In this document: piece after piece, positions 1 through 64,000 of the stretch
Numbering within the stretch: the stretch's first letter is position 1
Layout: every line of letters begins with the position of its first letter
From: Methanoculleus bourgensis MS2
GTDB taxonomy: Archaea > Halobacteriota > Methanomicrobia > Methanomicrobiales > Methanoculleaceae
DNA: 64,000 nt
Direction: 5' to 3'
Assembly: GCF_000304355.2 (NCBI RefSeq)
Contig: NC_018227.2
Coordinates: 1,984,001 to 2,048,000 of the forward strand
The notes under the pieces: model-generated
Seen by the model: only the letters and a program-made list of their open reading frames with translations
Databases searched by the model: none
What the model was told of the DNA's origin: nothing
Translations under genes and position numbers: made by a program

Positions 1-130
1 GGCCGCCGTCGATTACGGCATACCCTACATCACCACGCTCCAGGCGGCCCGGGCTGCGGCGATGGCGATCGACGCCATCAAGCGCGAAGAGATCACGATC
101 GAGCCGCTCCAGCACTACATCGGTGCCTGA
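1..130 (+). CDS. carB: Carbamoyl-phosphate synthase large subunit, C-terminal end (partial)
   Basis: Only the last 42 codons are in the window, read from base 2 to the TGA at 128-130. The residues (AAVDYGIPYITTLQAARAA, then AIKREEITIEPLQHY) match the end of the allosteric MGS-like domain of the CarB synthetase subunit, which makes carbamoyl phosphate for arginine and pyrimidine synthesis. Arginine and pyrimidine genes (argG, argF, pyrE) lie further along the window, which fits the role but does not prove co-regulation. The 5' part lies outside the window. Confidence 0.8.
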   Translation, partial: AAVDYGIPYITTLQAARAAAMAIDAIKREEITIEPLQHYIGA

Positions 131-918
131 CCGATCCCTGGAACCACTCTTTTTGCCGGGCCCGGTACAGACCCGTGCTGTGCTCGGATTGAATCACCCG
201 CCCCGGGGCTCGCGGGGGTTTCCCCCACCCCCCGGGGGCGGGGGAGGAGTTCCGAATGCGCGGGCGGGGTGGGGGCGAGCCCCATACGCGCTAACTTTTC
301 GCAGGGAGGTTCATGAGGATACTGCTCAGTTCCAGAGACACGGGTCGATTTAGGGTACTATTGGTCGGTCTGCAGTCATAGCCCTCCTCCCCGGAAAAGG
401 TCGCAGTCCCGGAGCCACGCCCGGGCGGGGTGGGGGCTATGAGGAGGGATCTACGAGTCCCGCCGCCTGCGGGGAGGGGGCAAGCCCCCTCCCGGTCCCC
501 ACCCCCTGAGGTGATTCCCACTACGGTCCACAGTATGAGTGAAGCGGGGGATACTCCGCGTCCACCAGAATCGACATGGGGGTTCAACAGAACTTGAACC
601 TCGCCGATCGCCAACCCGGAACGCAAGTGCACCCATGTGGTAAGTTCGCGCCAATGGGGCTTGCCCCCTCCCTGGTCCCCACCCCCCACGGCGATTCTCA
701 CCACGGTCCACTGCCCGGGGAGCAGGTTGCGTTCATGCATGCAGCCTCTCGGTCTGCTCCATGAACGCTCCACACCCCTTCGCGTTCTCCCGCGTGATCT
801 GCACCAGAACCCGCAAAATAAGATGAAATAGTCCACCAGGGTCCAGGTGCTCAGATCCAGCCTGATCCCGGACCCCACGGAAGCAGGGACACGCGCCCAG
901 GATAGCGGACCATGGTGG
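131..918. repeat. GC-rich non-coding repeat region (R2a and a composite element)
   Basis: I see no credible gene here; the open frames are rich in Arg, Gly and Pro and follow the GC-rich repeats. From about 281 to 655 the DNA resembles 21501-22134, sharing the blocks CCCATACGCGCTAAC, GAGGAGGGATCTACGAGT and GGTAAGTTCGCGCCAATG. From about 690 to 838 it resembles the interior and right end of the composite elements at 15569-15861 and 18493-18763, ending in the terminus-like AAATAGTCCACCAGG. These are probably old, partly degraded copies of mobile non-coding elements. Confidence 0.6.
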
Positions 919-1096
919 CTAGTGGAGCATTGCATCTAATATTGTCTATGCAATACCATCTCACGCGAAGGGCGCGAAGCCGCGAAGTTCGGTTGCTGGG
1001 CGGCATAGTCCCCTTCGCGTCCTTCGCGCCTTCGCGTGCGGTGGCGATCGCTACTACGCATCAGGACCCGCAACATAAGGTGAAATGCTCCACTAG
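919..1096. repeat. MITE-like element, family 1, copy A
   Basis: A 178-bp element bounded by CTAG on both sides. The left terminus reads TGGAGCATTGCATCTAATAT and the right terminus, reversed, TGGAGCATTTCACCTTATGT. Inside are facing blocks of CGCGAAG-type units (CTCACGCGAAGGGCGCGAAG against CTTCGCGTCCTTCGCGCC), which would fold into a long hairpin. It is nearly identical to the copies at 15394-15572 and 37837-38015. No coding capacity. Confidence 0.8.
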
Positions 1097-1276
1097 TCGC
1101 GATGGGAGAGGGGACCGGAGAGGAGCAGTTGCTGGAGGTAATGCAAGTGCGGCAAGGCTGAGATCGCCCCCACCTATTGGAGGTATGCCGATAGGGGCTT
1201 GATTTTGAGGATTTCCTAAAAATCCATCGTGGAGAGAATAGATGGTGTCTCAACAAAACCCAAAAAAAGAGTGAAT

Positions 1277-2152
1277 TCAGTTCTCGCCGATCCACTCAGC
1301 GACCTTATCTGGATGGGCATCCACCCATGCCTTTGCGGCATCCTGTTCCGACTCGCCGTTCTCGATGGCGAGCATCACCGACTCCATATCGGCAGGTGTC
1401 CAGTGGAACCGCTCAAGGATGCCGTAGACACCTGGTTTCTCCTCAGCAAGCCCCTTCCGAGCGAGTGTGCCGATATACTCTTCGCCGCCATAGACACCTT
1501 TCGGGTCGTCGAGGTACTTGAGGTCCCAGCGGGCGAACATCCAGTGCGGGGTCCAGCCGGTCACCACGATCCACTCCTCCTTGTTGATGGCCGTTCGGAG
1601 TTCTGCTGCCATTCCAGCGCTGCTGCTGGCGACGAGTTCATATTCGAGGCCGTACTCGGTTATCGCTTCTTCAGTGTTCTGCATGACCCCGGCACCAGGA
1701 TCGATGCCGATGATCTCGCCGCCAAATTTGTCACTGACACTGTTGAGGTCCTCGATGGAATCGATGGTCACGTAGGTTGGGACCACAAGCCCGACCCTTG
1801 CCCCCTCAAGGTTCTTACGGACATGGTCGATATCATCGCCAAACTTCTCCCAGAAGTTGGCCTGTGTGACCGGGAGCCAGGCTGAGACCGTACAGTCGAT
1901 ATCTCCCTTCGCAATCCCCTGGTAGAGTGGTCCTGCATCGACGGCGACAATCTCTGCATCGTATCCGGCTTTCTCAAAGACCTGTTTGATTACGTTGGTG
2001 CTGGCTATCTCAGAATCCCAGGTGACGTAGCCGATGCTGACCTTATTCTCTGCGAGCCCGGGAGTTCCCTGTGTATCGGTGCAACCGGCGCAGAGAAGGC
2101 AGAGTGCTAGAACAAGACCTGTTAATGCGAATAATCCAATCTTTTGAGTCAT
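1277..2152 (-). CDS. Glycine betaine/proline ABC transporter substrate-binding lipoprotein (first paralogue)
   Basis: A 291-residue OpuAC/ProX-family binding protein. Residues 1-24 form a lipoprotein signal with lipobox LCAGC, so the mature protein should be anchored outside the cell at Cys24. The body follows the family pattern (IGYVTWDSEIASTNVIKQVF near 40; VVTGWTPHWMFARWDLKYL near 195, typical of quaternary-amine pockets). It lies after the second binding protein, permease and ATPase genes on the same strand, with a 323-bp gap that carries its own AT-rich promoter-like stretch. It probably captures glycine betaine or a related osmolyte. Specificity is inferred from family and neighbours only. 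Confidence 0.9.
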   Translation of the reverse strand: MTQKIGLFALTGLVLALCLLCAGCTDTQGTPGLAENKVSIGYVTWDSEIASTNVIKQVFEKAGYDAEIVAVDAGPLYQGIAKGDIDCTVSAWLPVTQANFWEKFGDDIDHVRKNLEGARVGLVVPTYVTIDSIEDLNSVSDKFGGEIIGIDPGAGVMQNTEEAITEYGLEYELVASSSAGMAAELRTAINKEEWIVVTGWTPHWMFARWDLKYLDDPKGVYGGEEYIGTLARKGLAEEKPGVYGILERFHWTPADMESVMLAIENGESEQDAAKAWVDAHPDKVAEWIGEN

Positions 2153-2475
2153 AATCTCTTATCACGTTGTAGGTTTTTTTTATCGCCAGGAGACGGCTGA
2201 TTGACATTCAGAGCCCGGGTGTATGGGGTTGTGGGCTCATCAAGGGTGTCCGGAACGGGAGGTCCAGACACCAGGCAGAGGTGGCAGTTGATGCCACTCC
2301 CGGCGTGTTTGCACCCCAGGGCAAAAAGGCCTGATTTTGACCGCTTCAGGATTTGAATATGATTTTATTTAGGTTTTGCCCTATCAAGACCCTGTTCCGG
2401 CCGCGGCGGGGGCGTGGACACTGTTGTCCGGTCCACGTGGTCGTCCCCAACCACCGGCGCCGGAGAAAAAGGGGA
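2153..2475. promoter_or_regulatory. Intergenic region between the two binding-protein genes; candidate promoter
   Basis: No gene seen. On the minus strand an A-rich TATA-like stretch (GATAAAAAAAACC, near 2167-2180) lies about 20-25 bp before the start at 2152. This suggests the first binding protein has its own promoter as well as any read-through from the operon. AACGTGAT occurs just before this start and also before the second binding-protein gene, so the two may share a regulatory site. An AT-rich patch lies at 2341-2390. Confidence 0.4.
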
Positions 2476-3360
2476 TTATTCCTCCCCGAGCCAGACGTCG
2501 ACCCTATCGCGGTGGGCGTCGACCCAGGCCTTTGCGGCCTCTTCTTCGGGCATACCACCCTCGATATCGGTCATGACCGAGGCGATATCCTCAGTGGTCC
2601 ACTCAAACCGGGTCAGGATGCCGTAGGCCTCCGGGTCGTCATCCTTCAGGCCCTGCCGCGCGAGTGTCACGACATCCTCCGCCTCACCGTAGACGCCCTT
2701 CGGGTCGTCGAGGAACTTGAGGTCCCAGCGCCCGAACTTCCAGTGCGGCGCCCACCCGGTCACCACGACCCACTCCTCTTTGTTGATGGCTGAGCGCAGT
2801 TCTGCTGCCATGCCTGCACTGCTGCTTGCAATCAGGTTGTAATCGAGGTTGTATTCTTCGATCGCCTGCTCGGTCCGGGTCATGATCCCGGCGCCGGGGT
2901 CGATGCCAACGATCCTGCCGCCGAACCGGTCGGCAACACCGTTCATCTCGTCGATCGAGTCGATGGAGACATAGGTCGGGACGACGAGCCCGATGCGTGC
3001 TGCACCGGGGATGTTTTTGTTGACGTAATCGATCTGGTCGCCATACTGCTCCCAGTAGTGTTCATGAGTGTGGGGGAGCCATCCGGTCGTCGTAAAGTCG
3101 AGATCGCCACGGGCAAGCGCCTGGAAGAGCGGGCCTGCATCGACTGCGACCAGGGTGACGTCATACCCCGCCTCTTCAAAGACCTGTTTCATCACGTTGC
3201 TGCTGGCGATGGCGCAGTCCCATGTTACGTAGCCGATGCTGATCTCGCCCTTTGCGGGTCCGGCCGGTCCCTGTGTATCGGTACAGCCGGCAGAGAAGAG
3301 ACAGAATACCAGGACAACGCCTGTCAGTGCGAGTAATTTTCCAATTTTTTGAGTCATCAT
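2476..3360 (-). CDS. Glycine betaine/proline ABC transporter substrate-binding lipoprotein (second paralogue)
   Basis: A 294-residue OpuAC/ProX-family protein, clearly paralogous to the one at 1277-2152 along its whole length. I use the start at 3360 because it gives the same N-terminus as the paralogue (MTQKIG then a hydrophobic stretch) and a lipobox, FSAGC, with the lipidated Cys at about residue 26. The frame is open upstream to 3477 but that part overlaps the permease 3' end. The ligand-pocket stretch VVTGWAPHWKFGRWDLKFL is present. It is the binding protein next to the permease gene (88 bp apart) and so the likely principal partner of that transporter. Confidence 0.9.
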   Translation of the reverse strand: MMTQKIGKLLALTGVVLVFCLFSAGCTDTQGPAGPAKGEISIGYVTWDCAIASSNVMKQVFEEAGYDVTLVAVDAGPLFQALARGDLDFTTTGWLPHTHEHYWEQYGDQIDYVNKNIPGAARIGLVVPTYVSIDSIDEMNGVADRFGGRIVGIDPGAGIMTRTEQAIEEYNLDYNLIASSSAGMAAELRSAINKEEWVVVTGWAPHWKFGRWDLKFLDDPKGVYGEAEDVVTLARQGLKDDDPEAYGILTRFEWTTEDIASVMTDIEGGMPEEEAAKAWVDAHRDRVDVWLGEE

Positions 3361-3448
3361 AATCACGTTACACCTTTTTTGGATTTTTGACAAATTGAGC
3401 CATTCTGAAGGTGGATTTTTGAGGATGAGCAGCCTGAAGAGCCAATGT

Positions 3449-4294
3449 TCACCGGTCTTCCTGCTGCGGCGGCACAACGTTCTGCGTGATCCGGTCCAGG
3501 ATGACTGCGATGATCACGATGGCAAGCCCGGCCTCAAACCCCATGCCGATATCCACCCGCTGGATGCCCACGAGCACCTGGTAGCCAAGCCCCCCTGCCC
3601 CGATCATGGATGCGATCACGGTCATGGAGAGGGCGAGCATGATGCACTGGTTCACTCCTGCCATGATGGTCGGGAGCGCGACCGGGAGCTGCACCTTGAA
3701 GAGTTTCTGGCGGGGCGTTGTGCCAAAGGCATCCGCGACCTCGATCAGTTCGCCGGGCACCTGCCTGATCCCGAGATTGGTCAACCGCAGCGCAGGCGGC
3801 ATCGCAAAGATAACCGTCGCGATGATGGCAGGGACGCTCCCGAGGCCGAAGAAGATCACGGCCGGAATGAGGTAGACGAACGAGGGCATCGTCTGCATGA
3901 AGTCAAGGACCGGCCGAAGAGCGGCATTCAGGGTCTCGCTCCGGGCAGCTGCGATCCCGAGCGGGATCGCTATCGCGAGCGCGAGGATCGTTGAGGTGAT
4001 GACGAGCGCCAGGGTAAGCATCGAGAGATCCCAGAGATTGAGGTTCCAGATCAGGAGCAGGCCGAGTGCGGTGACCGCCGCGAGTTTGGTGTCGCGTCGG
4101 GTGACAAACCAGACCAGCACGGTGATGAGCAGGATCAGGATGGGCGCCGGTATGAGGAGCAGGATCTCCTGAAGTCCGTCCACGAGGAACCGCAACCCTG
4201 CACTGATGCCGTCAAGCAGCCAGCCGCAGTACTCCTCGATCCAGTCGACGAGTGCCTCGACGGCCTCTCCCACGGGCAGTCTAGGCAGATCCAT
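3449..4294 (-). CDS. Glycine betaine/proline ABC transporter permease
   Basis: About 281 residues, ProW/OpuAB type, with several hydrophobic membrane segments and the permease loop that contacts the ATPase (EVADAFGTTPRQKLFKVQLP, then LPTIMAGVNQ). The start at 4294 (MDLPRLP) is preferred to the upstream ATGs at 4300 and 4336 because GGAGG lies about 8 bases before it. The gene overlaps the 3' end of the ATPase gene by 14 bases, suggesting translational coupling. It forms the channel of the betaine importer. Only one permease gene is present, so the functional complex would use a homodimer. Confidence 0.92.
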   Translation of the reverse strand: MDLPRLPVGEAVEALVDWIEEYCGWLLDGISAGLRFLVDGLQEILLLIPAPILILLITVLVWFVTRRDTKLAAVTALGLLLIWNLNLWDLSMLTLALVITSTILALAIAIPLGIAAARSETLNAALRPVLDFMQTMPSFVYLIPAVIFFGLGSVPAIIATVIFAMPPALRLTNLGIRQVPGELIEVADAFGTTPRQKLFKVQLPVALPTIMAGVNQCIMLALSMTVIASMIGAGGLGYQVLVGIQRVDIGMGFEAGLAIVIIAVILDRITQNVVPPQQEDR

Positions 4295-5540
4295 TAACAT
4301 CTCCTCCCTTTCGTGCCAGTGCACCGAGTATGGCACCCCGGAATACTAATCCCTGAAGCCTGTTTTCGTCATCAACCACCGCAACAGGATAGGGACTCCC
4401 GGCGATCACCGATATGATGTCGGTAAGTGGGGTGTCGGGTGCCACGGTCGGGATGTCGGTGGTGATGATCTCCTCAAGTCCCCTGCCCGCCCGGACAGCC
4501 TCGAGAGTACCATCGAGCGTAACAAGGCCCTTGAGGCGGCGCCCGCGGTCGACCACAAATACGCTCCCGATGTCGTGCTCTTCCATGAGGTGCAGCGCGA
4601 CCCGGGGACCTACGGTACACCGGGCAACCGGTTCGGGGTGGCGCATAACATCGCTTGCCGAGAGCACCTTCGTCATATCGACACCGGCGACGAACCGCTC
4701 GACGTAGGCGTTCTCCGGGTTTGTGAGGATCTCTTCTGGTGTGCCGACCTGGACGATCTCGCCATCCCTCATCAGCGCGATCCGATCACCGAGTTTCAGG
4801 GCCTCGTCAAGATCGTGGGTGACGAAGATGATTGTCCTGTTCAGGCGCTGCTGGAGGTCAAGGAGTTCGTCCTGCATCTCCCGCCTGATGAGCGGATCAA
4901 GAGCGCTGAACGCCTCGTCCATCAGGAGTATCTCCGGGTCGCCTGCGAGCGCCCTGGCAAGTCCGACCCGCTGCTTCATGCCGCCGGAGAGGTGGGAGGG
5001 CATGCTCGCCCCGTAGTCGCCAAGCCCAACCATCCGGAGCAGTTCTTCGCCCCTCTGGTAACGCTCATCCTCAGGGATGCCCTGGACCTCAAGGCCGAAG
5101 ACGACATTATCGAGGACCGTCCGGTGCGGGAGCAGGGCGAAACTCTGGAAGATCATGCCCAGTTTACGCCGGCGGACCGCCCGCAGTTCATCCTGGCTCA
5201 TGCCGACGATGTCATCCCCGTCGATCAGTATCCTGCCGCCCGTAGGCTCGATAAGCCGGTTGATGCACCGGAGGAGCGTTGATTTCCCGCTCCCGGAAAG
5301 CCCCATCAGGACAAAAATTTCGCCCGGCATAACCTCGAAGGAGACGTCATAGAGAGCCAGGGTATCTCCGGTCTCTTCGTAGATCTCCTCCTTTGAGCAG
5401 CCGGAGTTGCGGAGTTCCAGCGCTTTTTGGGGATCCTGCCCGAATACCCGGGTCAGCCCCTCCACGCTGACGATTGGTTGTAACGATTGTAAATCTTCTC
5501 TGGGTAACTTCTCAAAAATAACGGAACCCTCCAACTTCAC
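4281..5540 (-). CDS. Glycine betaine/proline ABC transporter ATPase with CBS domains
   Basis: A 419-residue ProV/OpuAA-type ATPase, first gene of the importer operon. Walker A is GLSGSGKST, the signature LSGGMKQR, Walker B ILLMDEAFSALD, and the switch His follows in FVTHD. The C-terminal third (from about residue 295) contains two CBS domains, which in OpuA-type transporters sense ionic strength or a nucleotide. The start codon is GTG. A TATA-like box at 5557-5567 lies about 20 bp upstream, so the transcript is probably leaderless or nearly so. It energises uptake of a compatible solute. Confidence 0.94.
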   Translation of the reverse strand: MKLEGSVIFEKLPREDLQSLQPIVSVEGLTRVFGQDPQKALELRNSGCSKEEIYEETGDTLALYDVSFEVMPGEIFVLMGLSGSGKSTLLRCINRLIEPTGGRILIDGDDIVGMSQDELRAVRRRKLGMIFQSFALLPHRTVLDNVVFGLEVQGIPEDERYQRGEELLRMVGLGDYGASMPSHLSGGMKQRVGLARALAGDPEILLMDEAFSALDPLIRREMQDELLDLQQRLNRTIIFVTHDLDEALKLGDRIALMRDGEIVQVGTPEEILTNPENAYVERFVAGVDMTKVLSASDVMRHPEPVARCTVGPRVALHLMEEHDIGSVFVVDRGRRLKGLVTLDGTLEAVRAGRGLEEIITTDIPTVAPDTPLTDIISVIAGSPYPVAVVDDENRLQGLVFRGAILGALARKGGDVNGSA

Positions 5541-5984
5541 GAGTTCTATTTTATCACTTTTATAATTACCCTTTTTACCAAATGGTCAAAATCCAGAGGG
5601 ATTTGGATTTTTGCAACATTTTGCGGCGCTTTTGTTGATAGAATATTGTCGTGCCTCTGTTCTTGCGAATTATAGGCAATTTGTCGATTATCTCTCGTAT
5701 GAGGCTTATTTTTCCTGATCCGGGTCTCCTGCCCTGCGGCCCTCCGGAGCCCCGACCGCGCGGATGGGCGCTGTCGAGATGGGCATCGTCATGCGGCGTG
5801 GCACGACCCCTTCACACGCCGTCTCTCCACCACCCGGGGGTTCCAGAAAATAAGCAAATGAGTTCTGGTTCCTGCAGTTGCGCCCGTCCATACCATTCTT
5901 TTATTGGGTGAGAAGTCATATCAATGTAGATTATTCCCAGACTGTCGTCGTCAGACAGATACCAGGAACGCGGAGAGCAGTAAC
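5541..5984. promoter_or_regulatory. Divergent intergenic region with betaine-operon promoter
   Basis: On the minus strand AATTATAAAAG (5557-5567) is a good archaeal TATA box for the ATPase gene. On the plus strand a weaker TTCTTTTATT near 5893-5902 could serve argG and would leave a leader of about 60 bases. The stretch 5720-5830 is GC-rich without a recognisable gene or repeat. Nothing else is supported. Confidence 0.45.
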
Positions 5985-7172
5985 ATGAAAAAGGGTAAAG
6001 TCGTCCTAGCGTTTTCGGGAGGTCTTGATACCTCCGTCTGTATCCCCCTCCTGCGCGAGCACTACGGGTTTGATGAGATCATCACCGTTGCAGTCGACGT
6101 GGGCCAGCCCGAGGCAGAGGTAGTCCGGGCAACAGAGAAGGGGCGGATGCTTGCAGATAACCACTATACTATCGATGTCAAGGAGAAGTTCGTAGACGAG
6201 TACATCTTCCCCTCGATCAAAGCGAACGGGTCGTATGAGGGCTACCCGATGGGCACGGCGCTCGCCCGCCCGCTGATCGCTGAAGAGATCGTGAAGATCG
6301 CAAAGAAGGAAGGTGCCTCAAAGATCGCGCACGGGTGCACCGGGAAAGGCAACGATCAGCTCCGGTTCGACTTCATCTTCAGGTCCGGCGGGTACGATAT
6401 CGTTGCACCGATGCGGGAGATGAACCTGACCCGTGAGTGGGAGATCTGCTACGCGCAGGAGCACAACGTTCCGGTGAGCGTGGGGAAGGAGAACCCCTAC
6501 AGCGTCGACGAAAACTGCTGGAGCCGGAGCATCGAGGGCGGCAGGTTGGAAGACCCGGCATTCCACCCGCCTGAGGAGATCTACGCCTGGACGGTATCAC
6601 CGAAGGATGCCCCCGACGCCATGGAGGAGATCAGGATCAGGTTCGAGAAGGGAGTTCCGGTCGCCCTCAACGGGAAGAACCTCTCCGGCCTTGCCCTCAT
6701 CCGGGAACTGAACCAGATAGCAGGGCAGAACGGCGTGGGTCGCAACGACATGATCGAGGACCGGATCCTCGGCCTGAAGGCCCGTGAGGTCTACGAGCAC
6801 CCGGCCGCGACCGTCCTGCTTGCGGCGCACCGCGACCTTGAGCACCTCGTCCTGACGCGCTCAGAGCTTGCGTTCAAGCAAATCGTCGATGCGAAGTGGT
6901 CCGAACTCGCCTACATGGGGCTTGTGCACGAACCGCTCTTCTACGCGCTCAATGCATTCATCGACACGACCCAGGAGCGGGTGAACGGTACCGTGGACGT
7001 CGGTCTGTACAAGGGCAGCGTGAAGGTTCTCGGCCGGAGTTCTGAGAACGCGCTCTACTCGGACGACCTGGTCTCCTTTGACTCGACCACGATCGACCAG
7101 AACCACGCTGTCGGGTTCTCGAATTACTTTGGACTGCAGGCGCGCCTGCTCAAAAATCTCAAAAAGCGTTGA
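5985..7172 (+). CDS. argG: Argininosuccinate synthase
   Basis: 395 residues, the normal length for the enzyme that joins citrulline and aspartate with ATP in the penultimate step of arginine synthesis. The N-terminal pyrophosphatase-type loop AFSGGLDTS occupies residues 9-17, and the conserved stretches [13 protein letters not shown] and [15 protein letters not shown] are present. The ATG at 5985 fits the family N-terminus ([13 protein letters not shown]). An open frame reaching back to 5904 lacks family support. The following gene is convergent, starting 412 bases further on, and ends 9 bases after argG. Confidence 0.97.
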
Positions 7173-7180
7173 TGGGGTGC

Positions 7181-7585
7181 TCAGAGCACCTTCTTCCCTG
7201 CCTCTTTTCCCGGCGTGCACTCGAAGACATCGGTGATCTTGATGACGATGAGCGACTTCGCCGGGTATTTGTGGCCTTTCGTCCTCACCTGGTCGCGGAA
7301 CTTCTCGTAGTCCGGGCCGGACGTCTTGATCTCCGTTGCGCCCTTCACCTGGAAGCAGCGCTTGGTTTCCTGGTCGTAGAAGTAGAGGGCCACAATTGGG
7401 TTCTCTTTTAAGTTCTCGAGTGTTTTGACCATGTAATTGTCCATAATCCAGACGGTATCATCGCCCACAATCTGTATCGATGCCATCGGCGCAACGTTCG
7501 GAACACCGTCTTTCGACGCGGTGGCCATAGGCACGACTTTGTTTCTGGAAAATATCTCCTTCATCTCGCTTGAAAGTGCAACCAT
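7181..7585 (-). CDS. Pyridoxamine 5'-phosphate oxidase-family FMN-binding protein
   Basis: 134 residues with the split-barrel flavin-binding fold pattern of small PNPOx-like proteins (MATASKDGVPNVAPMASIQI near the N-terminus, WIMDNYMVKTLENLKENP mid-protein). In methanogens such proteins bind FMN or F420, but substrates are mostly unknown, so no reaction is assigned. A strong ribosome site (GAGGTGAT) lies 6 bases before the ATG at 7585. It is transcribed away from mmp14 and convergent with argG. Confidence 0.85.
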   Translation of the reverse strand: MVALSSEMKEIFSRNKVVPMATASKDGVPNVAPMASIQIVGDDTVWIMDNYMVKTLENLKENPIVALYFYDQETKRCFQVKGATEIKTSGPDYEKFRDQVRTKGHKYPAKSLIVIKITDVFECTPGKEAGKKVL

Positions 7586-7919
7586 AACGTATCACCTCTT
7601 CCCCGGGGCAGAACAGACCCGGCAGGGGCCTGTAACTCGCCCGGTACCGGTTTATCCGCATTATCCATATATAAGGGCTCTGCCGGGAGGGTGGGCCGGG
7701 CACCGCGGGGCTCGACTTCCGAACCCTCGTGGAACGCAACATCCCGGAGGGCTGCACCAGAATCGGTATGGACAGGCTGCCAGCCAAGTATCGGGAGGGG
7801 CAGATCTCCTCTATGGAGCCCGGAGGGGAGGGATCAGTGGGAGTTTCGCCCGGTTCGCGATTTGGGTTTGTATTGTAATTATGGAAAAATATAAGCAGAC
7901 AGACGGGAAAAAGACTATT
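7586..7919. promoter_or_regulatory. Divergent promoter region between the FMN protein and mmp14
   Basis: Two TATA-like boxes are visible. CCATATATAAGG at 7665-7676 is nearly symmetrical and could serve either strand; on the minus strand it would give a leader of about 55-60 bases. AAAAATATAAG at 7885-7895 lies 25 bp before the ATG at 7920 and supports that start for mmp14 with a leaderless transcript. The GC-rich stretch in between shows no gene. Confidence 0.55.
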
Positions 7920-9416
7920 ATGTGTGCCCGTTTTTTGGAGCGCTTTTTCAAACCTACGCCCCACATCGTCGAAAGCCCGCCTCCGCCATCGATCTCGCAC
8001 GGGCCGGGCCCGGGTGTCCCCGAGTACCGGGTGAAGCCCTATTTTATCGTGGCGTCTGTTGAGATGGGCAATACCACGACAAAGTGTATCCTGACCGGCA
8101 CAAGCCTGGAGACGGGCAGGTCCTACGTCATCAACAAGACCGTGACCATGAGCCGTGACGTCCGACCGCCCAAACCGGGGGAGACGGTCTTTGGGGCAAC
8201 CCTGGATGGCACGAAACTGACGCGCGAGTCGGTTACCGAACTGGTGCGCGACACCCTGATCCAGAGTCACGCGGCGGCTCACCTGAGCATCAAGGATGAC
8301 CTGGACTTCGTCGTCAGGAGCACCGGGGTCGTTGCGGCGATGGACTCCCCCGACCAGGTTGGGGACTTCATCATCGCTCTTGCAAACGGCTGCCTTGCCG
8401 CCGGTGTTCCGCCGCGGAAGATGACGCCGCCGATGTCGATCGACAACCTCCCACCGAAACTCCGGCAGTTCTCGTTTGCCGACAAGGTGGTCTTCGTCGG
8501 CGCAGTGGCTGGTGTCGTGCCGCCGGTCGGGTGTACCGGTGTTGAGATGGTGGCAAACGAGATGGAGGGGGAACTCGCGATGGCGGGCATCAAGGAGGGC
8601 GCCAAGTGGACGCCGGTCGACTTCCGGAACCCCTGCATATCCATCGACTTCGGCACCACGCTCGATGGACGTATCACGAGCGATGTCGCCCGTGACGACC
8701 CGAATCCCTTCGCCCAGACGATCGGGAACTTCTGCGGGCTTGCGGGTGCCATACCTGATGCGATTGTCAGGGGCACCGGGCTTGTGAAGGACCGGACGGG
8801 GACGGCCCTCGACCTCTTCGGCGATCATAGCATCCAGAGCCCATTCGGGGGCCGAAAACGTTCCGCCGTTGATGAATACGTCGACCGGTGCCACGAGCAT
8901 ATCGATATCAGGATCGTCCCCCGCGACCGGGCACGGTTTGGGCGGGTCCCGGTCTGCGCGGATGTAGCTGCTGAATCTGGTGTCGCCCTTATCGGGTGTG
9001 ATTGCGGCGTCGACGGCAGCGAGACACCGGCCCTCGAGGAGATCGGGCACGAGATCTATGAGAAGCACGGCATGGGTATGCTGACCGAGGTCGTCGACCG
9101 GGTCTGCGCAAAGATGGCGCTCCGGCTCATCGATGTCGCTATCGAGAAAGGGATGGTCCCGCCGAACTCGTCGATCGGGTTCACCGGGCGGGCGGCGATC
9201 TCGGGGAGGAAGCCTGAGTATATCCTTGAGGGCATCACCGACCGGAACCTCTACGAGAAGCCCAACGACCACCTGGTCTTTGTGGACGATGGTCTTGCCC
9301 GGGGGGCGGCGCTGATGGGGCGGTGCATGAACTCTCTTGGGAAACCGAAGGCTCCGCTCGGCGGGGTGCGTGGCGGGGGATGTATTATGTCCCGCCGGAT
9401 CAAAATAGGAAAGTAG
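7920..9416 (+). CDS. mmp14: Methanogenesis marker protein 14
   Basis: About 498 residues, recognised as the methanogen-specific marker protein 14 family; its biochemical role is not established. Two glycine-rich phosphate-loop-like segments (SVEMGNTTTKCIL near residue 45 and ISIDFGTTLDG near 240) resemble the nucleotide-binding motifs of actin-like ATPases, so a role as an ATP-dependent activator or chaperone in methanogenesis enzyme maturation is an inference. I chose ATG 7920 because a TATA box lies 25 bp upstream; an in-frame ATG at 7881 falls just before that box. A small gene follows 10 bases downstream. Confidence 0.85.
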   Translation: MCARFLERFFKPTPHIVESPPPPSISHGPGPGVPEYRVKPYFIVASVEMGNTTTKCILTGTSLETGRSYVINKTVTMSRDVRPPKPGETVFGATLDGTKLTRESVTELVRDTLIQSHAAAHLSIKDDLDFVVRSTGVVAAMDSPDQVGDFIIALANGCLAAGVPPRKMTPPMSIDNLPPKLRQFSFADKVVFVGAVAGVVPPVGCTGVEMVANEMEGELAMAGIKEGAKWTPVDFRNPCISIDFGTTLDGRITSDVARDDPNPFAQTIGNFCGLAGAIPDAIVRGTGLVKDRTGTALDLFGDHSIQSPFGGRKRSAVDEYVDRCHEHIDIRIVPRDRARFGRVPVCADVAAESGVALIGCDCGVDGSETPALEEIGHEIYEKHGMGMLTEVVDRVCAKMALRLIDVAIEKGMVPPNSSIGFTGRAAISGRKPEYILEGITDRNLYEKPNDHLVFVDDGLARGAALMGRCMNSLGKPKAPLGGVRGGGCIMSRRIKIGK

Positions 9417-9426
9417 GATCTGGTAC

Positions 9427-9663
9427 ATGATGGCTGAAGAAGAACTGTTTGATCTGCTTGTTCCCCCCGGCGTGCCCAGGAAGATGATCTATGATGTCGT
9501 CGAGAACTACGATGTGGAAGTGGTTCGGCGGCCGCAGAAACTGGCGTTTGCGAATATGGACGGGGATGCGAGAGAACTGCTGGCATTCCGCGGCAGACGG
9601 GAGGTTGTCGAAGAGGTGCAGACATACCTTTTCGCGCGACTTAAAGAGTTTATCGGCGAGTAA
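9427..9663 (+). CDS. Small conserved methanogen protein, function unknown
   Basis: 78 residues, acidic, with no membrane segment or Cys motif. The arrangement (LFDLLVPPGVPRKMIYDVVENY, then DARELLAFRGRREVVEEVQTYL) suggests a compact alpha/beta protein. It starts 10 bases after mmp14 on the same strand and is therefore probably co-transcribed, which would link it to whatever mmp14 does. I do not recognise the family. A second ATG three bases on could be the true start. Confidence 0.7.
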   Translation: MMAEEELFDLLVPPGVPRKMIYDVVENYDVEVVRRPQKLAFANMDGDARELLAFRGRREVVEEVQTYLFARLKEFIGE

Positions 9664-10267
9664 CCCTTTTTTTTGAATGCTTCCAGCCCAGGACGCCGCC
9701 TCATGGGGTCTTCCGGCCTTGTTTATCCTCTATACTCCACCGCTACTGGACCGTTTCACCTTATGGTGCAGGTCCTGATGCATGGGAGCGATCCCACCTC
9801 ACGCGAAGCCGCGAAGAGCGCGAAGAGTCCCAGTTGGGGAGTACACGGACTTCGCGTCCTTCGCGGCTTCGCGTGAGGCTATAGTGCTCATTCCAGCACG
9901 TGCCAAAAATCTCTAAAATAAGATGACACGATGCACTACTGGGGCATTGCACCTGGAATCTCCATGATAACCGCCCCTGTTTGGCGAGTGGGAGGTTTCC
10001 AGGAGTCAGTTCATCAGGCTCCGGGGAACGGCTTTCCCGTGACTTTTCGCCACGCACTGCCCCCAGCCCCGTGGCGATTCCCACCGCGGTCCACTACCCG
10101 GAGTGAGCCGGGGGGGAAGGCGTATTTCATGGTGGTTTCATGCGCAACGTTGCCTCGCGGGAAAGGTTGCGAACAGCCAGCGTCCGGGGGAGCACCCCAT
10201 GAGCGTATCATCTGGCGTGCTCAAATCCTGCTCCCCGGGCCAAAAAAGTAGTTCTCTCTCCCTGCCT
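9664..10267. repeat. Intergenic repeat region with MITE-like copy B and a composite remnant
   Basis: Copy B runs from 9743 to 9939. Its left end is family-1-like (TGGACCGTTTCACCTTATGG), while its right end carries the family-2 inner terminus (AAATCTCTAAAATAAGATGA, then CACGATGCACTA), so it is a hybrid. Facing CGCGAAG blocks lie between. A second element begins at its right TA (about 9937) with TGGGGCATTGCACC and continues with CCATGATAACCGCCCC and CCCACCGCGGTCCACTACCC, related to the composite elements at 15.6 and 18.5 kb. No gene is seen. Confidence 0.65.
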
Positions 10268-11197
10268 TCACTCCAGCGAAGGCATGCCGCCGGCGAGTAG
10301 CCGCACAAGCAACGCTTTCTGCGCGTGGAGCCGGTTCTCGGCCTGGTCCCAGACGATGCTCTGCGGCCCCTCCATCACCTCGTCGGTGATCTCCTCTCCC
10401 CGGTGGGCGGGGAGGCAGTGCATCACGAGAGCATCGGGTGGCGCCTGCGCAAGAAGGCGGGAGTCTATGGTGTAGCCCTTGAGGGCCTTCAGGCGCTCGG
10501 CACGCTCCTGCTCGTCGCCCATGGAGACCCAGATATCGGTGTAGAGGACATCCGCATCCCTGACCGCTTCCTCCGGGTCCGTGACGATCGTGATCCTGCC
10601 GCCTGCCGCCCGCGCCTGGTTGATGAGGGCATCTTTCGGCTGGTAGCTAGGGGGACTTGCAATCACGATCTCCATGCCGGTCAGGGCGGAGGAGAGTATC
10701 CACGAGTTGCAGACGTTGTTGCCGTCCCCGATCCATGCGAGCCTCAGGTCGCGGAGGTCGTGGAACCGCTCAGTGAGGGTCATAATGTCAGCCAGCACCT
10801 GGCAGGGATGCTGTATGTCAGATAGCCCGTTGACGACTGGAACGGTTGAGTGCCGGGCGAACTCCTCGATGTTGGCGTGCTTGTAGGCCCGGATCATCAC
10901 TGCATCGACGTAGCGGGCAAGCACCCGCGCCGTATCCCTGATCTCCTCGCCCCGCCCGAGTTGCATATCCTGGGGGTTTAAGAAGAGCGCATGGCCGCCG
11001 AGGTCGGTCATCCCCACCTCAAACGAAACCCGGGTGCGGGTGGACGCCTTCTCAAAGATCATCCCGAGGCTCTTCCCCCTGAGGAACTCGTGCGCGGTCC
11101 CGGCAGATTTCAGCCGCTTGAGACGCATCGCGTCGGCGATGATGCTCTCAAGTTCATGCTCGTCGATATCGTTAAACGAGAGAAAATCTTTCTTCAT
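10268..11197 (-). CDS. argF: Ornithine carbamoyltransferase
   Basis: About 309 residues. Catalyses carbamoyl phosphate plus ornithine to citrulline. The carbamoyl-phosphate loop STRTR is at residues 52-56, the [11 protein letters not shown] motif is near 130, and the ornithine-side [10 protein letters not shown] motif is near 265. The ATG at 11197 is preceded by GAAGGAGAT and overlaps the purD stop by 4 bases (ATGA), so the two are translated in one operon. The frame is open upstream to 11221, but that portion lacks family support. Confidence 0.96.
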
Positions 11198-12486
11198 GCG
11201 ATCTCCTTCATGTGCAGGCATCGTTTCTTGAGGGTATCCCTGGTGCCGATGTCCCTGCGGTAAAAGATGCGTCCCGAGACCGACGATGCCGCCTTCTCGG
11301 CGATAGCCTCAGCCTCCTCGAGGGTCGCGCCCCTCCCGACGAACGCGAGCGTCCGCGACGTCAGGGTATAGAGCGTCCCGTTCCGCTCTTCGACGTTTGC
11401 GTAGTAGAGGAGGGCGTCGCCGTAGTCGCCAAGGGTGAGAGGCTGATGAGCCACCGGGGCCTCAGGGTAGCCTTCGGGGACGAGATACTTGCAGACCGTC
11501 GCGTTATGGGCGAACCTGACATCTGACGGTGCGAGGTCCCCCTGCGTGATACGGGTGATGATATCCGCGAAGTCCGACTCCAGGAGCGAGAGGACGTTCA
11601 TGGCCTCCGGGTCCCCGAAGCGGGCGTTAAACTCGATGACCTTCGGGCCTTCGCGTGTGTTCATGAACTGGCCGTAGAGGATCCCCCGGTACGGCGCTCC
11701 CTCCTCACGCATAGCCGCAACCGTATCCTCCATAATCCTGAGCGCTTTTTCATAGTCAGATCGGGAGACGAAGGGGAGCATATGGTCGGACATGGAGTAT
11801 GAGCCCATCCCGCCGGTGTTCGGCCCCACATCCCCCTCGTATGCGCGTTTGTGGTCCTGAACGAGAGGCATGGGCACCAGGTGCTCGCCGTCGACGAACG
11901 CCTGGAGGGTGAACTCCTCCCCAAGCAACCGCTCTTCCAGGACGACGTCCCCGCCGATCTGCCTGGCGTACTCGACCGCCCCTGCCGCATCGACGTGCTC
12001 ACCCATGATCCGCACACCCTTCCCCCCGGTGAGCCCGATAGGCTTGATAGCAAGGTCCCCGTCGTAGGCCTCAATGAACCGCCGCGCCTCCTCCGGGTCA
12101 TGGCAGACATGGTACTCCGGACAGCCTGCGATACCGTGCCGCTCCATCAACCGGCGGCAGAACGCTTTATCTGTCTCAATCCTGGCTGCCGCACGGGTCG
12201 GCCCCATGCAGGGTATCCCCGCCGCCTCGAGGTGATCGACGATGCCTGCCTCAAGAGGCGCCTCCGGTCCGATGACTGCAGCGTCGAGCCCGTTTTCGGT
12301 AGCGAATTTGACTATCTTTGGGGTATTGGTCTCTTTCTCGATGAGCACCCGCTCTGCGACCCGGGCTATCCCGGGGTTCCTTCGTGCCATGACCGAAAAT
12401 ATTCTCACGCCACTGTTGCAGGAAAGCGCCCTGGTGATCGCATGCTCTCTGCCACCACCACCTACAACGAGAACTTTCATATCCAT
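11194..12486 (-). CDS. purD: Phosphoribosylamine-glycine ligase (GAR synthetase)
   Basis: 430 residues, ATP-grasp enzyme of purine synthesis joining glycine to phosphoribosylamine. The N-terminal [13 protein letters not shown], the ATP-grasp loop [13 protein letters not shown] near 150, [10 protein letters not shown] near 220 and the metal-binding [12 protein letters not shown] near 290 are all present. Length is usual for the single-domain archaeal enzyme. It sits third in the minus-strand set carS-pyrE-purD-argF and overlaps argF by 4 bases. Confidence 0.96.
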
Positions 12487-12511
12487 CTATTTGCCCGCTC
12501 TTAAAAAATGC

Positions 12512-13024
12512 TTATCCGTTCAGCAGTTCACTGACCCGCACAAGTGCAGAGAGGGAAGCGCCTTTTTTCGCCAGCGCCTCACCAGCGCCTGCTTCCCGGT
12601 CAACAACAGTCACCACCCGGTCGACATGCGCACCTGCGGCACGCAGCGCCTCAAGGCCGTAGAGAGCGCTCCCCCCGGACGTGGTCACATCCTCGACCAG
12701 CAGCACATCCCTGCCGTCCACGTCACCGATGATCGTTCCGGCTTTGCCGTGATCTTTCTCCTCCTTTCTGATGATCGCGTACGGCCTGCCGCTTGCAAGC
12801 GAGACGGCGACGGCGATCGGCACGGCACCGACCGCCACCCCGGCCACCATCTCGAACTCCCAGCCTTCGGCGATGGTCTTCCCTATCGCCGCAAGGACGA
12901 CGGGGTTCGTTGTTGCGGCCTTGATGTCGATGTAGTAGGTACTCCGGGCTCCCGATGCGAGGACAAAGTCCCCGAACTCGATAGCCCCGCTCTCAAGTAG
13001 CAATGTTGCGATTGGATTCACCAT
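12512..13024 (-). CDS. pyrE: Orotate phosphoribosyltransferase
   Basis: 170 residues. Forms orotidine monophosphate from orotate and PRPP. The PRPP-binding motif LLVEDVTTSGGSA lies near residue 105, with YYIDIKAATTNP near the N-terminus. Length fits archaeal single-domain PyrE. It overlaps the 3' end of carS by 7 bases and is followed by purD after 25 bases, so it belongs to the same transcription unit. Confidence 0.95.
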   Translation of the reverse strand: MVNPIATLLLESGAIEFGDFVLASGARSTYYIDIKAATTNPVVLAAIGKTIAEGWEFEMVAGVAVGAVPIAVAVSLASGRPYAIIRKEEKDHGKAGTIIGDVDGRDVLLVEDVTTSGGSALYGLEALRAAGAHVDRVVTVVDREAGAGEALAKKGASLSALVRVSELLNG

Positions 13025-13581
13025 GGTACTTCTTTTACTCCAATGTAGTAGCCGATAATGTTCACCACCCGGTGAAGGAGCGGTGTGATGATGACGATCC
13101 AGACTGCAATGGGTAAGGTAATATTCTCAAACAACCACTGGGGGTAAATCAGGAGCATGAGCAGGAAGGAACCGATAACCAGGTCGTACTGGTCGGCTAT
13201 GGGCCAGGACTCCCCCCGCTCCTTACCGAGTCTCCGCTTTAAGAAGCTCTTGACGAGATCGCCGAGGAGTGCGCCTGCCGCAAGCAGCGTAACAGAGAGG
13301 AGCGTCTGTCGGGGGAGTACAGTCAGGTTGAACGAGGACCAGGCCCAGATCTCGACAAGACCCGCGAGTATTCCACAGAGCACGCCGCCGAAGAATCCCC
13401 GGTACGTCTTGCCATCGCCAAAGACCCTCCTGCTGTCACTGCACACCTTCCCGAAATCGATGGGGGTCCCGCCGCCGAGGGCTGCAGCCGCTGAATTCGG
13501 CACGTACGCCGGAATCATGATCCACAATGCCGCCAGCAGCGAAAAGATCCAGTACCCTATGGCAGTATTCTCAAGCGTCAA
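13018..13581 (-). CDS. carS: CDP-archaeol synthase
   Basis: About 187 residues with four to five membrane segments. CarS transfers CMP from CTP to digeranylgeranylglyceryl phosphate, activating the archaeal lipid core for polar head-group attachment. The conserved stretch DFGKVCSDSRRVFGDGKTYRG and the later LKRRLGKERGESWPIADQYD match the family. The start codon is TTG at 13581. A TATA-like box at 13599-13608 lies about 20-25 bp upstream, so the message is probably leaderless. It diverges from the tetraether-synthase-like gene, linking two membrane-lipid functions. Confidence 0.92.
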   Translation of the reverse strand: MTLENTAIGYWIFSLLAALWIMIPAYVPNSAAAALGGGTPIDFGKVCSDSRRVFGDGKTYRGFFGGVLCGILAGLVEIWAWSSFNLTVLPRQTLLSVTLLAAGALLGDLVKSFLKRRLGKERGESWPIADQYDLVIGSFLLMLLIYPQWLFENITLPIAVWIVIITPLLHRVVNIIGYYIGVKEVPW

Positions 13582-13598
13582 TACTCAGTACAATCAGT

Positions 13599-13611
13599 AA
13601 TTATAAAGATT
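13599..13611. promoter_or_regulatory. Shared TATA region of the divergent lipid genes
   Basis: AATTATAAAGATT reads as an acceptable archaeal TATA box on both strands. On the minus strand it sits about 20-25 bp before the carS start; on the plus strand about 50-60 bp before the radical SAM start. Only about 80 bp separate the two genes, so one site may serve both. Confidence 0.45.
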
Positions 13612-13660
13612 AAAGTGTCGAAATATGAGATACGAATGAATGATGGGCACAGGTGAGAGA

Positions 13661-15130
13661 ATGCTGATAAAGAAGACAAAGAGCCTCTGTCCTACGTGCG
13701 GTAGCGTGCTTGACGCCGATATCGTCGAGGAGGAGGGAAAGGTCTGGCTGGTCCGTACCTGCCCAGATCACGGCACGTCCCGCGCCCTCTACTGGTCGGA
13801 CGCCGAGATGTACCGGAGGTTTGATGCCTATGAGTGCATCGGAAGCGGGGTTTTGAACCCCCAGAAGGCCGCTTCACCGGCCGGGTGTCCGAACGATTGC
13901 GGCATCTGTCCAAATCACCGGTCAACGACGCTGCTTGCCAATATCGACCTGACGAACCGGTGTAACCTTAACTGCGACTTCTGTTTTGCGAACGCGCGGG
14001 CATGCGGCTACGTCTACGAACCGACCTTTGATCAGGTCGTCGATATGATGCGCATGCTGCGCGCGGAGAAGCCGGTGCCGGTTCCCGCCGTCCAGTTCTC
14101 CGGCGGTGAACCGACGATGCGCGACGACCTTCCTGAGCTTATCAGGAAAGCGAAAGAACTCGGGCTCTACCAGGTGCAGGTCGCGACAAACGGTATCAGG
14201 ATCGCGCAGGACCCCGACTACATCGCTGAACTGAAGGAGGCGGGGCTCTCCACCGTCTACCTGCACTTCGACGGCATAACCCCAAAGACCAACTCGAAAC
14301 TCGCAAGCGACCGGCGGGCCATAGCGAACTGCGAGAAGATCGGCATGGGGGTGGTGCTGGTGCCCACGGTCATCAACGGCAGGAACGACCACGAGGTGGG
14401 TGCCATCATCAAGTATGCCGCAGAGCACATCAAGACCATCCGGGGCGTCAACTTCCAGCCGGTGGCGTTCACCGGTGCTGCAAGCGAGGATGATGTCAGG
14501 AAAGAGCGCATCACCATCCCGGAACTTGCGGAGCGGATTGAGGAGCAGACAGACGGCATCATCAAGAAAGATCACTTCTATCCGGTGCCCTGTGTCGTCC
14601 CGATATCGAGGCTGGTCGAGGCGTATACAGGCAAACCCCAGGTTACGTTCACCACGCACCAGCACTGTGGTGCGGCGACCTACGTCTTCGTCACCGATGA
14701 GGGGATGGTCCCGGTCAACAAGATGGTGGATGTCGACGCGTTCTTTGAGTCGGTCGAGAAGATGGCGACAAAACTCGCGAAGGGCGGGTCGATCAACAAA
14801 TATATGACCCTTGTCGAGGGCGTCAAGGATCTCTACAACTCCACGAGGAAGGCGGAGCAGAAGAATACGGCAGAGTTCCTGAAACTGATCGGTAAAACTC
14901 TTGTGCTGCAGGATTTCGAGGCACTGCGTGAGTTCCACTGGAACGCCCTCTTCATCGGCACGATGCACTTCATGGACGCTTACAACTACGATCTTTGCCG
15001 GGTGCAACGGTGCTGTATCCACTATGCGACTCCCGACGGCCGCCTGATCCCGTTCTGCACCTACAACAGCGGTCCGGTCTACCGGGAGCAGGTCTGGAAA
15101 GCCTTCGCTCAACCTCAGAAAGACGAGTAA
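13661..15130 (+). CDS. tes: Radical SAM protein, tetraether lipid synthase (Tes) type
   Basis: About 489 residues of the MJ0619-like family, whose member Tes joins two archaeol chains into glycerol dialkyl glycerol tetraethers. The radical SAM cluster motif CNLNCDFC lies near residue 105, preceded by an N-terminal Cys pair (CPTCGS), CPDHGTS, and CPNDCGICPNH, which probably bind further metal. SGGEPTMRDDLPEL supports SAM binding. I choose the ATG at 13661 because GGTGAG lies 4 bases before it; an in-frame ATG at 13640 lacks this. Placement opposite carS supports a lipid role. Some family members have other methylation or coupling roles, so the exact product is inferred. Confidence 0.8.
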   Translation: MLIKKTKSLCPTCGSVLDADIVEEEGKVWLVRTCPDHGTSRALYWSDAEMYRRFDAYECIGSGVLNPQKAASPAGCPNDCGICPNHRSTTLLANIDLTNRCNLNCDFCFANARACGYVYEPTFDQVVDMMRMLRAEKPVPVPAVQFSGGEPTMRDDLPELIRKAKELGLYQVQVATNGIRIAQDPDYIAELKEAGLSTVYLHFDGITPKTNSKLASDRRAIANCEKIGMGVVLVPTVINGRNDHEVGAIIKYAAEHIKTIRGVNFQPVAFTGAASEDDVRKERITIPELAERIEEQTDGIIKKDHFYPVPCVVPISRLVEAYTGKPQVTFTTHQHCGAATYVFVTDEGMVPVNKMVDVDAFFESVEKMATKLAKGGSINKYMTLVEGVKDLYNSTRKAEQKNTAEFLKLIGKTLVLQDFEALREFHWNALFIGTMHFMDAYNYDLCRVQRCCIHYATPDGRLIPFCTYNSGPVYREQVWKAFAQPQKDE

Positions 15131-15229
15131 CAGCCCATCATACGCCGGGGATGAGATCCCGCCCTCTCCCCAATCTTTTTTCTCTCCCAGATTCGGTGAT
15201 GCCCTCAACGGGTGTTGCGGCCGTCAGCG

Positions 15230-15397
15230 CTGGTGGATCGGTGCATCTACTCTTGTCCATACGGTTGTTGTGTCATGTGGAAGCACGCGAGAGCGCGCGA
15301 AGGGGACTGTACCGTCCAGCAACCGTCCTTCGCGCGAGAGCGCGTGAGGTGGTGATCTGTACCAGGACCCGCAAGATAGGGTGAAATGCTCCACTAG
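15230..15397. repeat. MITE-like element, family 1, copy C
   Basis: Left end CTGGTGGATCGGTGCATC is diverged; right end ATAGGGTGAAATGCTCCACT reaches the CTAG at 15394-15397. Facing blocks of CGCGA-type units lie inside (GCGAGAGCGCGCGAAG against CTTCGCGCGAGAGCGCG). It shares its right CTAG with copy D. The 100 bp between the radical SAM gene and this element show nothing. Confidence 0.7.
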
Positions 15398-15572
15398 TGT
15401 ATCATTTCATCTAATATTGTCCATGCAATACCATCTCACGCGAAGGGCGCGAAGCCGCGAAGTTCGGTTGCTGGGCGGCAGAGTCCCCTTCGCGTTCTTC
15501 GCGTCTTCGCGTGAGGTGGCGATCGCTCGCCCCGCATCAGGACCCGCAACATAAGGTGAAACGGTCCACTAG
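15394..15572. repeat. MITE-like element, family 1, copy D
   Basis: 179 bp between two CTAG sites, with termini TGTATCATTTCATCTAATAT and, reversed, TGGACCGTTTCACCTTATGT. Almost identical in length and sequence to copies A (919-1096) and L (37837-38015), so these three moved recently. Middle copy of a three-element tandem that shares CTAG junctions on both sides. Confidence 0.8.
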
Positions 15573-15861
15573 TGGAGCATTTCATCTACTATTGTCCATG
15601 AAGACCTCCCCGGGAGGCTCCCCTGCTCTGCTCCATCGTGCCCCGGGTCCGTCTTGTGCGGGGAGGAGGCGAGCCCCCTCCCCTGCCCCCACCCCCCGGG
15701 GTGATAGCCACCACGGTCCACTGCCCGGGCGAGCCCGGGGAATAGGTCGCGTTCCTGTGTGCAGCCTCTCGCTCTGGCCCATGAATGCTCCCGCGCGGCT
15801 TTCCGCGAGAGGATGGTGATCTGCACCGGAACCCGCGAAATAAGGTGAAATAGCCCACTGG
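15569..15861. repeat. Composite MITE-like element, copy E, with GC-rich core
   Basis: The termini are family 1 (TGGAGCATTTCATCTACTAT; right end AAATAGCCCACTGG), but the CGCGAAG hairpin is replaced by a GC-rich core (GCCCCCTCCCCTGCCCCCAC, GGTCCACTGCCCGGGCGAGC). The reversed form of the same core is in the element at 18493-18763. No coding capacity. Its right end lies 27 bp from the stop of the next gene. Confidence 0.65.
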
Positions 15862-15887
15862 TGGCGGGATGGCGTTTGTGGTGCCGC

Positions 15888-16826
15888 TCACGGAAACGGG
15901 AGTTCGTAGCCGTCACCGTTCTGGATGGCGAGCGCGGCGATGGCGAGATCCTGTATGGCAAGTCCCGTGGAGTCGAATATCGTGATGGCGCCAGGGGATG
16001 ACCGCCCCTTCTGTCCGGTGACGACCTCGCCGAGGGTTCCTGCAATCTGGTCGGGATCGTAACGGCCGGTGCTTATCGGCACATTGATCTCGCCTGAATG
16101 GATCGCCTGGCAGGGGTCGTCGACGAAGACTTCCGCCTTCAACAGGAGTGCAGGGTCCAGTTCCTGTTTGCCGGGCGCGTCGGCGCCGATCGCGTTGATG
16201 TGCGTCCCCTCGTGGATCCACTCTGCCATAACGAGCGGTGTTGTCGACGGCGTGGCTGTGATCAGCACGTCACAGTCGCAGGCGTGTTCGATAGGGACGC
16301 TCCGGGCGTTGTAATCAGCGTAGCGGGCTGCAAACGCCTCCGCACTCTTCTCTGTCCTGCTCCAGACCCGGATCTCCTCGACCGTGAGTGCCGCAATCGT
16401 CGCCTCGACCAGCGCTTCAGTCTGCCGCCCGGCCCCTATGACACCGAGGGTGATGGTTTGCCGGGGCGCGAGGTATCTTGCCGCCACGGCACCTGCCGCC
16501 CCGGTGCGCATCGCCGTAAGTTCGGTGGCGTTGATGATCGCCGTCGGAGCGCCGGTCCCCACATCGATGAACACGGTGAGCGCCATGACGGTAGGAAGAC
16601 CTCTGACGCGGTTATGCGGGTTGACGTTGACGATCTTCACCCCGGCAAGACCGAGCTTTGGGAGGTATGCGGGCATCGTCCGGAAATCGCCGCTCTCAAC
16701 AAGCGCCACGTAAACCTTCGGTGGCATCTGGACATCCCCCCTTCCGTGCTCCGCAAACACCGCCTCAATCGCCCTGTTCACCTCGGCGTAAGACGGATAT
16801 CCGGAATGAACCGGGTAATACCTCAT
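15888..16826 (-). CDS. Ornithine cyclodeaminase/mu-crystallin family protein, probably alanine dehydrogenase
   Basis: 312 residues. The NAD-binding loop GVIGAGRQTEALVEA lies near residue 130 and the substrate-side stretch KIVNVNPHNRVRGLPTVMA near 65. Archaeal members include NAD-dependent alanine dehydrogenase and ornithine cyclodeaminase; the sequence alone does not decide, though archaeal Ala is the commoner assignment. The start at 16826 (MRYYPVHSGY) is preferred because GGGGTGATC precedes it; the frame is open to 17027 without family similarity. Monocistronic, with repeats on its 3' side. Confidence 0.85.
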   Translation of the reverse strand: MRYYPVHSGYPSYAEVNRAIEAVFAEHGRGDVQMPPKVYVALVESGDFRTMPAYLPKLGLAGVKIVNVNPHNRVRGLPTVMALTVFIDVGTGAPTAIINATELTAMRTGAAGAVAARYLAPRQTITLGVIGAGRQTEALVEATIAALTVEEIRVWSRTEKSAEAFAARYADYNARSVPIEHACDCDVLITATPSTTPLVMAEWIHEGTHINAIGADAPGKQELDPALLLKAEVFVDDPCQAIHSGEINVPISTGRYDPDQIAGTLGEVVTGQKGRSSPGAITIFDSTGLAIQDLAIAALAIQNGDGYELPFP

Positions 16827-17496
16827 GAACCGATCACCCCATGACGGCCGGGAAGGAATGCATGCAGCCATGCCCCCGGCAGGGTACAGGTATACATGCA
16901 CCTCCCTCCGGCCCGGCAGGGAGATTAACCTGTTGGTGCAAAGGGGCTGAACGGCAAACCCCCCGCTTGCCTGAGAGTTCCCGGGAATGGCAGATGCTGA
17001 AGCGCCGCACCGTAAGCCGCAGTCCACCGGAGATGGGCGGTCCCCTGAAAAACAACAGGAGGTCGTCCCAGAACGCCTATGAGGCCGTTTCGGTCACAGG
17101 TGCAACCGATGAAAATCCCGAAGGACGATAGCCGCCGGGAAGTCGTGTTTTGGAGCACCGAATGTGCGGGCGAGGTGGGGGAGTTCGTGCGTCGGGCCGC
17201 CTTCGGGGTGGGAGCGCGCTCCCTCCCCCCGTAAGAAAGCGCGCCATGAGCCGTCGGCTCATAGATGAGCATGAAAAACGGCGGTGGCCCCGCCCGTATC
17301 GGTAACAGTGGTTTGTTCTAGCGGATGCTCTGCATACCTATGAGGTGTTTTTCATACCAGCCATGATCCCCCCACTCGACAAATTGAGGTGAATTTCATG
17401 GGAAATTTTAGATCTAATGGCCCAGTAATTTCGTTACCGCCAAGGTTATTGAATAATATTTCATTTAATCCTCCTTATGTTCGGGGTTTATTTCGT
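16827..17496. repeat. Intergenic region with repeat R3a and a composite-element remnant
   Basis: No gene is supported. 17241-17355 resembles 26389-26512: GCGCGCCATGAGCCG, a short palindrome around GAGCCGTCGGCTC, GATGAGCAT, TATCGGTAA and GCGGATGCTCTGCATACC recur in the same order. 17361-17428 resembles the right part of copy F (CATGATCCCCCCACTCG, AAATTGAGGTGAATTTCATG). From about 17330 the DNA becomes AT-rich towards the next promoter. Confidence 0.5.
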
Positions 17497-17510
17497 AATA
17501 TTTATAATCG
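17497..17510 (+). promoter_or_regulatory. Candidate TATA promoter
   Basis: AATATTTATAATCG lies 27 bp before the ATG at 17537 in an otherwise AT-rich stretch, the normal archaeal TATA spacing for a leaderless transcript. It would serve the small frame at 17537 and possibly the pilin-like gene behind it. Confidence 0.5.
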
Positions 17511-17536
17511 ATTTGATTAATTTATCATTAACGTGA

Positions 17537-17881
17537 ATGTCCAGCGAACGTAACCGGCCTGCACGGGTGGAGCTTCGGGATCCCCCAAAACGGGTCAGGA
17601 ATGCAGCATACGAGCGGCGCAGAGATCCGGGTTCACGGCAGCAAAACCCGGTGCTCCACCTGAACGGCGGGCCGTGTGATCTCTTCTCGTCGGTAAGGAC
17701 ATTAATCGCCCGGCCGCCGGGCACACCGGGCCTGATCCGGCTTGATGCCTGCAGGGGCGACTCCTTTGAGGGAGTCTGGCGGGAGCACACCGACGCCGCC
17801 AGATGGAACGAGATACAGGGTATGGGAAGGGGACCGGACCGGTACCGGAACCTGGCGCAGTGGTACGGGATGCCGTATTAG
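17537..17881 (+). CDS. Hypothetical protein, uncertain
   Basis: A 114-residue frame, Arg-rich, without recognised motifs (MSSERNRPARVELRDPPKRV at the N-terminus). Its only positive support is a well-placed TATA-like box 27 bp upstream and its position 20 bases before a pilin-like gene. The composition (many Arg and Pro) is also what a chance GC-rich frame gives. It may be a short leader gene of the pilin operon or not coding at all. Confidence 0.3.
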   Translation: MSSERNRPARVELRDPPKRVRNAAYERRRDPGSRQQNPVLHLNGGPCDLFSSVRTLIARPPGTPGLIRLDACRGDSFEGVWREHTDAARWNEIQGMGRGPDRYRNLAQWYGMPY

Positions 17882-17900
17882 GGTCCGGTCGTCTGGTCCC

Positions 17901-18449
17901 ATGAGGAAGGCGCGCTCGCCAGCGTCCCCTGTTAAAAGCATCGCCGGGAATGAGCGCGCGCTTTCACATACGCACGCCACACTCCTGATGGTCGCCCTCA
18001 CCATCATCCTCGCCGCTCTTCTCCTGCTGATGCTGCTCGCGATGATCCCCTCCTGGTCGTGGGCGGAGCCTGCGCAACCGCCGGTCATCATCACCGATAT
18101 CATCCACACCAGCACCGAGACCGGGAAAATGAAGCATGCAAGCAGGGTCTTTCTCCTCAACAACGGCAGTACGGTCTACAAGAACGATGACCTGAGAGCA
18201 GTCTTCTACCGGAACGGACAGCTGGCCGCCATCGTCCAGACCCTGAACGGCTACCTCCTCATCAAGTCGCACCATGACGGGGTACGGTATCTCAGGTATG
18301 AGGGCTGCCGCAGCCCATACTGGAACCCGGGCGAGGAGATGGAAGTGGATCTCACTGATGGCACCCTTATCCCGGGCGTAAAGGTTACCGTAGAGATCAT
18401 AGATAAAAAGACGGAGAAGGTGATCTCAAAACACACGGTGGTGGCATGA
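17901..18449 (+). CDS. Archaeal pilin-like (type IV pilin N-terminal domain) secreted protein
   Basis: About 182 residues. The N-terminus has a basic stretch followed by NERALSHTHATLLMVALTII and a long hydrophobic segment, the pattern of archaeal pilin-like proteins processed by a PilD/FlaK-type prepilin peptidase. The rest (about 120 residues) is a beta-rich exterior domain (VFLLNNGSTVYKNDDLRAVF, YNPGEEMEVDL-like). The usual SPVVGTLL stretch has become SHTHATLL, so processing may differ. The ATG at 17901 is the last before the hydrophobic segment. It is probably an exposed adhesin or minor pilin. Confidence 0.6.
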   Translation: MRKARSPASPVKSIAGNERALSHTHATLLMVALTIILAALLLLMLLAMIPSWSWAEPAQPPVIITDIIHTSTETGKMKHASRVFLLNNGSTVYKNDDLRAVFYRNGQLAAIVQTLNGYLLIKSHHDGVRYLRYEGCRSPYWNPGEEMEVDLTDGTLIPGVKVTVEIIDKKTEKVISKHTVVA

Positions 18450-18492
18450 GGGGGACCGCCCATAAAGACCACATATTTCTGTTAGCACGCTC

Positions 18493-18763
18493 CTAGTAGG
18501 CCATATCACCTTATCTTGCGGGTTCTGGTGCGGATCACCAACCGCTCGCGTGAGGCAATGTTACACATGAACACGACCTATTCCCCGGGCGAGCCCGGGC
18601 AGTGGACCGTGGTGGGAATCGCCCCGGGGGGTGGGGGCGGGGAGGGGGATCGCCCCCTCCCCGCACAAGCCGGACCCGAGGCACGATGGAACAGAGCCAT
18701 GATCCCCCACTCGCCAAATTGGGGCGGTTTTCATGGGAAATGTTAACTGAAATGCTCCACCAG
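18493..18763. repeat. Composite MITE-like element, copy F
   Basis: Left terminus after CTAG reads TAGGCCATATCACCTTATCT and the right one GAAATGCTCCACCAG. The core is the GC-rich module of copy E in opposite orientation (CCCGGGCGAGCCCGGGCAGT, GACCGTGGTGGGAATCGCCC), followed by an AT-richer piece also seen at 17361-17428. It directly abuts copy G. Confidence 0.65.
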
Positions 18764-18936
18764 TGGACCATTTCACCTTATCTTGCAGGTCTTGATGCAG
18801 ATCACCGGTCTCACACGGACAGCCACGCGGGAGAGCGCGAAGGGGACTCTACCGTCCAGCAACCGAACTTCGCGCTCTTCGCGACTTCGCGTGACGCAAC
18901 AATCGCATGGAAATATTAGATACAATGATCCACTAG
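18760..18936. repeat. MITE-like element, family 1, copy G, abutting uspA
   Basis: 177 bp, left terminus TGGACCATTTCACCTTATCT, right terminus ATTAGATACAATGATCCACT ending at CTAG 18933-18936. Internal facing CGCGAAG blocks are present. The ATG of the stress-protein gene follows 7 bases later. Inside the right terminus GAAATATTAGA (18909-18919) lies about 25-30 bp before that ATG and could act as a TATA box. Confidence 0.75.
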
Positions 18937-18943
18937 ACTCATT

Positions 18944-19417
18944 ATGTTCAGAACGGTACTTGTGGCGGTGGACGGGTCTGAGATCAGCCACCGGGCGCTT
19001 GAAGAGGCGCTGGCCGTCGCCCGCGCCATGCAGGCATCCGTGCATGCCGTGCATGTCGTCCAGACTGGTGTATACCCGACAATGATCTTAAACAACCTCG
19101 AGCCCCCGGACATCGCCCAGCAGGCGGTCCTCGACTCGCTTGAGCGGGAGGCTGACGAGATCCTCGCTGATACAGACCGGCGGGCTGCCGCCGCCGGTCT
19201 CCGGATAACCCCGCACAAACGCTGGGGCCACCCGGGAGCAGAGATCATCGCACTGGCGCAGGAACTCAGCGCCGACCTGACTGTGGTCGGGTCGCACGGC
19301 AGGGGCCGGCTTGACCGCCTCTTCCTCGGGAGCGTCAGTTCCTACGTCGTCGATCACGCGACATCGACGGTCATGGTCGTCCGGGCCGGGCCGACCGCAC
19401 AAGACCACGGGCGATGA
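18944..19417 (+). CDS. Universal stress protein, UspA family
   Basis: 157 residues with the nucleotide-binding USP fold. The N-terminal LVAVDGSEISHRALEEAL and the C-terminal ATP-loop VVGSHGRGRLDRLFLGSVS match ATP-binding members. Its cellular target is unknown. The start at 18944 is only 7 bases from the end of a mobile repeat and no ribosome site is seen, so the promoter and 5' end may come from the repeat. It overlaps the convergent DUF99 gene by 47 bases at the 3' end. Confidence 0.9.
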   Translation: MFRTVLVAVDGSEISHRALEEALAVARAMQASVHAVHVVQTGVYPTMILNNLEPPDIAQQAVLDSLEREADEILADTDRRAAAAGLRITPHKRWGHPGAEIIALAQELSADLTVVGSHGRGRLDRLFLGSVSSYVVDHATSTVMVVRAGPTAQDHGR

Positions 19418-19943
19418 GCCGCGCCACCCTGACCGGCTCCGGCACCCTGCCTTCGTAGGTGAAGTCGTTGCAGAGCCTCCCGGCATCCTCAGGAGAGAGA
19501 CCGTAGGGGCGGATGAAGAGGTCGTACCCGGTGTGGAGCCTGACGGGAACCCGGTCGCCGAGCCGCTGGTATGCCGCGAGCCTGTCGGTATCCCCGGGGA
19601 AGTGGCGTCTGATATCCTCCTCCAGCCCCTCCGACTCCTCGTAGGTGGTGACGATGACCGGAAGTCCGGTCGCGTCCTGCACCGCCGCCGGGTCGATGAT
19701 GTTGTACCAGGCAATGACGCTCCCGCTGATCATGATGAGGTTGACGTCCTGGCGCCCGAGCCTGGCAAAGAGCCTGATTATGGCGTCGGTCGCATCAGTT
19801 CCTCCAACCGTCACCCGGGCGAACGCCACCCCGTCGATCAGGAGGTCCTTTCGCATGACAACGCCGGCAAGGGTGGACTGTTCCCGCCCCGAATAGCTCT
19901 CTGCGATGCCGAGAGCCCGGAGCCCCGGTTTGGCTACGTGCAT
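19371..19943 (-). CDS. DUF99 (UPF0215) family protein, endonuclease V-like
   Basis: 190 residues, recognised as the archaeal DUF99 family, which shares the RNase H/endonuclease V fold; one member has been called endonuclease dU. Family patterns are IAESYSGREQSTLAGVVMRKD at the N-terminus and the later VIVTTYEESEGLEEDI. A DNA-repair role is thus plausible but not shown. It diverges from the glycosyltransferase gene and its 3' end overlaps uspA by 47 bases convergently. Confidence 0.8.
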   Translation of the reverse strand: MHVAKPGLRALGIAESYSGREQSTLAGVVMRKDLLIDGVAFARVTVGGTDATDAIIRLFARLGRQDVNLIMISGSVIAWYNIIDPAAVQDATGLPVIVTTYEESEGLEEDIRRHFPGDTDRLAAYQRLGDRVPVRLHTGYDLFIRPYGLSPEDAGRLCNDFTYEGRVPEPVRVARLIARGLVRSARPGRP

Positions 19944-19950
19944 GCGAAGC

Positions 19951-19960
19951 CCTTATACTA
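19951..19960 (+). promoter_or_regulatory. TATA box of the glycosyltransferase gene
   Basis: CCTTATACTA lies 24-33 bp before the ATG at 19984, the expected position for a leaderless archaeal message. It supports that ATG rather than the frame's first ATG at 19906, which lies inside the divergent DUF99 gene. Confidence 0.55.
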
Positions 19961-19983
19961 CCCAATCGGATAATAGTATACCG

Positions 19984-20910
19984 ATGAAGATCGAGCGAGA
20001 TGAGGTCTGCATCTTTATCCCTACGTTAAACGAGGCTCCGACGATCGGTGACCTGGTCAGGGAGTTTCGGGAACGGGGTTTTGAGCACATCCTTGTCATG
20101 GACGGGAACAGCACCGACGGCACCCCCGATATCGCGCGGGCCGCGGGGGCGACCGTCCGGACGCAGACGGGAAAGGGGAAGGGCAACGCTATCATTGAGG
20201 CCGTAAGAATCATCGATAAACCCTACGTGCTCATGCTCGACGGTGACGGGACCTATGCCCCTGACGATGCTGAGAAGATGCTTGATCCGCTCGCTCTCGG
20301 GTTCGACCACGTCATCGGCAACCGCCTTGTCAACCCGGACGGAGGGGCGTTCACGCGGCTAAACCTCCTCGGCAACCAGATCCTCAACCTGATGTTCAAG
20401 ATCGCCCACGGGAGAGACCTCCGCGACATCCTCTCCGGCTACCGTGCCTTTACCCTCCGCTCAATCAGGCAGATGACCCTCAAGGAGGCTGGGTTTGAGA
20501 TCGAGACTGAGATGGCGGTCGAGACCGTGAGAAACGGGCAGCGGGTTACGGTCGTCCCGGTCCGGTATCTCTCGAGGCCCGGCACGGTCACCAAACTCAA
20601 TCCCTTCCAGGACGGCGCGAGAATTTTCTCGACCATATACCGCCTCGCAAAGATGAACAACCCGATCTTTTACTTCGGGATCATCGGGCTCTTCATATCG
20701 CTTGCGGGGGGCATCACCGGCGTATACGTCATCCTCGAATGGCTCAAGAACATCGAACATTTGCCGCTCACCATCCTCACGGTCCTCCTGATCACCATAG
20801 GGTTTCAGATCTTCATGTTCGGCGTGATCAGTGACATGCTGCTCGGGTTTCACCGGGAGACCCTCCACCAGCTCGAGGAGTTACAGAACCCGCCCAGACC
20901 GCCCCGATAG
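19984..20910 (+). CDS. AglJ-type polyprenyl-phosphate glycosyltransferase (GT2)
   Basis: 308 residues. The GT-A catalytic half shows IFIPTLNEAPTIGDLV, VMDGNSTDGT and the metal-binding LDGDGTY, followed by the family stretch DILSGYRAFTLRSIRQM. Two membrane helices at the C-terminus (about 235-300) anchor it in the cytoplasmic membrane. AglJ adds the first hexose to dolichyl phosphate in archaeal protein N-glycosylation; donor and acceptor here are inferred. It overlaps the convergent aldolase gene by 30 bases at the 3' end. Confidence 0.85.
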   Translation: MKIERDEVCIFIPTLNEAPTIGDLVREFRERGFEHILVMDGNSTDGTPDIARAAGATVRTQTGKGKGNAIIEAVRIIDKPYVLMLDGDGTYAPDDAEKMLDPLALGFDHVIGNRLVNPDGGAFTRLNLLGNQILNLMFKIAHGRDLRDILSGYRAFTLRSIRQMTLKEAGFEIETEMAVETVRNGQRVTVVPVRYLSRPGTVTKLNPFQDGARIFSTIYRLAKMNNPIFYFGIIGLFISLAGGITGVYVILEWLKNIEHLPLTILTVLLITIGFQIFMFGVISDMLLGFHRETLHQLEELQNPPRPPR

Positions 20911-21480
20911 GAAGAGGATCCGGCAGGAGTACTCGGCAATAGAGGTGTAGATATACGCCTCATCCAGCGTTTTTCCGGCGGCAAACGTTCCGTGCCCGCG
21001 GACGATAACGATGTGGCCGCCACGGAGTGCTTCTGCGACGTTCCGGGCAATCTCATCGGTCCCCGGTTCTCCCCCGACGACCGGGATCTCCGGGCAGAGC
21101 ATCCCGCCTTCACTGTCAACCGGCCGGAGCAGGTCGGCATCGAGCGAAGCGGCGACGGCATGGACCGGGTGGGCATGGACAATCGCACGGTGCGGGGTCT
21201 CCTGGTAGACTGCCCGGTGGACCCGGTACTCGCTTGAGGCTTCTGGTGGCGCCTCCCCGTCTTCCGGCACAAATGCCGGCATCTCCCGGGCATCCAGGTA
21301 GGCGCCGGACCGGGTGATGTACAACCCCGCTTTAGCGCGCACACTCATGTTCCCAAAATTCGCTCCTACAAGGCCTTCGAGAAAGAGGCGTTTCCCTATC
21401 CGTTCAAACTCCTGGTCAAGCATCTCCTGCACCCCCAACTTCAGTGCAGAAGGGTTTGGCACGCCCGGGGATATGTGCAT
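20881..21480 (-). CDS. Class II aldolase/adducin family protein
   Basis: About 200 residues. Zinc-site histidines are visible in IVHAHPVHAVAASL and RGHGTFAAG, with the N-terminal GLVGANFGNMSVRA of the family. Methanogen homologues (MJ1418 type) act as fuculose-1-phosphate aldolases, linked to lactaldehyde for F420; the substrate here is inferred. The start is uncertain: 21480 (MHISPGV) is used, as the frame further upstream lies in repeat R2b. A start near 21426 (MLDQEFERIG) is also possible. Confidence 0.8.
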   Translation of the reverse strand: MHISPGVPNPSALKLGVQEMLDQEFERIGKRLFLEGLVGANFGNMSVRAKAGLYITRSGAYLDAREMPAFVPEDGEAPPEASSEYRVHRAVYQETPHRAIVHAHPVHAVAASLDADLLRPVDSEGGMLCPEIPVVGGEPGTDEIARNVAEALRGGHIVIVRGHGTFAAGKTLDEAYIYTSIAEYSCRILFLSGRSGRVL

Positions 21481-22299
21481 GCCCTCGTGGGGCACCGACT
21501 CCCCATACGCGCTAACGTTCGGTATGGAGACTCGTGAGGATGCCGTTCGATTCAGGAGACGAACGTTGGTTTCGGGTATTATTGACCGGTCTGCGGTCAA
21601 TCGTCCACCTCCTCGGAAAACGGTCGTGATTCCGGTCAGGAATCACGGGATGAAAGTCTGACCGGTTCGCCTCGGGAGGTTATCATGCCCCGGGCAGGTT
21701 TTCCCCCGGGTATCGCCACACACTGCCCCCGCCCCCGAGGGGCGGGGGAGGAGGCCGGAGGCCGGGTGGGGTGGGGGCTGCGAGGAGGGATCTACGAGTT
21801 CCGCCGCCTGCGGGAGGGGCGAGCCCCTCCCGTTCCCCACCCCCCGGGGCGATGCCCACCACGGTCCCCTGTCCGGGTGAGGTGGGGAACAGTCTGGATC
21901 CGATATCAACCTCATCGATACGTTGCACCATGGAATACGTTCGCGCCAATGGGGGCGAGCCCCCTCCCCGTCAGCCCCACCCCTCCAGGGCGATTCCCAC
22001 CACGGTCCCCTGTCCGGGTGAGCCGGGGGATACTCCGCGTTCACCAGAACCGGTACAGGGGTTCACCAGAGCTTGAACCTCGCCGATAGCCAACCCGGAA
22101 CGCATTGCCCCCATAGGGTAAGTTCGCGCCAATGCACCGACCCCTCCGGGGTGTCGCTCGAGTCAATTGCAAAATCCGAGGTATCCCCAAAGTCTCTGTC
22201 GGGAGGGGTGGGAGATGCTTTCGCCCATCAACCTCACTCCCCATAGCGATACCCCTCCGTGAAACGATGAGTTGTGCAAATCCACCACGACCCGCTGCC
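21481..22299. repeat. Long GC-rich non-coding repeat R2b
   Basis: From about 21501 to 22134 this resembles 281-655: CCCATACGCGCTAAC, GAGGAGGGATCTACGAGT, CTCGCCGATAGCCAACCCGG and GGTAAGTTCGCGCCAATG occur in the same order. It contains an internal duplication of a module with CCACCACGGTCCCCTGTCCG. No gene is supported, and 22140-22299 shows nothing clear. The repeat begins about 20 bp before the assumed aldolase start and may have displaced its original promoter. Confidence 0.6.
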
Positions 22300-22483
22300 C
22301 TAGTGGACCGTTTCACCTTATGGTGCGGGTCCTGATGCGGGGTGAGCGATCGCCACCTCACGCGGAAAGCCACGCGTGAGAACGCGAAGGGGACTCTGCC
22401 GCCCAGCAACCGAACTTCGCGGCTTCGCGCCCTTCGCGTGAGATGGTATTGCATGGACAATATTAGATGAAATGCTCCACTAG
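22300..22483. repeat. MITE-like element, family 1, copy H
   Basis: 184 bp between CTAG sites. Left terminus TGGACCGTTTCACCTTATGG, right terminus, reversed, TGGAGCATTTCATCTAATAT. The internal arm has gained bases (CTCACGCGGAAAGCCACGCG). It is in the opposite orientation to copies A, D and L and shares its right CTAG with a family-2 element. Confidence 0.8.
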
Positions 22484-22700
22484 TGCCAAGTCAACGACAA
22501 ATTGTCGCAATAGTGCAACATGTCATCTTATTTGAGAGATTTTTGGAACGTGCCGGGCTGGGCACTCTGGTCTCACGCGGGAGTGCGCGAAGGTCGGTAT
22601 AATCCCCGGCAACGCCCCTTCGCGGCTTCGCGTCCTTCGCGTGAGGTGGGAATAGAGAGTACCAACGTCTCACGCAGAAGAGGGCGATGGGTGCGAAAGG
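22480..22700. repeat. MITE-like element, family 2, copy I (right end degraded)
   Basis: Begins at CTAG with TGCCAAGTCAACGACAAATT, then TGCAACATGTCATCTTATTT and TTTTTGGAACGTGCCGGGCT, the family-2 order seen at 38183-38480. The right terminus (TTGACTCGGCA) is missing; similarity fades near 22700. The 150 bp to the next gene hold nothing recognisable. Confidence 0.65.
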
Positions 22701-22848
22701 CGGTATTATGAGATTTATAGATTTAAGCGGCAACAAGTCCCGAGGCAAAACCGGGGCCCCGTAGAAAACCCCCGCGGAGGGGAGCGGTCTTCGCACCGGA
22801 GAGCGAGACCCCGCACTCCTCCGCAAAATCCTGGAAAATAACGTAATC

Positions 22849-23499
22849 TTATACAAATTTGATGCCGACGTCCCTCATCCTGTTGAAGCGGGCGATGTTG
22901 AGGAGGAGGGGTGTCACGCTCTCGACGATGGATGCCACCGCAAGCGGCCCTGCATCGTAGGCGCGGAGGCTTGATACGGTGTTGACGAGGTCCATCACCT
23001 TCTGCTTCACCCCATCGTCGTCGCAGCAGACAGCGACCGAGTAATCCAGTTCCTCATCGAGCATCTTCCACTTGTTTGCGGCAACATTGTTGAACGCCGC
23101 GCAGACGGTCGCGCTCGCAGGCAGCATCCCCTTGATCATCATCGCCGCCGATCCCTCCGGTGGAGGGGCGTAGTAGAAGTGGGTTGTCCGCTCGATCGGG
23201 TTGACCGGGCTTACGACGATCTTGTCCTCAAACCCGGTCAGGGTCTTCAGAGTGGGGGCCACGTGTCTGAACGGTATCGCAAGAACAACGATATCACCCT
23301 CATCGACCGCACGCTGGTTGGTGACACCGAGAAGGCTGCACTCCAGTCCCTGCCCGTGCAGGGTCTCCCGGCAGGCATCACAGGTTGCAATCGCCTTCGC
23401 CTCCTCGCGTGATCCCACGATCACGTCGTATTTCGGTGAGAGCCGGAGTGCCATGCCCTCCCCGATATCGCCGGTTCCGCCAACGATGCCGATCTTCAC
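22849..23499 (-). CDS. npdG: F420H2:NADP oxidoreductase (F420-dependent NADP reductase)
   Basis: 216 residues. Transfers hydride between coenzyme F420 and NADP. The NADP-binding loop IGIVGGTGDIGEGMALRLS, followed by VGSREEAK, and the F420-side stretch FNNVAANKWKML are typical of archaeal enzymes. In methanogens it supplies NADPH for biosynthesis. It overlaps the stop of the thioredoxin gene by 4 bases (ATGA), so electrons from F420 and thiol redox proteins are encoded together, behind the Sec genes. Confidence 0.93.
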   Translation of the reverse strand: MKIGIVGGTGDIGEGMALRLSPKYDVIVGSREEAKAIATCDACRETLHGQGLECSLLGVTNQRAVDEGDIVVLAIPFRHVAPTLKTLTGFEDKIVVSPVNPIERTTHFYYAPPPEGSAAMMIKGMLPASATVCAAFNNVAANKWKMLDEELDYSVAVCCDDDGVKQKVMDLVNTVSSLRAYDAGPLAVASIVESVTPLLLNIARFNRMRDVGIKFV

Positions 23500-23798
23500 T
23501 GGCCCACCAGCGGCTTTAAGATACTCTCAAGCGTCTCAAGGCTCTGGACGCCCACCAGTTTCCGGATAAGGGCTCCGTCTTTCTCGATGACGAGTGTGGG
23601 TACGAACTGGATGTCATATCTCGCGGCATACTGCCGCGTCTGTTCGGAGTCGATACCGACATCGATCTTCTTGATCTCAACCTGATCGCCCATCTTCTGT
23701 TTGAGCTTATCGATGATCGGTGACTGCTGGTGGCACGGACCACACCATTCCGCGTAGAAGTCCATTAAAACCGGTTTTCCCATAGGTTGTAACCCCAT
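23496..23798 (-). CDS. Thioredoxin
   Basis: About 100 residues with the active-site WCGPCHQQ near residue 15 and the later FVPTLVIEKDG (cis-Pro loop). A cytoplasmic dithiol carrier. Two starts are possible, ATG 23798 and ATG 23783. The first lies inside a 13-bp palindrome and has no ribosome site; the second gives a usual N-terminus (MGKPVLMDFYAEWCGPC). It is followed by npdG with a 4-base overlap. The co-transcribed F420H2:NADP oxidoreductase may feed a thioredoxin reductase encoded elsewhere. Confidence 0.92.
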   Translation of the reverse strand: MGLQPMGKPVLMDFYAEWCGPCHQQSPIIDKLKQKMGDQVEIKKIDVGIDSEQTRQYAARYDIQFVPTLVIEKDGALIRKLVGVQSLETLESILKPLVGQ

Positions 23799-23821
23799 TC
23801 ACACAATGTGTGTGAACGGGG
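23793..23821. promoter_or_regulatory. Palindrome before the thioredoxin gene
   Basis: Arms CCCCATTCACACA and TGTGTGAACGGGG flank a 3-base ATG spacer, with a single mismatched pair. The structure lies between the secD stop and the thioredoxin start and overlaps the first possible ATG. It could be an operator or an RNA hairpin that affects expression of trx-npdG. No T-run follows on the minus strand, so a terminator is less likely. Confidence 0.4.
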
Positions 23822-23844
23822 CAATAAAGGTTGTTGTAGGATTG

Positions 23845-25305
23845 TTATTTTGAGAGGATCGCCATGATAACCTTCCCGTACGCGGGCCTCGTGACCAGGA
23901 TACCGATCATGGTGCCGAGTATGGTGATGATGGCAAAGCCCCTGAGGGTGGAGAGGTCCATCAGCGCCAGCGGGAGCATGGCGATGATGACCGTCGCCGC
24001 AGCAATGGCGATGATGCCGAAGGCCCGCCCGTAGCGTTTCATGTAGAGGTTCGATGACGGGACGCGCCCTTCGTGGAGAACCTCGTCTGTGATGATGACG
24101 AGCTGATCGATGCCGGTACCGATCACTGCTATCAGGCCGGCGATGGAGGCGAGGTCCAGTTGCTGGATGAACCGGGCGATGCCGAGCAGGATGACGATCT
24201 CGGAGAGGGTGATGGCCAGCATCGGGATCACGATCGAGGGCTCGCGGTAGCGGTAGTAGACGACGAATCCGACGGTGAGCAGCGCGAGCAGCCCGGCAAG
24301 GAGAACCGTTGTCTTGAACTGCTCGCCGAGCGCCGCCGGGACCGACCCGGACCCGACAACGTCCACCTTCACCGGCAGGGCGCCGGCGCGCAGGTGAATC
24401 TCGAGCGTCATCGCATCCTCTAGCCCCGCATCGCCGGTCCCGGTGGTGGCCGAGAGTGACTTGACCGGGGCCGACCGGATCTGTGCCGCAAGCTCCCCGG
24501 AGAGGGGGGCACTGTAGACGGTCTCGTTGTCGAGGAGCATCACGAGGTTGTGGCCACTCGGGTTGTCGACCGCGCCGGATTTAAGGGCGGCCTCCCGGAA
24601 CGCCTGGGCACCCGAATCAGAGAGCGTGAACCCGACGCCCCATGTCTGGTAGTAGGGGTCCTTCTGCGGCACGCTGACGCTGGTGATCTGGTCCCCGAAG
24701 AGGACGTGCTCGGTCTGGTTCCCGGTCGTCTGGACCCGGATCTCGAACATACCCTGTTTGCCGACGATCTCCTGCGCGGTCGCCATATCCACGCCGGCAA
24801 GTTCTATCCGCACGTACTGCGGATACTCGCTTCCTGTCGGGGTGAGCAGGTTGATCTTTGCATCCTGCATCCCGAGGGCGTTTACCTTCTTGCTGAGGAT
24901 CCGTTTCACGTCATCAGCGGTGTACTGGGATACGCCCTCGTGGTAGGTGACGATCTTTGCGCCCGATGCCGCAAAGATCGGTTCGAGATCGGCACGGGAG
25001 ACGCTCTTCCGGATCTCAAGGTGGTCTGCATCGATCTGGGTGACGTCCGCCTCCAGGCTCTTCTGGAGGTTCTCTATGAGGTCTCCAACCGGTTTATCGG
25101 TAGAGTAACTCACGATCACGGACTGGAACTCCATCTGCAGCCATGAGCCGCCCTCAAGGTCGAGACCGAACTGGAGGTTCCCCTCAAGCCCCTTCTCCGG
25201 GTTCGGGGGGGCAAGGTAGATGCCGACGAGGGAGCCGATGACCAGCACGATCAGCAGGGCTACCCGCCAGTCCTTGATGAGGTTGATGATGGTTTCGCTG
25301 TTCAT
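23845..25305 (-). CDS. secD: Protein translocase subunit SecD
   Basis: 486 residues. An N-terminal membrane segment (about 14-31), a large exterior domain with FGLDLEGGSWLQMEF and VRIELAGVDM, and five membrane helices after residue 330 including GIDQLVIITDEVLHEG, the conserved SecD loop. SecDF uses ion motive force to complete protein export through SecYEG. It overlaps secF by 4 bases; archaeal order secF-secD is kept here. Confidence 0.94.
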   Translation of the reverse strand: MNSETIINLIKDWRVALLIVLVIGSLVGIYLAPPNPEKGLEGNLQFGLDLEGGSWLQMEFQSVIVSYSTDKPVGDLIENLQKSLEADVTQIDADHLEIRKSVSRADLEPIFAASGAKIVTYHEGVSQYTADDVKRILSKKVNALGMQDAKINLLTPTGSEYPQYVRIELAGVDMATAQEIVGKQGMFEIRVQTTGNQTEHVLFGDQITSVSVPQKDPYYQTWGVGFTLSDSGAQAFREAALKSGAVDNPSGHNLVMLLDNETVYSAPLSGELAAQIRSAPVKSLSATTGTGDAGLEDAMTLEIHLRAGALPVKVDVVGSGSVPAALGEQFKTTVLLAGLLALLTVGFVVYYRYREPSIVIPMLAITLSEIVILLGIARFIQQLDLASIAGLIAVIGTGIDQLVIITDEVLHEGRVPSSNLYMKRYGRAFGIIAIAAATVIIAMLPLALMDLSTLRGFAIITILGTMIGILVTRPAYGKVIMAILSK

Positions 25306-26156
25306 TTCTTACCGCTCCGGAGGACGTATTCCTTGAGAATCCCGGCGTTCAGCATCCAGGTATTCATCAGGTCGACGAAGAGCCCGATGAGGAGGACGCT
25401 TGCGATCTCGCTGATGATCTGGATCTGCCCCGCCGTAGAGACGACCCACATGGCAGCGATCGCCGAGAGCGTCGTCGTCGTCATGATGATCCCGGTCCTG
25501 AAGGCCCCGGAGAGTTTATCCTCGAGTTTCCCCTTGCGCTTGAGCACCCGCGTGGTCAGCAGGATGTCGCTGTCCACCGAGTAACCGATCAGCATCAGCA
25601 GGGCCGCTGTTGTCCCGAGGGAGAGCGGGATGCCGATGACCTGCATGATTGCGGCGGTGATGGCGATATCAGAGAAGGCAGCAAGGACGACCGCACCGGC
25701 CGGCACCAGGTTCCGAAACGCAATGAGGACCACGATGGACATCCCGATGAACGAGAGGAGCACGGCAAAGAAGGCCTGACCCTGGAGCGTCTCTCCAAAC
25801 GTCTCCCCGATCTGGTCTACCTTCGCATCAGGGTATTTCTCGTTGATGAGCGCACTCAGGCTCTGGTACTGGGCGTCGTCCATTGGTCCGAACTTGATAT
25901 ATTTCCCGTTACCGATACCTTCGCCCACCGATAACAGTGGATACGCCGAGAAGGTCGCCTCGATCGTCTCTCTGCTGTCTGAGGTGAAGACCGTGACCGC
26001 CGTTCCTCCTGCAAAGTCAATGCCCGGCTGCAGGGGCAGGCCGGTGGTGAGCGTGGTATAGCCTAGCACCATCCCGGCAATGAGGAGAAGAACGAGGGGC
26101 AGCGTCACCATCTGCCGCGGAGAGTATTTGTTGACGTCGTATCTGACAAATTCCAT
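25302..26156 (-). CDS. secF: Protein translocase subunit SecF
   Basis: 284 residues with six predicted membrane helices and the conserved exterior stretch GIDFAGGTAVTV followed by the late GYSVDSDILLTTRVLKRKG. Works with SecD. First gene of the minus-strand unit secF-secD-trx-npdG; the start at 26156 (MEFVRYDVNKYSPRQM) fits archaeal SecF. Confidence 0.93.
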   Translation of the reverse strand: MEFVRYDVNKYSPRQMVTLPLVLLLIAGMVLGYTTLTTGLPLQPGIDFAGGTAVTVFTSDSRETIEATFSAYPLLSVGEGIGNGKYIKFGPMDDAQYQSLSALINEKYPDAKVDQIGETFGETLQGQAFFAVLLSFIGMSIVVLIAFRNLVPAGAVVLAAFSDIAITAAIMQVIGIPLSLGTTAALLMLIGYSVDSDILLTTRVLKRKGKLEDKLSGAFRTGIIMTTTTLSAIAAMWVVSTAGQIQIISEIASVLLIGLFVDLMNTWMLNAGILKEYVLRSGKK

Positions 26157-26515
26157 GCTGTATTAGTGTACGATAGTGATAGGTTAAAGGGTTGCTCATG
26201 GCAGTAGTATGGGGGTCGGAATACGCCTCGATGGTCTCGTAACGCCCCGGCTCCTCTCTGATAGAAGGGAGCGCGCCCGGGGCCCAGGTTCTCCCGGACC
26301 CGTTGCACAACAGAGCCTGCGGTGCCTACGCCCCCCTTCGCCTGGGGAAACAGTCCGGATCCGGCGCCCGGCACAGAGGTTCTCCAGAGCGCGCTATGAG
26401 CCGGCGGTTCATAGGTGAGCATAAATTTCGGCTATGGCTGACTCTTATCGGTAAATAGCGGCTGTTTGAGCGGATGCTTTGTATACCCGTAGAATGGTTT
26501 TCGCACTACTGGAGC
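26157..26515. repeat. Intergenic region with repeat R3b
   Basis: 26389-26512 repeats 17241-17355: GCGCGCTATGAGCCG, GGTGAGCATAAA, TATCGGTAAATAGCGG, GAGCGGATGCTTTGTATACC. 26157-26388 is GC-rich and shows no gene or recognised repeat. The secF promoter must lie at its left edge, but no clear TATA box is seen on the minus strand. Confidence 0.45.
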
Positions 26516-26682
26516 ATTCCATCTAATATTTCATGTGGCATCCTATCAACTCGCGCGTTGAGCGCGAAGCCGCGAAGTCCATATATCTCCTCCCAACCAG
26601 AACCCTTTGCGTTCTTCGCGGCAACGCGAGAGACCGGCGATCACTCCAACGCACCCTCAAGGTAAGGTGAAATGCTCCAGGA
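26516..26682. repeat. MITE-like element, family 1, copy J
   Basis: Starts at CTAC with TGGAGCATTCCATCTAATAT and ends GGTAAGGTGAAATGCTCCAG. Facing internal blocks (GAGCGCGAAGCCGCGAAG against CTTCGCGGC) are shorter than in other copies. The flanking TA is kept on the left and lost on the right. Confidence 0.7.
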
Positions 26683-26864
26683 GTCGATGCCGTGCGGGTG
26701 TAGGGGGAGACCACAGGGATTGGCCTGTATCCTCTCAAAAAGGCTTCAAGGCGGCCATAAATCCTTCCCTGGACAACAGGGGCGTTATAGCAGTCCTGGC
26801 CCGATTTCGTCAGACAGGAGTCGGCCATGGAGCAGAATCTCCGATTAAATGGATGAAAAGAAAA

Positions 26865-26879
26865 GATATATATAAAATA
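26865..26879 (+). promoter_or_regulatory. Strong TATA box before the DUF2551 gene
   Basis: GATATATATAAAATA, preceded by the A-rich AAAAGAAAA (BRE-like), lies about 25 bp before the ATG at 26897. This is the best archaeal promoter match in the window. Confidence 0.7.
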
Positions 26880-26896
26880 CCGAATCACAAGCACAT

Positions 26897-27211
26897 ATGA
26901 GATCACCCTCTGAGCTCAGAAAAGAGATCGAAACTCGACTCGAAGGTTATCTCTCACGGGACCGGGATGGCATCCGGCATGAGCTGCTCAGCCTCTTCGT
27001 GAAGATACGATCCCTGACGATACCGCAGATCTACGAGAAATTGCAGGAGCAGTTCTCTATCAGTTACCACTCCGTCGCATCTATGGTCGGCATCATCGCG
27101 TCCAGGATAGGCATCCTGCACGTGAGGCGGAACGCGGAGGGAACCAACACCATTTACGAACTGAAAGACCAGTACGTGGATGTGGTGACAACAATCCTGG
27201 GAACAACATAA
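26897..27211 (+). CDS. DUF2551 family winged-helix protein
   Basis: 104 residues, recognised as the methanogen DUF2551 family. The pattern (SLFVKIRSLTIPQIYEKLQE, ISYHSVASMVGIIASRIG) fits a winged helix-turn-helix, so a small DNA-binding regulator is likely; no target is known. A strong TATA box just upstream implies high, leaderless transcription. A short gene follows 55 bp later on the same strand. Confidence 0.75.
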   Translation: MRSPSELRKEIETRLEGYLSRDRDGIRHELLSLFVKIRSLTIPQIYEKLQEQFSISYHSVASMVGIIASRIGILHVRRNAEGTNTIYELKDQYVDVVTTILGTT

Positions 27212-27266
27212 CACACGAAAACCATATCACTTTTTTTACCCCCAGAACCAATATGAGGGACTAATC

Positions 27267-27536
27267 ATGCAGAGCGATACACGGGAACCAGCATCATCAC
27301 GAAGCATATATGTCACAGAAGACGTCCGTTCATACGTCCTCGGGAGGAAACGCGACTTCCGGGTGAGCACAGCCTGCAGTGGGCCCATTCTCCTGCCGAC
27401 ATCAGTAAAACCGCCAAAGATGACCGATCTGCAGGTTCCTGTCGGCGATTACACCATTTATGTCTCAAAATACCAGGCCCGCTACATCGATTCCATCCAC
27501 AAGGGGATGATCCCGATATTCTTTGATGACTTCTAG
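27267..27536 (+). CDS. Small hypothetical methanogen protein
   Basis: 89 residues, no recognised domain. A mixed, likely beta-rich sequence with VTEDVRSYVLGRKRDFRVST, one Cys, and a conserved-looking C-terminus (VGDYTIYVSKYQARYIDSIH). It follows the DUF2551 gene and is probably co-transcribed. Its TAG stop (27534-27536) is the TAG of the CTAG at the left edge of a mobile repeat. The frame reads GAC TTC TAG both with and without the repeat, so the stop seems native. Confidence 0.6.
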   Translation: MQSDTREPASSRSIYVTEDVRSYVLGRKRDFRVSTACSGPILLPTSVKPPKMTDLQVPVGDYTIYVSKYQARYIDSIHKGMIPIFFDDF

Positions 27537-27677
27537 TGGACTGTTTCACCTTAATTTGAGGGTACGTGGGAATGACCATCGCCGCACGCAGAAGTGCGCG
27601 AAGGACGCGAAGGGGGCTGCCAATATTCAGTCTTCGCGTGACACAACAATCGCATGAAAATAGTAAATGCGATCTAG
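27533..27677. repeat. MITE-like element, family 1, copy K, between two genes
   Basis: 145 bp, short form: left TGGACTGTTTCACCTTAATT, right CATGAAAATAGTAAATGCGAT then CTAG at 27674-27677. Only one CGCGAAG arm is well preserved. It fills the whole gap between the stop of the preceding gene and the archease ATG at 27681. Its A-rich right end (GAAAATAGTAAA) lies about 15-25 bp before that ATG. Confidence 0.65.
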
Positions 27678-27680
27678 ACC

Positions 27681-28088
27681 ATGAGTTTCGAAGAACTGGA
27701 TCATACGGCCGACGTCCTCATGCGGGTACGGGGCGCAACCCTAAGCGAGGTCTTCTCCGATGCAGGCCGGGCCATGTTCCACGTGATGTACGGCCCCTGC
27801 GAGGACCGGGGTATCGCACGGCAGATCACCCTTGAGGCGGAAGACCTCGAATCCCTCCTCATCGACTACCTCTCGGAACTGCTCTTCATAACCGATGCTG
27901 AGAACCTCGTCTTCTGCACCTTCGACGTCGATCTCCAGGGCACCCGGCTCTCCGCCGTCGTCAGGGGCGAGCCCTTCGACCCCGCGCGGCATGCGGGGGG
28001 AACGCTCATCAAGGGCATATCCTACTTCGGGCTCGAGATCGTGAAAGAAGAAGATGCTTATGTAGTAGACATCATCTTTGATATCTGA
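27681..28088 (+). CDS. Archease (RtcB cofactor)
   Basis: 135 residues, the usual length. Archease speeds up guanylation and turnover of the RNA ligase RtcB. Family features are the N-terminal ELDHTADVLMRVRGATLSEVF with the metal-binding Asp, the ESLLIDYLSELLFITDAEN stretch, and the C-terminal GISYFGLEIVKEEDAY. The gene starts 3 bases after a mobile repeat and is followed by rtcB after 9 bases, the classical archease-rtcB pairing. Confidence 0.94.
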   Translation: MSFEELDHTADVLMRVRGATLSEVFSDAGRAMFHVMYGPCEDRGIARQITLEAEDLESLLIDYLSELLFITDAENLVFCTFDVDLQGTRLSAVVRGEPFDPARHAGGTLIKGISYFGLEIVKEEDAYVVDIIFDI

Positions 28089-28097
28089 GGGATCGAT

Positions 28098-29534
28098 ATG
28101 CTTGAAGGAATCAATAAGATCGGAGACCTCGAGTGGGAGGTCCCCGTAGGATATGTTCCAGATATGCGCGTGCCCGGCCGTTTCTTCCTCTCCCGGGCAC
28201 TGGCAGAAACCCTCGAAGAGGGGGCCGTCCGCCAGCTGGCGAACGTCGCAACCCTGCCCGGGATTGTGAAACACTCGCTTGCCATGCCCGACATCCACTG
28301 GGGATACGGGTTTCCCATCGGCGGCGTTGCCGCGTTTGACAGGACCGAAGGTGTCATATCTCCCGGCGGGGTCGGGTTTGACATCAACTGCGGCGTCCGG
28401 CTGATCACGACGCCCCTCACCGAGGCCGACCTCGCCGGCAAAAAACGGGAACTGATCGAGGCGCTCTTCTCCGTCGTGCCGACCGGTGTGGGCGCAAGGA
28501 GTGCCATGCGGGTCTCGAACAAAGAACTGACCGAGATCATGGTGAACGGCGCGCGATGGGCGGTGGAGCGCGGGCTCGGCACCCCGGAAGACCTCATCCG
28601 GTGCGAGGAAGAGGGCGCGATGCCGGGCGCAGAACCGGACGCGGTCAGCGCCAAAGCCCGCCAGCGGGGCATGCCGCAGATCGGGACGCTCGGTGCAGGA
28701 AACCACTTCCTGGAGATCCAGGTGGCACGAGAGATCATTGATCCGGAGGCGGCCAGCGTATTCGGGATCGCCGAAGGGCAGATCTGTTTCATGGTCCACT
28801 GCGGCTCACGGGGTCTCGGCCACCAGGTCGCCACCGACCACCTGCGGACACTCGAGAGCGCCCTTGGAAAATACCAGATACGCCTCCCCGACCGGCAGCT
28901 TGCCTGCGCTCCGATCGACTCTCCGGAAGGCCGCGCCTACTACGGCGGCATGGCCTGCGCTGCAAATTATGCCTGGACAAACCGGCAGGTCATCATGCAC
29001 GAGGCCAGGAAAGCGTTCACGCAGGTCTTTGGGATCGAATACGATGAGATGAGGCTCATCTACGACGTCGCCCACAACGTCGCCAAGTTCGAGCACCACG
29101 ATGTCGACGGCGCGCCGATGGAGGTCTGCGTCCACCGTAAAGGCGCAACCCGGGCGTTCGGCCCCCAGGCTCCGGGCATCCCCCGTGAGTATGCCGCGGT
29201 CGGGCAGCCGGTGCTCATCCCCGGGAGCATGGGCACGTCCTCCTACCTCCTCCACGGCACGGCGACCGCGATGCAGAAGACCTGGGGGAGCACCTGCCAT
29301 GGCGCCGGCAGGGTGCTCAGCCGGTCGAAGGCGAAGAAAGCGATCCGGGGAAAGGAACTTCGGGAGCACCTCGCACAAGAGGGCATCCTGGTCAGGGCTC
29401 ACCGCGACTCCGTGCTTGCGGAAGAGGCGCCCGAAGTCTACAAACCGAGCCACGAAGTGGTGCGTGTCGTGCACGAAGCGGGCCTCTCCGGTATCGTCGC
29501 CCGACTGGAACCGCTCGGGGTGATCAAAGGGTGA
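28098..29534 (+). CDS. rtcB: RNA-splicing ligase RtcB
   Basis: 478 residues. Joins 2',3'-cyclic phosphate and 5'-OH RNA ends with GTP and Mn2+, as in tRNA exon joining. The metal site GVGFDINCGVR lies near residue 100, GTLGAGNHFLEIQ near 200, MVHCGSRGLGHQ near 235 and the late PGSMGTSSYLLHGT near 375. Intein-free. The window also has an intron-containing tRNA-Met, a natural substrate for the splicing endonuclease-RtcB pathway. Confidence 0.96.
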   Translation: MLEGINKIGDLEWEVPVGYVPDMRVPGRFFLSRALAETLEEGAVRQLANVATLPGIVKHSLAMPDIHWGYGFPIGGVAAFDRTEGVISPGGVGFDINCGVRLITTPLTEADLAGKKRELIEALFSVVPTGVGARSAMRVSNKELTEIMVNGARWAVERGLGTPEDLIRCEEEGAMPGAEPDAVSAKARQRGMPQIGTLGAGNHFLEIQVAREIIDPEAASVFGIAEGQICFMVHCGSRGLGHQVATDHLRTLESALGKYQIRLPDRQLACAPIDSPEGRAYYGGMACAANYAWTNRQVIMHEARKAFTQVFGIEYDEMRLIYDVAHNVAKFEHHDVDGAPMEVCVHRKGATRAFGPQAPGIPREYAAVGQPVLIPGSMGTSSYLLHGTATAMQKTWGSTCHGAGRVLSRSKAKKAIRGKELREHLAQEGILVRAHRDSVLAEEAPEVYKPSHEVVRVVHEAGLSGIVARLEPLGVIKG

Positions 29535-30109
29535 TCTGCAGGACCGGGCTGCTCTGGGATAGTCCCCTGATGTTTGCGAGGCTCATCGAGGACTGCGGTG
29601 CCTGCTGCGAGGCGGTCAACCCCTACATGCTCGCCTCCCCGTTCTGGCGGGGAAGGTTTGTCTCGGTCATCGTGCCGACAGGGTTTGCAAACCCGGCCTA
29701 CTCAAACCTCCTCCCGGCGCTCAAGGCCGCAGAGGAGCGCATCCGGCGTTTCGTCGAGAGCGGCGGGCGGTTGCTGGTCTTTGGTGCAGGCTGCGCCCGG
29801 GAGGACGCCTACGACTGGCTCCCGTTCCCGGTAACCTACTCGTTTGCGTATGGACCGCGTGCAGTCCGGTACACCTGTGAGAGCGAATACACCTCCCTCT
29901 TCGACGGATACGACCTTGCCGCCGTCGAGTGCGACGGGTCGTTCCCGGCCCACGGCGGCGAGACCCTGGCTGTCTCGGCCTCCGGTGAGGCGCTCCTGGT
30001 AGGGAAAGCGGTAGGTGACGGGGTGGTGCTGGTCTCCAGCATCCACGAGTACCCGTCACGTGAATTCCTGAAGAGGTTCTCCTGCGGTGATAGGGAAACC
30101 TTATTCTAG
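29531..30109 (+). CDS. Conserved hypothetical protein, amidotransferase-like fold possible
   Basis: About 192 residues, starting with a GTG that overlaps the rtcB stop (GTGA), so it is translated with rtcB. The segment VIVPTGFANPAYSNLLPALK followed by RRFVESGGRLLVFGAG recalls the class I amidotransferase-like fold, and ADDGVVLVSS-like strands follow. No catalytic triad can be assigned. Its link to RNA repair rests on position alone. Confidence 0.65.
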   Translation: MICRTGLLWDSPLMFARLIEDCGACCEAVNPYMLASPFWRGRFVSVIVPTGFANPAYSNLLPALKAAEERIRRFVESGGRLLVFGAGCAREDAYDWLPFPVTYSFAYGPRAVRYTCESEYTSLFDGYDLAAVECDGSFPAHGGETLAVSASGEALLVGKAVGDGVVLVSSIHEYPSREFLKRFSCGDRETLF

Positions 30110-30134
30110 ATTAAACATGATGAAAGGTATGGAT

Positions 30135-30563
30135 ATGGCCATGGAGCAATACATCATCTCTGCATCTTCACGGGCGCGTGATCTCGCTCCCGTTATGATG
30201 TGCGTCCATGATCTGCTTGGCCATCTGCCTGTTACGGCGCGGTCCCGCGACCATCCGGGTATCAGGATCGAGGACGGAAAGGTCATCGACGAGGCCTACA
30301 CGGGCCCCATCCTCGAAGAGGTCCTGGCGGAGAACGTTGTAAAAAGAGTCAGGCCTCCGGGAGGCCCATATATGGGCATCCCGGTGGTGGTGGCGCCGGT
30401 AAGGGACGGCGAAGGCAGGGCCATCGGTGCAATCGGCATCGTCGATGTGACTGGTATTTTTGATCTGGCGAGTTTCATGGAGCAGAGCGCGGAGATCCGG
30501 AGACAGGTATGTGGCAGGGATCCGTGCCCGCTCCCGACTGAGTCGCCTGCAGCGAAAAGGTAA
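30135..30563 (+). CDS. DUF2111 family protein
   Basis: About 143 residues of the methanogen-specific DUF2111 family; function unknown. Conserved stretches are DLAPVMMCVHDLLGHLPVTA, GIRIEDGKVIDEAYTGPILE and AIGAIGIVDVTGIFDLASFM, suggesting a small-molecule sensing (roadblock- or PAS-like) fold. The start is unclear among ATGs at 30117-30141; AAAGG at 30122-30126 has the right spacing for 30135. Its stop overlaps the birA start (TAATG). Confidence 0.7.
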   Translation: MAMEQYIISASSRARDLAPVMMCVHDLLGHLPVTARSRDHPGIRIEDGKVIDEAYTGPILEEVLAENVVKRVRPPGGPYMGIPVVVAPVRDGEGRAIGAIGIVDVTGIFDLASFMEQSAEIRRQVCGRDPCPLPTESPAAKR

Positions 30564-31549
30564 TGGACATGAAGGACACGGCAATCAATGTACTGAAGAT
30601 TCTCGAGGAGAACCCCGGCCCGGTATCGGGCGAGCATATTGCAGAGCACCTGGGTGTCACCCGTTCAGCCGTCTGGAAACAGATACGCGAGCTCAGGAGA
30701 TTAGGATACAAAATATCGTCGTCCCGGGCACAGGGTTACTGCCTTGAGGCGACGACGAGCAGGCTCCTCCCATACGAGATTCACAAGCGGCTCCGCACCC
30801 GGTTCATCGGAAAGCAGATCCGCTACTTTGACCGCACCGCCTCCACGAGCTGGATCGGCAAACAACTCGCCAGCGAAACCGATCCTGAGAAACTGCACGG
30901 CATGGTGATCATTGCCGAAGAACAGACCGGCGGGGTTGGAAGGCTCGGGCGCGCCTGGGTCTCGCCTGCCGGCGGCATCTGGATCACGATCGTCTTAAAG
31001 CCGAGGATCCCGATCGATCACCTCTTCATGATCACCATGGCCGGGTCGATCGCCATCGCTCGCGCCATCAGGAAGGAATACGGGCTCAGTGCGCTCATCA
31101 AGTGGCCGAACGACATCTTCGTCGGGGACAAGAAGGTCGGCGGGTTGCTCCTGGAACTCGCCGCAGAGGCGGACGCCGTCCACTACGGTCTTCTCGGGAT
31201 CGGGATCGACGCGAACATCTCGCTTGCCGATCTCCCGCCGAACCTGAAAGATACGGTGACCTCACTTGAGGCTGAGGTCGGCCACGAGGTTGACCGCGTG
31301 GCGCTTCTTGTCAGGGTCCTGCGGGAGTTTGAACTGCGCTACCAGCAGCTCGAGGACGGGGAGTACGATTCCATCATCCGCGAGTGGAAGAGTCTTTCCC
31401 TGACGCTTGACCAGCGGGTGGCCATCAGGACCATCAACAAGACCTTTGAGGGGGAGGCCATCGACATCGATAGCCACGGCGCCCTGATCATCCGCCGGGA
31501 TAACGGGAAGATCGAGCGGGTCATTGCCGGCGACTGCTTCCAGCTCTGA
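30563..31549 (+). CDS. birA: Bifunctional biotin-protein ligase and biotin operon repressor BirA
   Basis: 328 residues. An N-terminal winged helix (about 1-60; SGEHIAEHLGVTRSAVWKQI) precedes the ligase domain with biotin/AMP-binding GGVGRLGRAWVSPAGG near 125 and IKWPNDIFVGDKKVGGLL near 175, then a C-terminal SH3-like domain. It activates biotin as biotinyl-AMP and attaches it to the carrier lysine, here most likely in PycB encoded 3.6 kb on. The DNA-binding domain implies repression, and two matching operators lie before bioY. Confidence 0.95.
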   Translation: MDMKDTAINVLKILEENPGPVSGEHIAEHLGVTRSAVWKQIRELRRLGYKISSSRAQGYCLEATTSRLLPYEIHKRLRTRFIGKQIRYFDRTASTSWIGKQLASETDPEKLHGMVIIAEEQTGGVGRLGRAWVSPAGGIWITIVLKPRIPIDHLFMITMAGSIAIARAIRKEYGLSALIKWPNDIFVGDKKVGGLLLELAAEADAVHYGLLGIGIDANISLADLPPNLKDTVTSLEAEVGHEVDRVALLVRVLREFELRYQQLEDGEYDSIIREWKSLSLTLDQRVAIRTINKTFEGEAIDIDSHGALIIRRDNGKIERVIAGDCFQL

Positions 31550-31559
31550 CCGGCCGCGC

Positions 31560-31591
31560 CTGTCAACCGCCATACAATGATTGGTTGACAG
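31560..31591. promoter_or_regulatory. BirA operator 1
   Basis: Perfect inverted repeat CTGTCAACC / GGTTGACAG separated by 14 bases. This matches the known BirA box form (TGT-AACC, 14-16 bases, GGTT-ACA) described for bacteria and archaea. It lies just upstream of the TATA-like TTTTTTATTG of bioY. Confidence 0.85.
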
Positions 31592-31600
31592 GTTTTTTAT
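31592..31600 (+). promoter_or_regulatory. Probable TATA box of the bioY operon
   Basis: GTTTTTTAT sits between the two BirA operators and about 30 bp before the bioY ATG. BirA bound on both sides would block access of TBP/TFB and the start site. Confidence 0.5.
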
Positions 31601-31631
31601 TGTCAACCCGCCAATTTAGATGGGTTTACAT
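31600..31631. promoter_or_regulatory. BirA operator 2, overlapping the bioY start codon
   Basis: Inverted repeat TTGTCAACC / GGTTTACAT with the same 14-base spacer as operator 1; one arm position differs. It covers the bioY initiation region including the first two bases of the ATG at 31630. Confidence 0.8.
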
Positions 31632-32130
31632 GAAACACCGAGCCCAGATCCTCGCCTACAGTGGAACGTTCATAGCGCTGATCGCCGCCGGGAGCTGGAT
31701 ATCCATCCCGCTGCCCCCGGTCCCGCTCACGCTCCAGACTCTCTTTGTGCTCCTTGCCGGGGTCGTCATGCAGCGGTATGCCGTAATCCCCGTCGGCCTC
31801 TACGTCCTCCTCGGGGCGGCGAACCTCCCGGTCTTCCATAACGGTACGGCCGGTCTCGGGGTGCTCCTCGGTCCTACCGGAGGGTTTCTGCTCGGCTTTA
31901 TTCCTGCCGCGCTCGTTGCAGGGCTTGCCTACGAGCACGAATCGCCGAAGATCCGGGTCGCAGGGCTGATCGCGGCAACCTGCACGATCTACCTCTTCGG
32001 CGTCGTATGGCTTGCCTGGTCGGCATCGATCTCGCTCCTCCAGGCGGTCCTGATCGGCGTCGCCCCATTTATCATCGGCGATGCCGTGAAGGCAGCAGCC
32101 GCATTCGCTATAGGAAAGCGCGTGGCATGA
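31630..32130 (+). CDS. bioY: Biotin ECF transporter S component BioY
   Basis: About 166 residues with six hydrophobic segments. The family stretches ISIPLPPVPLTLQTLFVLLAG and GPTGGFLLGFIPAALVAG are present. BioY is the biotin-binding membrane subunit. The ATG at 31630 lies within the second BirA operator; a frame open to 31585 would place coding sequence across the operators and is rejected. The stop overlaps the next start (ATGA). First gene of the importer operon bioY-ATPase-ATPase-T component. Confidence 0.94.
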   Translation: MKHRAQILAYSGTFIALIAAGSWISIPLPPVPLTLQTLFVLLAGVVMQRYAVIPVGLYVLLGAANLPVFHNGTAGLGVLLGPTGGFLLGFIPAALVAGLAYEHESPKIRVAGLIAATCTIYLFGVVWLAWSASISLLQAVLIGVAPFIIGDAVKAAAAFAIGKRVA

Positions 32131-32798
32131 TCCAGATCACCAATCTTCGGCACCGGCTCATCGAGATCCCGGACCTCACGGTAGATGCGCGCCACATCGC
32201 CGTGATCGGGCCGAACGGGAGCGGTAAGACGACGCTTCTTTCGGTCTGCTCCGGCATCGAGGAGCCCCGCGCCGGGACGGTCCGGATCCTCGGGAGGCCG
32301 CCATCGGCCGTGAGAATCGGGTGGGTGGGGGAGTTTCCCGACCGGACGCTCCTCTTCTCCCGGGTATATGATGAGATCGCAGCGACGCCCCGGTTCCGTA
32401 ATCGTTCCTGCCCCGAGACCGATGAGCGGGTCAGGGCGGCTGCCGCGCTGGTCGGGATTTCGCACCTCCGGGATGCGAAGGTCTCGACCCTCTCGGGGGG
32501 GGAGAAGGCCCTCGTCGCGCTGGCCGCCGCCGGTGCCGACGACCCTGAGGTGCTCATCCTTGACGAGGCCGACTCGCACCTGGACGCCGGGACAGCGGAT
32601 CGTGTCCAGCGCGTTGTGCGTAAGAGCGCGGCGGCCCACGTGCTCTGGTGCACGCAGTCGATGGATACGGCGGCCTGCGCGGACTACGTCATCTTTATGG
32701 AGGGAGGTGTGGTCCGGTATCACGGCACGCCTGACAAGGTCTTTGCCGGACTTGAGGAGACCTGTTTCTACCCTACGATGTGGAGGATCCGCCGGTGA
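32127..32798 (+). CDS. ECF transporter ATPase, first (BioM-like)
   Basis: About 223 residues. Walker A GPNGSGKTT, signature LSGGEKALVAL, Walker B VLILDEADSHLD; the switch region is CTQSMDTA, so the usual His of the ABC H-loop is replaced by Gln-Ser. It overlaps bioY by 4 bases and is one of two adjacent ATPases that should pair as a heterodimer. The frame is open upstream inside bioY but the ATG at 32127 fits. Confidence 0.88.
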   Translation: MIQITNLRHRLIEIPDLTVDARHIAVIGPNGSGKTTLLSVCSGIEEPRAGTVRILGRPPSAVRIGWVGEFPDRTLLFSRVYDEIAATPRFRNRSCPETDERVRAAAALVGISHLRDAKVSTLSGGEKALVALAAAGADDPEVLILDEADSHLDAGTADRVQRVVRKSAAAHVLWCTQSMDTAACADYVIFMEGGVVRYHGTPDKVFAGLEETCFYPTMWRIRR

Positions 32799-33493
32799 GG
32801 GTGGACCTCGAGGATCTCCTCTTCTCCCGGGGCCGGTTCAGCCTCCGGGGCAGCGGCACCTTCGGCGAGGGCGTGCACCTGGTCAGCGGGCCGGTGGGGA
32901 GCGGGAAGTCAACGCTGGCACTACTGCTCGCCGAAATCCTCCGTCCAGAGAGCGGCGCCGTCCGGCGGCACGGGATCTCGTCTGCCCTGCTCCTGCTGCA
33001 GTTTCCCGAGTACCACATCACCTGCCCGACAATCGCCGAGGAGGCCGGGTCCTGGGGTCTTGACCCCGATGAACTCCTCGTGCGCGCGGACCTTGCCGGA
33101 CGCGGCGATGATGACCCGTTCCACCTCTCCCGCGGCGAACTGAAACGGTTGATCCTGGCCTGCATGATCATGCGAAACCCCGACCTGCTGATGCTGGACG
33201 AACCGTTCAGCTCGCTCGACTGCGCCGCCAAACGAAGAGCCTGCAGCATGATCGAAGGAAGGAGCGAGGGAATCACCATCATCTTCTCGCACGAGCGCGC
33301 GGTCCTTCCCCGGGTGGATGCCCTCTGGGAGATGGAGGGCGGCACCCTGAGGGCCCTGGGCAGCGTGCCTCGCGCGATTCCCCGGTGGCGGCACGCCCCG
33401 CCGTACCTCACGTACGCCCTGGAACGGGGTGCCCGCCCGGAGAACATCAGGCTCCAGGACGCCCGGGAGGCGATATGCAGGACCCAAGGCTGA
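32795..33493 (+). CDS. ECF transporter ATPase, second
   Basis: About 232 residues. Walker A SGPVGSGKST, Q-loop LLLQFPEYH, signature LSRGELKRL (degenerate LSGGE), Walker B LLMLDEPFSSLD and switch FSHE. The start is GTG 32795, overlapping the previous stop (GTGA) with GGAGG 8 bases before it; an earlier in-frame GTG at 32780 lacks this. With the first ATPase it forms the energising pair of the biotin importer; each has one altered motif, as is common in heterodimers. Confidence 0.88.
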   Translation: MRVDLEDLLFSRGRFSLRGSGTFGEGVHLVSGPVGSGKSTLALLLAEILRPESGAVRRHGISSALLLLQFPEYHITCPTIAEEAGSWGLDPDELLVRADLAGRGDDDPFHLSRGELKRLILACMIMRNPDLLMLDEPFSSLDCAAKRRACSMIEGRSEGITIIFSHERAVLPRVDALWEMEGGTLRALGSVPRAIPRWRHAPPYLTYALERGARPENIRLQDAREAICRTQG

Positions 33494-34128
33494 GGCTCTT
33501 TGCCACCGTGGTCCTCTCGGTGGCCGCGTTTGCGAGCACCGCGGGGGCCCTCGCCGTCCTGATCTGGTGGCTGATCTTCACGCCGCGCATAAAGGCTCTC
33601 CCGCGGCCCGGCGTGTTCCTCGGCCTCATCGCGATGATCGCCGTAACAGCGCTCGTCTCCGAGTGGGGGGGCGGCCCGGGGGTCTCCTACCTGATCAGGA
33701 TGGTCGTGGTCCTGCTCCTCGCCGCATGGGCGTACACCGAGACTAGCGAGGGAGAGATGCTTGCCGTGGCGGTCTGGGCGCTTGGTGACCGGATTGGGTT
33801 TGAGATCGGACTCATCGCCGAGATGGGGCTCTTCGGGCTCACGGTGATCAGGCAGGATATCGAGCAGGTGCGGGTCGCATTGGCGCTGAAGGGGATCAGG
33901 ATCGGCGCCCGCTCGATCGTGCCGATCGCTGCTCTGCTCATCGTCACCCAGATCCGGAGGGCCGATGATCTGGCCAGATTGTTGGTGGTACGGGGATACA
34001 CGCTCGGAGGGCGGATATGCCCGGTCTTTGAAACGGGCTCACGAGACGTTCTGGCAGCTCTATTTGCGATGATACCGGGGATTTTATGCTGCCCGGCCGT
34101 TCGAGATGTTTTTATAGTATTACAGTGA
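33475..34128 (+). CDS. ECF transporter T component (CbiQ/BioN-like)
   Basis: About 217 residues with membrane segments near 10-30, 40-55, 65-85 and 195-215 and the cytoplasmic coupling stretch ADDLARLLVVRGYTLGG, where a conserved Ala-Arg-Gly motif normally binds the ATPases (here VRG). It overlaps the previous gene by 19 bases. Completes the importer S, A, A', T. Because it follows bioY directly, it is probably a dedicated biotin module, but T units can serve several S components. Confidence 0.85.
   Translation: MQDPRLRLFATVVLSVAAFASTAGALAVLIWWLIFTPRIKALPRPGVFLGLIAMIAVTALVSEWGGGPGVSYLIRMVVVLLLAAWAYTETSEGEMLAVAVWALGDRIGFEIGLIAEMGLFGLTVIRQDIEQVRVALALKGIRIGARSIVPIAALLIVTQIRRADDLARLLVVRGYTLGGRICPVFETGSRDVLAALFAMIPGILCCPAVRDVFIVLQ
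34111..34120 (+). promoter_or_regulatory. TATA box of the pyruvate carboxylase genes
   Basis: TTTATAGTAT lies about 65 bp before the pycB ATG at 34182, giving a leader of about 40 bases, and overlaps the end of the T-component gene. No BirA box is seen here, so the carboxylase genes seem not to be under direct BirA control. Confidence 0.5.
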
Positions 34129-34181
34129 ATTTTGTAGAGGCTTTATTGCTATCTCCTCAGCCCTTCGAGGTGCAAAATTCG

Positions 34182-35930
34182 ATGTGTGCTGCCAAATCCG
34201 ATACACTCTATATAACCGATACCACGCTTAGGGACGCGCATCAGTCACTTATCGCCACCCGGCTGCGGACTGAAGACATGCTTCCCCTCGCCCGGGCCAT
34301 CGATAACGCGGGTTTCTTCTCTGTTGAAGCCTGGGGCGGGGCGACCTTTGACAGCTGCATCAGGTTTCTCAATGATGACCCGTGGGACCGCCTTCGGGAG
34401 CTGAAAGCCGAACTGAGACGCACTCCCATCCAGATGCTCCTGCGGGGTCAGAACCTCGTAGGCTACCGGCATTACCCCGATGACGTGGTGGAGAAGTTCG
34501 TAGATGCATCTGCAGAGAACGGGGTCGATATCTTCCGGGTCTTTGATGCGCTCAACGATATCCGGAACATGAAGAAGGCGATGGAGGAGGTCAGGAACGT
34601 CGGGGCGCACCTGCAGGGCGCGATATCGTACACGACAAGTCCAGCCCACTCCGTCGCGACGTTCATCGGCATGGCCGAGGATCTCTACGCGCTTGGGTGC
34701 GACTCGATCTGTATCAAGGACATGGCCGGGCTGATCATGCCTCATGACGCCCGTGACCTGATCTCGGGGATCAAGAAGACAGTCGACATCAAGGTCTGCC
34801 TCCACTCTCACTGTACGAGCGGTGTTGCGCCCCTGAGTTACCAGGCGGCGATCGATGCCGGTGTGGATATCCTTGATACGGCGATGTCGCCGTTTGCGCT
34901 CGGGACGTCCCAGCCCCCGACCGAGAGCGTTGTTGCAAGCGTCTCCGGGACGCCGCGCGACACCGGTATCGATCTGGTCGCGCTCCGGAATGTCAGAAAC
35001 GTCTGCCGGGATATCAGGGAGAAGTACCAGCCGCTCTTTTCCGCCATCGCGGACCGGGTCGACTCAGACGTTCTGATCTACCAGCTCCCGGGCGGCATGA
35101 TCTCAAACCTCGTCTCCCAGTTGAAGGAGCAGAATGCTCTCGACCGCCTGGAAGAGGTGCTCCATGAGATCCCGCGGGTGAGGAAGGACCTCGGCTATCC
35201 GCCTCTCGTGACCCCGACGAGCCAGATCGTGGGCACCCAGGCGGTGCTGAACGTCCTGCTCGGCGGGGAGCGCTACCGGAACGTGACAGGCGAGGTGAAG
35301 GACTATGTTCTCGGCCTCTACGGCCGTCCTCCCGCCCCGATCAGCCCGGAGGTGCAGAAGCTGATCATCGGCGATGAGGAGCCGGTCACGGTCCGCCCGG
35401 CCGACCTTCTTGAACCCATCTACGAGCAGATGCGGAAAGAGGCGGCGGAGCAGAACCTGATCGTCAGGGAAGAGGATGTTCTCACCTACATCCTCTATCC
35501 GGCCGTCGCCCCGTCGTTCCTGAAGGGCGAGCGCCAGGCTGAAGTTATCCCGAACCCGGCCGCCGAAGCGGCGAGTATTGCGGATATCCCCCACTCCATG
35601 GAGGTCGAGGTAGACGGAGAGATCTTCTCGGTCCGGATCGTCACCGTGGAGGGGAGCTCGATTGCGGTCAAGGCGGCAGCCCCGGCGGCCAGGGAGAGGG
35701 TCCCCCGTGGGGATGTCCCCGGCGGCATCAAGAGCAACATGCAGGGTATGGTCCTGCAGGTGTTGACGCAGAAGGGGAGCACCGTCAAGAAGGGAGATAC
35801 CCTCATCGTCCTTGAAGCCATGAAGATGGAGAACCCCATCCGCAGTCCGCGCGACGGTACGGTGGAGGAGATCTTCGTCGATGCCGGGGATGTCGTGCAG
35901 AACGGCGATGTGCTGATGGTCATCGAGTGA
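34182..35930 (+). CDS. pycB: Pyruvate carboxylase subunit B (carboxyltransferase with biotin carrier)
   Basis: 582 residues. The N-terminal TIM-barrel carboxyltransferase shows ITDTTLRDAHQSLIATR and the metal-binding HSHCTSGVAPLSY; the C-terminal biotinyl domain has the modified lysine in EAMKMEN near residue 550. With PycA it makes oxaloacetate from pyruvate, the methanogen entry to the incomplete TCA cycle. An oxaloacetate decarboxylase alpha subunit looks similar, but the adjacent biotin carboxylase gene favours pyruvate carboxylase. The start at 34182 fits family length; the frame is open to 34086. Confidence 0.95.
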   Translation: MCAAKSDTLYITDTTLRDAHQSLIATRLRTEDMLPLARAIDNAGFFSVEAWGGATFDSCIRFLNDDPWDRLRELKAELRRTPIQMLLRGQNLVGYRHYPDDVVEKFVDASAENGVDIFRVFDALNDIRNMKKAMEEVRNVGAHLQGAISYTTSPAHSVATFIGMAEDLYALGCDSICIKDMAGLIMPHDARDLISGIKKTVDIKVCLHSHCTSGVAPLSYQAAIDAGVDILDTAMSPFALGTSQPPTESVVASVSGTPRDTGIDLVALRNVRNVCRDIREKYQPLFSAIADRVDSDVLIYQLPGGMISNLVSQLKEQNALDRLEEVLHEIPRVRKDLGYPPLVTPTSQIVGTQAVLNVLLGGERYRNVTGEVKDYVLGLYGRPPAPISPEVQKLIIGDEEPVTVRPADLLEPIYEQMRKEAAEQNLIVREEDVLTYILYPAVAPSFLKGERQAEVIPNPAAEAASIADIPHSMEVEVDGEIFSVRIVTVEGSSIAVKAAAPAARERVPRGDVPGGIKSNMQGMVLQVLTQKGSTVKKGDTLIVLEAMKMENPIRSPRDGTVEEIFVDAGDVVQNGDVLMVIE

Positions 35931-35954
35931 GGCCGATAGAAGAGTGTTTGTGCG

Positions 35955-37430
35955 ATGAAATATTTCGACAAGATCCTGATCGCCAACCGCGGTGAGGTCG
36001 CCATACGGGTTATGCGCGCCTGCCGGGAGCTGGATATCGATACGGTCGCGATCTACTCCGAGCCGGATAAGAATGCGCTCCACGTCAAGTACGCGGATGA
36101 GTCGTTCTGCGTTGGTGAGGCACACCCGTCTAAGAGTTACCTTAACAAGGAGCGGATCTGCGATGTCGCCAGGAAGTCTGCGGCTGATGCGATCCACCCG
36201 GGGTATGGGTTCCTCGCCGAGAACAGCCAGTTTGCAAAACTGGTCGAGGATGAAGGGCTGACGTTCATCGGTCCTTCGTGGAAGACGATCGAGGCGCTGG
36301 GCTCCAAGGTCGTGTCGAAGCGGATGATGCGCGAGGCGGGCGTGCCGGTCCTTCCCGGCACGCCGGACGGCGTCACCAGCATTGATGAAGCAAAGAAGAT
36401 CGCTGCCGAGATCGGCTACCCGGTGGTCGTGAAGGCGAGTGCGGGCGGCGGCGGTATCGGTATGCATATCGCCGAATCTGAGGACCAGCTCGAGGAGGCG
36501 ATCGATAAGGGGATGCGGATCGCGGCGTCTGCCTTTGGGGACCCGACGGTCTTTGTGGAGAAGTACCTCGCAAAACCGCGCCATATCGAGATCCAGGTCC
36601 TTGCCGATGCGAAAGGAAATACCCTTCACCTCTACGACCGCGAGTGTTCCATCCAGCGCCGGCACCAGAAGCTGGTCGAGGAGGCGCCCTGCCCGATCAT
36701 GACCCCTGATCTCCGGGAGCGGATGACGGCGTCGGCCATCACCGCCGCAAAGGCGGCGAACTACACGAATGCCGGCACGGTGGAGTTCCTCTACGCGAAC
36801 GGGAACTATTACTTCATGGAGGTGAACACCCGGCTGCAGGTGGAGCATACGATCACTGAGTTCATCACGGGGATTGATATCGTGAAGAAGCAGATCGCCA
36901 TCGCCGCCGGTGAGGATCTCCCGATGGGCCAGGAGGATGTCAGCATCCGGGGGCACGCGATCGAGTGCCGGATCAATGCGGAGGACCCGCTGAATAACTT
37001 CTCCGCTGATCCAGGGAAGATCGTGCGCTACCGGTCCCCGGGAGGTCCGGGGATACGGGTCGATTCCGGCATCCATAATGGCTACACCATCCCCCCGCAC
37101 TACGACTCGATGATATCCAAACTCTGCGCCTGGGGGGCCGATCGTGAAGAGGCAATCCTCAGGATGCGCCGGGCTCTCTACGAGTATGTTATCCTCGGCG
37201 TGAAGACGACGCTCCCGCTCCAGTATGCGATCATGCGAAACCCGCACTTCATCGCCGGCGATACGCATACGCATTTCCTGCAGGAGGAGCATATCGCAAA
37301 GAGCCTGCGCCGCTACCTCTACGAGGAGGCGACGCGCATGCAGACGCTGGCTGCATCGCTCCGGCACGGGAAGGAGGTGGCGGCGATCGCTGCGGCGGTC
37401 GACGTGTATCTCCGGAAAAACGTGAAGTGA
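35955..37430 (+). CDS. pycA: Pyruvate carboxylase subunit A (biotin carboxylase)
   Basis: 491 residues. ATP-grasp enzyme that carboxylates biotin on PycB. The N-terminus KILIANRGEVAIRVMRA, the glycine-rich loop VKASAGGGGIGM near 160, YFMEVNTRLQVEHT near 285 and the late VYRSPGGPGIRVDS-like region fit. It lies 24 bases after pycB on the same transcript. Order B then A is the reverse of many methanogens' A-B. Confidence 0.96.
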   Translation: MKYFDKILIANRGEVAIRVMRACRELDIDTVAIYSEPDKNALHVKYADESFCVGEAHPSKSYLNKERICDVARKSAADAIHPGYGFLAENSQFAKLVEDEGLTFIGPSWKTIEALGSKVVSKRMMREAGVPVLPGTPDGVTSIDEAKKIAAEIGYPVVVKASAGGGGIGMHIAESEDQLEEAIDKGMRIAASAFGDPTVFVEKYLAKPRHIEIQVLADAKGNTLHLYDRECSIQRRHQKLVEEAPCPIMTPDLRERMTASAITAAKAANYTNAGTVEFLYANGNYYFMEVNTRLQVEHTITEFITGIDIVKKQIAIAAGEDLPMGQEDVSIRGHAIECRINAEDPLNNFSADPGKIVRYRSPGGPGIRVDSGIHNGYTIPPHYDSMISKLCAWGADREEAILRMRRALYEYVILGVKTTLPLQYAIMRNPHFIAGDTHTHFLQEEHIAKSLRRYLYEEATRMQTLAASLRHGKEVAAIAAAVDVYLRKNVK

Positions 37431-37502
37431 CCGCTCTCACCAATTTTTTGTGAGTCATAAGGTTTATTTGCCGAAACGTCATTGTTATAATGCACTTTGT
37501 GT

Positions 37503-37613
37503 GCTGCGGTGGCCTAGTTGGTTAGGGCGCCAGACTCATAGGGTTTTGAGAAGAACGGAGCGTCCGATACCTGGGACATCTGGAAATCGTGGGTTCGGAT
37601 CCCACCCGCAGCA
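37503..37613 (+). tRNA. tRNA-Met (CAT), elongator type, with a 37-base intron
   Basis: Acceptor stem GCTGCGG pairs with CCGCAGC, the T arm is GTGGG TTCGGAT CCCAC, and the anticodon stem CCAGA/TCTGG closes a loop with CAT at 37537-37539. The intron (37541-37577) interrupts after position 37, the usual place in archaeal tRNA-Met and tRNA-Trp; the flanks fit a bulge-helix-bulge splice site. CCA is not encoded. A CAT anticodon could also be tRNA-Ile2; the intron and D-arm favour elongator Met. Confidence 0.88.
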
Positions 37614-37836
37614 TCTTAACGGGATTTTTGGAATCCAATTTTCAAAAGAATGTTTTTCCTTCGAGATTACTCTCTTACGATCCCACTCGACTTCGGAGGA
37701 TAAAGACCTTTTTCATGGGCATCGAGATACTTCTCAAGTAGCGGAGAAGGGGCAAGCTTCGCTCGCCTGTCGTATACCCAATGGCACCAAACAATCCCCG
37801 CTATGGGATCCTCGTGCATCACCTCAATGAGAGTCT

Positions 37837-38015
37837 CTAGTGGAGCATTTCATCTAATATTGTCCATGCAATACCATCTCACGCGAAGGGCGCGAAGCCG
37901 CGAAGTTCGGTTGCTGGGCGGCAGAGTCCCCTTCGCGTTCTTCGCGTCTTCGCGTGAGGTGGCGATCGCTCGCCCCGCATCAGGACCCGCAACATAAGGT
38001 GAAACGGTCCACTAG
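37837..38015. repeat. MITE-like element, family 1, copy L
   Basis: 179 bp between CTAG sites, termini TGGAGCATTTCATCTAATAT and, reversed, TGGACCGTTTCACCTTATGT; nearly identical to copy D. First of a three-element array inserted in the zinc-ribbon gene. Confidence 0.85.
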
Positions 38016-38186
38016 TGGACTATTGCACCTAATATTTCCATGTGATTGTTGCGTCACGCAGAAGTGCGCGAAGGACGCGAAGTTCGGTTTCTGGACGATA
38101 TGGTCCCCTTCGCGCTCTTCGCGCCTTCGCGTGAGACCGGCGATCACTCCCACACACCCTCAAGGTAAGGTGAAATGCTCCACTAG
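38012..38186. repeat. MITE-like element, family 1, copy M
   Basis: 175 bp between shared CTAG sites. Left TGGACTATTGCACCTAATAT, right, reversed, TGGAGCATTTCACCTTACCT. The internal blocks resemble copies G and J more than L, so it belongs to another subgroup although adjacent to L. Confidence 0.8.
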
Positions 38187-38480
38187 TGTCATGTCAACGA
38201 CGAATTGTCGCAATAGTGCATCGTGTCATCTTATTTTAGAGATTTTTGGAACGTGCCAGGATGGGCACTCTGGTCTCACGCGGGAGAGCGCGATGTTCGG
38301 TATAATCCCCTGCAACGCCCCTTCGCGCCCTTCGCGGCTTCGCGTGAGGGGTACTAGAGAGTACCGAAGTCTCACGCGAAGCCGCGAAGACGCGAAGAGA
38401 GACGGGAGATCTCTACGTTGAAGATGACAACAAGCACGAGCACGCCCATATCCGACGTTGAATGATTGACTCGGCACTAG
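38183..38480. repeat. MITE-like element, family 2, copy N
   Basis: 298 bp. Left TGTCATGTCAACGACGAATT, right, reversed, TGCCGAGTCAATCATTCAAC. A second inner terminus-like sequence (GTGCATCGTGTCATCTTATT) follows 35 bp in, as in copy B. It has two hairpin-forming CGCGAAG blocks and a TAGAGAGTACC segment. The right end fuses to the zinc-ribbon codons. Confidence 0.8.
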
Positions 38481-39052
38481 GGTGATCTCACGCATGGTGT
38501 CCGTATCGCCCCGAAGGAGGTTGCCACACACGTAACAAAACTTCGCCCCGTGCATGCTGGCAGTCCCGCAGTTCTCACAGTAGACGAGACGAGGCACTCC
38601 TGAACCGCCGGGAGGGGTTCGGGCATTCCCTTTGCTCGAGTCGGCGCCGGACCCCCTCTTGGGTCGATCTGAAGAGCACGAACCTTCCGGCAATTTTGCC
38701 GAGATATCCTTGATTGCTTCCTCTGGAGTATCCTTGATAATAATTCTCCCTATCTCAACTCCGATCTGTGCACGGTGGCCATAAAGGGGGTCTTTCAGTA
38801 GCGCTTCATAGAGTTCTCTGTCTATGATAAGAGGCGGGTCATTGGTAGCAGAATTCTTCATAACGTGGCATGGGTGCCGCGAGCCTTAATCGTTCTGCAA
38901 TTTACCAGGAGATCCCCCGCGGGTTGTTGCTGCCCGTAAAAAGAGTGGGGTTATGCCTTCGCCGGCACGGCGAGCATCCGGACCAGGGCGTTCCACTGCT
39001 CCGGCTCCTCCTCGCGGATCCGGGTGAGGGCCACAAAGCCATGTGGGTTTGG

Positions 39053-39343
39053 TCAGGCGCCCACAGGGGAAACGATGCCCTCTACGAAGTCCGCTGGGAT
39101 ACCATAGCAGTCGGATACCTGCGAGATGACATCCTCCCAGTCGACTCCCTCGTCGACCAACCTCGTCACCGCCCGGGTGACGTCCGGGGTCACCTCCTCG
39201 TCGGAGAGGATCCCATCAACCCGGGCATTGGTGAGAAGATACCGCGATAGCTCCGCTGTAGATCCCACGTAGATGTGCTTTTCATACCCAAACGAGAGAT
39301 CCACCCAAAGGCGCTGATCGTCGTGTTTGATGGGGATCAACAT
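39053..39343 (-). CDS. Small hypothetical protein
   Basis: 96 residues: MLIPIKHDDQRLWVDLSFGY at the N-terminus, acidic C-terminal half with EEVTPDVTRAVTRLVDEGVD and a possible helical bundle. I use the ATG at 39343, which follows the stop of the 40-codon frame by 2 bases. After its stop the same frame continues open (GFVALTRIREEEPEQWNALV, ending near 38953), so the original protein may have been longer with a stop mutation, or a separate tiny gene follows. Family not recognised. Confidence 0.5.
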   Translation of the reverse strand: MLIPIKHDDQRLWVDLSFGYEKHIYVGSTAELSRYLLTNARVDGILSDEEVTPDVTRAVTRLVDEGVDWEDVISQVSDCYGIPADFVEGIVSPVGA

Positions 39344-39345
39344 GG

Positions 39346-39468
39346 TTACGCCTCTGTGATGCCCACGATTCGGGCCTCGCCGGTCCGTAACCATCTCGCC
39401 CAGATCATGGCTTCGATTGGGTGGCTCCTCTGTATTGCCTCGTAAACGTCTCTCGCAATCTGTTTCAT
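39346..39468 (-). CDS. Very small protein (40 residues)
   Basis: MKQIARDVYEAIQRSHPIEA then MIWARWLRTGEARIVGITEA: a compact alpha-helical sequence with natural composition. A ribosome site (CAGGAGC) lies about 8-9 bases before the ATG at 39468, and the next frame starts 2 bases after its stop, so the pair looks like a small operon. It could be a toxin-antitoxin component or a small regulatory protein; no family is recognised. Confidence 0.45.
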   Translation of the reverse strand: MKQIARDVYEAIQRSHPIEAMIWARWLRTGEARIVGITEA

Positions 39469-39547
39469 AGTCTTGCTCCTGTCCCCTTGACATGCCGCCG
39501 GGGAGGCCTCGCACCTCCTCCTGGCCGCGTGGTGCCGCAATGGTGGC

Positions 39548-39661
39548 CTATCCGGGCTCCGGATGCCGGCACCAGGACGCACAGCCCTCGTCCTCGGCGA
39601 GGAAGATCAACCGTTCGGTGACCAGGAGTTCTTCACGGAGCCCTTCCGGCCCGAGGAGCAT
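39548..39661 (-). CDS. Small hypothetical frame
   Basis: About 37 residues from an ATG at 39661 (MLLGPEGLREELLVTERLIF, ending CASWCRHPEPG). Composition is protein-like and it lies upstream of the two small genes on the same strand. The frame is open a further 24 codons upstream. It may be the remnant of a larger gene. Low support. Confidence 0.3.
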   Translation of the reverse strand: MLLGPEGLREELLVTERLIFLAEDEGCASWCRHPEPG

Positions 39662-39758
39662 GACCACCTCGCGCGCGTAGCACCATGATTCCCGGTCCCT
39701 CGTTGAGATTTTGGGGATGGAACCCGATGTCAACGCAGGCCGGGCCAGGACGGGTTAT

Positions 39759-40799
39759 TTATCCATTCTTTTTCAACTCAACATACTGCCGGAGAAGATC
39801 CGCGACATCGTCACGGAACTTGCTTCCCCCGTCCTTAAGTTTTTGCTGGACTTCCTGTGCAATCTGGCCGTGTTGGTTCTGGTAAAATTCGTAGAGGGTC
39901 TCAACAATCGGCGCGAATTCCCCGTCATCAGCTCGCACGAGTGCATCCAGGTAAGCAGCTCGGTGTTCCCGCCCAAGGTAGAGTGTCGGATATCCGGAAC
40001 GTTCCAGGATGAAGTTCATTAACGCTCGTCCCACTCGCCCGTTCCCGTCAACGAAGGGGTGGATAATCTCGAATTTTGTATGGAGCAGGATCGCAAGTTC
40101 GAAGGGGTTGAGAGTCTTCCTGTTCTGCCGATACCATCTGATGAGGTTCTGTATTTCATCAGGCACGAGGATTGCGGGCGGCGGCTGATAATCGACGCTT
40201 GCTATACCAACCTGAATGTTCCGGTAGTTCCCCGGATCCCGAAGGATATGGTTCATCAAGATTTCGTGGATCTTTTTGATAAACGCTTCAGTGATGTTCC
40301 CGGTATATCCGCTGAGGTACTTCCTGAGGGTAATATAGTTGAGGACTTCGTACACCTCGTCCATTCTCTTCCCGGCTGGCGAGATGTTGTGTTCTAGGAG
40401 TTCCTGGGCTTCTCGCAAGGTGATGGTGTTCCCCTCAATCGCGGTCGTACCCTGGACATACCGGACGTACATCGCATCCTGGTATCGTTCACTCTCGTCT
40501 GGATAGAGATCCTCGAACAGGTCATAGAAGTAGCGCAAGCTCTCGAGGTTGGTGGCCTGGTTCCGATCAAGGACGGTGAGGGTAGAGTGTTCCAGCCGAT
40601 AGTCAAGATATTTGGTTAACCTCGAAGAGAAGAGATCGAGCAGTTTCACTGAAAAGTCCTGTGGCTCGACCTTTTCGAGTCTACCCACGTATGTCTGAAC
40701 CGAAAGCGATTTGGAGTTAACTTTTACCCGGTCTCTGAGATACAGGTATTTATTGCCTTTTATTATCTTCACTGTCAGTTCTACCATGCTTCTTTTCAT
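39759..40799 (-). CDS. Fic family protein, class II (N-terminal inhibitory helix)
   Basis: 346 residues. The catalytic Fic motif HPFVDGNGRVGR lies near residue 245 and the inhibitory motif TTAIEGN near 118, placing the regulatory glutamate before the Fic core (class II). Such proteins transfer AMP or another phosphate moiety to target proteins. An N-terminal region of about 90 residues precedes the fold and the last 50 residues may form a winged helix. It stands alone on the minus strand. The target is unknown; it is one of several toxin-like genes in the island. Confidence 0.88.
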   Translation of the reverse strand: MKRSMVELTVKIIKGNKYLYLRDRVKVNSKSLSVQTYVGRLEKVEPQDFSVKLLDLFSSRLTKYLDYRLEHSTLTVLDRNQATNLESLRYFYDLFEDLYPDESERYQDAMYVRYVQGTTAIEGNTITLREAQELLEHNISPAGKRMDEVYEVLNYITLRKYLSGYTGNITEAFIKKIHEILMNHILRDPGNYRNIQVGIASVDYQPPPAILVPDEIQNLIRWYRQNRKTLNPFELAILLHTKFEIIHPFVDGNGRVGRALMNFILERSGYPTLYLGREHRAAYLDALVRADDGEFAPIVETLYEFYQNQHGQIAQEVQQKLKDGGSKFRDDVADLLRQYVELKKNG

Positions 40800-40859
40800 A
40801 TCAGTCGCAATGGGTGAAAATAGTATTGCGGGGTTAACTCAGTCGACCCAGTTAAGATC

Positions 40860-41123
40860 TTAGACGGGGGCGGGCATCAGGTCTTGGGAGAATGTGTCCC
40901 CACCATGTTCCGCTCGGCCCGAGACGGAGGCCTGCCGCAGCCGGGTCCGGTAAGGGACCCCATCGTGTCGGCCATCTCGCGCCGCCCGGTAACATGCGTT
41001 ACAGACCCCGCGCATCTGGATCCTGCCTTCGCGGTCTCGCGACGCAAACGTCTCCCGGTAGGCTGCCGGAGCGTTGCAGTAGTAGCACAGAACCGGCCGC
41101 CGGGAGAGGCATGTTATGTTCAC
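40860..41123 (-). CDS. Small zinc-finger protein
   Basis: 87 residues with CYYCNAPAAYRE and GVCNACYRAARDG, a CxxC...CxxC zinc site spanning about residues 13-45. The rest is basic and probably disordered. It overlaps the preceding 48-residue gene by 4 bases (ATGA). Function unknown; small zinc-finger proteins paired with a short acidic partner are frequent next to defence genes. Confidence 0.6.
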   Translation of the reverse strand: MNITCLSRRPVLCYYCNAPAAYRETFASRDREGRIQMRGVCNACYRAARDGRHDGVPYRTRLRQASVSGRAEHGGDTFSQDLMPAPV

Positions 41124-41266
41124 AGACGCCGGTTTTGCGCTTCTCGCGCTGCGAATCTTATCAGTTCCCGTGCGTCGTCGGTATAGGTGGGCTTCTCCAT
41201 ATACTCATGAAAACGCCGGGCATCTTCGCCCTCAAGGGTGAGCCCAAGTTCGATTGGTTTTGCCAT
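41120..41266 (-). CDS. Small acidic partner protein
   Basis: 48 residues (MAKPIELGLTLEGEDARRFH, then EYMEKPTYTDDARELIRFAA). GAGGTGA lies 6-7 bases before the ATG at 41266 and a TATA-like TATATCATATC some 25 bp further, so it is the first gene of a two-gene operon with the zinc-finger protein. It resembles short antitoxin-type proteins in size and helix content; this is only a suggestion. Confidence 0.55.
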   Translation of the reverse strand: MAKPIELGLTLEGEDARRFHEYMEKPTYTDDARELIRFAAREAQNRRL

Positions 41267-41431
41267 CGTCACTTCACCTCGGGATATGATATACTGTCCA
41301 TGACGCCTCAAATATGTTTTTCTTGGTCAATATTCACCATACGTCCCCCCGGTGCCCGGATCCGTTTGTCAACCAGCCGGTGCAGGGCCTCCGGACCAGC
41401 GAATACCCCAAAATTGGGTTTACCGGGACCT

Positions 41432-41908
41432 TCACGCCGCCGGCGATCGGGACGGCTCCATCTCCTGCAGCGTCTGGATCGCCTCGATCGCCTGCACCTG
41501 GTCCTGCTTGATGAGATCCCGGAGTTCATCCAGGGCGTCATCCAGATCGGCCATGCCCTCCCGGGTCAACGGGGCACCACAGACACCACAGTGCTGCAGC
41601 GCAGGCCCCCACACCGAGAGGCACCTCGGGCACTGCCGGGGTTCCAGGGAGTCACTCGTCTCGGTCTCCGGTGTCACTACCCCGTAGAGTTGTGCGATCG
41701 CGGCGTCGATATCCTTGTCAACCAGGTGGCCATACGTCTGCAGCATATCGGTGCTCAACGACCCCCACATCATCCGCTTAATCACCGGCGACGGGGGGAT
41801 GTGCAGGAGGCGATGGGCAGGGATGTGCTCGAAAAACCCAAACTCGTGCGGAAACTGCAGAGCGAGTTGATCGAGAAGAAGCGGAAGGGTGAACTTTGAG
41901 GCCCACAC
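41432..41908 (-). pseudogene. Tyrosine recombinase (integrase) C-terminal remnant
   Basis: The frame keeps the end of an archaeal XerC/D-type integrase: VIKRMMWGSLSTDMLQTYGH, HLVDKDIDAAIAQLYGV and a terminal zinc ribbon (CPRCL, CGVCG). The catalytic Tyr is present in TYGHL, but the preceding Arg/His box has decayed and the N-terminal two thirds are missing. It marks past integration of a mobile element in this island, 4 kb from the tRNA. Confidence 0.65.
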
Positions 41909-41979
41909 CCTGCCCGGCGAGGGGCAATCTTCATCATCTCCTCACCCCCAGGTACGATCAGGAGGCGAGCAGAACCCGC

Positions 41980-42300
41980 ATGGCAGCTAGGGCGCAGCGT
42001 GAGGAGAAGAGCATCTTTGTCATCCGGCTCGAAGGAGTGCTCCCGCTGCTCCGGGAGCGGTTCGGCGTGATAAAGATCGGCATCTTCGGTTCGACCGCCC
42101 GGGGCGATGACCGGCCGGAGAGCGATGTGGATCTGCTGGTCGAGCTGTCGCCGGACCACCTCACATTCCGGAACTTTTCAGCGCTCGCAGACTTCCTGGA
42201 GGAACTCTACGGGAGGAAGGTCGATCTGCTCACCGTCGGAGGGATCGACCCTCTCATCCGGCAGGATGTGGAGAGCGAGGTGATCTGGTGTGAAGCGTGA
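41980..42300 (+). CDS. MntA-like nucleotidyltransferase (solitary)
   Basis: About 106 residues. The minimal nucleotidyltransferase motif GIFGSTARGDDRPESDVDLL is intact, with the later EELYGRKVDLLTVGGI. In MntA/HepT systems this protein AMPylates and neutralises a HEPN RNase toxin. No HEPN gene follows here, so it is either an orphan antitoxin or what remains of a pair. GGAGG lies 14 bases before the ATG, so translation may start slightly later. Confidence 0.75.
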   Translation: MAARAQREEKSIFVIRLEGVLPLLRERFGVIKIGIFGSTARGDDRPESDVDLLVELSPDHLTFRNFSALADFLEELYGRKVDLLTVGGIDPLIRQDVESEVIWCEA

Positions 42301-42426
42301 TGGAATCTTTCTCTGTCACGTGCCCACAAACAGGTCAAAAAGATAGAATCATCTCGCTTTCCCGATCCTGGAGAGATCCGGTACGATCGCGATTCTGCAC
42401 ATGAGTGGGGAGTGAAATCACCATAA

Positions 42427-42466
42427 AGTACACCAAGATTAACAATTTTGATAAGGTTGGTGTACT
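42427..42466. promoter_or_regulatory. Inverted-repeat operator of the AbiE pair
   Basis: Perfect 10-base arms AGTACACCAA and TTGGTGTACT with a 20-base AT-rich spacer that includes AATTTTGATAA, a possible TATA box. AbiEi antitoxins are known to bind inverted repeats and repress their own operon. The site lies before the probable start of the antitoxin at 42492. Confidence 0.65.
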
Positions 42467-42491
42467 AAATGAGGATCACGGGGATAAGCAA

Positions 42492-43250
42492 GTGACAATT
42501 GATATCCTGAAGGCCATCGCCCGCGAAGGGCAGGTATTCACACTCGAGCAGCTGCACCGGCAGACAGAGATCCCGAAAAACGTACTCTCGGTGATGCTTT
42601 CCCGGTGGGAAGATCGGGGCCTCGTCGAGCGGATCGAGAGAGGGAAATACCTGATCATCCCGCTTGAGAGCGAGAAGGGCAAGTACACGCTTCACGAGTT
42701 CGTGATTGCATCACACCTCGTCCAGCCTTCAGCGATTGCGTACTGGAGCGCTCTCCACTACCACGGCCTGACAGAGCAGATCCCGATAACGGTCTTCGTC
42801 CAGACGACGGCGCGGAAGAAGAACAGACAGCTCGAGGTGTTCGGCGTGGACTACCGGATCGTGCGAGTAAAACCGGAGAAGTTTTTCGGCTTCAAGAAGG
42901 AGTGGATCGAGGAGACATCAGTCACCGTCACCGACAGGGAGAAGACGGTGATCGACTGCCTCGACAGACCCGAATACGCCGGAGGGATTGTCGAGGCCGC
43001 AAAGGCGCTGGAGAACGCATCGCTGGATCGCGAGAACCTGAGCCGGTACGCCCTGATGATCGGAAACAACGCTGTCGTCAGGAGGCTCGGTTATCTGAGT
43101 GAACAGGCGGGAGTTCCACTGGATCTGCCTCTCCCGACATCCAGGAACTACCTCCTCCTCGATCCTACGATGCCGCGCCAGGGAGAGAACGACCCGAGGT
43201 GGCGACTGGTCATCAACACCGAGATCGCGCTTCCGGAGGGCTCGGGGTGA
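42492..43250 (+). CDS. AbiEi-family antitoxin/transcriptional regulator
   Basis: About 252 residues. An N-terminal winged helix (TLEQLHRQTEIPKNVLSVML) precedes the AbiEi antitoxin domain (ASHLVQPSAIAYWSALHYHG, TVTDREKTVIDCLDRPEYAG). I choose the GTG at 42492, with GGGGAT 6 bases before it, because the frame's first ATG (42405) would place the inverted-repeat operator inside the gene. It forms a type IV toxin-antitoxin unit with the next gene, whose start overlaps its stop (GTGA). Confidence 0.85.
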   Translation: MTIDILKAIAREGQVFTLEQLHRQTEIPKNVLSVMLSRWEDRGLVERIERGKYLIIPLESEKGKYTLHEFVIASHLVQPSAIAYWSALHYHGLTEQIPITVFVQTTARKKNRQLEVFGVDYRIVRVKPEKFFGFKKEWIEETSVTVTDREKTVIDCLDRPEYAGGIVEAAKALENASLDRENLSRYALMIGNNAVVRRLGYLSEQAGVPLDLPLPTSRNYLLLDPTMPRQGENDPRWRLVINTEIALPEGSG

Positions 43251-44071
43251 TACCGGTCCGCGAGATCAAAGAGGCCGCCCGTGCCTACGGGGTTCCGCCC
43301 TCGACCATCGAGCGGGACTACGCACAGAACTGGCTCCTCGCTCATCTGAGCGCCCTCCCCATGGCGCTGAAAGGGGGGACGGGAATCCGGAAAGTTTTCA
43401 TCGAGAACTATCGCTTCTCGGACGATCTCGATTTCACCCTGCGGGAGCCGTACGAAAAGGAGGCGTTGCAGGAGGCGGTGAAGGATGTGGTATCCCGCGT
43501 GCGAGAGGAGAGCGGCATAGGGTTTGAGGAGGATATCAGCATTATCGAGACGACGACCGGATTCCGGGCGACAACCCTGTTCAGGATCATCCCCATGAAC
43601 GCATCCACCCCGACCAGGATCATCATCGACCTCACGACCATGAGTAACGAGAGCATTCTGCTCCCCGTTGAGACGAGGCAGATCTATCACCCGTACTCAG
43701 ACAGACTTACCGCCGGGGTGACCTGTTACTGCCTGGAGGAGATCATGGCCGAGAAGATCCGCTCTCTCTTCCAGCGGGTACGTCCCCGGGATATCTACGA
43801 TATCCGGCACTTGGCCGACCGCGTGGACCCGGACGCCGTGAGGGCTATTCTCCACCGGAAATGCGAATGCAAAGAGGTCGTCCCGGACAACTCCGTGCTC
43901 GCGAGGAAGCGTGAACGGTTCTCAGCAGCATGGAGCGCATCGCTCCGGCACCAGATGAAGGTCGTCCCGGATTTCGAGGAGGCATTTGGAAGGGCGCTGG
44001 ATTGTGTCGAACTCTACACCCGGCGACCGGGCGAGGTTTCGTGTGGTCGGGGCGATGATCGGAGTGATTGA
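43247..44071 (+). CDS. AbiEii-family nucleotidyltransferase toxin
   Basis: About 274 residues. The core motif ALKGGTGIRKVFIENYRFSD, then DLDFTLREP, is that of AbiEii/AbiGii DNA polymerase-beta-like toxins; the later LEEIMAEKIRSLFQRVRPRD and IYDIRHL are typical of the family. The enzyme modifies nucleotides or tRNA and can arrest growth during phage infection. Start GTG 43247 overlaps the antitoxin stop. It appears complete and the pair is probably functional. Confidence 0.88.
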   Translation: MIPVREIKEAARAYGVPPSTIERDYAQNWLLAHLSALPMALKGGTGIRKVFIENYRFSDDLDFTLREPYEKEALQEAVKDVVSRVREESGIGFEEDISIIETTTGFRATTLFRIIPMNASTPTRIIIDLTTMSNESILLPVETRQIYHPYSDRLTAGVTCYCLEEIMAEKIRSLFQRVRPRDIYDIRHLADRVDPDAVRAILHRKCECKEVVPDNSVLARKRERFSAAWSASLRHQMKVVPDFEEAFGRALDCVELYTRRPGEVSCGRGDDRSD

Positions 44072-44272
44072 GATGTCGCATATGCAACCGAGATCTTCTA
44101 CAGCGACGAGGATGAGGGGTTCATCGCCGCCGTCCCGGAACTTGCCGGCTGCTCCGCGTTCGGCGAGACCGAAGGGGAGGCACTCTCCGAAGTGAATGTG
44201 GCTATCGACCTCTGGATCGAGACCGCCCGTGGAGCGGGGCGGGAGGGGAACGCGAGGGAGGGGGTGCGGTGA
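44072..44272 (+). pseudogene. HicB-type antitoxin remnant
   Basis: The frame that begins directly after the AbiEii stop reads YATEIFYSDEDEGFIAAVPE, then LAGCSAFGETEGEALSEVNV, clearly a HicB/UPF0150 antitoxin, and ends in TGA at 44270-44272. No start codon precedes it in frame and no HicA toxin gene is seen nearby. It is therefore a truncated, probably silent copy. Confidence 0.6.
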
Positions 44273-44286
44273 TCCCATGATGGACG

Positions 44287-44685
44287 GTGAGCTGCCGTGC
44301 CGGGCTTGTCGAGCGCTACGAGTCGAGGATTGAGCGGATCATTACGCCCCTCCGCAGCGCCGGGATGCCGGTTTCCACTTTCTCCAGCACCCCGATCGGG
44401 TTCACCCTGACCATGCGCAAGGATCTGCTGACCGGGAGTGTTCTTCGGGAGATGGGATTGAACGAACGGCAGGTGCTCGCGGTGGAACGGATCAAGAACG
44501 AGGGGAGTGGCACGAGCGGTGACGATCACTCACTCACCGGCATCTCGGCAACGACAGCTTTCAGGGATCTCAAGGCCCTGGTCGACCTTGGTATCCTGGA
44601 GAGTGAGGGGCCATCGAAGAAGAAAACACGATATATCCTGCGGAAGGGACCACCATTAGGTGTGGATATTTTCAGAGCGGTTTAA
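44287..44685 (+). pseudogene. C-terminal remnant of an AlbA_2-type ATP-binding/winged-helix protein
   Basis: About 132 codons. RYESRIERIITPLRSAGMPV, GFTLTMRKDLL and GLNERQVLAVERIKNEG followed by ISATTAFRDLKALVDLGILE match the C-terminal part of AlbA_2 (RecG-annotated) regulators. The N-terminal AlbA_2 domain is absent. The first codon is a GTG without a ribosome site. Probably a gene fragment. Confidence 0.55.
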
Positions 44686-44689
44686 TGAA

Positions 44690-45009
44690 ATAGAGGGCGG
44701 TTCGGTCCCGGAACCGGGAGGATGCCCCGCCGGGTGTGGATAAATGGAGGATAAATGAAAGATACAGGTGTGTTTCGTTAAACGCAGATGATGCCTCATT
44801 GTTTCCTCCTCGTTATGAGTGGACGGGAATCAACGGTTCAGGCTTTCGAGGCCGTGCTCGCTGGTGTCGGAGGCCAGAGTCATACCTCAGGGGCCGGGAT
44901 CAAGTACCCGTCAAGTACGGAAACACCGGCAGATATCCGGGCATCTGCAGATTGTCAGCAATATCGCTGACATTAATTTCCAGGAGCAGGCGCTCTGGAT
45001 ACAATTCAT
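44690..45009. promoter_or_regulatory. Copy of the defence-operon promoter region, then a gene fragment
   Basis: 44733-44780 (GGGTGTGGATAAATGGAGGA, then CAGGTGTGTTTCG) resembles 49384-49430 and less closely 50950-50990, the regions before the DUF1016 and methylase genes. From about 44920 an open frame (RKHRQISGHLQIVSNIADIN, FQEQALWIQFI) resembles the late part of an AlbA_2-type protein and is cut by the mobile repeat at 45010. Confidence 0.45.
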
Positions 45010-45254
45010 CTAGTGCCGAGTCAATCACTCAAGGTCGGATAGAGGCTTACCAGTGCTCGTTGTCATCTTCAATGTAGAGATCTCCTCTCCCTCTTCGCGA
45101 CCTCCCGCGTGAGATGTTGGTGCTCTCTATGGCCGCACTGCCTCACGCGAAGACGCGAAGGCCTTGATGAGGCGTTGCATCTCACGCATCAAAATCTTCA
45201 AAAGAACGTGATACGATGCACTATTGCGACAATTTGTCGTTGACTCGGCACTAC
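45010..45254. repeat. MITE-like element, family 2, copy O
   Basis: 245 bp, left CTAG then TGCCGAGTCAATCACTCAAG, right TTGTCGTTGACTCGGCA then CTAC. The orientation is the reverse of copy N. It interrupts a reading frame: left WIQFI and right YDRLKEVTKEHPHDITVALH join in frame if the element is removed to one TA. Confidence 0.75.
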
Positions 45255-45865
45255 GACAGGCTCAAAGAGGTGACAAAAGAGCACCCGCACGACATTACCG
45301 TGGCTCTTCACGGCCTGGTCGAAAAAGAGCTTCTGGTGAGTGAGGGGTCGGGCAGGAGGACGAGGAGTGACGGTCGCCTGCCGCCGGCACCATGAAGATC
45401 GATGGCGCACCGGGCGATAACCCTCTCGCGAGAGGAAGCCGTGATCGTCGTCCGGGGCGAGGATGAGAGGCTTCCGCGCCCCCAACCGGCTGCGGGACCC
45501 GCGGCAGCCCGGGGGCCGGTGTACCGGGCGTTGCTGAACAGGATCGGGGGGGCGGCCCGTGGGAGCCAGTCCTGAAGCAAGAAGCAAGGGCACCGGCAGT
45601 TGGAGTATGGTGATCCATATCGGCGGGTAACCGCCCAGAAATCTCAAGCAGATCAACGCGTTTTTACGAGCAGCCCAGGAATGTGACGGCGGGAGATTTC
45701 GAAGCATTAATCCCGGCGTGAACCTACAGGTAACTTCAGGCAACAGGATCCCCTGCAAACAGATGGAGACATCCGGCATCCTGCATCTCGTCTGAGGTAG
45801 CGAGAGTCCTCACTCTTTCCCTCTATTGGATGAGCAGTGGATCACATAACCGAAGAGATCCGCTC
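45255..45865. pseudogene. Decayed 3' part of the AlbA_2-type gene and upstream region of the helicase
   Basis: 45252-45395 encodes YDRLKEVTKEHPHDITVALH, then GLVEKELLVSEGSGRRTR, a winged-helix segment typical of AlbA_2-type proteins, then a stop. 45400-45580 holds further broken coding-like sequence. 45600-45865 shows no gene; the helicase promoter should lie here but I see no clear TATA box. Confidence 0.45.
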
Positions 45866-48800
45866 ATGCTACGACTGGAAGATATCAAGAAAGATGCGGC
45901 CATCAACGGTATCGAGCCCGGCCAGATCGTCCATATTGTCACCACTGAGCCTGTCGGTGAGAACGCGCTGACGGTCTATTACAAGACCGCCAACGGGCAG
46001 TTGAAAGAGCAGATGCTCTTCCGCTCCAGCGAAGCCTGCCTCTCCCTCGCGAAGGCCGGGCGGCCGTGGGCGTTCGACGCACCCGGCGAAGGGTTCAAAC
46101 TTGCCGCCGAGGCCTACCGGATCGACCTCGCCTACCTCTTCGATCCGATGATGGCGGTGCATACCTCGAACGTCGAACCTCTCCCCCACCAGATCACGGC
46201 GGTCTATGAGTCGATGCTCCCCCGGCAGCCGCTGCGGTTCGTCCTTGCGGACGACCCCGGCGCCGGCAAGACGATCATGGCTGGTCTCCTGATCCGCGAG
46301 CTCTTGATGCGGGCCGACGCCGAGCGGATCCTGATCGTCGCCCCAGGGAGCCTCGTGGAGCAGTGGCAGGACGAGATGTACGAGAAGTTCGGCCTTGAGT
46401 TCACTATCTTCTCCCGTGACCTCACGGAACAGTCGCTCGGTGGCAACCCGTTCGACGATCATTCCCTGCTGATTGCCCGGCTCGACCAGCTCGCCCGCAA
46501 TGAGGACCTGCAGGAGAAACTCGATCGTACGCAGTGGGATCTCGTGGTGGTGGACGAGGCCCACAAGATGTCGGCGACGTATTACGGCTCGAAGGTGAAC
46601 AAGACCCAGAGATTCAGGCTGGGGGAACTGCTCGGCGCTCATACCCGCCACTTCCTCCTGATGACGGCGACGCCGCATAACGGGAAGGAGGAGGACTTCC
46701 AGCTCTTCCTCTCCCTGCTGGACGCAGACCGGTTCTACGGGAAATTCAGGGACGAGGCCCACAAGGTGGATGTCTCGGACCTGATGCGCCGGATGGTGAA
46801 GGAGGATCTCCTGAAGTTCGATGGGACACCCCTCTTCCCCGAACGGATTGCAGAAACTGTCAACTACACCCTCTCCGACGCCGAGGCGGCCCTCTACCAG
46901 CAGGTCACGCGGTACGTGCAGGAGGAGATGAACAAGGCTGACCTGATCGTGAACAAGCAGCGGAGAGGTGCGGTCGGGTTCGCTCTCACCGGGCTGCAAC
47001 GGCGGCTGGCATCGAGTCCCGAGGCAATCTTCCAGTCGCTCGCGCGACGTCGCGAGCGGTTGGCCCGCCGCGTGGAAGAGGTGAAGATCGATATGCGCGG
47101 CCGGGAGGCCGCCGAGACGCTCTTTGATGTGCGGACAAACGGCGACGCCTGGGACGCCGACGAGGAGATGGCCGCCGACGAGTACGAGGAGTACGAGGAG
47201 GAGGTCGTTGACCAGGCCACCGCCTCGCAGACGATCCACGAACTGGAGGCTGAGATCCGGATCCTTGAGGGGCTGGAGGAGCAGGCCCGGCAGGTTGTCC
47301 GGTCGGGCCACGACCGAAAGTGGGAGGAACTCTCCAGGCTCCTGCAGGATACGCCCCAGATGCACGAGGAGGGAGGGCGACAGCGCAAGCTGATCATCTT
47401 CACCGAGTACAAGGACACCCTCCGGTATCTGGCGACACGGATCCGCGGGTTGCTCGGCTCCGAGGAGGCGGTGGTCACCATCGATGGGAGCGATCTACGG
47501 GAGAAGCGGCGGGAGAAGCAGGAGATGTTCCGGAGCGATCCGACGGTGCGGATCCTCGTCGCCACCGACGCAGCCGGGGAGGGCGTAAACCTGCAGAACG
47601 CTCACCTGATGGTGAACTACGACCTGCCGTGGAACCCGAACCGGCTGGAGCAGCGGTTCGGCCGGATCCACCGTATCGGGCAGACGGAGGTCTGCCGCCT
47701 CTGGAATCTGGTGGCGGCCGAGACAAGGGAGGGCGATGTTTACCAGCGGTTGCTCCAGAAGCTGGAGACGGAGCGAAAGGCCCTTGGCGGCCGGGTCTTT
47801 GACATCCTCGGAGAGGTCTTTGACGAACGGAGTCTGCGGGACCTGCTGATCGAGGCGATCCGCTACGGCGACGACCCAGAGGTGCGGGCGAGACTCATGC
47901 AACGGGTCGAGGGGGCCCTCGATACCGAACGCCTGCGGAATCTCATGCGGCAGAATGCCCTCTGTGAGGCGGTGATAGATGAGGGGCGGTTGTTTGCGAT
48001 CAAGGCCGATATGGAGAAGGCAGAAGCGAGGAAACTGCAGCCCTACTTCATCAGGGCGTTCTTTACCCGGGCGTTTGGGGAGTTCGGGGGCGACCTGCGG
48101 CCGCGTGAGCCGGGAAGGTGGGAGATCACGCATGTCCCGGCGGCGATCCGTGAACGCGACCGGCGGTATCGGCAGCCGGTGCTAAACCGCTATGAGCGGG
48201 TTTGTTTCGAGAAGGAGTACGTCCGGCTGCTCGACCGGGTGGGGGCGCCGATGGCGGCGCTGATTCACCCGGGCCATCCCCTGATGCAGGCGGTGACCGA
48301 TCTCGTGCTGGAGGCCCACCGGCCGAAACTCCGGCAGGGGGCGGTGCTGGTAGACCCGAACGATCCCGGCACGACGCCGCGGGTGCTCTTCATCATCGAC
48401 CATTCGGTGCGGGACGGGAACGATGAGAACCGCACGGTTTCGCGGCGGATGCAGTTCGTGGCGATTGATGCCGATGGAAGGGCGGAGAACGCGGGCTGGG
48501 CACCCCACCTCGATCTAGCGCCGATCGGGGAGGAGGAGCGGGGGCTGGTTGCCGATCTTCTCGCTTCGCCGTGGGTCAACAACGACCTCGAGCGGCTGGC
48601 CCTCGCCCACGCGACCGAGCGGATTGTGCCGGAGCACTTTGCCGATGTGAAGGAGCGGCGGGAGCGGATGGCCGACCGGACGATGGCGGCGGTGCAGGCG
48701 CGGCTGGTCAAGGAGATCAACTACTGGCAGGACCGGTATCTCAAACTGCAGGATGACCAGCGGGCCGGGAAGGAAGTGCGGATGAACCTTGAGAACGTCC

Positions 48801-49372
48801 GCCGGACGGTGGACGACCTCACGGTGCGGCTGCAGCGGCGACGGCGCGAACTGGCGGCGATGCGGCATGTCATCTCAGCGACGCCGGTGATCGCCGGTGG
48901 TGCGCTGGTGATCCCGGCCGGGCTGCTCGCGGCACGCCAGGGGGAGGAGACGGGCGTCGATGCCGCCGCCCGGAAGCACGTCGAGGCGGTGGCGATGCGG
49001 GCGGTGATGGAGGCCGAGCGTGCCCTTGGCCACGAGGTGATTGATGTCTCGGCCGAGAAGTGCGGCTGGGACGTCACCGCCCTCATGCCCGGGAAGGATG
49101 GAGAGGCGCCAACGACGCGCCACATCGAGGTGAAGGGCCGGGCGAAAGGCCAGACGACCGTCACCGTATCGCGCAACGAGATCCTCTATGGTCTCAACCA
49201 GGCGGAGAAGTTTGTGCTTGCTATCGTGTTGGTGGACGGCGAGGAGTATGAAGGTCCGTTCTACATCAGAGAGCCGTTTGACAACGAACCGGGCTGGGCG
49301 GTGACGAGCGTGAACCTCGATCTTGCCGCTCTCCTTGAACGGGCGGAACGGCCGGGGGTGGGCCGGCTATGA
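45866..49372 (+). CDS. SNF2-family helicase with C-terminal DUF3883 domain (defence system)
   Basis: About 1168 residues. Walker [13 protein letters not shown] at 129, DEAH box at 230, MTATPHNG near 275; the second RecA domain has [12 protein letters not shown] near 513, [11 protein letters not shown] and [11 protein letters not shown] near 600. The C-terminal 110 residues form a DUF3883 domain with GWDVTAL and IEVKGRA, a PD-(D/E)XK-like nuclease pattern. First gene of the defence operon; probably translocates on DNA and may cut. Start ATG 45866 fits the usual N-terminus; the frame opens 12 codons earlier. Confidence 0.9.
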
Positions 49373-49482
49373 GGTGCGAGGCCGGGTGCGGATAATGTGC
49401 GGATAAAAAGTGGATATCAGTGTGTTTCGATGGATGCGGTGTATGAGCAGAACCAGTCGGGGATGAAACCAGGAGATGTACG
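49373..49482 (+). promoter_or_regulatory. First copy of the duplicated promoter region
   Basis: 49384-49482 (GGGTGCGGATAATGTGCGGA, TAAAAAGTGGATATCAGTGT, GATGTACGATGAGCGATGAG) closely matches 50950-51020 before the methylase gene. It contains a plausible TATA-like GGATAAAAAG and would drive the short frame at 49483 and the DUF1016 gene. Confidence 0.5.
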
Positions 49483-49761
49483 ATGAGCGATGAGTGTGGG
49501 GCGGGATCGCCGTGCTGGATGACCGGGGCGATGAGGATCCCGAGGAAACTGATCGAGGTGGCGCTGCCGCTCGATGAGATCAACGTCGCCCTGGTGCGGG
49601 AGAAGTCGATCCGCCACGGCCATCCCTCCGCGCTTCACCCCGGGTGGGCGCGGCGGCATGAGCGGATGAAGAAACTCGATGAGCAGTATGCCTGCCTGCT
49701 GCAGAAGCCGGAGCGTGCGGTCGAGGAGCACCTGAAGAGGATGGGGCTGGTGTGGGGATGA
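49483..49761 (+). pseudogene. Duplicated N-terminal fragment of the DUF1156 methylase
   Basis: 92 codons. [20 protein letters not shown] and [14 protein letters not shown] repeat residues 10-43 of the methylase encoded at 51013. The sequence then diverges at [20 protein letters not shown]. The upstream 100 bp are duplicated as well. Its stop overlaps the DUF1016 start (ATGA), so it may now act as a short translated leader for that gene. Confidence 0.75.
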
Positions 49762-50879
49762 GAGGCGGATCGGACGTTACCCCGGACGATTTTGCCGCCC
49801 TGCTCGTCGACGTGAAGGAGCGGATCCTCGCCGCACGGACCAGGGCGGTCCTGGCGGTCAATGCCGAGCTCGTCCAGCTCTACTGGGAGGTTGGCCGGAT
49901 CATTCACGAACGGCAGAGAGCCGAAGGATGGGGGGCTGCGGTCATCCCACGCCTTTCTTCGGCGCTGAGGAATGAGCTGCCGGAGGTAAAGGGCTTTTCA
50001 GAGCGGAATATCAAGCGGATGCTCGCCTTTTTCCGCGAGTATCCAGAGATGGGCGCGGGTGGAATAGTGCCACCGCCTGTGGCACAAATGACGGGGAGGT
50101 CATCTGCACCGGAAGCGGCGGCACACGTTCCGCGAGAGGTGTTCTGGGCGGTTCCCTGGGCTCATCACATCATCATGATGGAGAAGGTCAAGCACCTCCC
50201 GACCCGGTTCTGGTATATGGAGCAGACCCTCGCGCATGGCTGGAGCAGAAACGTGCTTGCCGTGCAGATCGAGACAGAGGCTCACGCACGGCAGGGGAAG
50301 GCGATCACGAATTTCAGCGCACTCCTGCCCTCCCCGCAGTCGGATCTCGCACAGCAGGCTCTGAAAGATCCGTATATCTTCGATTTTCTCACGCTCGACG
50401 AGCCGTTCCATGAGCGCGAACTCGAAACCTCGCTTGTCCGCCATCTTGAGAAGTTTCTGCTCGAATTGGGGCAGGGCTTTGCGTTCGTCGGACGGCAGTA
50501 TCGTCTGGACGTCGGGGGAGAGGATTTCTACATCGACCTTCTGTTCTACCACCTGCGGTTGCGGGCGTTCATCGTGATCGATCTGAAGAGGGGGAGATTC
50601 AGGCCGGAGTATGCAGGGAAGCTGAACTTTTACTGCAATGTGGTAAACGATCTGCTCCGCCACCCTGACGACCAACCGACGATCGGCCTGATCCTCTGCC
50701 AGAGCAAGGACAATCTGCTCGCCGAGTACAGCATCTCGGGTATTGACAAACCCATCGGGATATCGACCTACGAGTTGACCCGCGCCCTCCCGACTCATCT
50801 CAAATCCGCTCTGCCGACGGTCGAGGAGATCGAGCGCGAACTGGCAGAGGTGCAGTACCGGGAGGAGGAGGGAGAATGA
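49758..50879 (+). CDS. DUF1016 (YhcG-type) PD-(D/E)XK nuclease protein
   Basis: About 373 residues. An N-terminal helical DUF1016 domain ([52 protein letters not shown]) and a C-terminal nuclease domain with [20 protein letters not shown] then VIDLK near 255-280, the D...(D/E)xK signature. Such proteins occur in restriction-like and retron or toxin contexts. It is flanked by a duplication of the methylase 5' region, suggesting capture into the operon. It probably degrades unmodified or invading DNA; not proven. Confidence 0.85.
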
Positions 50880-50939
50880 CCGAACGGCAGGCAGTGGAGT
50901 GGGGGCTGATCCGGTCCTGGAACGGCAGGGATGCCCTGC

Positions 50940-51012
50940 AGGGCATGGTTAACGTGTGGATAAAGCGTGGATTTGCGATTGATGCAGTGTATGAACAGAG
51001 AGGGAATGTACG
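50940..51012 (+). promoter_or_regulatory. Second copy of the duplicated promoter region
   Basis: GTGTGGATAAAGCGTGGATT and GAATGTACGATGAGCGATGA repeat the region at 49384-49500. It gives the methylase gene its own promoter downstream of the DUF1016 gene. Confidence 0.5.
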
Positions 51013-53901
51013 ATGAGCGATGAGCGCGGGACGGTCAAGATACCAAAGAAGCTGATTGAGGTGGCGCTGCCTCTGGACGAGATCAACGCGGCTGCAAAGC
51101 GGGAGAAGTCGATCCGTCACGGCCACCCCTCCACCCTCCATCTCTGGTGGGCACGGCGACCGCTGGCAGCAGCACGGGCGGTGCTGTTTGCGCAGCTGGT
51201 GAACGACCCCGGCTACGAGCGGGAACTCGGGAGGGGCGTGAATAAAGAAGCGGCTGAGGCGGAGAGGAAACGCCTCTTTGAGATCATAAAGAAACTCGTC
51301 CTCTGGGAGAACACCACGAACGAGGAGGTGCTCGCGGAGGCTCGGGAGGAGATCTGGAAGAGCTGGCGGGAGACGTGTGCCTTAAACAAGAAGCACCCGC
51401 AGGCGCAGGAACTCTTCGACCCCGATATATTGCCGGCGTTTCATGATCCGTTCGCTGGCGGCGGGGCGATCCCGCTTGAGGCGCAGCGGTTGGGGCTCGA
51501 GGCCTGGGCCTCTGACCTGAACCCGGTGGCGGTGCTGATCAACAAGGCGATGATCGAGATCCCGCCGAAGTTTGCGGGAAGGCCGCCGATGAACCCGGAT
51601 GCACGGAAGCAGAAGCGGGTCGCGAGCGAGTGGAAGGGCGCGGCGGGGCTCGCTGCGGATGTCCGCTACTACGGCCAATGGATGCGCGACGAGGCGGAGA
51701 AGCGGATCGGTCACCTCTACCCGAAGGTGCGGGTCACGGAGGAGATGGCGGAGGAGCGGCCGGATTTGAGAGAATACGTCGGTGAGGACCTGACGGTGAT
51801 CGCGTGGTTGTGGGCGCGGACGGTGAAGAGTCCGAACCCGGCGTATAAGGATGTGGAGGTGCCGCTTGTCAAATCCTTCCGCCTCTCGAAGAAGAAGGGG
51901 AGAAAAGCATGGGTGGAGCCGGTGATCAGGCAAGACGGGAGCGGCTACGACTTTGCCGTCCGTGTGAGCGGTGAGCCGGAACTGGAGGGGACGGTCTCCC
52001 GGCAGGGCGGCGTCTGTATTATGTCGGGCGCTCCGATGGACTTCGAGTATATCCGTGCCGAGGGGAAGGCCGGGCGGATGGGTGAGCGCCTGATGGCGGT
52101 TGTGGCAGAAGGCAGACGTGGACGTGTGTACCTCTCACCTAATTCAGAACAAGAATCTGTGATTTCGTTGCTAACTCCTAAATGGAAACCTGAAGTACCA
52201 CTTTCAGGGAAAGCAGCCGTAAATGTCCCACTCTATGGTTTGAACACAATTGGTGACCTCTTCACTCCCCGCCAGCTCGTCGCGCTCACCACCTTCTCCG
52301 ATCTCGTGGGCGAGGCGCGGGCACAGGTGCTCGCCGACGCTCTCACCGCCGGGATGCCCGACGATGGCCGGGGGCTGGAGGCGGGCGGCGATGGGGCGAC
52401 GGCGTACGCAGATACGGTGGCGGTGTATCTCGGATGTCAAATAGATCAACTTAGTAACCATCTGTCTACGATATGCGCATGGCATATCAACAATGAACAG
52501 TTGAAGAACACATTTGCCCGTCAAGCCCTCCCAATGACTTGGGATTATGCCGAAACAAATCCGTTCTCAAATTCTACAGGCAGCCTCCAAAATCTACAAG
52601 AAAGACAAATTAAGGGAATACATTCTCTTGCAACTTGCTCTTTTGGCCTTGTAATACAAGCAAATGCAACTCATCAGGATATATCAGCAAATAAAGTTGT
52701 ATCGACCGATCCCCCTTACTACGACAATATTTGCTATGCCGACCTCTCTGACTTCTTTTACGTCTGGCTCCGCCGCTCCTTAAAGCCGTTTCTGCCCTCG
52801 CTCTTCGCCACGATGGCAGTGCCAAAGGCCGAGGAACTGGTAGCGACGCCCTACCGTCATGGCTCGAAGGAAAAGGCCGAGGCCTTCTTCATGGACGGGA
52901 TGACCGAAGCCATGCGTCGCCTCGCACAGCAGGCGCACCCGACCTTCCCGGTCACGATCTACTACGCCTTCAAGCAGTCTGAGACAAAGGGGAACGACAC
53001 ATCTTCACCCGGCTGGGAGTCGTTCCTCGAAGCGGTGCTGAAAGCAGGATTCACGGTCACTGGCACATGGCCGGTTAGAACAGAACAGACCGCTGCAATG
53101 AAGACTGGTTTTAATGCCCTCGCCTCTTCTATCGTCCTCGCCTGCCGCCGGCGTGACCTCTCCACCCCGCCCGTCTCCCGCAAGGAGTTCCTCCGCGAAC
53201 TGAAAGCCACCCTCCCCGAGGCGCTCGCCGAGATGACCGCCTCCTCTATCGCCCCCGTCGATCTCGCACAGGCCTCGATCGGGCCCGGGATGGGAGTCTT
53301 CTCGCAGTACTCCGCGGTCCTTGAGGCGGACGGCACGCCGATGTCGGTCCACGACGCTCTTGTCCTCATCAACCGCGAACTGGACAGTTACTTCTCCGGA
53401 GCCTCGGGTGACCTCGACGCCGACACCCGCTTCTGCCTCGGCTGGTTCGGGCAGGCCGGCTGGAAGGAAGGGTTGTTCGGCGATGCCGACGTGCTCGCCC
53501 GCGCCCGGGGCACCACCGTGGACGGCGTCCGGGAGGCCGGCGTCGTCGAGGCAGGCGGCGGGAAGGTCCGGCTCATGAAGTGGTCTGAGTACCCCGACGA
53601 CTGGGAGCCAGAGACCGACAGCCGGACACCCGTCTGGGAGGCGCTCCACCATCTGGTCCGTGTCCACCAGTGCGATGGTGGAGATGCAGGCGCCGCAGCC
53701 CTCCTCGCCCGGATGCCCGGCCGGGCGGCGGCAATCCGGCAGCTCGCCTACCGGCTCTACACCCTCTGCGAGCGCAAAGGCTGGGCCGAAGATGCCCGCC
53801 CATACAACGAACTGATCACCTCATGGGGGGCCGTCGAGGCACAGACGCCTGCCATGATCGAGAAAACACCACAAAAGACACTATCCTCCTATGGGGGCTG
53901 A
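51013..53901 (+). CDS. DUF1156 DNA methyltransferase (defence system)
   Basis: 962 residues. The N-terminal DUF1156 signature [13 protein letters not shown] with [23 protein letters not shown]-binding motif [13 protein letters not shown] at about 145-156 and catalytic [20 protein letters not shown] near 565. The order is of amino-methyltransferases acting on adenine or cytosine N4. The middle (about 370-570) alternates AT-rich and GC-rich DNA within one open frame, unlike the flanking parts. It should mark host DNA to protect it from the system's nucleases. The stop is 3 bases before the next start. Confidence 0.9.
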
Positions 53902-53904
53902 AGA

Positions 53905-55578
53905 ATGAAAAACCAGAAAGAAACCATTCGTAAAATGGTCAGTTACCTCAACAACGAGGAGAAAGATGGAGGATTCTGGCTGCCGAACATCCAGCGCCCG
54001 TTCGTCTGGCGAGAAGACCAGATCGAGCGCCTCTTTGACTCCATCATGCGGGAGTACCCAATCAGCACTCTCCTCGTATGGCGCACCAAATCGCGTATCC
54101 GCCGCCGGAAGTTCATCGATAACTACAAAAGCACCATCCGGCTCACCGACTTTTACGTCCCCGAAGACGACAAAACCAAACTTCTCGTTCTTGACGGCCA
54201 ACAGAGGCTCCAGAGCCTCTTCATCGGCCTCAAGGGGAGTTATGAAAAGCGTGAACTCTATTTCGACGTCCTCAGCGGCGATCTCGTTGCACCAGAAGAC
54301 ATTCGCTATAAGTTCAAGTTTTTAGATGCCGAGAAGGCCGCCTTTCCGTGGGTCAAGTTCAAGGAGATTGTCTTTAGCAATGAACACCCCAATCGGATTG
54401 CGCGATCCATCCGGGCAGGCGCTGATAGGGATCTGACGGAAGACGAATATTTGCGGATTGAGGATAACGTGGCACGTATCTGGCAGCAATTTTCCAGCAA
54501 AGACCTGCTTATCTACCAGGAGCTCGACAGCGTTGACAACCCGAACGCCTACAACGAAGATGACGTCGTCGAGATCTTTATCCGTGCCAATTCTGGAGGA
54601 ACACGCCTCGGCAAATCCGATCTCCTCTTCTCCCTCCTGACATCATCATGGGAGGATGCGGATGAGAGGATGGACGAACTGCTCGACGACCTCAACCGCG
54701 TCGGCTACGACTTCACCCGCGACTTTGTCCTGAAGACCTGCCTCACGCTCCTCGATAAAGGGGCAGCATACGAGATCAAAAAGTTCCGTGACGAGCGTAT
54801 CCGGCAAGAACTCATCAACAAGTGGGAGGGGATCTCTGCAGCCATCCGCGATGTGAGAGATTACCTCTACGGCAGGACCTTCATACGGACGGACAAGGCA
54901 ATGCCGTCCTATCTCGTCCTCATCCCCATCATCTACTTCCGCTACCACTTCCCCCAAAAATGGGGTGCAGCGCAGAACCTCGATGACTACCTCCTCCGGA
55001 CACTCCTCAGCGGGGCGTTCAGCGGTACACCGGATAACATGATCGACCGGTGTGTGAAGGCGATCAGTTCCTCCGGCGAGTTTGATGTGAATGAGATCTT
55101 CGGTATCATACGTGAAGACGGGCGTAGCCTCGAATTGGCGGAGAGCACCATTCTCGGGCAGTATTACGGATCAAAGCAGAGTCATCTCATCTTCAACCTC
55201 TGGTACAGAGACTTCAACTACATACCGGCATACGAAAACAATCTTCCTCAGGCTGATCACATCTTCCCGCAATCTCTCCTGAGAAAGGTTAAAAAGGTAA
55301 ATCCGAGGACGGGGAGGCAGGATCTCCTCAGGTACTATCAGGAAGACCGCGACCAGATTGCCAATCTCATGCTTCTCACCGCAGAGGAGAACGGATTCTC
55401 CGGAAAACGGGACATCCCGCCGAACGAATGGTTCGCAGACAAGGATGAAGCCTACCTTGAGATGCACCTGATCCCGAAGAACCCCGACCTCTGGGAACTG
55501 GATAACTATGAGGCGTTCATCGGGGAACGAAAGAAACTCATCCTTGACAAATTCAGCCACATAATTCAGAGGGCATAA
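53905..55578 (+). CDS. DUF262/HNH (GmrSD-like) protein
   Basis: 557 residues. The DUF262 ParB-like domain has IQRPFVWREDQIERLFDSIM and DGQQR at 97-101, which in GmrS binds or hydrolyses NTP. The C-terminal DUF1524-type HNH motif is ADHIFPQSLL near 452, followed by the Asn/His-side IANLMLL. GmrSD proteins restrict modified DNA. Inside this operon it may instead be a nuclease or sensor of the methylase system. Less GC-rich than its neighbours. Packed between methylase and ATPase genes without gaps. Confidence 0.88.
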   Translation: MKNQKETIRKMVSYLNNEEKDGGFWLPNIQRPFVWREDQIERLFDSIMREYPISTLLVWRTKSRIRRRKFIDNYKSTIRLTDFYVPEDDKTKLLVLDGQQRLQSLFIGLKGSYEKRELYFDVLSGDLVAPEDIRYKFKFLDAEKAAFPWVKFKEIVFSNEHPNRIARSIRAGADRDLTEDEYLRIEDNVARIWQQFSSKDLLIYQELDSVDNPNAYNEDDVVEIFIRANSGGTRLGKSDLLFSLLTSSWEDADERMDELLDDLNRVGYDFTRDFVLKTCLTLLDKGAAYEIKKFRDERIRQELINKWEGISAAIRDVRDYLYGRTFIRTDKAMPSYLVLIPIIYFRYHFPQKWGAAQNLDDYLLRTLLSGAFSGTPDNMIDRCVKAISSSGEFDVNEIFGIIREDGRSLELAESTILGQYYGSKQSHLIFNLWYRDFNYIPAYENNLPQADHIFPQSLLRKVKKVNPRTGRQDLLRYYQEDRDQIANLMLLTAEENGFSGKRDIPPNEWFADKDEAYLEMHLIPKNPDLWELDNYEAFIGERKKLILDKFSHIIQRA

Positions 55579-58413
55579 ATGACCATGACAACATTAAGAC
55601 CCTGGCGGGAGATCGCCGTCCCGCACGAAGACGTCCTGAAAGGCACCTTCCAGCAGGCGGAGTTTGCGGCCGACCTCTCCCGCGTCCACGATGGCACCGC
55701 AAGCCCCGAGTACGGCGACCCGGTGCTCTTCTTCAAACGCACCTACATCACCGAAGGGATGCGCCTCCTCCTCGACTCGGTGCTGAAACGGATCACCGGT
55801 CAGGGCGGCGACCCGGTGATCCAGCTCCAGACCGCGTTTGGTGGCGGCAAGACACACACCATGCTCGCCGTCTACCACCTCGCCCGCGGCACCGTCCCGG
55901 CCTCCGACCTGCAGGGCATCCCGCCCATCCTCGACGCTGCCGGCGTCATCGACCTCCCAAAGGCCCGGGTCGTCGTCATCGACGGCACCAGACTCTCCCC
56001 GAACATGCCCGATAAACGGGGGAGTGTTAAGGTGCGCACCATGTGGGGCGACCTCGCCTGGCAGCTCGGTGGTGAAGAAGCCTATGCGCAGATCCAGGAG
56101 GCTGACGAGTCCGGCACCTCCCCGGGCAAGGAGACCCTCGCCCGCCTCCTTGCCCAGTACGCGCCCTGTGTCATCCTGATGGACGAACTCGTCGCCTACA
56201 TACGGCAGTTCGACGAGAAGACGAAACTTGCCGGTGGGACCTACGGCTCCAACATCACCTTCATGCAGGCCCTCACCGAGGCGACAAAGGCGGTGCCGAA
56301 TGCTGTCCTCCTCGCCTCTCTCCCTGAGTCCGACCAGGAGGCAGGACTCGGGCAGGGTGTTGCCGCCCTCCACACCCTTGAGCATTACTTCGCCCGTGTA
56401 CAGGCGCTCTGGAAGCCTGTCGCCGCCGAAGAGGCATTTGAGATCGTCAGGAGACGGCTCTTTGCCGAGATCACGAACACCGCTGCCGTAGAGACGGTCT
56501 GCCGCTCGTTTGCCCACCTCTACATTACGTCAGGGCCCGAGTTTCCCCGGGAGACCCAGGAGAGCCGCTACTACGACCGGCTCGTCAAGGCCTACCCGAT
56601 CCACCCCGAGGTCTTCGACCGCCTCTACGAGGACTGGTCGTCGCTTGAGAACTTCCAGCGCACCCGCGGCGTCCTGAAACTGATGGCAAAGGTGATCCAC
56701 CGCCTCTGGAAGGACGGCAACAACGACCTCCTGATCCTGCCCGGCAGTCTGCCCCTCTACGATGGCGACACCCGCAACGAGATGATCTACTACCTCCCGC
56801 AGGGTTGGGACCCGGTGGTCGAGCGCGATATCGACGGTGACCGTGCAGGGACGACCGAGATCGAGAGTCGGGACACCCGGTTCGGGAGCGTACAGGCCTG
56901 CCGCCGGGTGGCGAGGACGGTCTTCCTCGGCAGCGCCCCGGGCACGCCAAACCGCATGATGCAGGGGATCGAGCAGGAACGGGTCCTCCTCGGGAGCATC
57001 CAGCCTGGACAGCAAACAAGCGTCTTCCGGGATGCCCTCCATCGCCTCTCCGACCGCCTCTACTACCTGAACAGTGCAGACAACCGCTACTGGTTCGACA
57101 CTCGCCCCAACCTCCGGCGGGAGATGGAAGAGCGGAAAAAACGCTTTGACGAAAAAGACGACGTCATCCCCGCGATCGCGGACGGGGTAAAGAAGGCCGT
57201 CTCGAAGGGAATCTTCGATGGCATCCATATCTTCACCGTGAGCGGGGACATCCCCGACGACTCCGCCCTCCGCCTGGTTGTTCTCCCACCCCACGCACAC
57301 TATGGGAAGAGCGATGTCCAGATGGCGACGATCTGCGCTGCCGAATACATCAAACATCGGGGCGACCAACCCCGCCACCGGCAGAACCGCCTCATTTTCC
57401 TTGCCGCCGACGCAGAGAACGTGCGCCTGCTCACCGATCACATTCGCTCGATGCTGGCGTGGGAGTCGATCGTCTCGGACTACAAGAACAAGCGGATCGT
57501 GCTCGACAACCTGATGGGAGATAACGCGGCGAACAACCTCGATATGGCCCGCAGAACTGTCGCGAGGACGATCCGGGAGACGTACCGCTGGTTGCTCGTG
57601 CCGATACAAGAGCTCGATGCCGGCCGGGTCTCGCCCGATATTGCATGGGAGAGTTACAGCATCAACCCGGGTGCCGAGAACCCGGTCAAGGAGATCGAGC
57701 GCGTCCTCAAAGAGAACGAAGCCCTGATCGCCGAGTGGTCGCCGATTCATCTCTCCAATCTGCTCAAACGCTGGTTCTGGACAGATGAGACCACCGACAT
57801 GAAAGCCGGCGAGTTCTGGGAGAACACCTGCCGCTACCTCTACCTCCCCCGTCTCCTGAACCGGGACGTCCTGAAACGGACGATCGAGGTAGGGGCAGAC
57901 ACGAAGGACTACTTCGGGCTCGCAGCAGGGAAAGACGGCGAGAAGTACATCGACTTCACCTTCGGGAAAGGCAGGCGCTCGGTCGTTGTCGACGACTCCC
58001 TCCTCCTGATCGAGCCCGCCGCCGCAGCGGCGTATGAAGAGAGCATCAGGCCGCCCGAGACACCTTACCCGGTCGATACACCGTTCGGCGGTAGCGAATC
58101 TCACGAGGGCAGCACCGTCGTGACGAGCGGGGGTTCTTTCCCTGTGCCGACCCCAACCCCCGCAGGTACATCATCTGTGAAGACCCGGTTTTATGGGAGT
58201 GTGGAGGTTGACCCGATCACGGCGAAGATGGCGTTTGGTCAAATCGTAGATGAAGTGGTCGCGCAGTTCACCTCGCGGCCGAACACAACCGTCACGATCA
58301 AGGTCGAGATCAGCGCGGTGGATAAGAAAGGATTTGACGAGAACTTGCAGCGGGCAGTGCGGGAAAACAGTGCTCTCCTCAAGATTGCGCCCGCAGAGTT
58401 CGAGAGAGAGTAG
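55579..58413 (+). CDS. DUF499 AAA+-type ATPase (defence system)
   Basis: 944 residues. Walker [16 protein letters not shown] at 83-96, Walker [15 protein letters not shown] near 197, and FGGSRDTR-type linker regions; the C-terminus ([20 protein letters not shown]) matches DUF499 proteins. The start directly follows the DUF262 stop. These large ATPases accompany DUF1156 methylases and SNF2 helicases in archaeal and bacterial defence islands and may load or regulate them on DNA. Last gene of the operon. Confidence 0.9.
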
Positions 58414-58899
58414 AGACCGGGGTCAACGCCTCCGGGGGAGGCCCCATCCTTCACCTTTGCATCAGGAGAATGATCCCTGTCGGGTTCAAGGAATGATATC
58501 CTGGTCCGGTTCGCCCGCAAAAAAAGCCTTTTTTCGCTTGTCCGGATCGAGGACGAACTTGCCCGGGCTCTCCGTATGAAGGTGGACCTCGTCACCGAGA
58601 ATGCCGTGAGTCCGTACCTTGCCGATGCAATCCACCGTGATGCCGTGGTGATCTATGACGCCGGAGGACCTCGCGTATCGTCACCACATCCTTGATGCCA
58701 TGCTGAGCATCGAAGTTCTCCGAAGGCATTGGCTCAAGTTGAGGATCTCCGGAGCCGCCGGCTGGAACGCGCCGGGATCGAGCGCATGCCGACCATTATC
58801 GGTGAGGCGGCAACGATAGGATGGGGTGAATGCCTGCCGGCACAACCCCGGGGGGAAAAGCGTTATCCTGATGGGCGGGTAACAGGAGTATGATACGGC
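58414..58899 (+). pseudogene. Decayed MntA/HepT toxin-antitoxin pair
   Basis: 58475-58690 reads SRNDILVRFARKKSLFSLVR, IEDELARALRMKVDLVTENA, VSPYLADAIHRDAVVIYDAG, the late part of a nucleotidyltransferase lacking its GS(x)ARG motif. From 58654 a second frame starts MTPEDLAYRHHILDAMLSIE, the beginning of a DUF86 HEPN protein that soon loses similarity. An intact pair of the same kind follows, so this is a broken relative. Confidence 0.6.
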
Positions 58900-59202
58900 A
58901 TGCTTACGGCTGACGACATCCTCGGTGCGCTGGCAGAACACCGCGAACGGATCAGGAGCCTGGGCGTCCGGCGGATCGGAGTCTTCGGGTCGTTTGCCCG
59001 GGGCGAAGAGCACGAAGAGAGCGATATCGATATCCTCATCGAGTTCAAGGAAGGAGGGCGCTCCTTTGACACGTACATGGACCTCAAATTCTTCCTCGAA
59101 GATCTCTTCGGGAGGAGAGTCGACCTCGTCGACCGCGATGCCATAAAACCGGCTCTCGCACCGCATATCCTCAGGAATGTTCGATATGTCCCGGGAGTAT
59201 AA
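58900..59202 (+). CDS. mntA: MntA nucleotidyltransferase antitoxin
   Basis: 100 residues. The minimal nucleotidyltransferase motif GVFGSFARGEEHEESDIDIL is intact, with FLEDLFGRRVDLVDRDAIKP following. MntA-type antitoxins AMPylate the HEPN RNase toxin on a tyrosine near its active site. It overlaps the next gene by about 17-26 bases, depending on that gene's start, the normal pairing. Confidence 0.9.
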   Translation: MLTADDILGALAEHRERIRSLGVRRIGVFGSFARGEEHEESDIDILIEFKEGGRSFDTYMDLKFFLEDLFGRRVDLVDRDAIKPALAPHILRNVRYVPGV

Positions 59203-59530
59203 TCTTTATCTCCGTGATATCCTTGAGGCCATCGGGAGAATTGAGCGGTATACCCGGGGAATGGACTACGAGGAGTTTCTGGCAGACGATCTGGTGCAGG
59301 ACGGAGTGATTCGGAACCTCATGGTCATCGGTGAGGCCGTGAAACTCATCCCCGAACCGCTGAAATGCGAACACGCCGATATTTCCTGGAGAAAGATTGC
59401 AGGAATGCGAGACATCCTCATTCACGCATACTTCGGGATCCATAACGAGATCGTGTGGGACGTTATTAGAAACAAGATCCCGGAACTACAGGTTGCAGTC
59501 AGGCAGATGCTTGATGACGAGGCCGCCTGA
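59177..59530 (+). CDS. hepT: HepT (DUF86) HEPN RNase toxin
   Basis: 117 residues with the HEPN active-site motif Rx4H followed by Tyr in MRDILIHAYFGI near residue 78-89; that Tyr is the known AMPylation target in MntA/HepT pairs. Other family stretches are YLRDILEAIGRIERY and FLADDLVQDGVIRNLMVIGE. Start at 59177 or 59186. Functional by sequence. Confidence 0.9.
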   Translation: MFDMSREYNLYLRDILEAIGRIERYTRGMDYEEFLADDLVQDGVIRNLMVIGEAVKLIPEPLKCEHADISWRKIAGMRDILIHAYFGIHNEIVWDVIRNKIPELQVAVRQMLDDEAA

Positions 59531-59610
59531 TCACCTTCTGCCGTGGTTCAGTGCCCGAAAACGGCTTGCCCCGCCGCAACCCCCGGCCCGCGAGCGCTGA
59601 CCGGGTCCGA

Positions 59611-59749
59611 TTGTTGTGCGTCGCCGGTGTCGCACTACCGTTCTTGTGCGACATGGAATGCACGTATGTGTCGCACAAAATTTGTTGTGGGGCATGGAAT
59701 GCGTTTTGTGACCCACAAATTCCGTTGTGGATCATGGGTGTCCCACAAC
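59611..59749. repeat. Array of four imperfect hairpins
   Basis: Four successive inverted repeats with a spacing of about 36-40 bp: GTTGTGCG...CGCAC (from 59611), TTGTGCGACA...TGTCGCACAA (59644-59678, perfect 10-base arms), TTGTGGG...CCCACAA (59685-59718), GTTGTGG...CCACAAC (59724-59749). Loops of the second and third share GCATGGAATGC-like bases. A weaker fifth unit may follow (GTATAC at 59769 and 59798). Not a CRISPR array, since units are diverged and have no separate spacers. Confidence 0.6.
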
Positions 59750-59750
59750 C

Positions 59751-60118
59751 TCACCGGGTATGGTTTGCGTATACTCCGGTATGCATAACGTCCGTTGTGT
59801 ATACTGGATCGGGGTTTTGATATGCACAAGACCTTCTTCCGGCGCGACGGTATGCTGAAGTAACCCCCTCACCCCCACGCCTGAGCACCCTTACCAACAC
59901 CGCCACCACCCCGCCGACGACCCCGCCGGCCCCGGCGCTGACCGTCGAGAGCCGCCGCTCCTCGCCGACCTTCTCCGCCCGCCAGCCCTCCAGCGCCCGG
60001 AGCCGGGCCTCAAAATCCAGGTCCTGCGCCTCCATTCTCTGGAGCGCCCGGCAGATCCACTTCACATCCCGGTTTGTCTCGTAAGACCGAGTTCCCGGGT
60101 GGTCTTCTCCTCGGTCAT
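59751..60118 (-). pseudogene. Small holin-like membrane protein, frameshifted
   Basis: Starting at ATG 60118 (SD CAGGAGGC upstream) the frame reads MTEEKTTRELG, and one base shift later SYETNRDVKWICRALQRMEA, QDLDFEARLRALEGWRAEKV, then a hydrophobic segment (GAGGVVGGVVAVLVRVL). The plan of coiled coil, basic stretch and one C-terminal helix recalls XhlA-type phage holin accessory proteins. The frameshift suggests decay, although a GTG start at the VKW position could rescue the rest. The C-terminus runs into the hairpin array. Confidence 0.45.
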
Positions 60119-60279
60119 CCAGGTAAGCCTCCTGATGGACGATAGGACGGGGAAGAGAAAAAGCCTGACCGTAAGAACTATATACAGAAATTTCGGTGGA
60201 AAAACCTTGCTCTGCCACGACCGGCTACGGAGTATTGCCGCCGGTCCAGAAGTTACTATACACCTGCCGGTCTCTTTCC

Positions 60280-60525
60280 TTACCCGGTGAGTTCAACCTC
60301 GCCTGCCGCGAGAGGCCGGCAGCAGAGTCTGCCGCTGTGGGCATCCTTCATCACGGCATCGATCTTCCGTGAAATCTCCGCGCTGTAGTATGCTTCGCCG
60401 CACCGGTCGCAGATGAATGCCGGGACATCCCTGATGACGATGATCTCGTCCCCGACACGGGCGATGAACTCGGTCTTTCCTTCCTGCAGGGTCCCTTTAC
60501 AGAACGTGCACCTCTCTGGAATCAT
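60280..60525 (-). CDS. YgiT/MqsA-type zinc-finger antitoxin
   Basis: 81 residues. CTFCKGTLQEGKTEF and FICDRCGEAYYSAEIS form the CxxC...CxxC zinc site of YgiT-type antitoxins; the C-terminal DNA-binding half of MqsA is absent, as in the short partners of DUF4258 toxins. It overlaps the toxin's stop by 4 bases (ATGA). It should bind and neutralise the DUF4258 protein. Confidence 0.85.
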   Translation of the reverse strand: MIPERCTFCKGTLQEGKTEFIARVGDEIIVIRDVPAFICDRCGEAYYSAEISRKIDAVMKDAHSGRLCCRPLAAGEVELTG

Positions 60526-60755
60526 TTGTTCTTCCTCCTCGTTCGCGTATCGATCCAGTGTTCATCATCCGGCATGTAGGCAGTGATGACCCGGAGATGA
60601 TCATCACAAATTCCAAGCACTACATGATATGCGTGGTCACATATAAAGCCGAGCATGAGCAGAGAGGGACAGGGCTCATCATCAGGATACGATTCGATGA
60701 TCTCCCCAACCCTGATTGCCGAAAGGAGATCGTCAGTGGAGATATTACGCATCAA
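60522..60755 (-). CDS. DUF4258 toxin
   Basis: 77 residues. The fold pattern of small RelE-like DUF4258 proteins is visible: LLSAIRVGEIIESYPDDEPC, LMLGFICDHAYHVVLGICDD, HLRVITAYMPDDEHWI. First gene of the pair with the zinc-finger antitoxin. Probably an RNase-type toxin, inferred from family. Both genes are complete. Confidence 0.82.
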   Translation of the reverse strand: MMRNISTDDLLSAIRVGEIIESYPDDEPCPSLLMLGFICDHAYHVVLGICDDHLRVITAYMPDDEHWIDTRTRRKNK

Positions 60756-61067
60756 TACATCCTGACCCGGGCATGGTGCGAAATAATTACCGAATCCCGG
60801 TCTACCAACCCGATGATCTCATCTCTGCTGTGATTCACGTCTTCCCTTCTGTTGTGGATCGATTTATCTCCCGTACACTAAAACATTTCCAACCGGTAGC
60901 CTGTTATGGGGAATGCCTCCGTGGCCAGTACCCATTGTGCGGCGCTTTTTCTGTGCGACCTGCTCAGGGCCAGCCTCCCGATAAAGTCAGGCTCATATCC
61001 CCAGGGGCATACCTTATGATTGTCTGTCATATTCCCGGGAAGCCTGGCAGGCGAGGAGTAACCAACC
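60756..61067. other. Intergenic region, no gene seen
   Basis: No credible frame or repeat. The right end carries GGCGAGGAG about 8-9 bases before the ATG at 61068, a ribosome site for the next gene. The toxin-antitoxin promoter on the minus strand should lie at the left edge; no clear TATA box is seen. Confidence 0.4.
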
Positions 61068-61575
61068 ATGGCAGACTTCGTCCAGAAGACCGTGAACAAA
61101 TCAGCGGTCCGGGACATCTCCGTCCCGATCGCCGACGTAACGTCGTTGAACACCCTCATCCAGATGGTCATCGATGACAACTCCTTCGGGTGCGTCGCGT
61201 ATACCGACAACGACGGCGTCGAGATCCCGGCGGTCGTCCGGAACCGCGAGCACTACACCTTGATGAGTGAACTTCGTCGACGGTGCAGGGAAGCGGGTCG
61301 GGACCGTCTCGCTCCAGTCCCCCACGATCGCCGCGTTCGAGGCGAACGCCGCTGAGGCGCTCGCGAATACGGCGCTCGGGACCGCGATGGGCGGCACCGC
61401 CGTCCGCGACTTCGGCCGTGAGAGTTACTACGCTCAGCTCAAGTGTCACGACCCAACGGGTGACGACTACTACGTCACCTTCACCCGGAAGACCGTCCGG
61501 ATCTCGTCCTACCAGGACGACGCGATCAAAGCAAAGATCGAGGCCTGGGCAGACCTGGTCCCCGCGCTGGAGTGA
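61068..61575 (+). pseudogene. Possible viral or element protein, apparently frameshifted
   Basis: The first 65 codons (MADFVQKTVNKSAVRDISVP, IADVTSLNTLIQMVIDDNSF) and a second frame from GTG 61267 (NFVDGAGKRVGTVSLQSPTI ... YYVTFTRKTVRISSYQDDAI) both look protein-coding, whereas the first frame after codon 66 becomes Arg-rich nonsense. A one-base loss near 61263-61268 would explain it; two overlapping genes are the alternative. The sequence recalls small virion or tail-associated proteins but I do not recognise a family. Confidence 0.5.
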
Positions 61576-61795
61576 AGGGGGGGACTTCACCCCTCTTTCC
61601 TCCTAAAAGTAGGGCCATTTTTCGAGATTTCTTCTAACTCTATCAAATATTGTGTGGCGCAAAATGAACTCCACGATTTCAGCCTAAATTTGAGATAATC
61701 GGATTTTACTTAAGATATAGTAGGTCTATGTTCCCTAAAGAGGCTGCGAGGATGACCACTCGACCCCTATCGAGATCGGGTACCTGCGGGATTCT
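61576..61795. other. AT-richer intergenic region
   Basis: No gene seen. GATATAGTAG near 61712-61722 could be a TATA box for the following gene. Base composition drops clearly compared with both sides. Confidence 0.35.
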
Positions 61796-62572
61796 GTGAA
61801 GGTCCTTTTTGTGGGTGTTTTTCACGTATGGGAAATTAGCTCTTACATGGTTAGCGTCACCTACAGGGGTCAGCAGCCAAGAACAAACTTGACGGAGTCG
61901 GTTGATGCGAGCGGCGTCACTACTTCTTTCCTGGCAGTCTTGGAGGTCGGCATGAGGAATATACTCCGCTTCCAGGGAAAATCTGTGCCTTTAACTGTTG
62001 GAATTGCGATTAGCAATCTATTTAGAGCCCTGGACGAAAAAAGATTCACGGAAGCAAGTATGACTAAGTGCCCACGGTGCCAAGGAGGAAGTCTTGTGAA
62101 GACGGTCTTTGGCACTTTCAAGTGCCCACAGTGCCTCTACGAAGAGGGGAAATTTGATCCTCCAATGCCTGTCAGGAAAAATAGTGACGTCAATTCAAAA
62201 TTGCGCAAAAAGGACAGTCCTCCCCCTACGTGCTTTAACGCGCACCAGTATTTAGAAGATTGTAGAGAGAAAGAGGAGCGTAGAGCGCAACAGAGAGCTG
62301 AGAAAAAGAAGCGTAGAGCGCAAGATATCTCAGACCCTCTCCTGTACTTCACGCAGAACGATGTCACGGAAGATATCACGAAACTCGCCGATATCATCTC
62401 TTCCCCGGCTACAAGAAGGCCAGCGCGGCTCGCCGCGATTCAGGCTCTCGGAAGGTGGGGGGATCCAGGCGTACTCGAACTGCTGACACCCTTAATCGAT
62501 CATCAGGATATGGACATTCGGAGATATGCCCGTGAAGCAATCGAATCGATTGGATTGCGTCATGGAGTGTAG
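61796..62572 (+). CDS. Zinc-ribbon and HEAT-repeat protein
   Basis: Up to 258 residues. A zinc ribbon (CPRCQGG at about 91, CPQCL at about 110), a charged helical stretch (DCREKEERRAQQRAEKKKRR) and C-terminal HEAT/PBS-lyase-type repeats (RPARLAAIQALGRWGDPGVL, DIRRYAREAIESIG). The start is unsure: a GTG at 61796, or an internal ATG at 61850, 61952 or 62060 (MTKCPRCQ). Less GC-rich than core genes, suggesting transfer. Probably a protein-interaction factor; function unknown. Confidence 0.6.
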   Translation: MKVLFVGVFHVWEISSYMVSVTYRGQQPRTNLTESVDASGVTTSFLAVLEVGMRNILRFQGKSVPLTVGIAISNLFRALDEKRFTEASMTKCPRCQGGSLVKTVFGTFKCPQCLYEEGKFDPPMPVRKNSDVNSKLRKKDSPPPTCFNAHQYLEDCREKEERRAQQRAEKKKRRAQDISDPLLYFTQNDVTEDITKLADIISSPATRRPARLAAIQALGRWGDPGVLELLTPLIDHQDMDIRRYAREAIESIGLRHGV

Positions 62573-63061
62573 AACACGTATGGAGCAACATTGGCCTCCC
62601 GCATGCCACTATCAGCCGCGAGCATGCCCGACGCCAGCCGGCGATGCGAGCGGCCGTCACGAGTGCGGGCGTCCGCGGTACCGGGCAAGAAGAATCAGGG
62701 CGATGTTCTGCAGCGACCACCGGGAGCAAAGAGGCTCGCCCGGTCACACCGCCCGAAAAAGAAGACGCCTCCCCACCACCCCCGGTGAGGAAGTCCGCCG
62801 CTTTTTGTGCGTCCGCGGCCGCCTGCCCGCCGGATCTGGTTGTAGGTGCCCCACCAGGTGTGGCCGGAAAGGAGGATGCGGCGAGTCCCCCGCAGCATCT
62901 TTGTTTTGTGACACTATTTTGAGAAAGGCGCCTTTCTGAGGCTGCCCTCTCATCCAGTCACGGTTGATTCCTGTGGATTGGAACAACGGTGCAGGAGGAG
63001 CGGATGTTTTTCCCCTCAGGCCGGAGTTACGTTTATATGGCGACCCTGAGTCTTATCGGGT
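62573..63061. other. GC-rich intergenic region with a promoter at its end
   Basis: Several open frames exist but all look like chance GC-rich reading (Arg/Pro/Gly-rich). GTTTATATGG at 63031-63040 lies about 22-30 bp before the ATG at 63062 and is a good TATA box. Nothing else is supported. Confidence 0.45.
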
Positions 63062-63511
63062 ATGGAGAAAGGCTCGCTTGAGAAGATAGGTGCGGCGTTT
63101 ACAGAGATGAACCGTCATTTCGAGGAGATGTATCAGGCGACATTCGCAATACCAGAGGAAGCCCTGCGGGAGAGGAAGAACGGGTCGATGCAGGTTGCAG
63201 CCTTTCATGTTAATTGGGTGTTCGGGGAGGCCGACGGTTACGAATACCTGGAATTTTACCGCTTTCACCGTTTTGGAGACGACCATGCCCGGATATGGGA
63301 GGATGGAACCATCGAACAACTCGATACCCTTGAGACAATGTTTGCATTCGATCCGAAGATCCCCGGCGATGAGGAACGAAAGAGCGAGGAGTCGGCGCGA
63401 AGGTATGAGAACCTGCTCAAGGAACTCGCCGAGGCTGGTCTCCTGGAGGAGATGCCCTATCACACAATGGTGAACTCGTTCCTGGTTTTACGCAAGGAGG
63501 AGATGCAATAA
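63062..63511 (+). CDS. Hypothetical protein
   Basis: 149 residues, acidic, mostly helical at both ends (KIGAAFTEMNRHFEEMYQAT; EESARRYENLLKELAEAGLL) with a beta-rich middle (GYEYLEFYRFHRFGDDHARI). No family is recognised. The well-placed TATA box makes a leaderless transcript likely and supports this start. Natural composition, so probably real. Confidence 0.6.
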   Translation: MEKGSLEKIGAAFTEMNRHFEEMYQATFAIPEEALRERKNGSMQVAAFHVNWVFGEADGYEYLEFYRFHRFGDDHARIWEDGTIEQLDTLETMFAFDPKIPGDEERKSEESARRYENLLKELAEAGLLEEMPYHTMVNSFLVLRKEEMQ

Positions 63512-63834
63512 TTCACTCTTGCATCGATTCCGAATTAACAGACTATATCGGGCCTTCATCCCATCCCCCGCGGAACGCTCCCCTTCGTCCCCCACCCCGC
63601 CCGCGCTTCGCGCTCCTCCCCCGCCCCCGGGAGGGGCGGGGGCAGTGCCCGGGTGTATATCCGGTGGTACGCCGTCTCCAGAATGCAAACCCCCGGAAGG
63701 CGTGAAACGAGATCGATACTCCCCTCCGTTGAGCGTGCCGGTAATTGAGAATCGATGTACTAGAACACGAAGGGGGTGGTGCGCTGAAGTTTTATGAATC
63801 GTCTGCAGATGAGTGATTGAACATTGAAAAATAA
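63512..63834. repeat. Intergenic region with a GC-rich repeat remnant
   Basis: 63560-63660 (CCCCCACCCCGCCCGCGCTT, CCTCCCCCGCCCCCGGGAGG, GGCAGTGCCCGGGTG) is of the same GC-rich type as 180-260 and 21720-21780. The rest shows nothing clear. Confidence 0.4.
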
Positions 63835-64000
63835 TCACTCTACCAGTCCACTGAGATAAGCGACATATTTTCCAGTGTCTGTATTCGAGACGTACAGACT
63901 TCTCCCAATCTTTTCTCGTTTAATATATCCTTTTCTCTCTAATTTTTCAAGAATTGTTTTATTCAGTTTCATTAACTGGCGACTTTGAAGGGTTCTTTTA
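63835..64000 (-). CDS. Winged-helix protein, C-terminal part (partial)
   Basis: 54 codons run from the window's right edge to TGA at 63835-63837: LMKLNKTILEKLERKGYIKR, EKIGRSLYVSNTDTGKYVAY, LSGLVE. The pattern of a recognition helix followed by a beta hairpin fits a winged helix regulator (MarR/ArsR-like). It is strongly AT-rich and Lys-rich compared with the rest of the window, a sign of recent transfer. The N-terminus lies beyond the window. Confidence 0.6.
   Translation of the reverse strand, partial: KRTLQSRQLMKLNKTILEKLERKGYIKREKIGRSLYVSNTDTGKYVAYLSGLVE

Follow-up and report, generated by a model that had tools for sequence, protein, structure and literature searches.

Two palindromes lie between birA and the start of bioY in Methanoculleus bourgensis, and they raise the question of which genes an archaeal BirA protein would regulate: the biotin importer encoded just downstream only, or also the metabolism that depends on biotin. 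The question was approached from the window (the whole 64-kb stretch of DNA that was analysed), from genome-wide pattern searches (the genome is a single contig of 2,789,774 bases), and from a survey of 61 genomes of relatives, in which the families of the order were labelled f1 to f6, f1 being the host's own family. The relatives share ancestry, and counts among them are not independent events.

The birA-bioY-pycBA locus

The birA gene (30563..31549, plus strand) encodes a bifunctional biotin-protein ligase with an N-terminal helix-turn-helix (HTH) and the recognition helix TRSAVWKQIRELR. The DNA-binding domain that the original prediction gave for birA was borne out by Pfam, with HTH_11 (PF08279) scoring 56.5 bits over residues 9-59 (cut-off 25), and the ligase domains BPL_LplA_LipB (PF03099, 69.2 bits) and BPL_C (PF02237, 46.6 bits) were both over cut-off as well. 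TIGR00121 matched with 189.7 bits (cut-off 83.1), and the protein aligns full-length with the solved BirA chains 3rir and 1bia. NCBIfam models of the PRK11886 group matched near full-length with 109-165 bits, and TIGR00122 with 50.9 bits, in each case below curated cut-offs that were possibly set for bacterial members. Directly upstream, a DUF2111 gene (PF09884, archaeal; 30087-30563) touches the birA start and is possibly co-transcribed with it.

The bioY gene (31630..32130, plus strand) encodes the biotin-binding S-component of a probable ECF-type (BioYMN) importer (Pfam BioY, 135.7 bits, cut-off 25) and is followed on the same strand by two ABC ATPase genes of the importer (32127..32798, ABC_tran 80.7 bits; 32780..33493, 50 bits). 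The top NCBIfam matches of the first ATPase are ECF ATPases, which scored under their cut-offs. The next gene (33475..34128, plus strand) had no Pfam or NCBIfam match, and its product is a putative T-component, a BioN-like membrane protein, by position and hydrophobicity alone. It precedes, again on the plus strand, pycB (34182..35930), encoding subunit B of pyruvate carboxylase (PYC; Pfam PYC_OADA 199.5 bits, Biotin_lipoyl 68 bits), and pycA (35955..37430), encoding the biotin carboxylase subunit (Biotin_carb_N, CPSase_L_D2, Biotin_carb_C). Membership of pycBA in a repressed bioY operon was considered and rejected: a TATA-like element of the GACGTTTTTATATTA type (34108..34119, plus strand), kept upstream of pycB in most of the ten relatives compared, marks a predicted pycB promoter of its own that has no BirA box, and read-through from bioY may occur.

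Twin boxes at the bioY promoter

Box 1, the upstream box (31560..31591, unstranded), reads CTGTCAACC-N14-GGTTGACAG, with arms complementary at 9/9 positions, and lies at about -69 from the bioY ATG, a position kept in many relatives. Box 2, the downstream box (31600..31631, unstranded), reads TTGTCAACC-N14-GGTTTACAT, with a complementarity of 7/9, lies at about -29 and ends inside the ATG (31630), the A and T of which are its final two bases. Between them, the T-rich TATA-like element TTTTTTATT (31593..31601, plus strand) was assigned to the bioY promoter from its sequence. This arrangement, originally described as two inverted repeats with 14-base spacers that flank a TATA-like box and cover the bioY start, was confirmed in both coordinates and sequence. 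The placement of the boxes relative to TATA and ATG is that of a repressor which would block the TATA element and the transcription start.

The evidence for the boxes is their specific sequence and their conservation rather than their symmetry, because generic inverted repeats are common, with 160 in the window for 9-base arms, a 14-base spacer and up to 2 mismatches. The box consensus, allowing up to 3 mismatches, matched only twice in the 64-kb window, at boxes 1 and 2, while shuffled windows gave a mean of 0.02 matches and never 2.

A third box upstream of a predicted biotin-independent carboxylase

The BirA-box definition, TGTNAACC / GGTTNACA separated by 14-16 bases, is matched perfectly by three sites in the whole genome: the two at bioY and one at 1490164-1490193, which lies outside the window, 0.53 Mb from the bioY boxes and 39 nt upstream of the ppcA start. 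The genome-wide search that had been suggested along with the original prediction hence yielded one additional site, and weaker candidates for further regulon members were rejected, as the 4 matches with 1-2 mismatches were near the count for a reversed control pattern (2) and were taken as chance. The lone site with 1 mismatch (G000:C1:2526176-2526205) spans both the start of a coding region and the boundary of an ORF and is probably a chance match; the ORF that starts under it has a sequence like the corrinoid subunit of CO dehydrogenase/acetyl-CoA synthase.

The ppcA product is an archaeal-type phosphoenolpyruvate carboxylase (PEPC), matched by the equivalog model TIGR02751 with 611.9 bits (cut-off 146) and by PF14010 with 647 bits (over cut-off), with 3odm as a solved relative. 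PYC and PEPC make the same product, oxaloacetate, and only PYC needs biotin for it. The M. bourgensis PEPC is predicted to need none, the sole locus of the biotinyl/lipoyl domain (PF00364) in the genome being PycB. PycB of PYC was also the only biotin-accepting protein in 21/21 genomes tested; a second PF00364 match in G007 is partial, at a contig end and inside another PycB-like frame. BioB scored over its curated cut-off in just 1/61 genomes (G056), which makes biotin auxotrophy of the host probable.

Proposed regulation and its relation to known systems

I propose that BirA represses both the biotin importer and PEPC, and that biotin starvation would release both, with PEPC replacing PYC; this reading is very probably correct. 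It builds on sequence, namely the sites, their exclusive targets, their conservation, their co-loss with the recognition helix and PYC as the sole biotinyl protein, from which I infer BirA binding, repression as its direction and the physiological switch. When biotin is plentiful, BirA-biotinyl-AMP would dimerise on both bioY palindromes and cover the TATA element and the transcription start, turning off bioY and the ECF importer, and at the third operator it would likewise shut off the biotin-independent PEPC. When biotin is short, BirA would be consumed in biotinylating apo-PYC, or would be ligand-free, and would leave all three sites, so that import would rise and PEPC would take over oxaloacetate synthesis from PYC. 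As starvation would release PEPC, oxaloacetate could then be made without biotin. PYC, the sole biotin enzyme, would be transcribed from its own promoter, and because this promoter has no box, the regulon would consist of the importer and a biotin-free substitute, with the biotin enzyme spared. Read-through into pycBA from bioY would make the switch less clean. It is likely, with somewhat less confidence, that BirA serves as such a carboxylase switch in Methanoculleus, Methanogenium and their relatives, by which a biotin auxotroph would make oxaloacetate, and perhaps grow, without biotin.

BirA boxes at bioY, including those in archaea, are already known; the PEPC target appears to be new. Rodionov, Mironov and Gelfand reportedly described BirA boxes in bacteria and archaea in 2002, bioY included, and proposed archaeal control; the targets named in their abstract are said to be biotin synthesis, biotin transport and some biotin-dependent carboxylases. 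The known BirA biotin regulon (Escherichia coli bioO; Bacillus BirA) resembles the one described here in its bifunctional ligase/repressor with HTH, in bioY as a target and in its box, TTGTNAACC-N14-16-GGTTNACAA, and it differs in that the second conserved target proposed here is a biotin-independent enzyme that would replace a biotin enzyme. The 2002 proposal of a BirA common to bacteria and archaea is discussed in PMC3199775.

A physiological parallel comes from Corynebacterium glutamicum, which has two oxaloacetate routes, one of them biotin-dependent, with PEPC being responsible under biotin limitation (PMC11457263). As proposed here, anaplerosis runs through PYC and PEPC, with PEPC for biotin shortage; in contrast to the proposal, the excerpts consulted do not connect PEPC transcription with biotin, and they place the bioYMN operon under BioQ (PMC11457263). 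No report of a BirA-PEPC link was found in the literature searched, and since most subscription papers were outside reach, an earlier mention is possible.

Cofactor-sparing regulation as such is familiar from the B12 riboswitch on metE and from Zur acting on zinc-free ribosomal proteins. These systems share with the proposed one a cofactor sensor that represses an isofunctional cofactor-free protein, and they differ in that here the sensor would be the biotin ligase, which would have the replaced enzyme as its sole substrate. Such a system is not known for biotin. If the proposal is true, biotin joins the cofactors whose shortage switches on a cofactor-free enzyme, and this would be, as far as is known, the first BirA regulon to include a biotin-free substitute of BirA's sole substrate. 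It would also explain why some methanogens have two enzymes for one reaction. PEPC-bearing Methanoculleus species, which are common in biogas plants, would be predicted to tolerate biotin starvation, and PEPC-less sister species would not. Such a compact two-target archaeal regulon would make ligase, repressor, substrate enzyme and substitute all testable.

Conservation of the boxes among relatives

Perfect boxes numbered 53 in the 61 genomes, all of them upstream of bioY (41) or ppcA (12) and none at any other gene. The spacer was 14 bases in 43 (bioY 36, ppcA 7) and 15 bases in 10, five at bioY (G002, G014, G015, G017, G036) and five at ppcA (G002, G009, G011, G015, G042). Spacer sequence varied freely across genomes, and the arms were kept. 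The birA gene adjoins bioY in nearly all genomes, and a bioY box was present in four families (f1, f2, f5 and f6).

A bioY upstream region was readable in 36 genomes of f1; counting boxes with up to 2 mismatches, both boxes were found in 10/36, at a start-to-start distance of 39-41 bp, and one box in 25/36, either downstream only (17/36) or upstream only (8/36). The remaining genome, G021 (1/36), had only a displaced box remnant. Single boxes were found in 5/5 genomes of f2, in 5/5 of f5 (most with CGTCAACC/GGTTGACG through a change of the outer base) and in 3/4 of f6, plus a weak one. Most relatives thus have just one of the two boxes, and the twin arrangement at bioY is not essential. A steeper response through two sites, which the original prediction suggested as a possibility, would therefore not be general among them. 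A TTTTTAT-type element directly upstream of the downstream box was kept in f1, f5, f6 and partly in f2, and in most of the bioY promoters compared the ATG follows this box directly or shortly. No box was found upstream of bioY in f3 or f4 (5/5 genomes each), and the birA-bioY gap is just ~20-35 bp in f4 and some f3. In G056 (C22:5700-8500), bioB is flanked by birA and bioY and oriented divergently from the latter, and the intergenic stretch upstream of bioY holds the weak box TGTTCACC-N14-AGTTTACA.

PYC was present in 61/61 genomes and PEPC in 23/61; most Methanoculleus species have no PEPC, which argues that the PEPC bypass is dispensable. Where ppcA is present in f1 and f2, it is boxed in 18/19 genes: 16/19 have a box at -79 to -95, counted from the ATG of the conserved MSTQHPDN start, with no more than 2 mismatches and with a score reached by 0/200 shuffles for each of the 16, and two have it further upstream (G009 at ~-310, G035 at ~-190). 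The G009 MAG contains two ppcA genes, each boxed, one of them by the box at ~-310, and may be two strains mixed in one bin. The sole f1/f2 ppcA gene without a box is that of G021, which matches Ca. Methanoculleus thermohydrogenotrophicum and has lost its ppcA box and its proximal bioY box, with the BirA helix intact. In f4, a Methanofollis-like family that groups with named Methanofollis in the tree, PEPC was present in five genomes and boxed in 0/5. Both PEPC-bearing lineages without a bioY box, f4 and Methanospirillum, have no ppcA box either.

The PEPCs of f1 and f2 are only 58% identical and stand apart in the PEPC tree, with all Methanomicrobiales PEPCs on one side of a branch. A double gain of the box on unrelated f1 and f2 PEPCs was considered and dropped, as a single clade of boxed PEPCs was compatible with the AU test (p 0.125); given this value and the placement on one side of a branch, no convergence is claimed.

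Boxes, recognition helix and alternative readings

The BirA recognition helix reads RSAVWK(Q/H/C)IxELR or near in the box-bearing families f1, f2, f5 and f6. The RSAVWK part is lost in f4 (RSAVSHHIKELR, SSVTRQIKDLR and similar), and the helix is degraded in f3, where two genomes wholly lack the HTH; boxes and recognition helix were lost together in these two families. Box occurrence follows a BirA with intact HTH, with two exceptions: Methanospirillum keeps a WKHINELR helix although neither its bioY nor its ppcA is boxed, and in G021 the helix is kept with boxes degenerate or lost. The linkage is imperfect on account of these two. Cross-family conservation, the co-loss of box and helix in f3 and f4 and the lack of any further target nevertheless strongly support the sites as BirA operators. 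The original assignment to bioY and the ECF importer therefore stands on these grounds; it was incomplete in that ppcA was missed.

An import-only regulon, with the ppcA site weakly bound or without physiological role, is improbable. Shared descent could preserve a TGTCAACC/GGTTGACA palindrome in closely related genomes, and a single origin is possible given that the Methanomicrobiales PEPCs form one tree group; yet the spacer diverges freely and is 14 or 15 bases long, while in two families whose PEPCs are just 58% identical the arms keep a fixed position upstream of ppcA and a perfect or almost perfect sequence. Moreover, the ppcA site is missing exactly where the bioY box is missing (f4, Methanospirillum).

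That the palindromes are read by a transcription factor other than BirA seems very unlikely, as they adjoin birA at a biotin transporter, carry arms that reportedly equal those published for BirA by Rodionov et al. (2002), and do not occur in f3 and f4, the families with a degraded BirA helix; what speaks for another factor is that binding of BirA to the boxes is predicted only and that Methanospirillum keeps the helix without them. There is similarly little to recommend BirA as an activator at ppcA, raising PEPC when biotin is present. Archaeal regulators can activate near TATA, and the sequence does not give the direction, but at ppcA as at bioY a T-rich element immediately precedes the box and the start codon follows it, the arrangement expected for repression, and PEPC would be made when least needed. 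Repression of both importer and PEPC remains the preferred reading.

PEPC loci across phyla

A wider survey covered 80 named PEPC loci from many phyla. Boxes at PEPC were found only in Methanoculleus (e.g. M. chikugoensis), Methanogenium (M. cariaci and two others) and other Methanomicrobiaceae or Methanomicrobiales, and were absent in Methanospirillum, Methanofollis, Methanobacteriaceae, Lokiarchaeota, Chloroflexi and others among the 80. A BirA-PEPC link outside the order was accordingly rejected for these loci, and ~300 kb of background in PEPC loci held zero sites with up to 2 mismatches. In Methanogenium cariaci the bioY box is perfect, and the ppcA box is intact too. The draft birA of this species (G064:C5:27494-28478) is split into three, and two of the matched stretches contain an in-frame TGA, which may reflect sequencing error or damage to the gene. 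An archaeal-type PEPC without a box also occurs in Dehalococcoidia and other Chloroflexi; it is 65-67% identical to Methanoculleus PEPC and likely stems from old inter-domain transfers.
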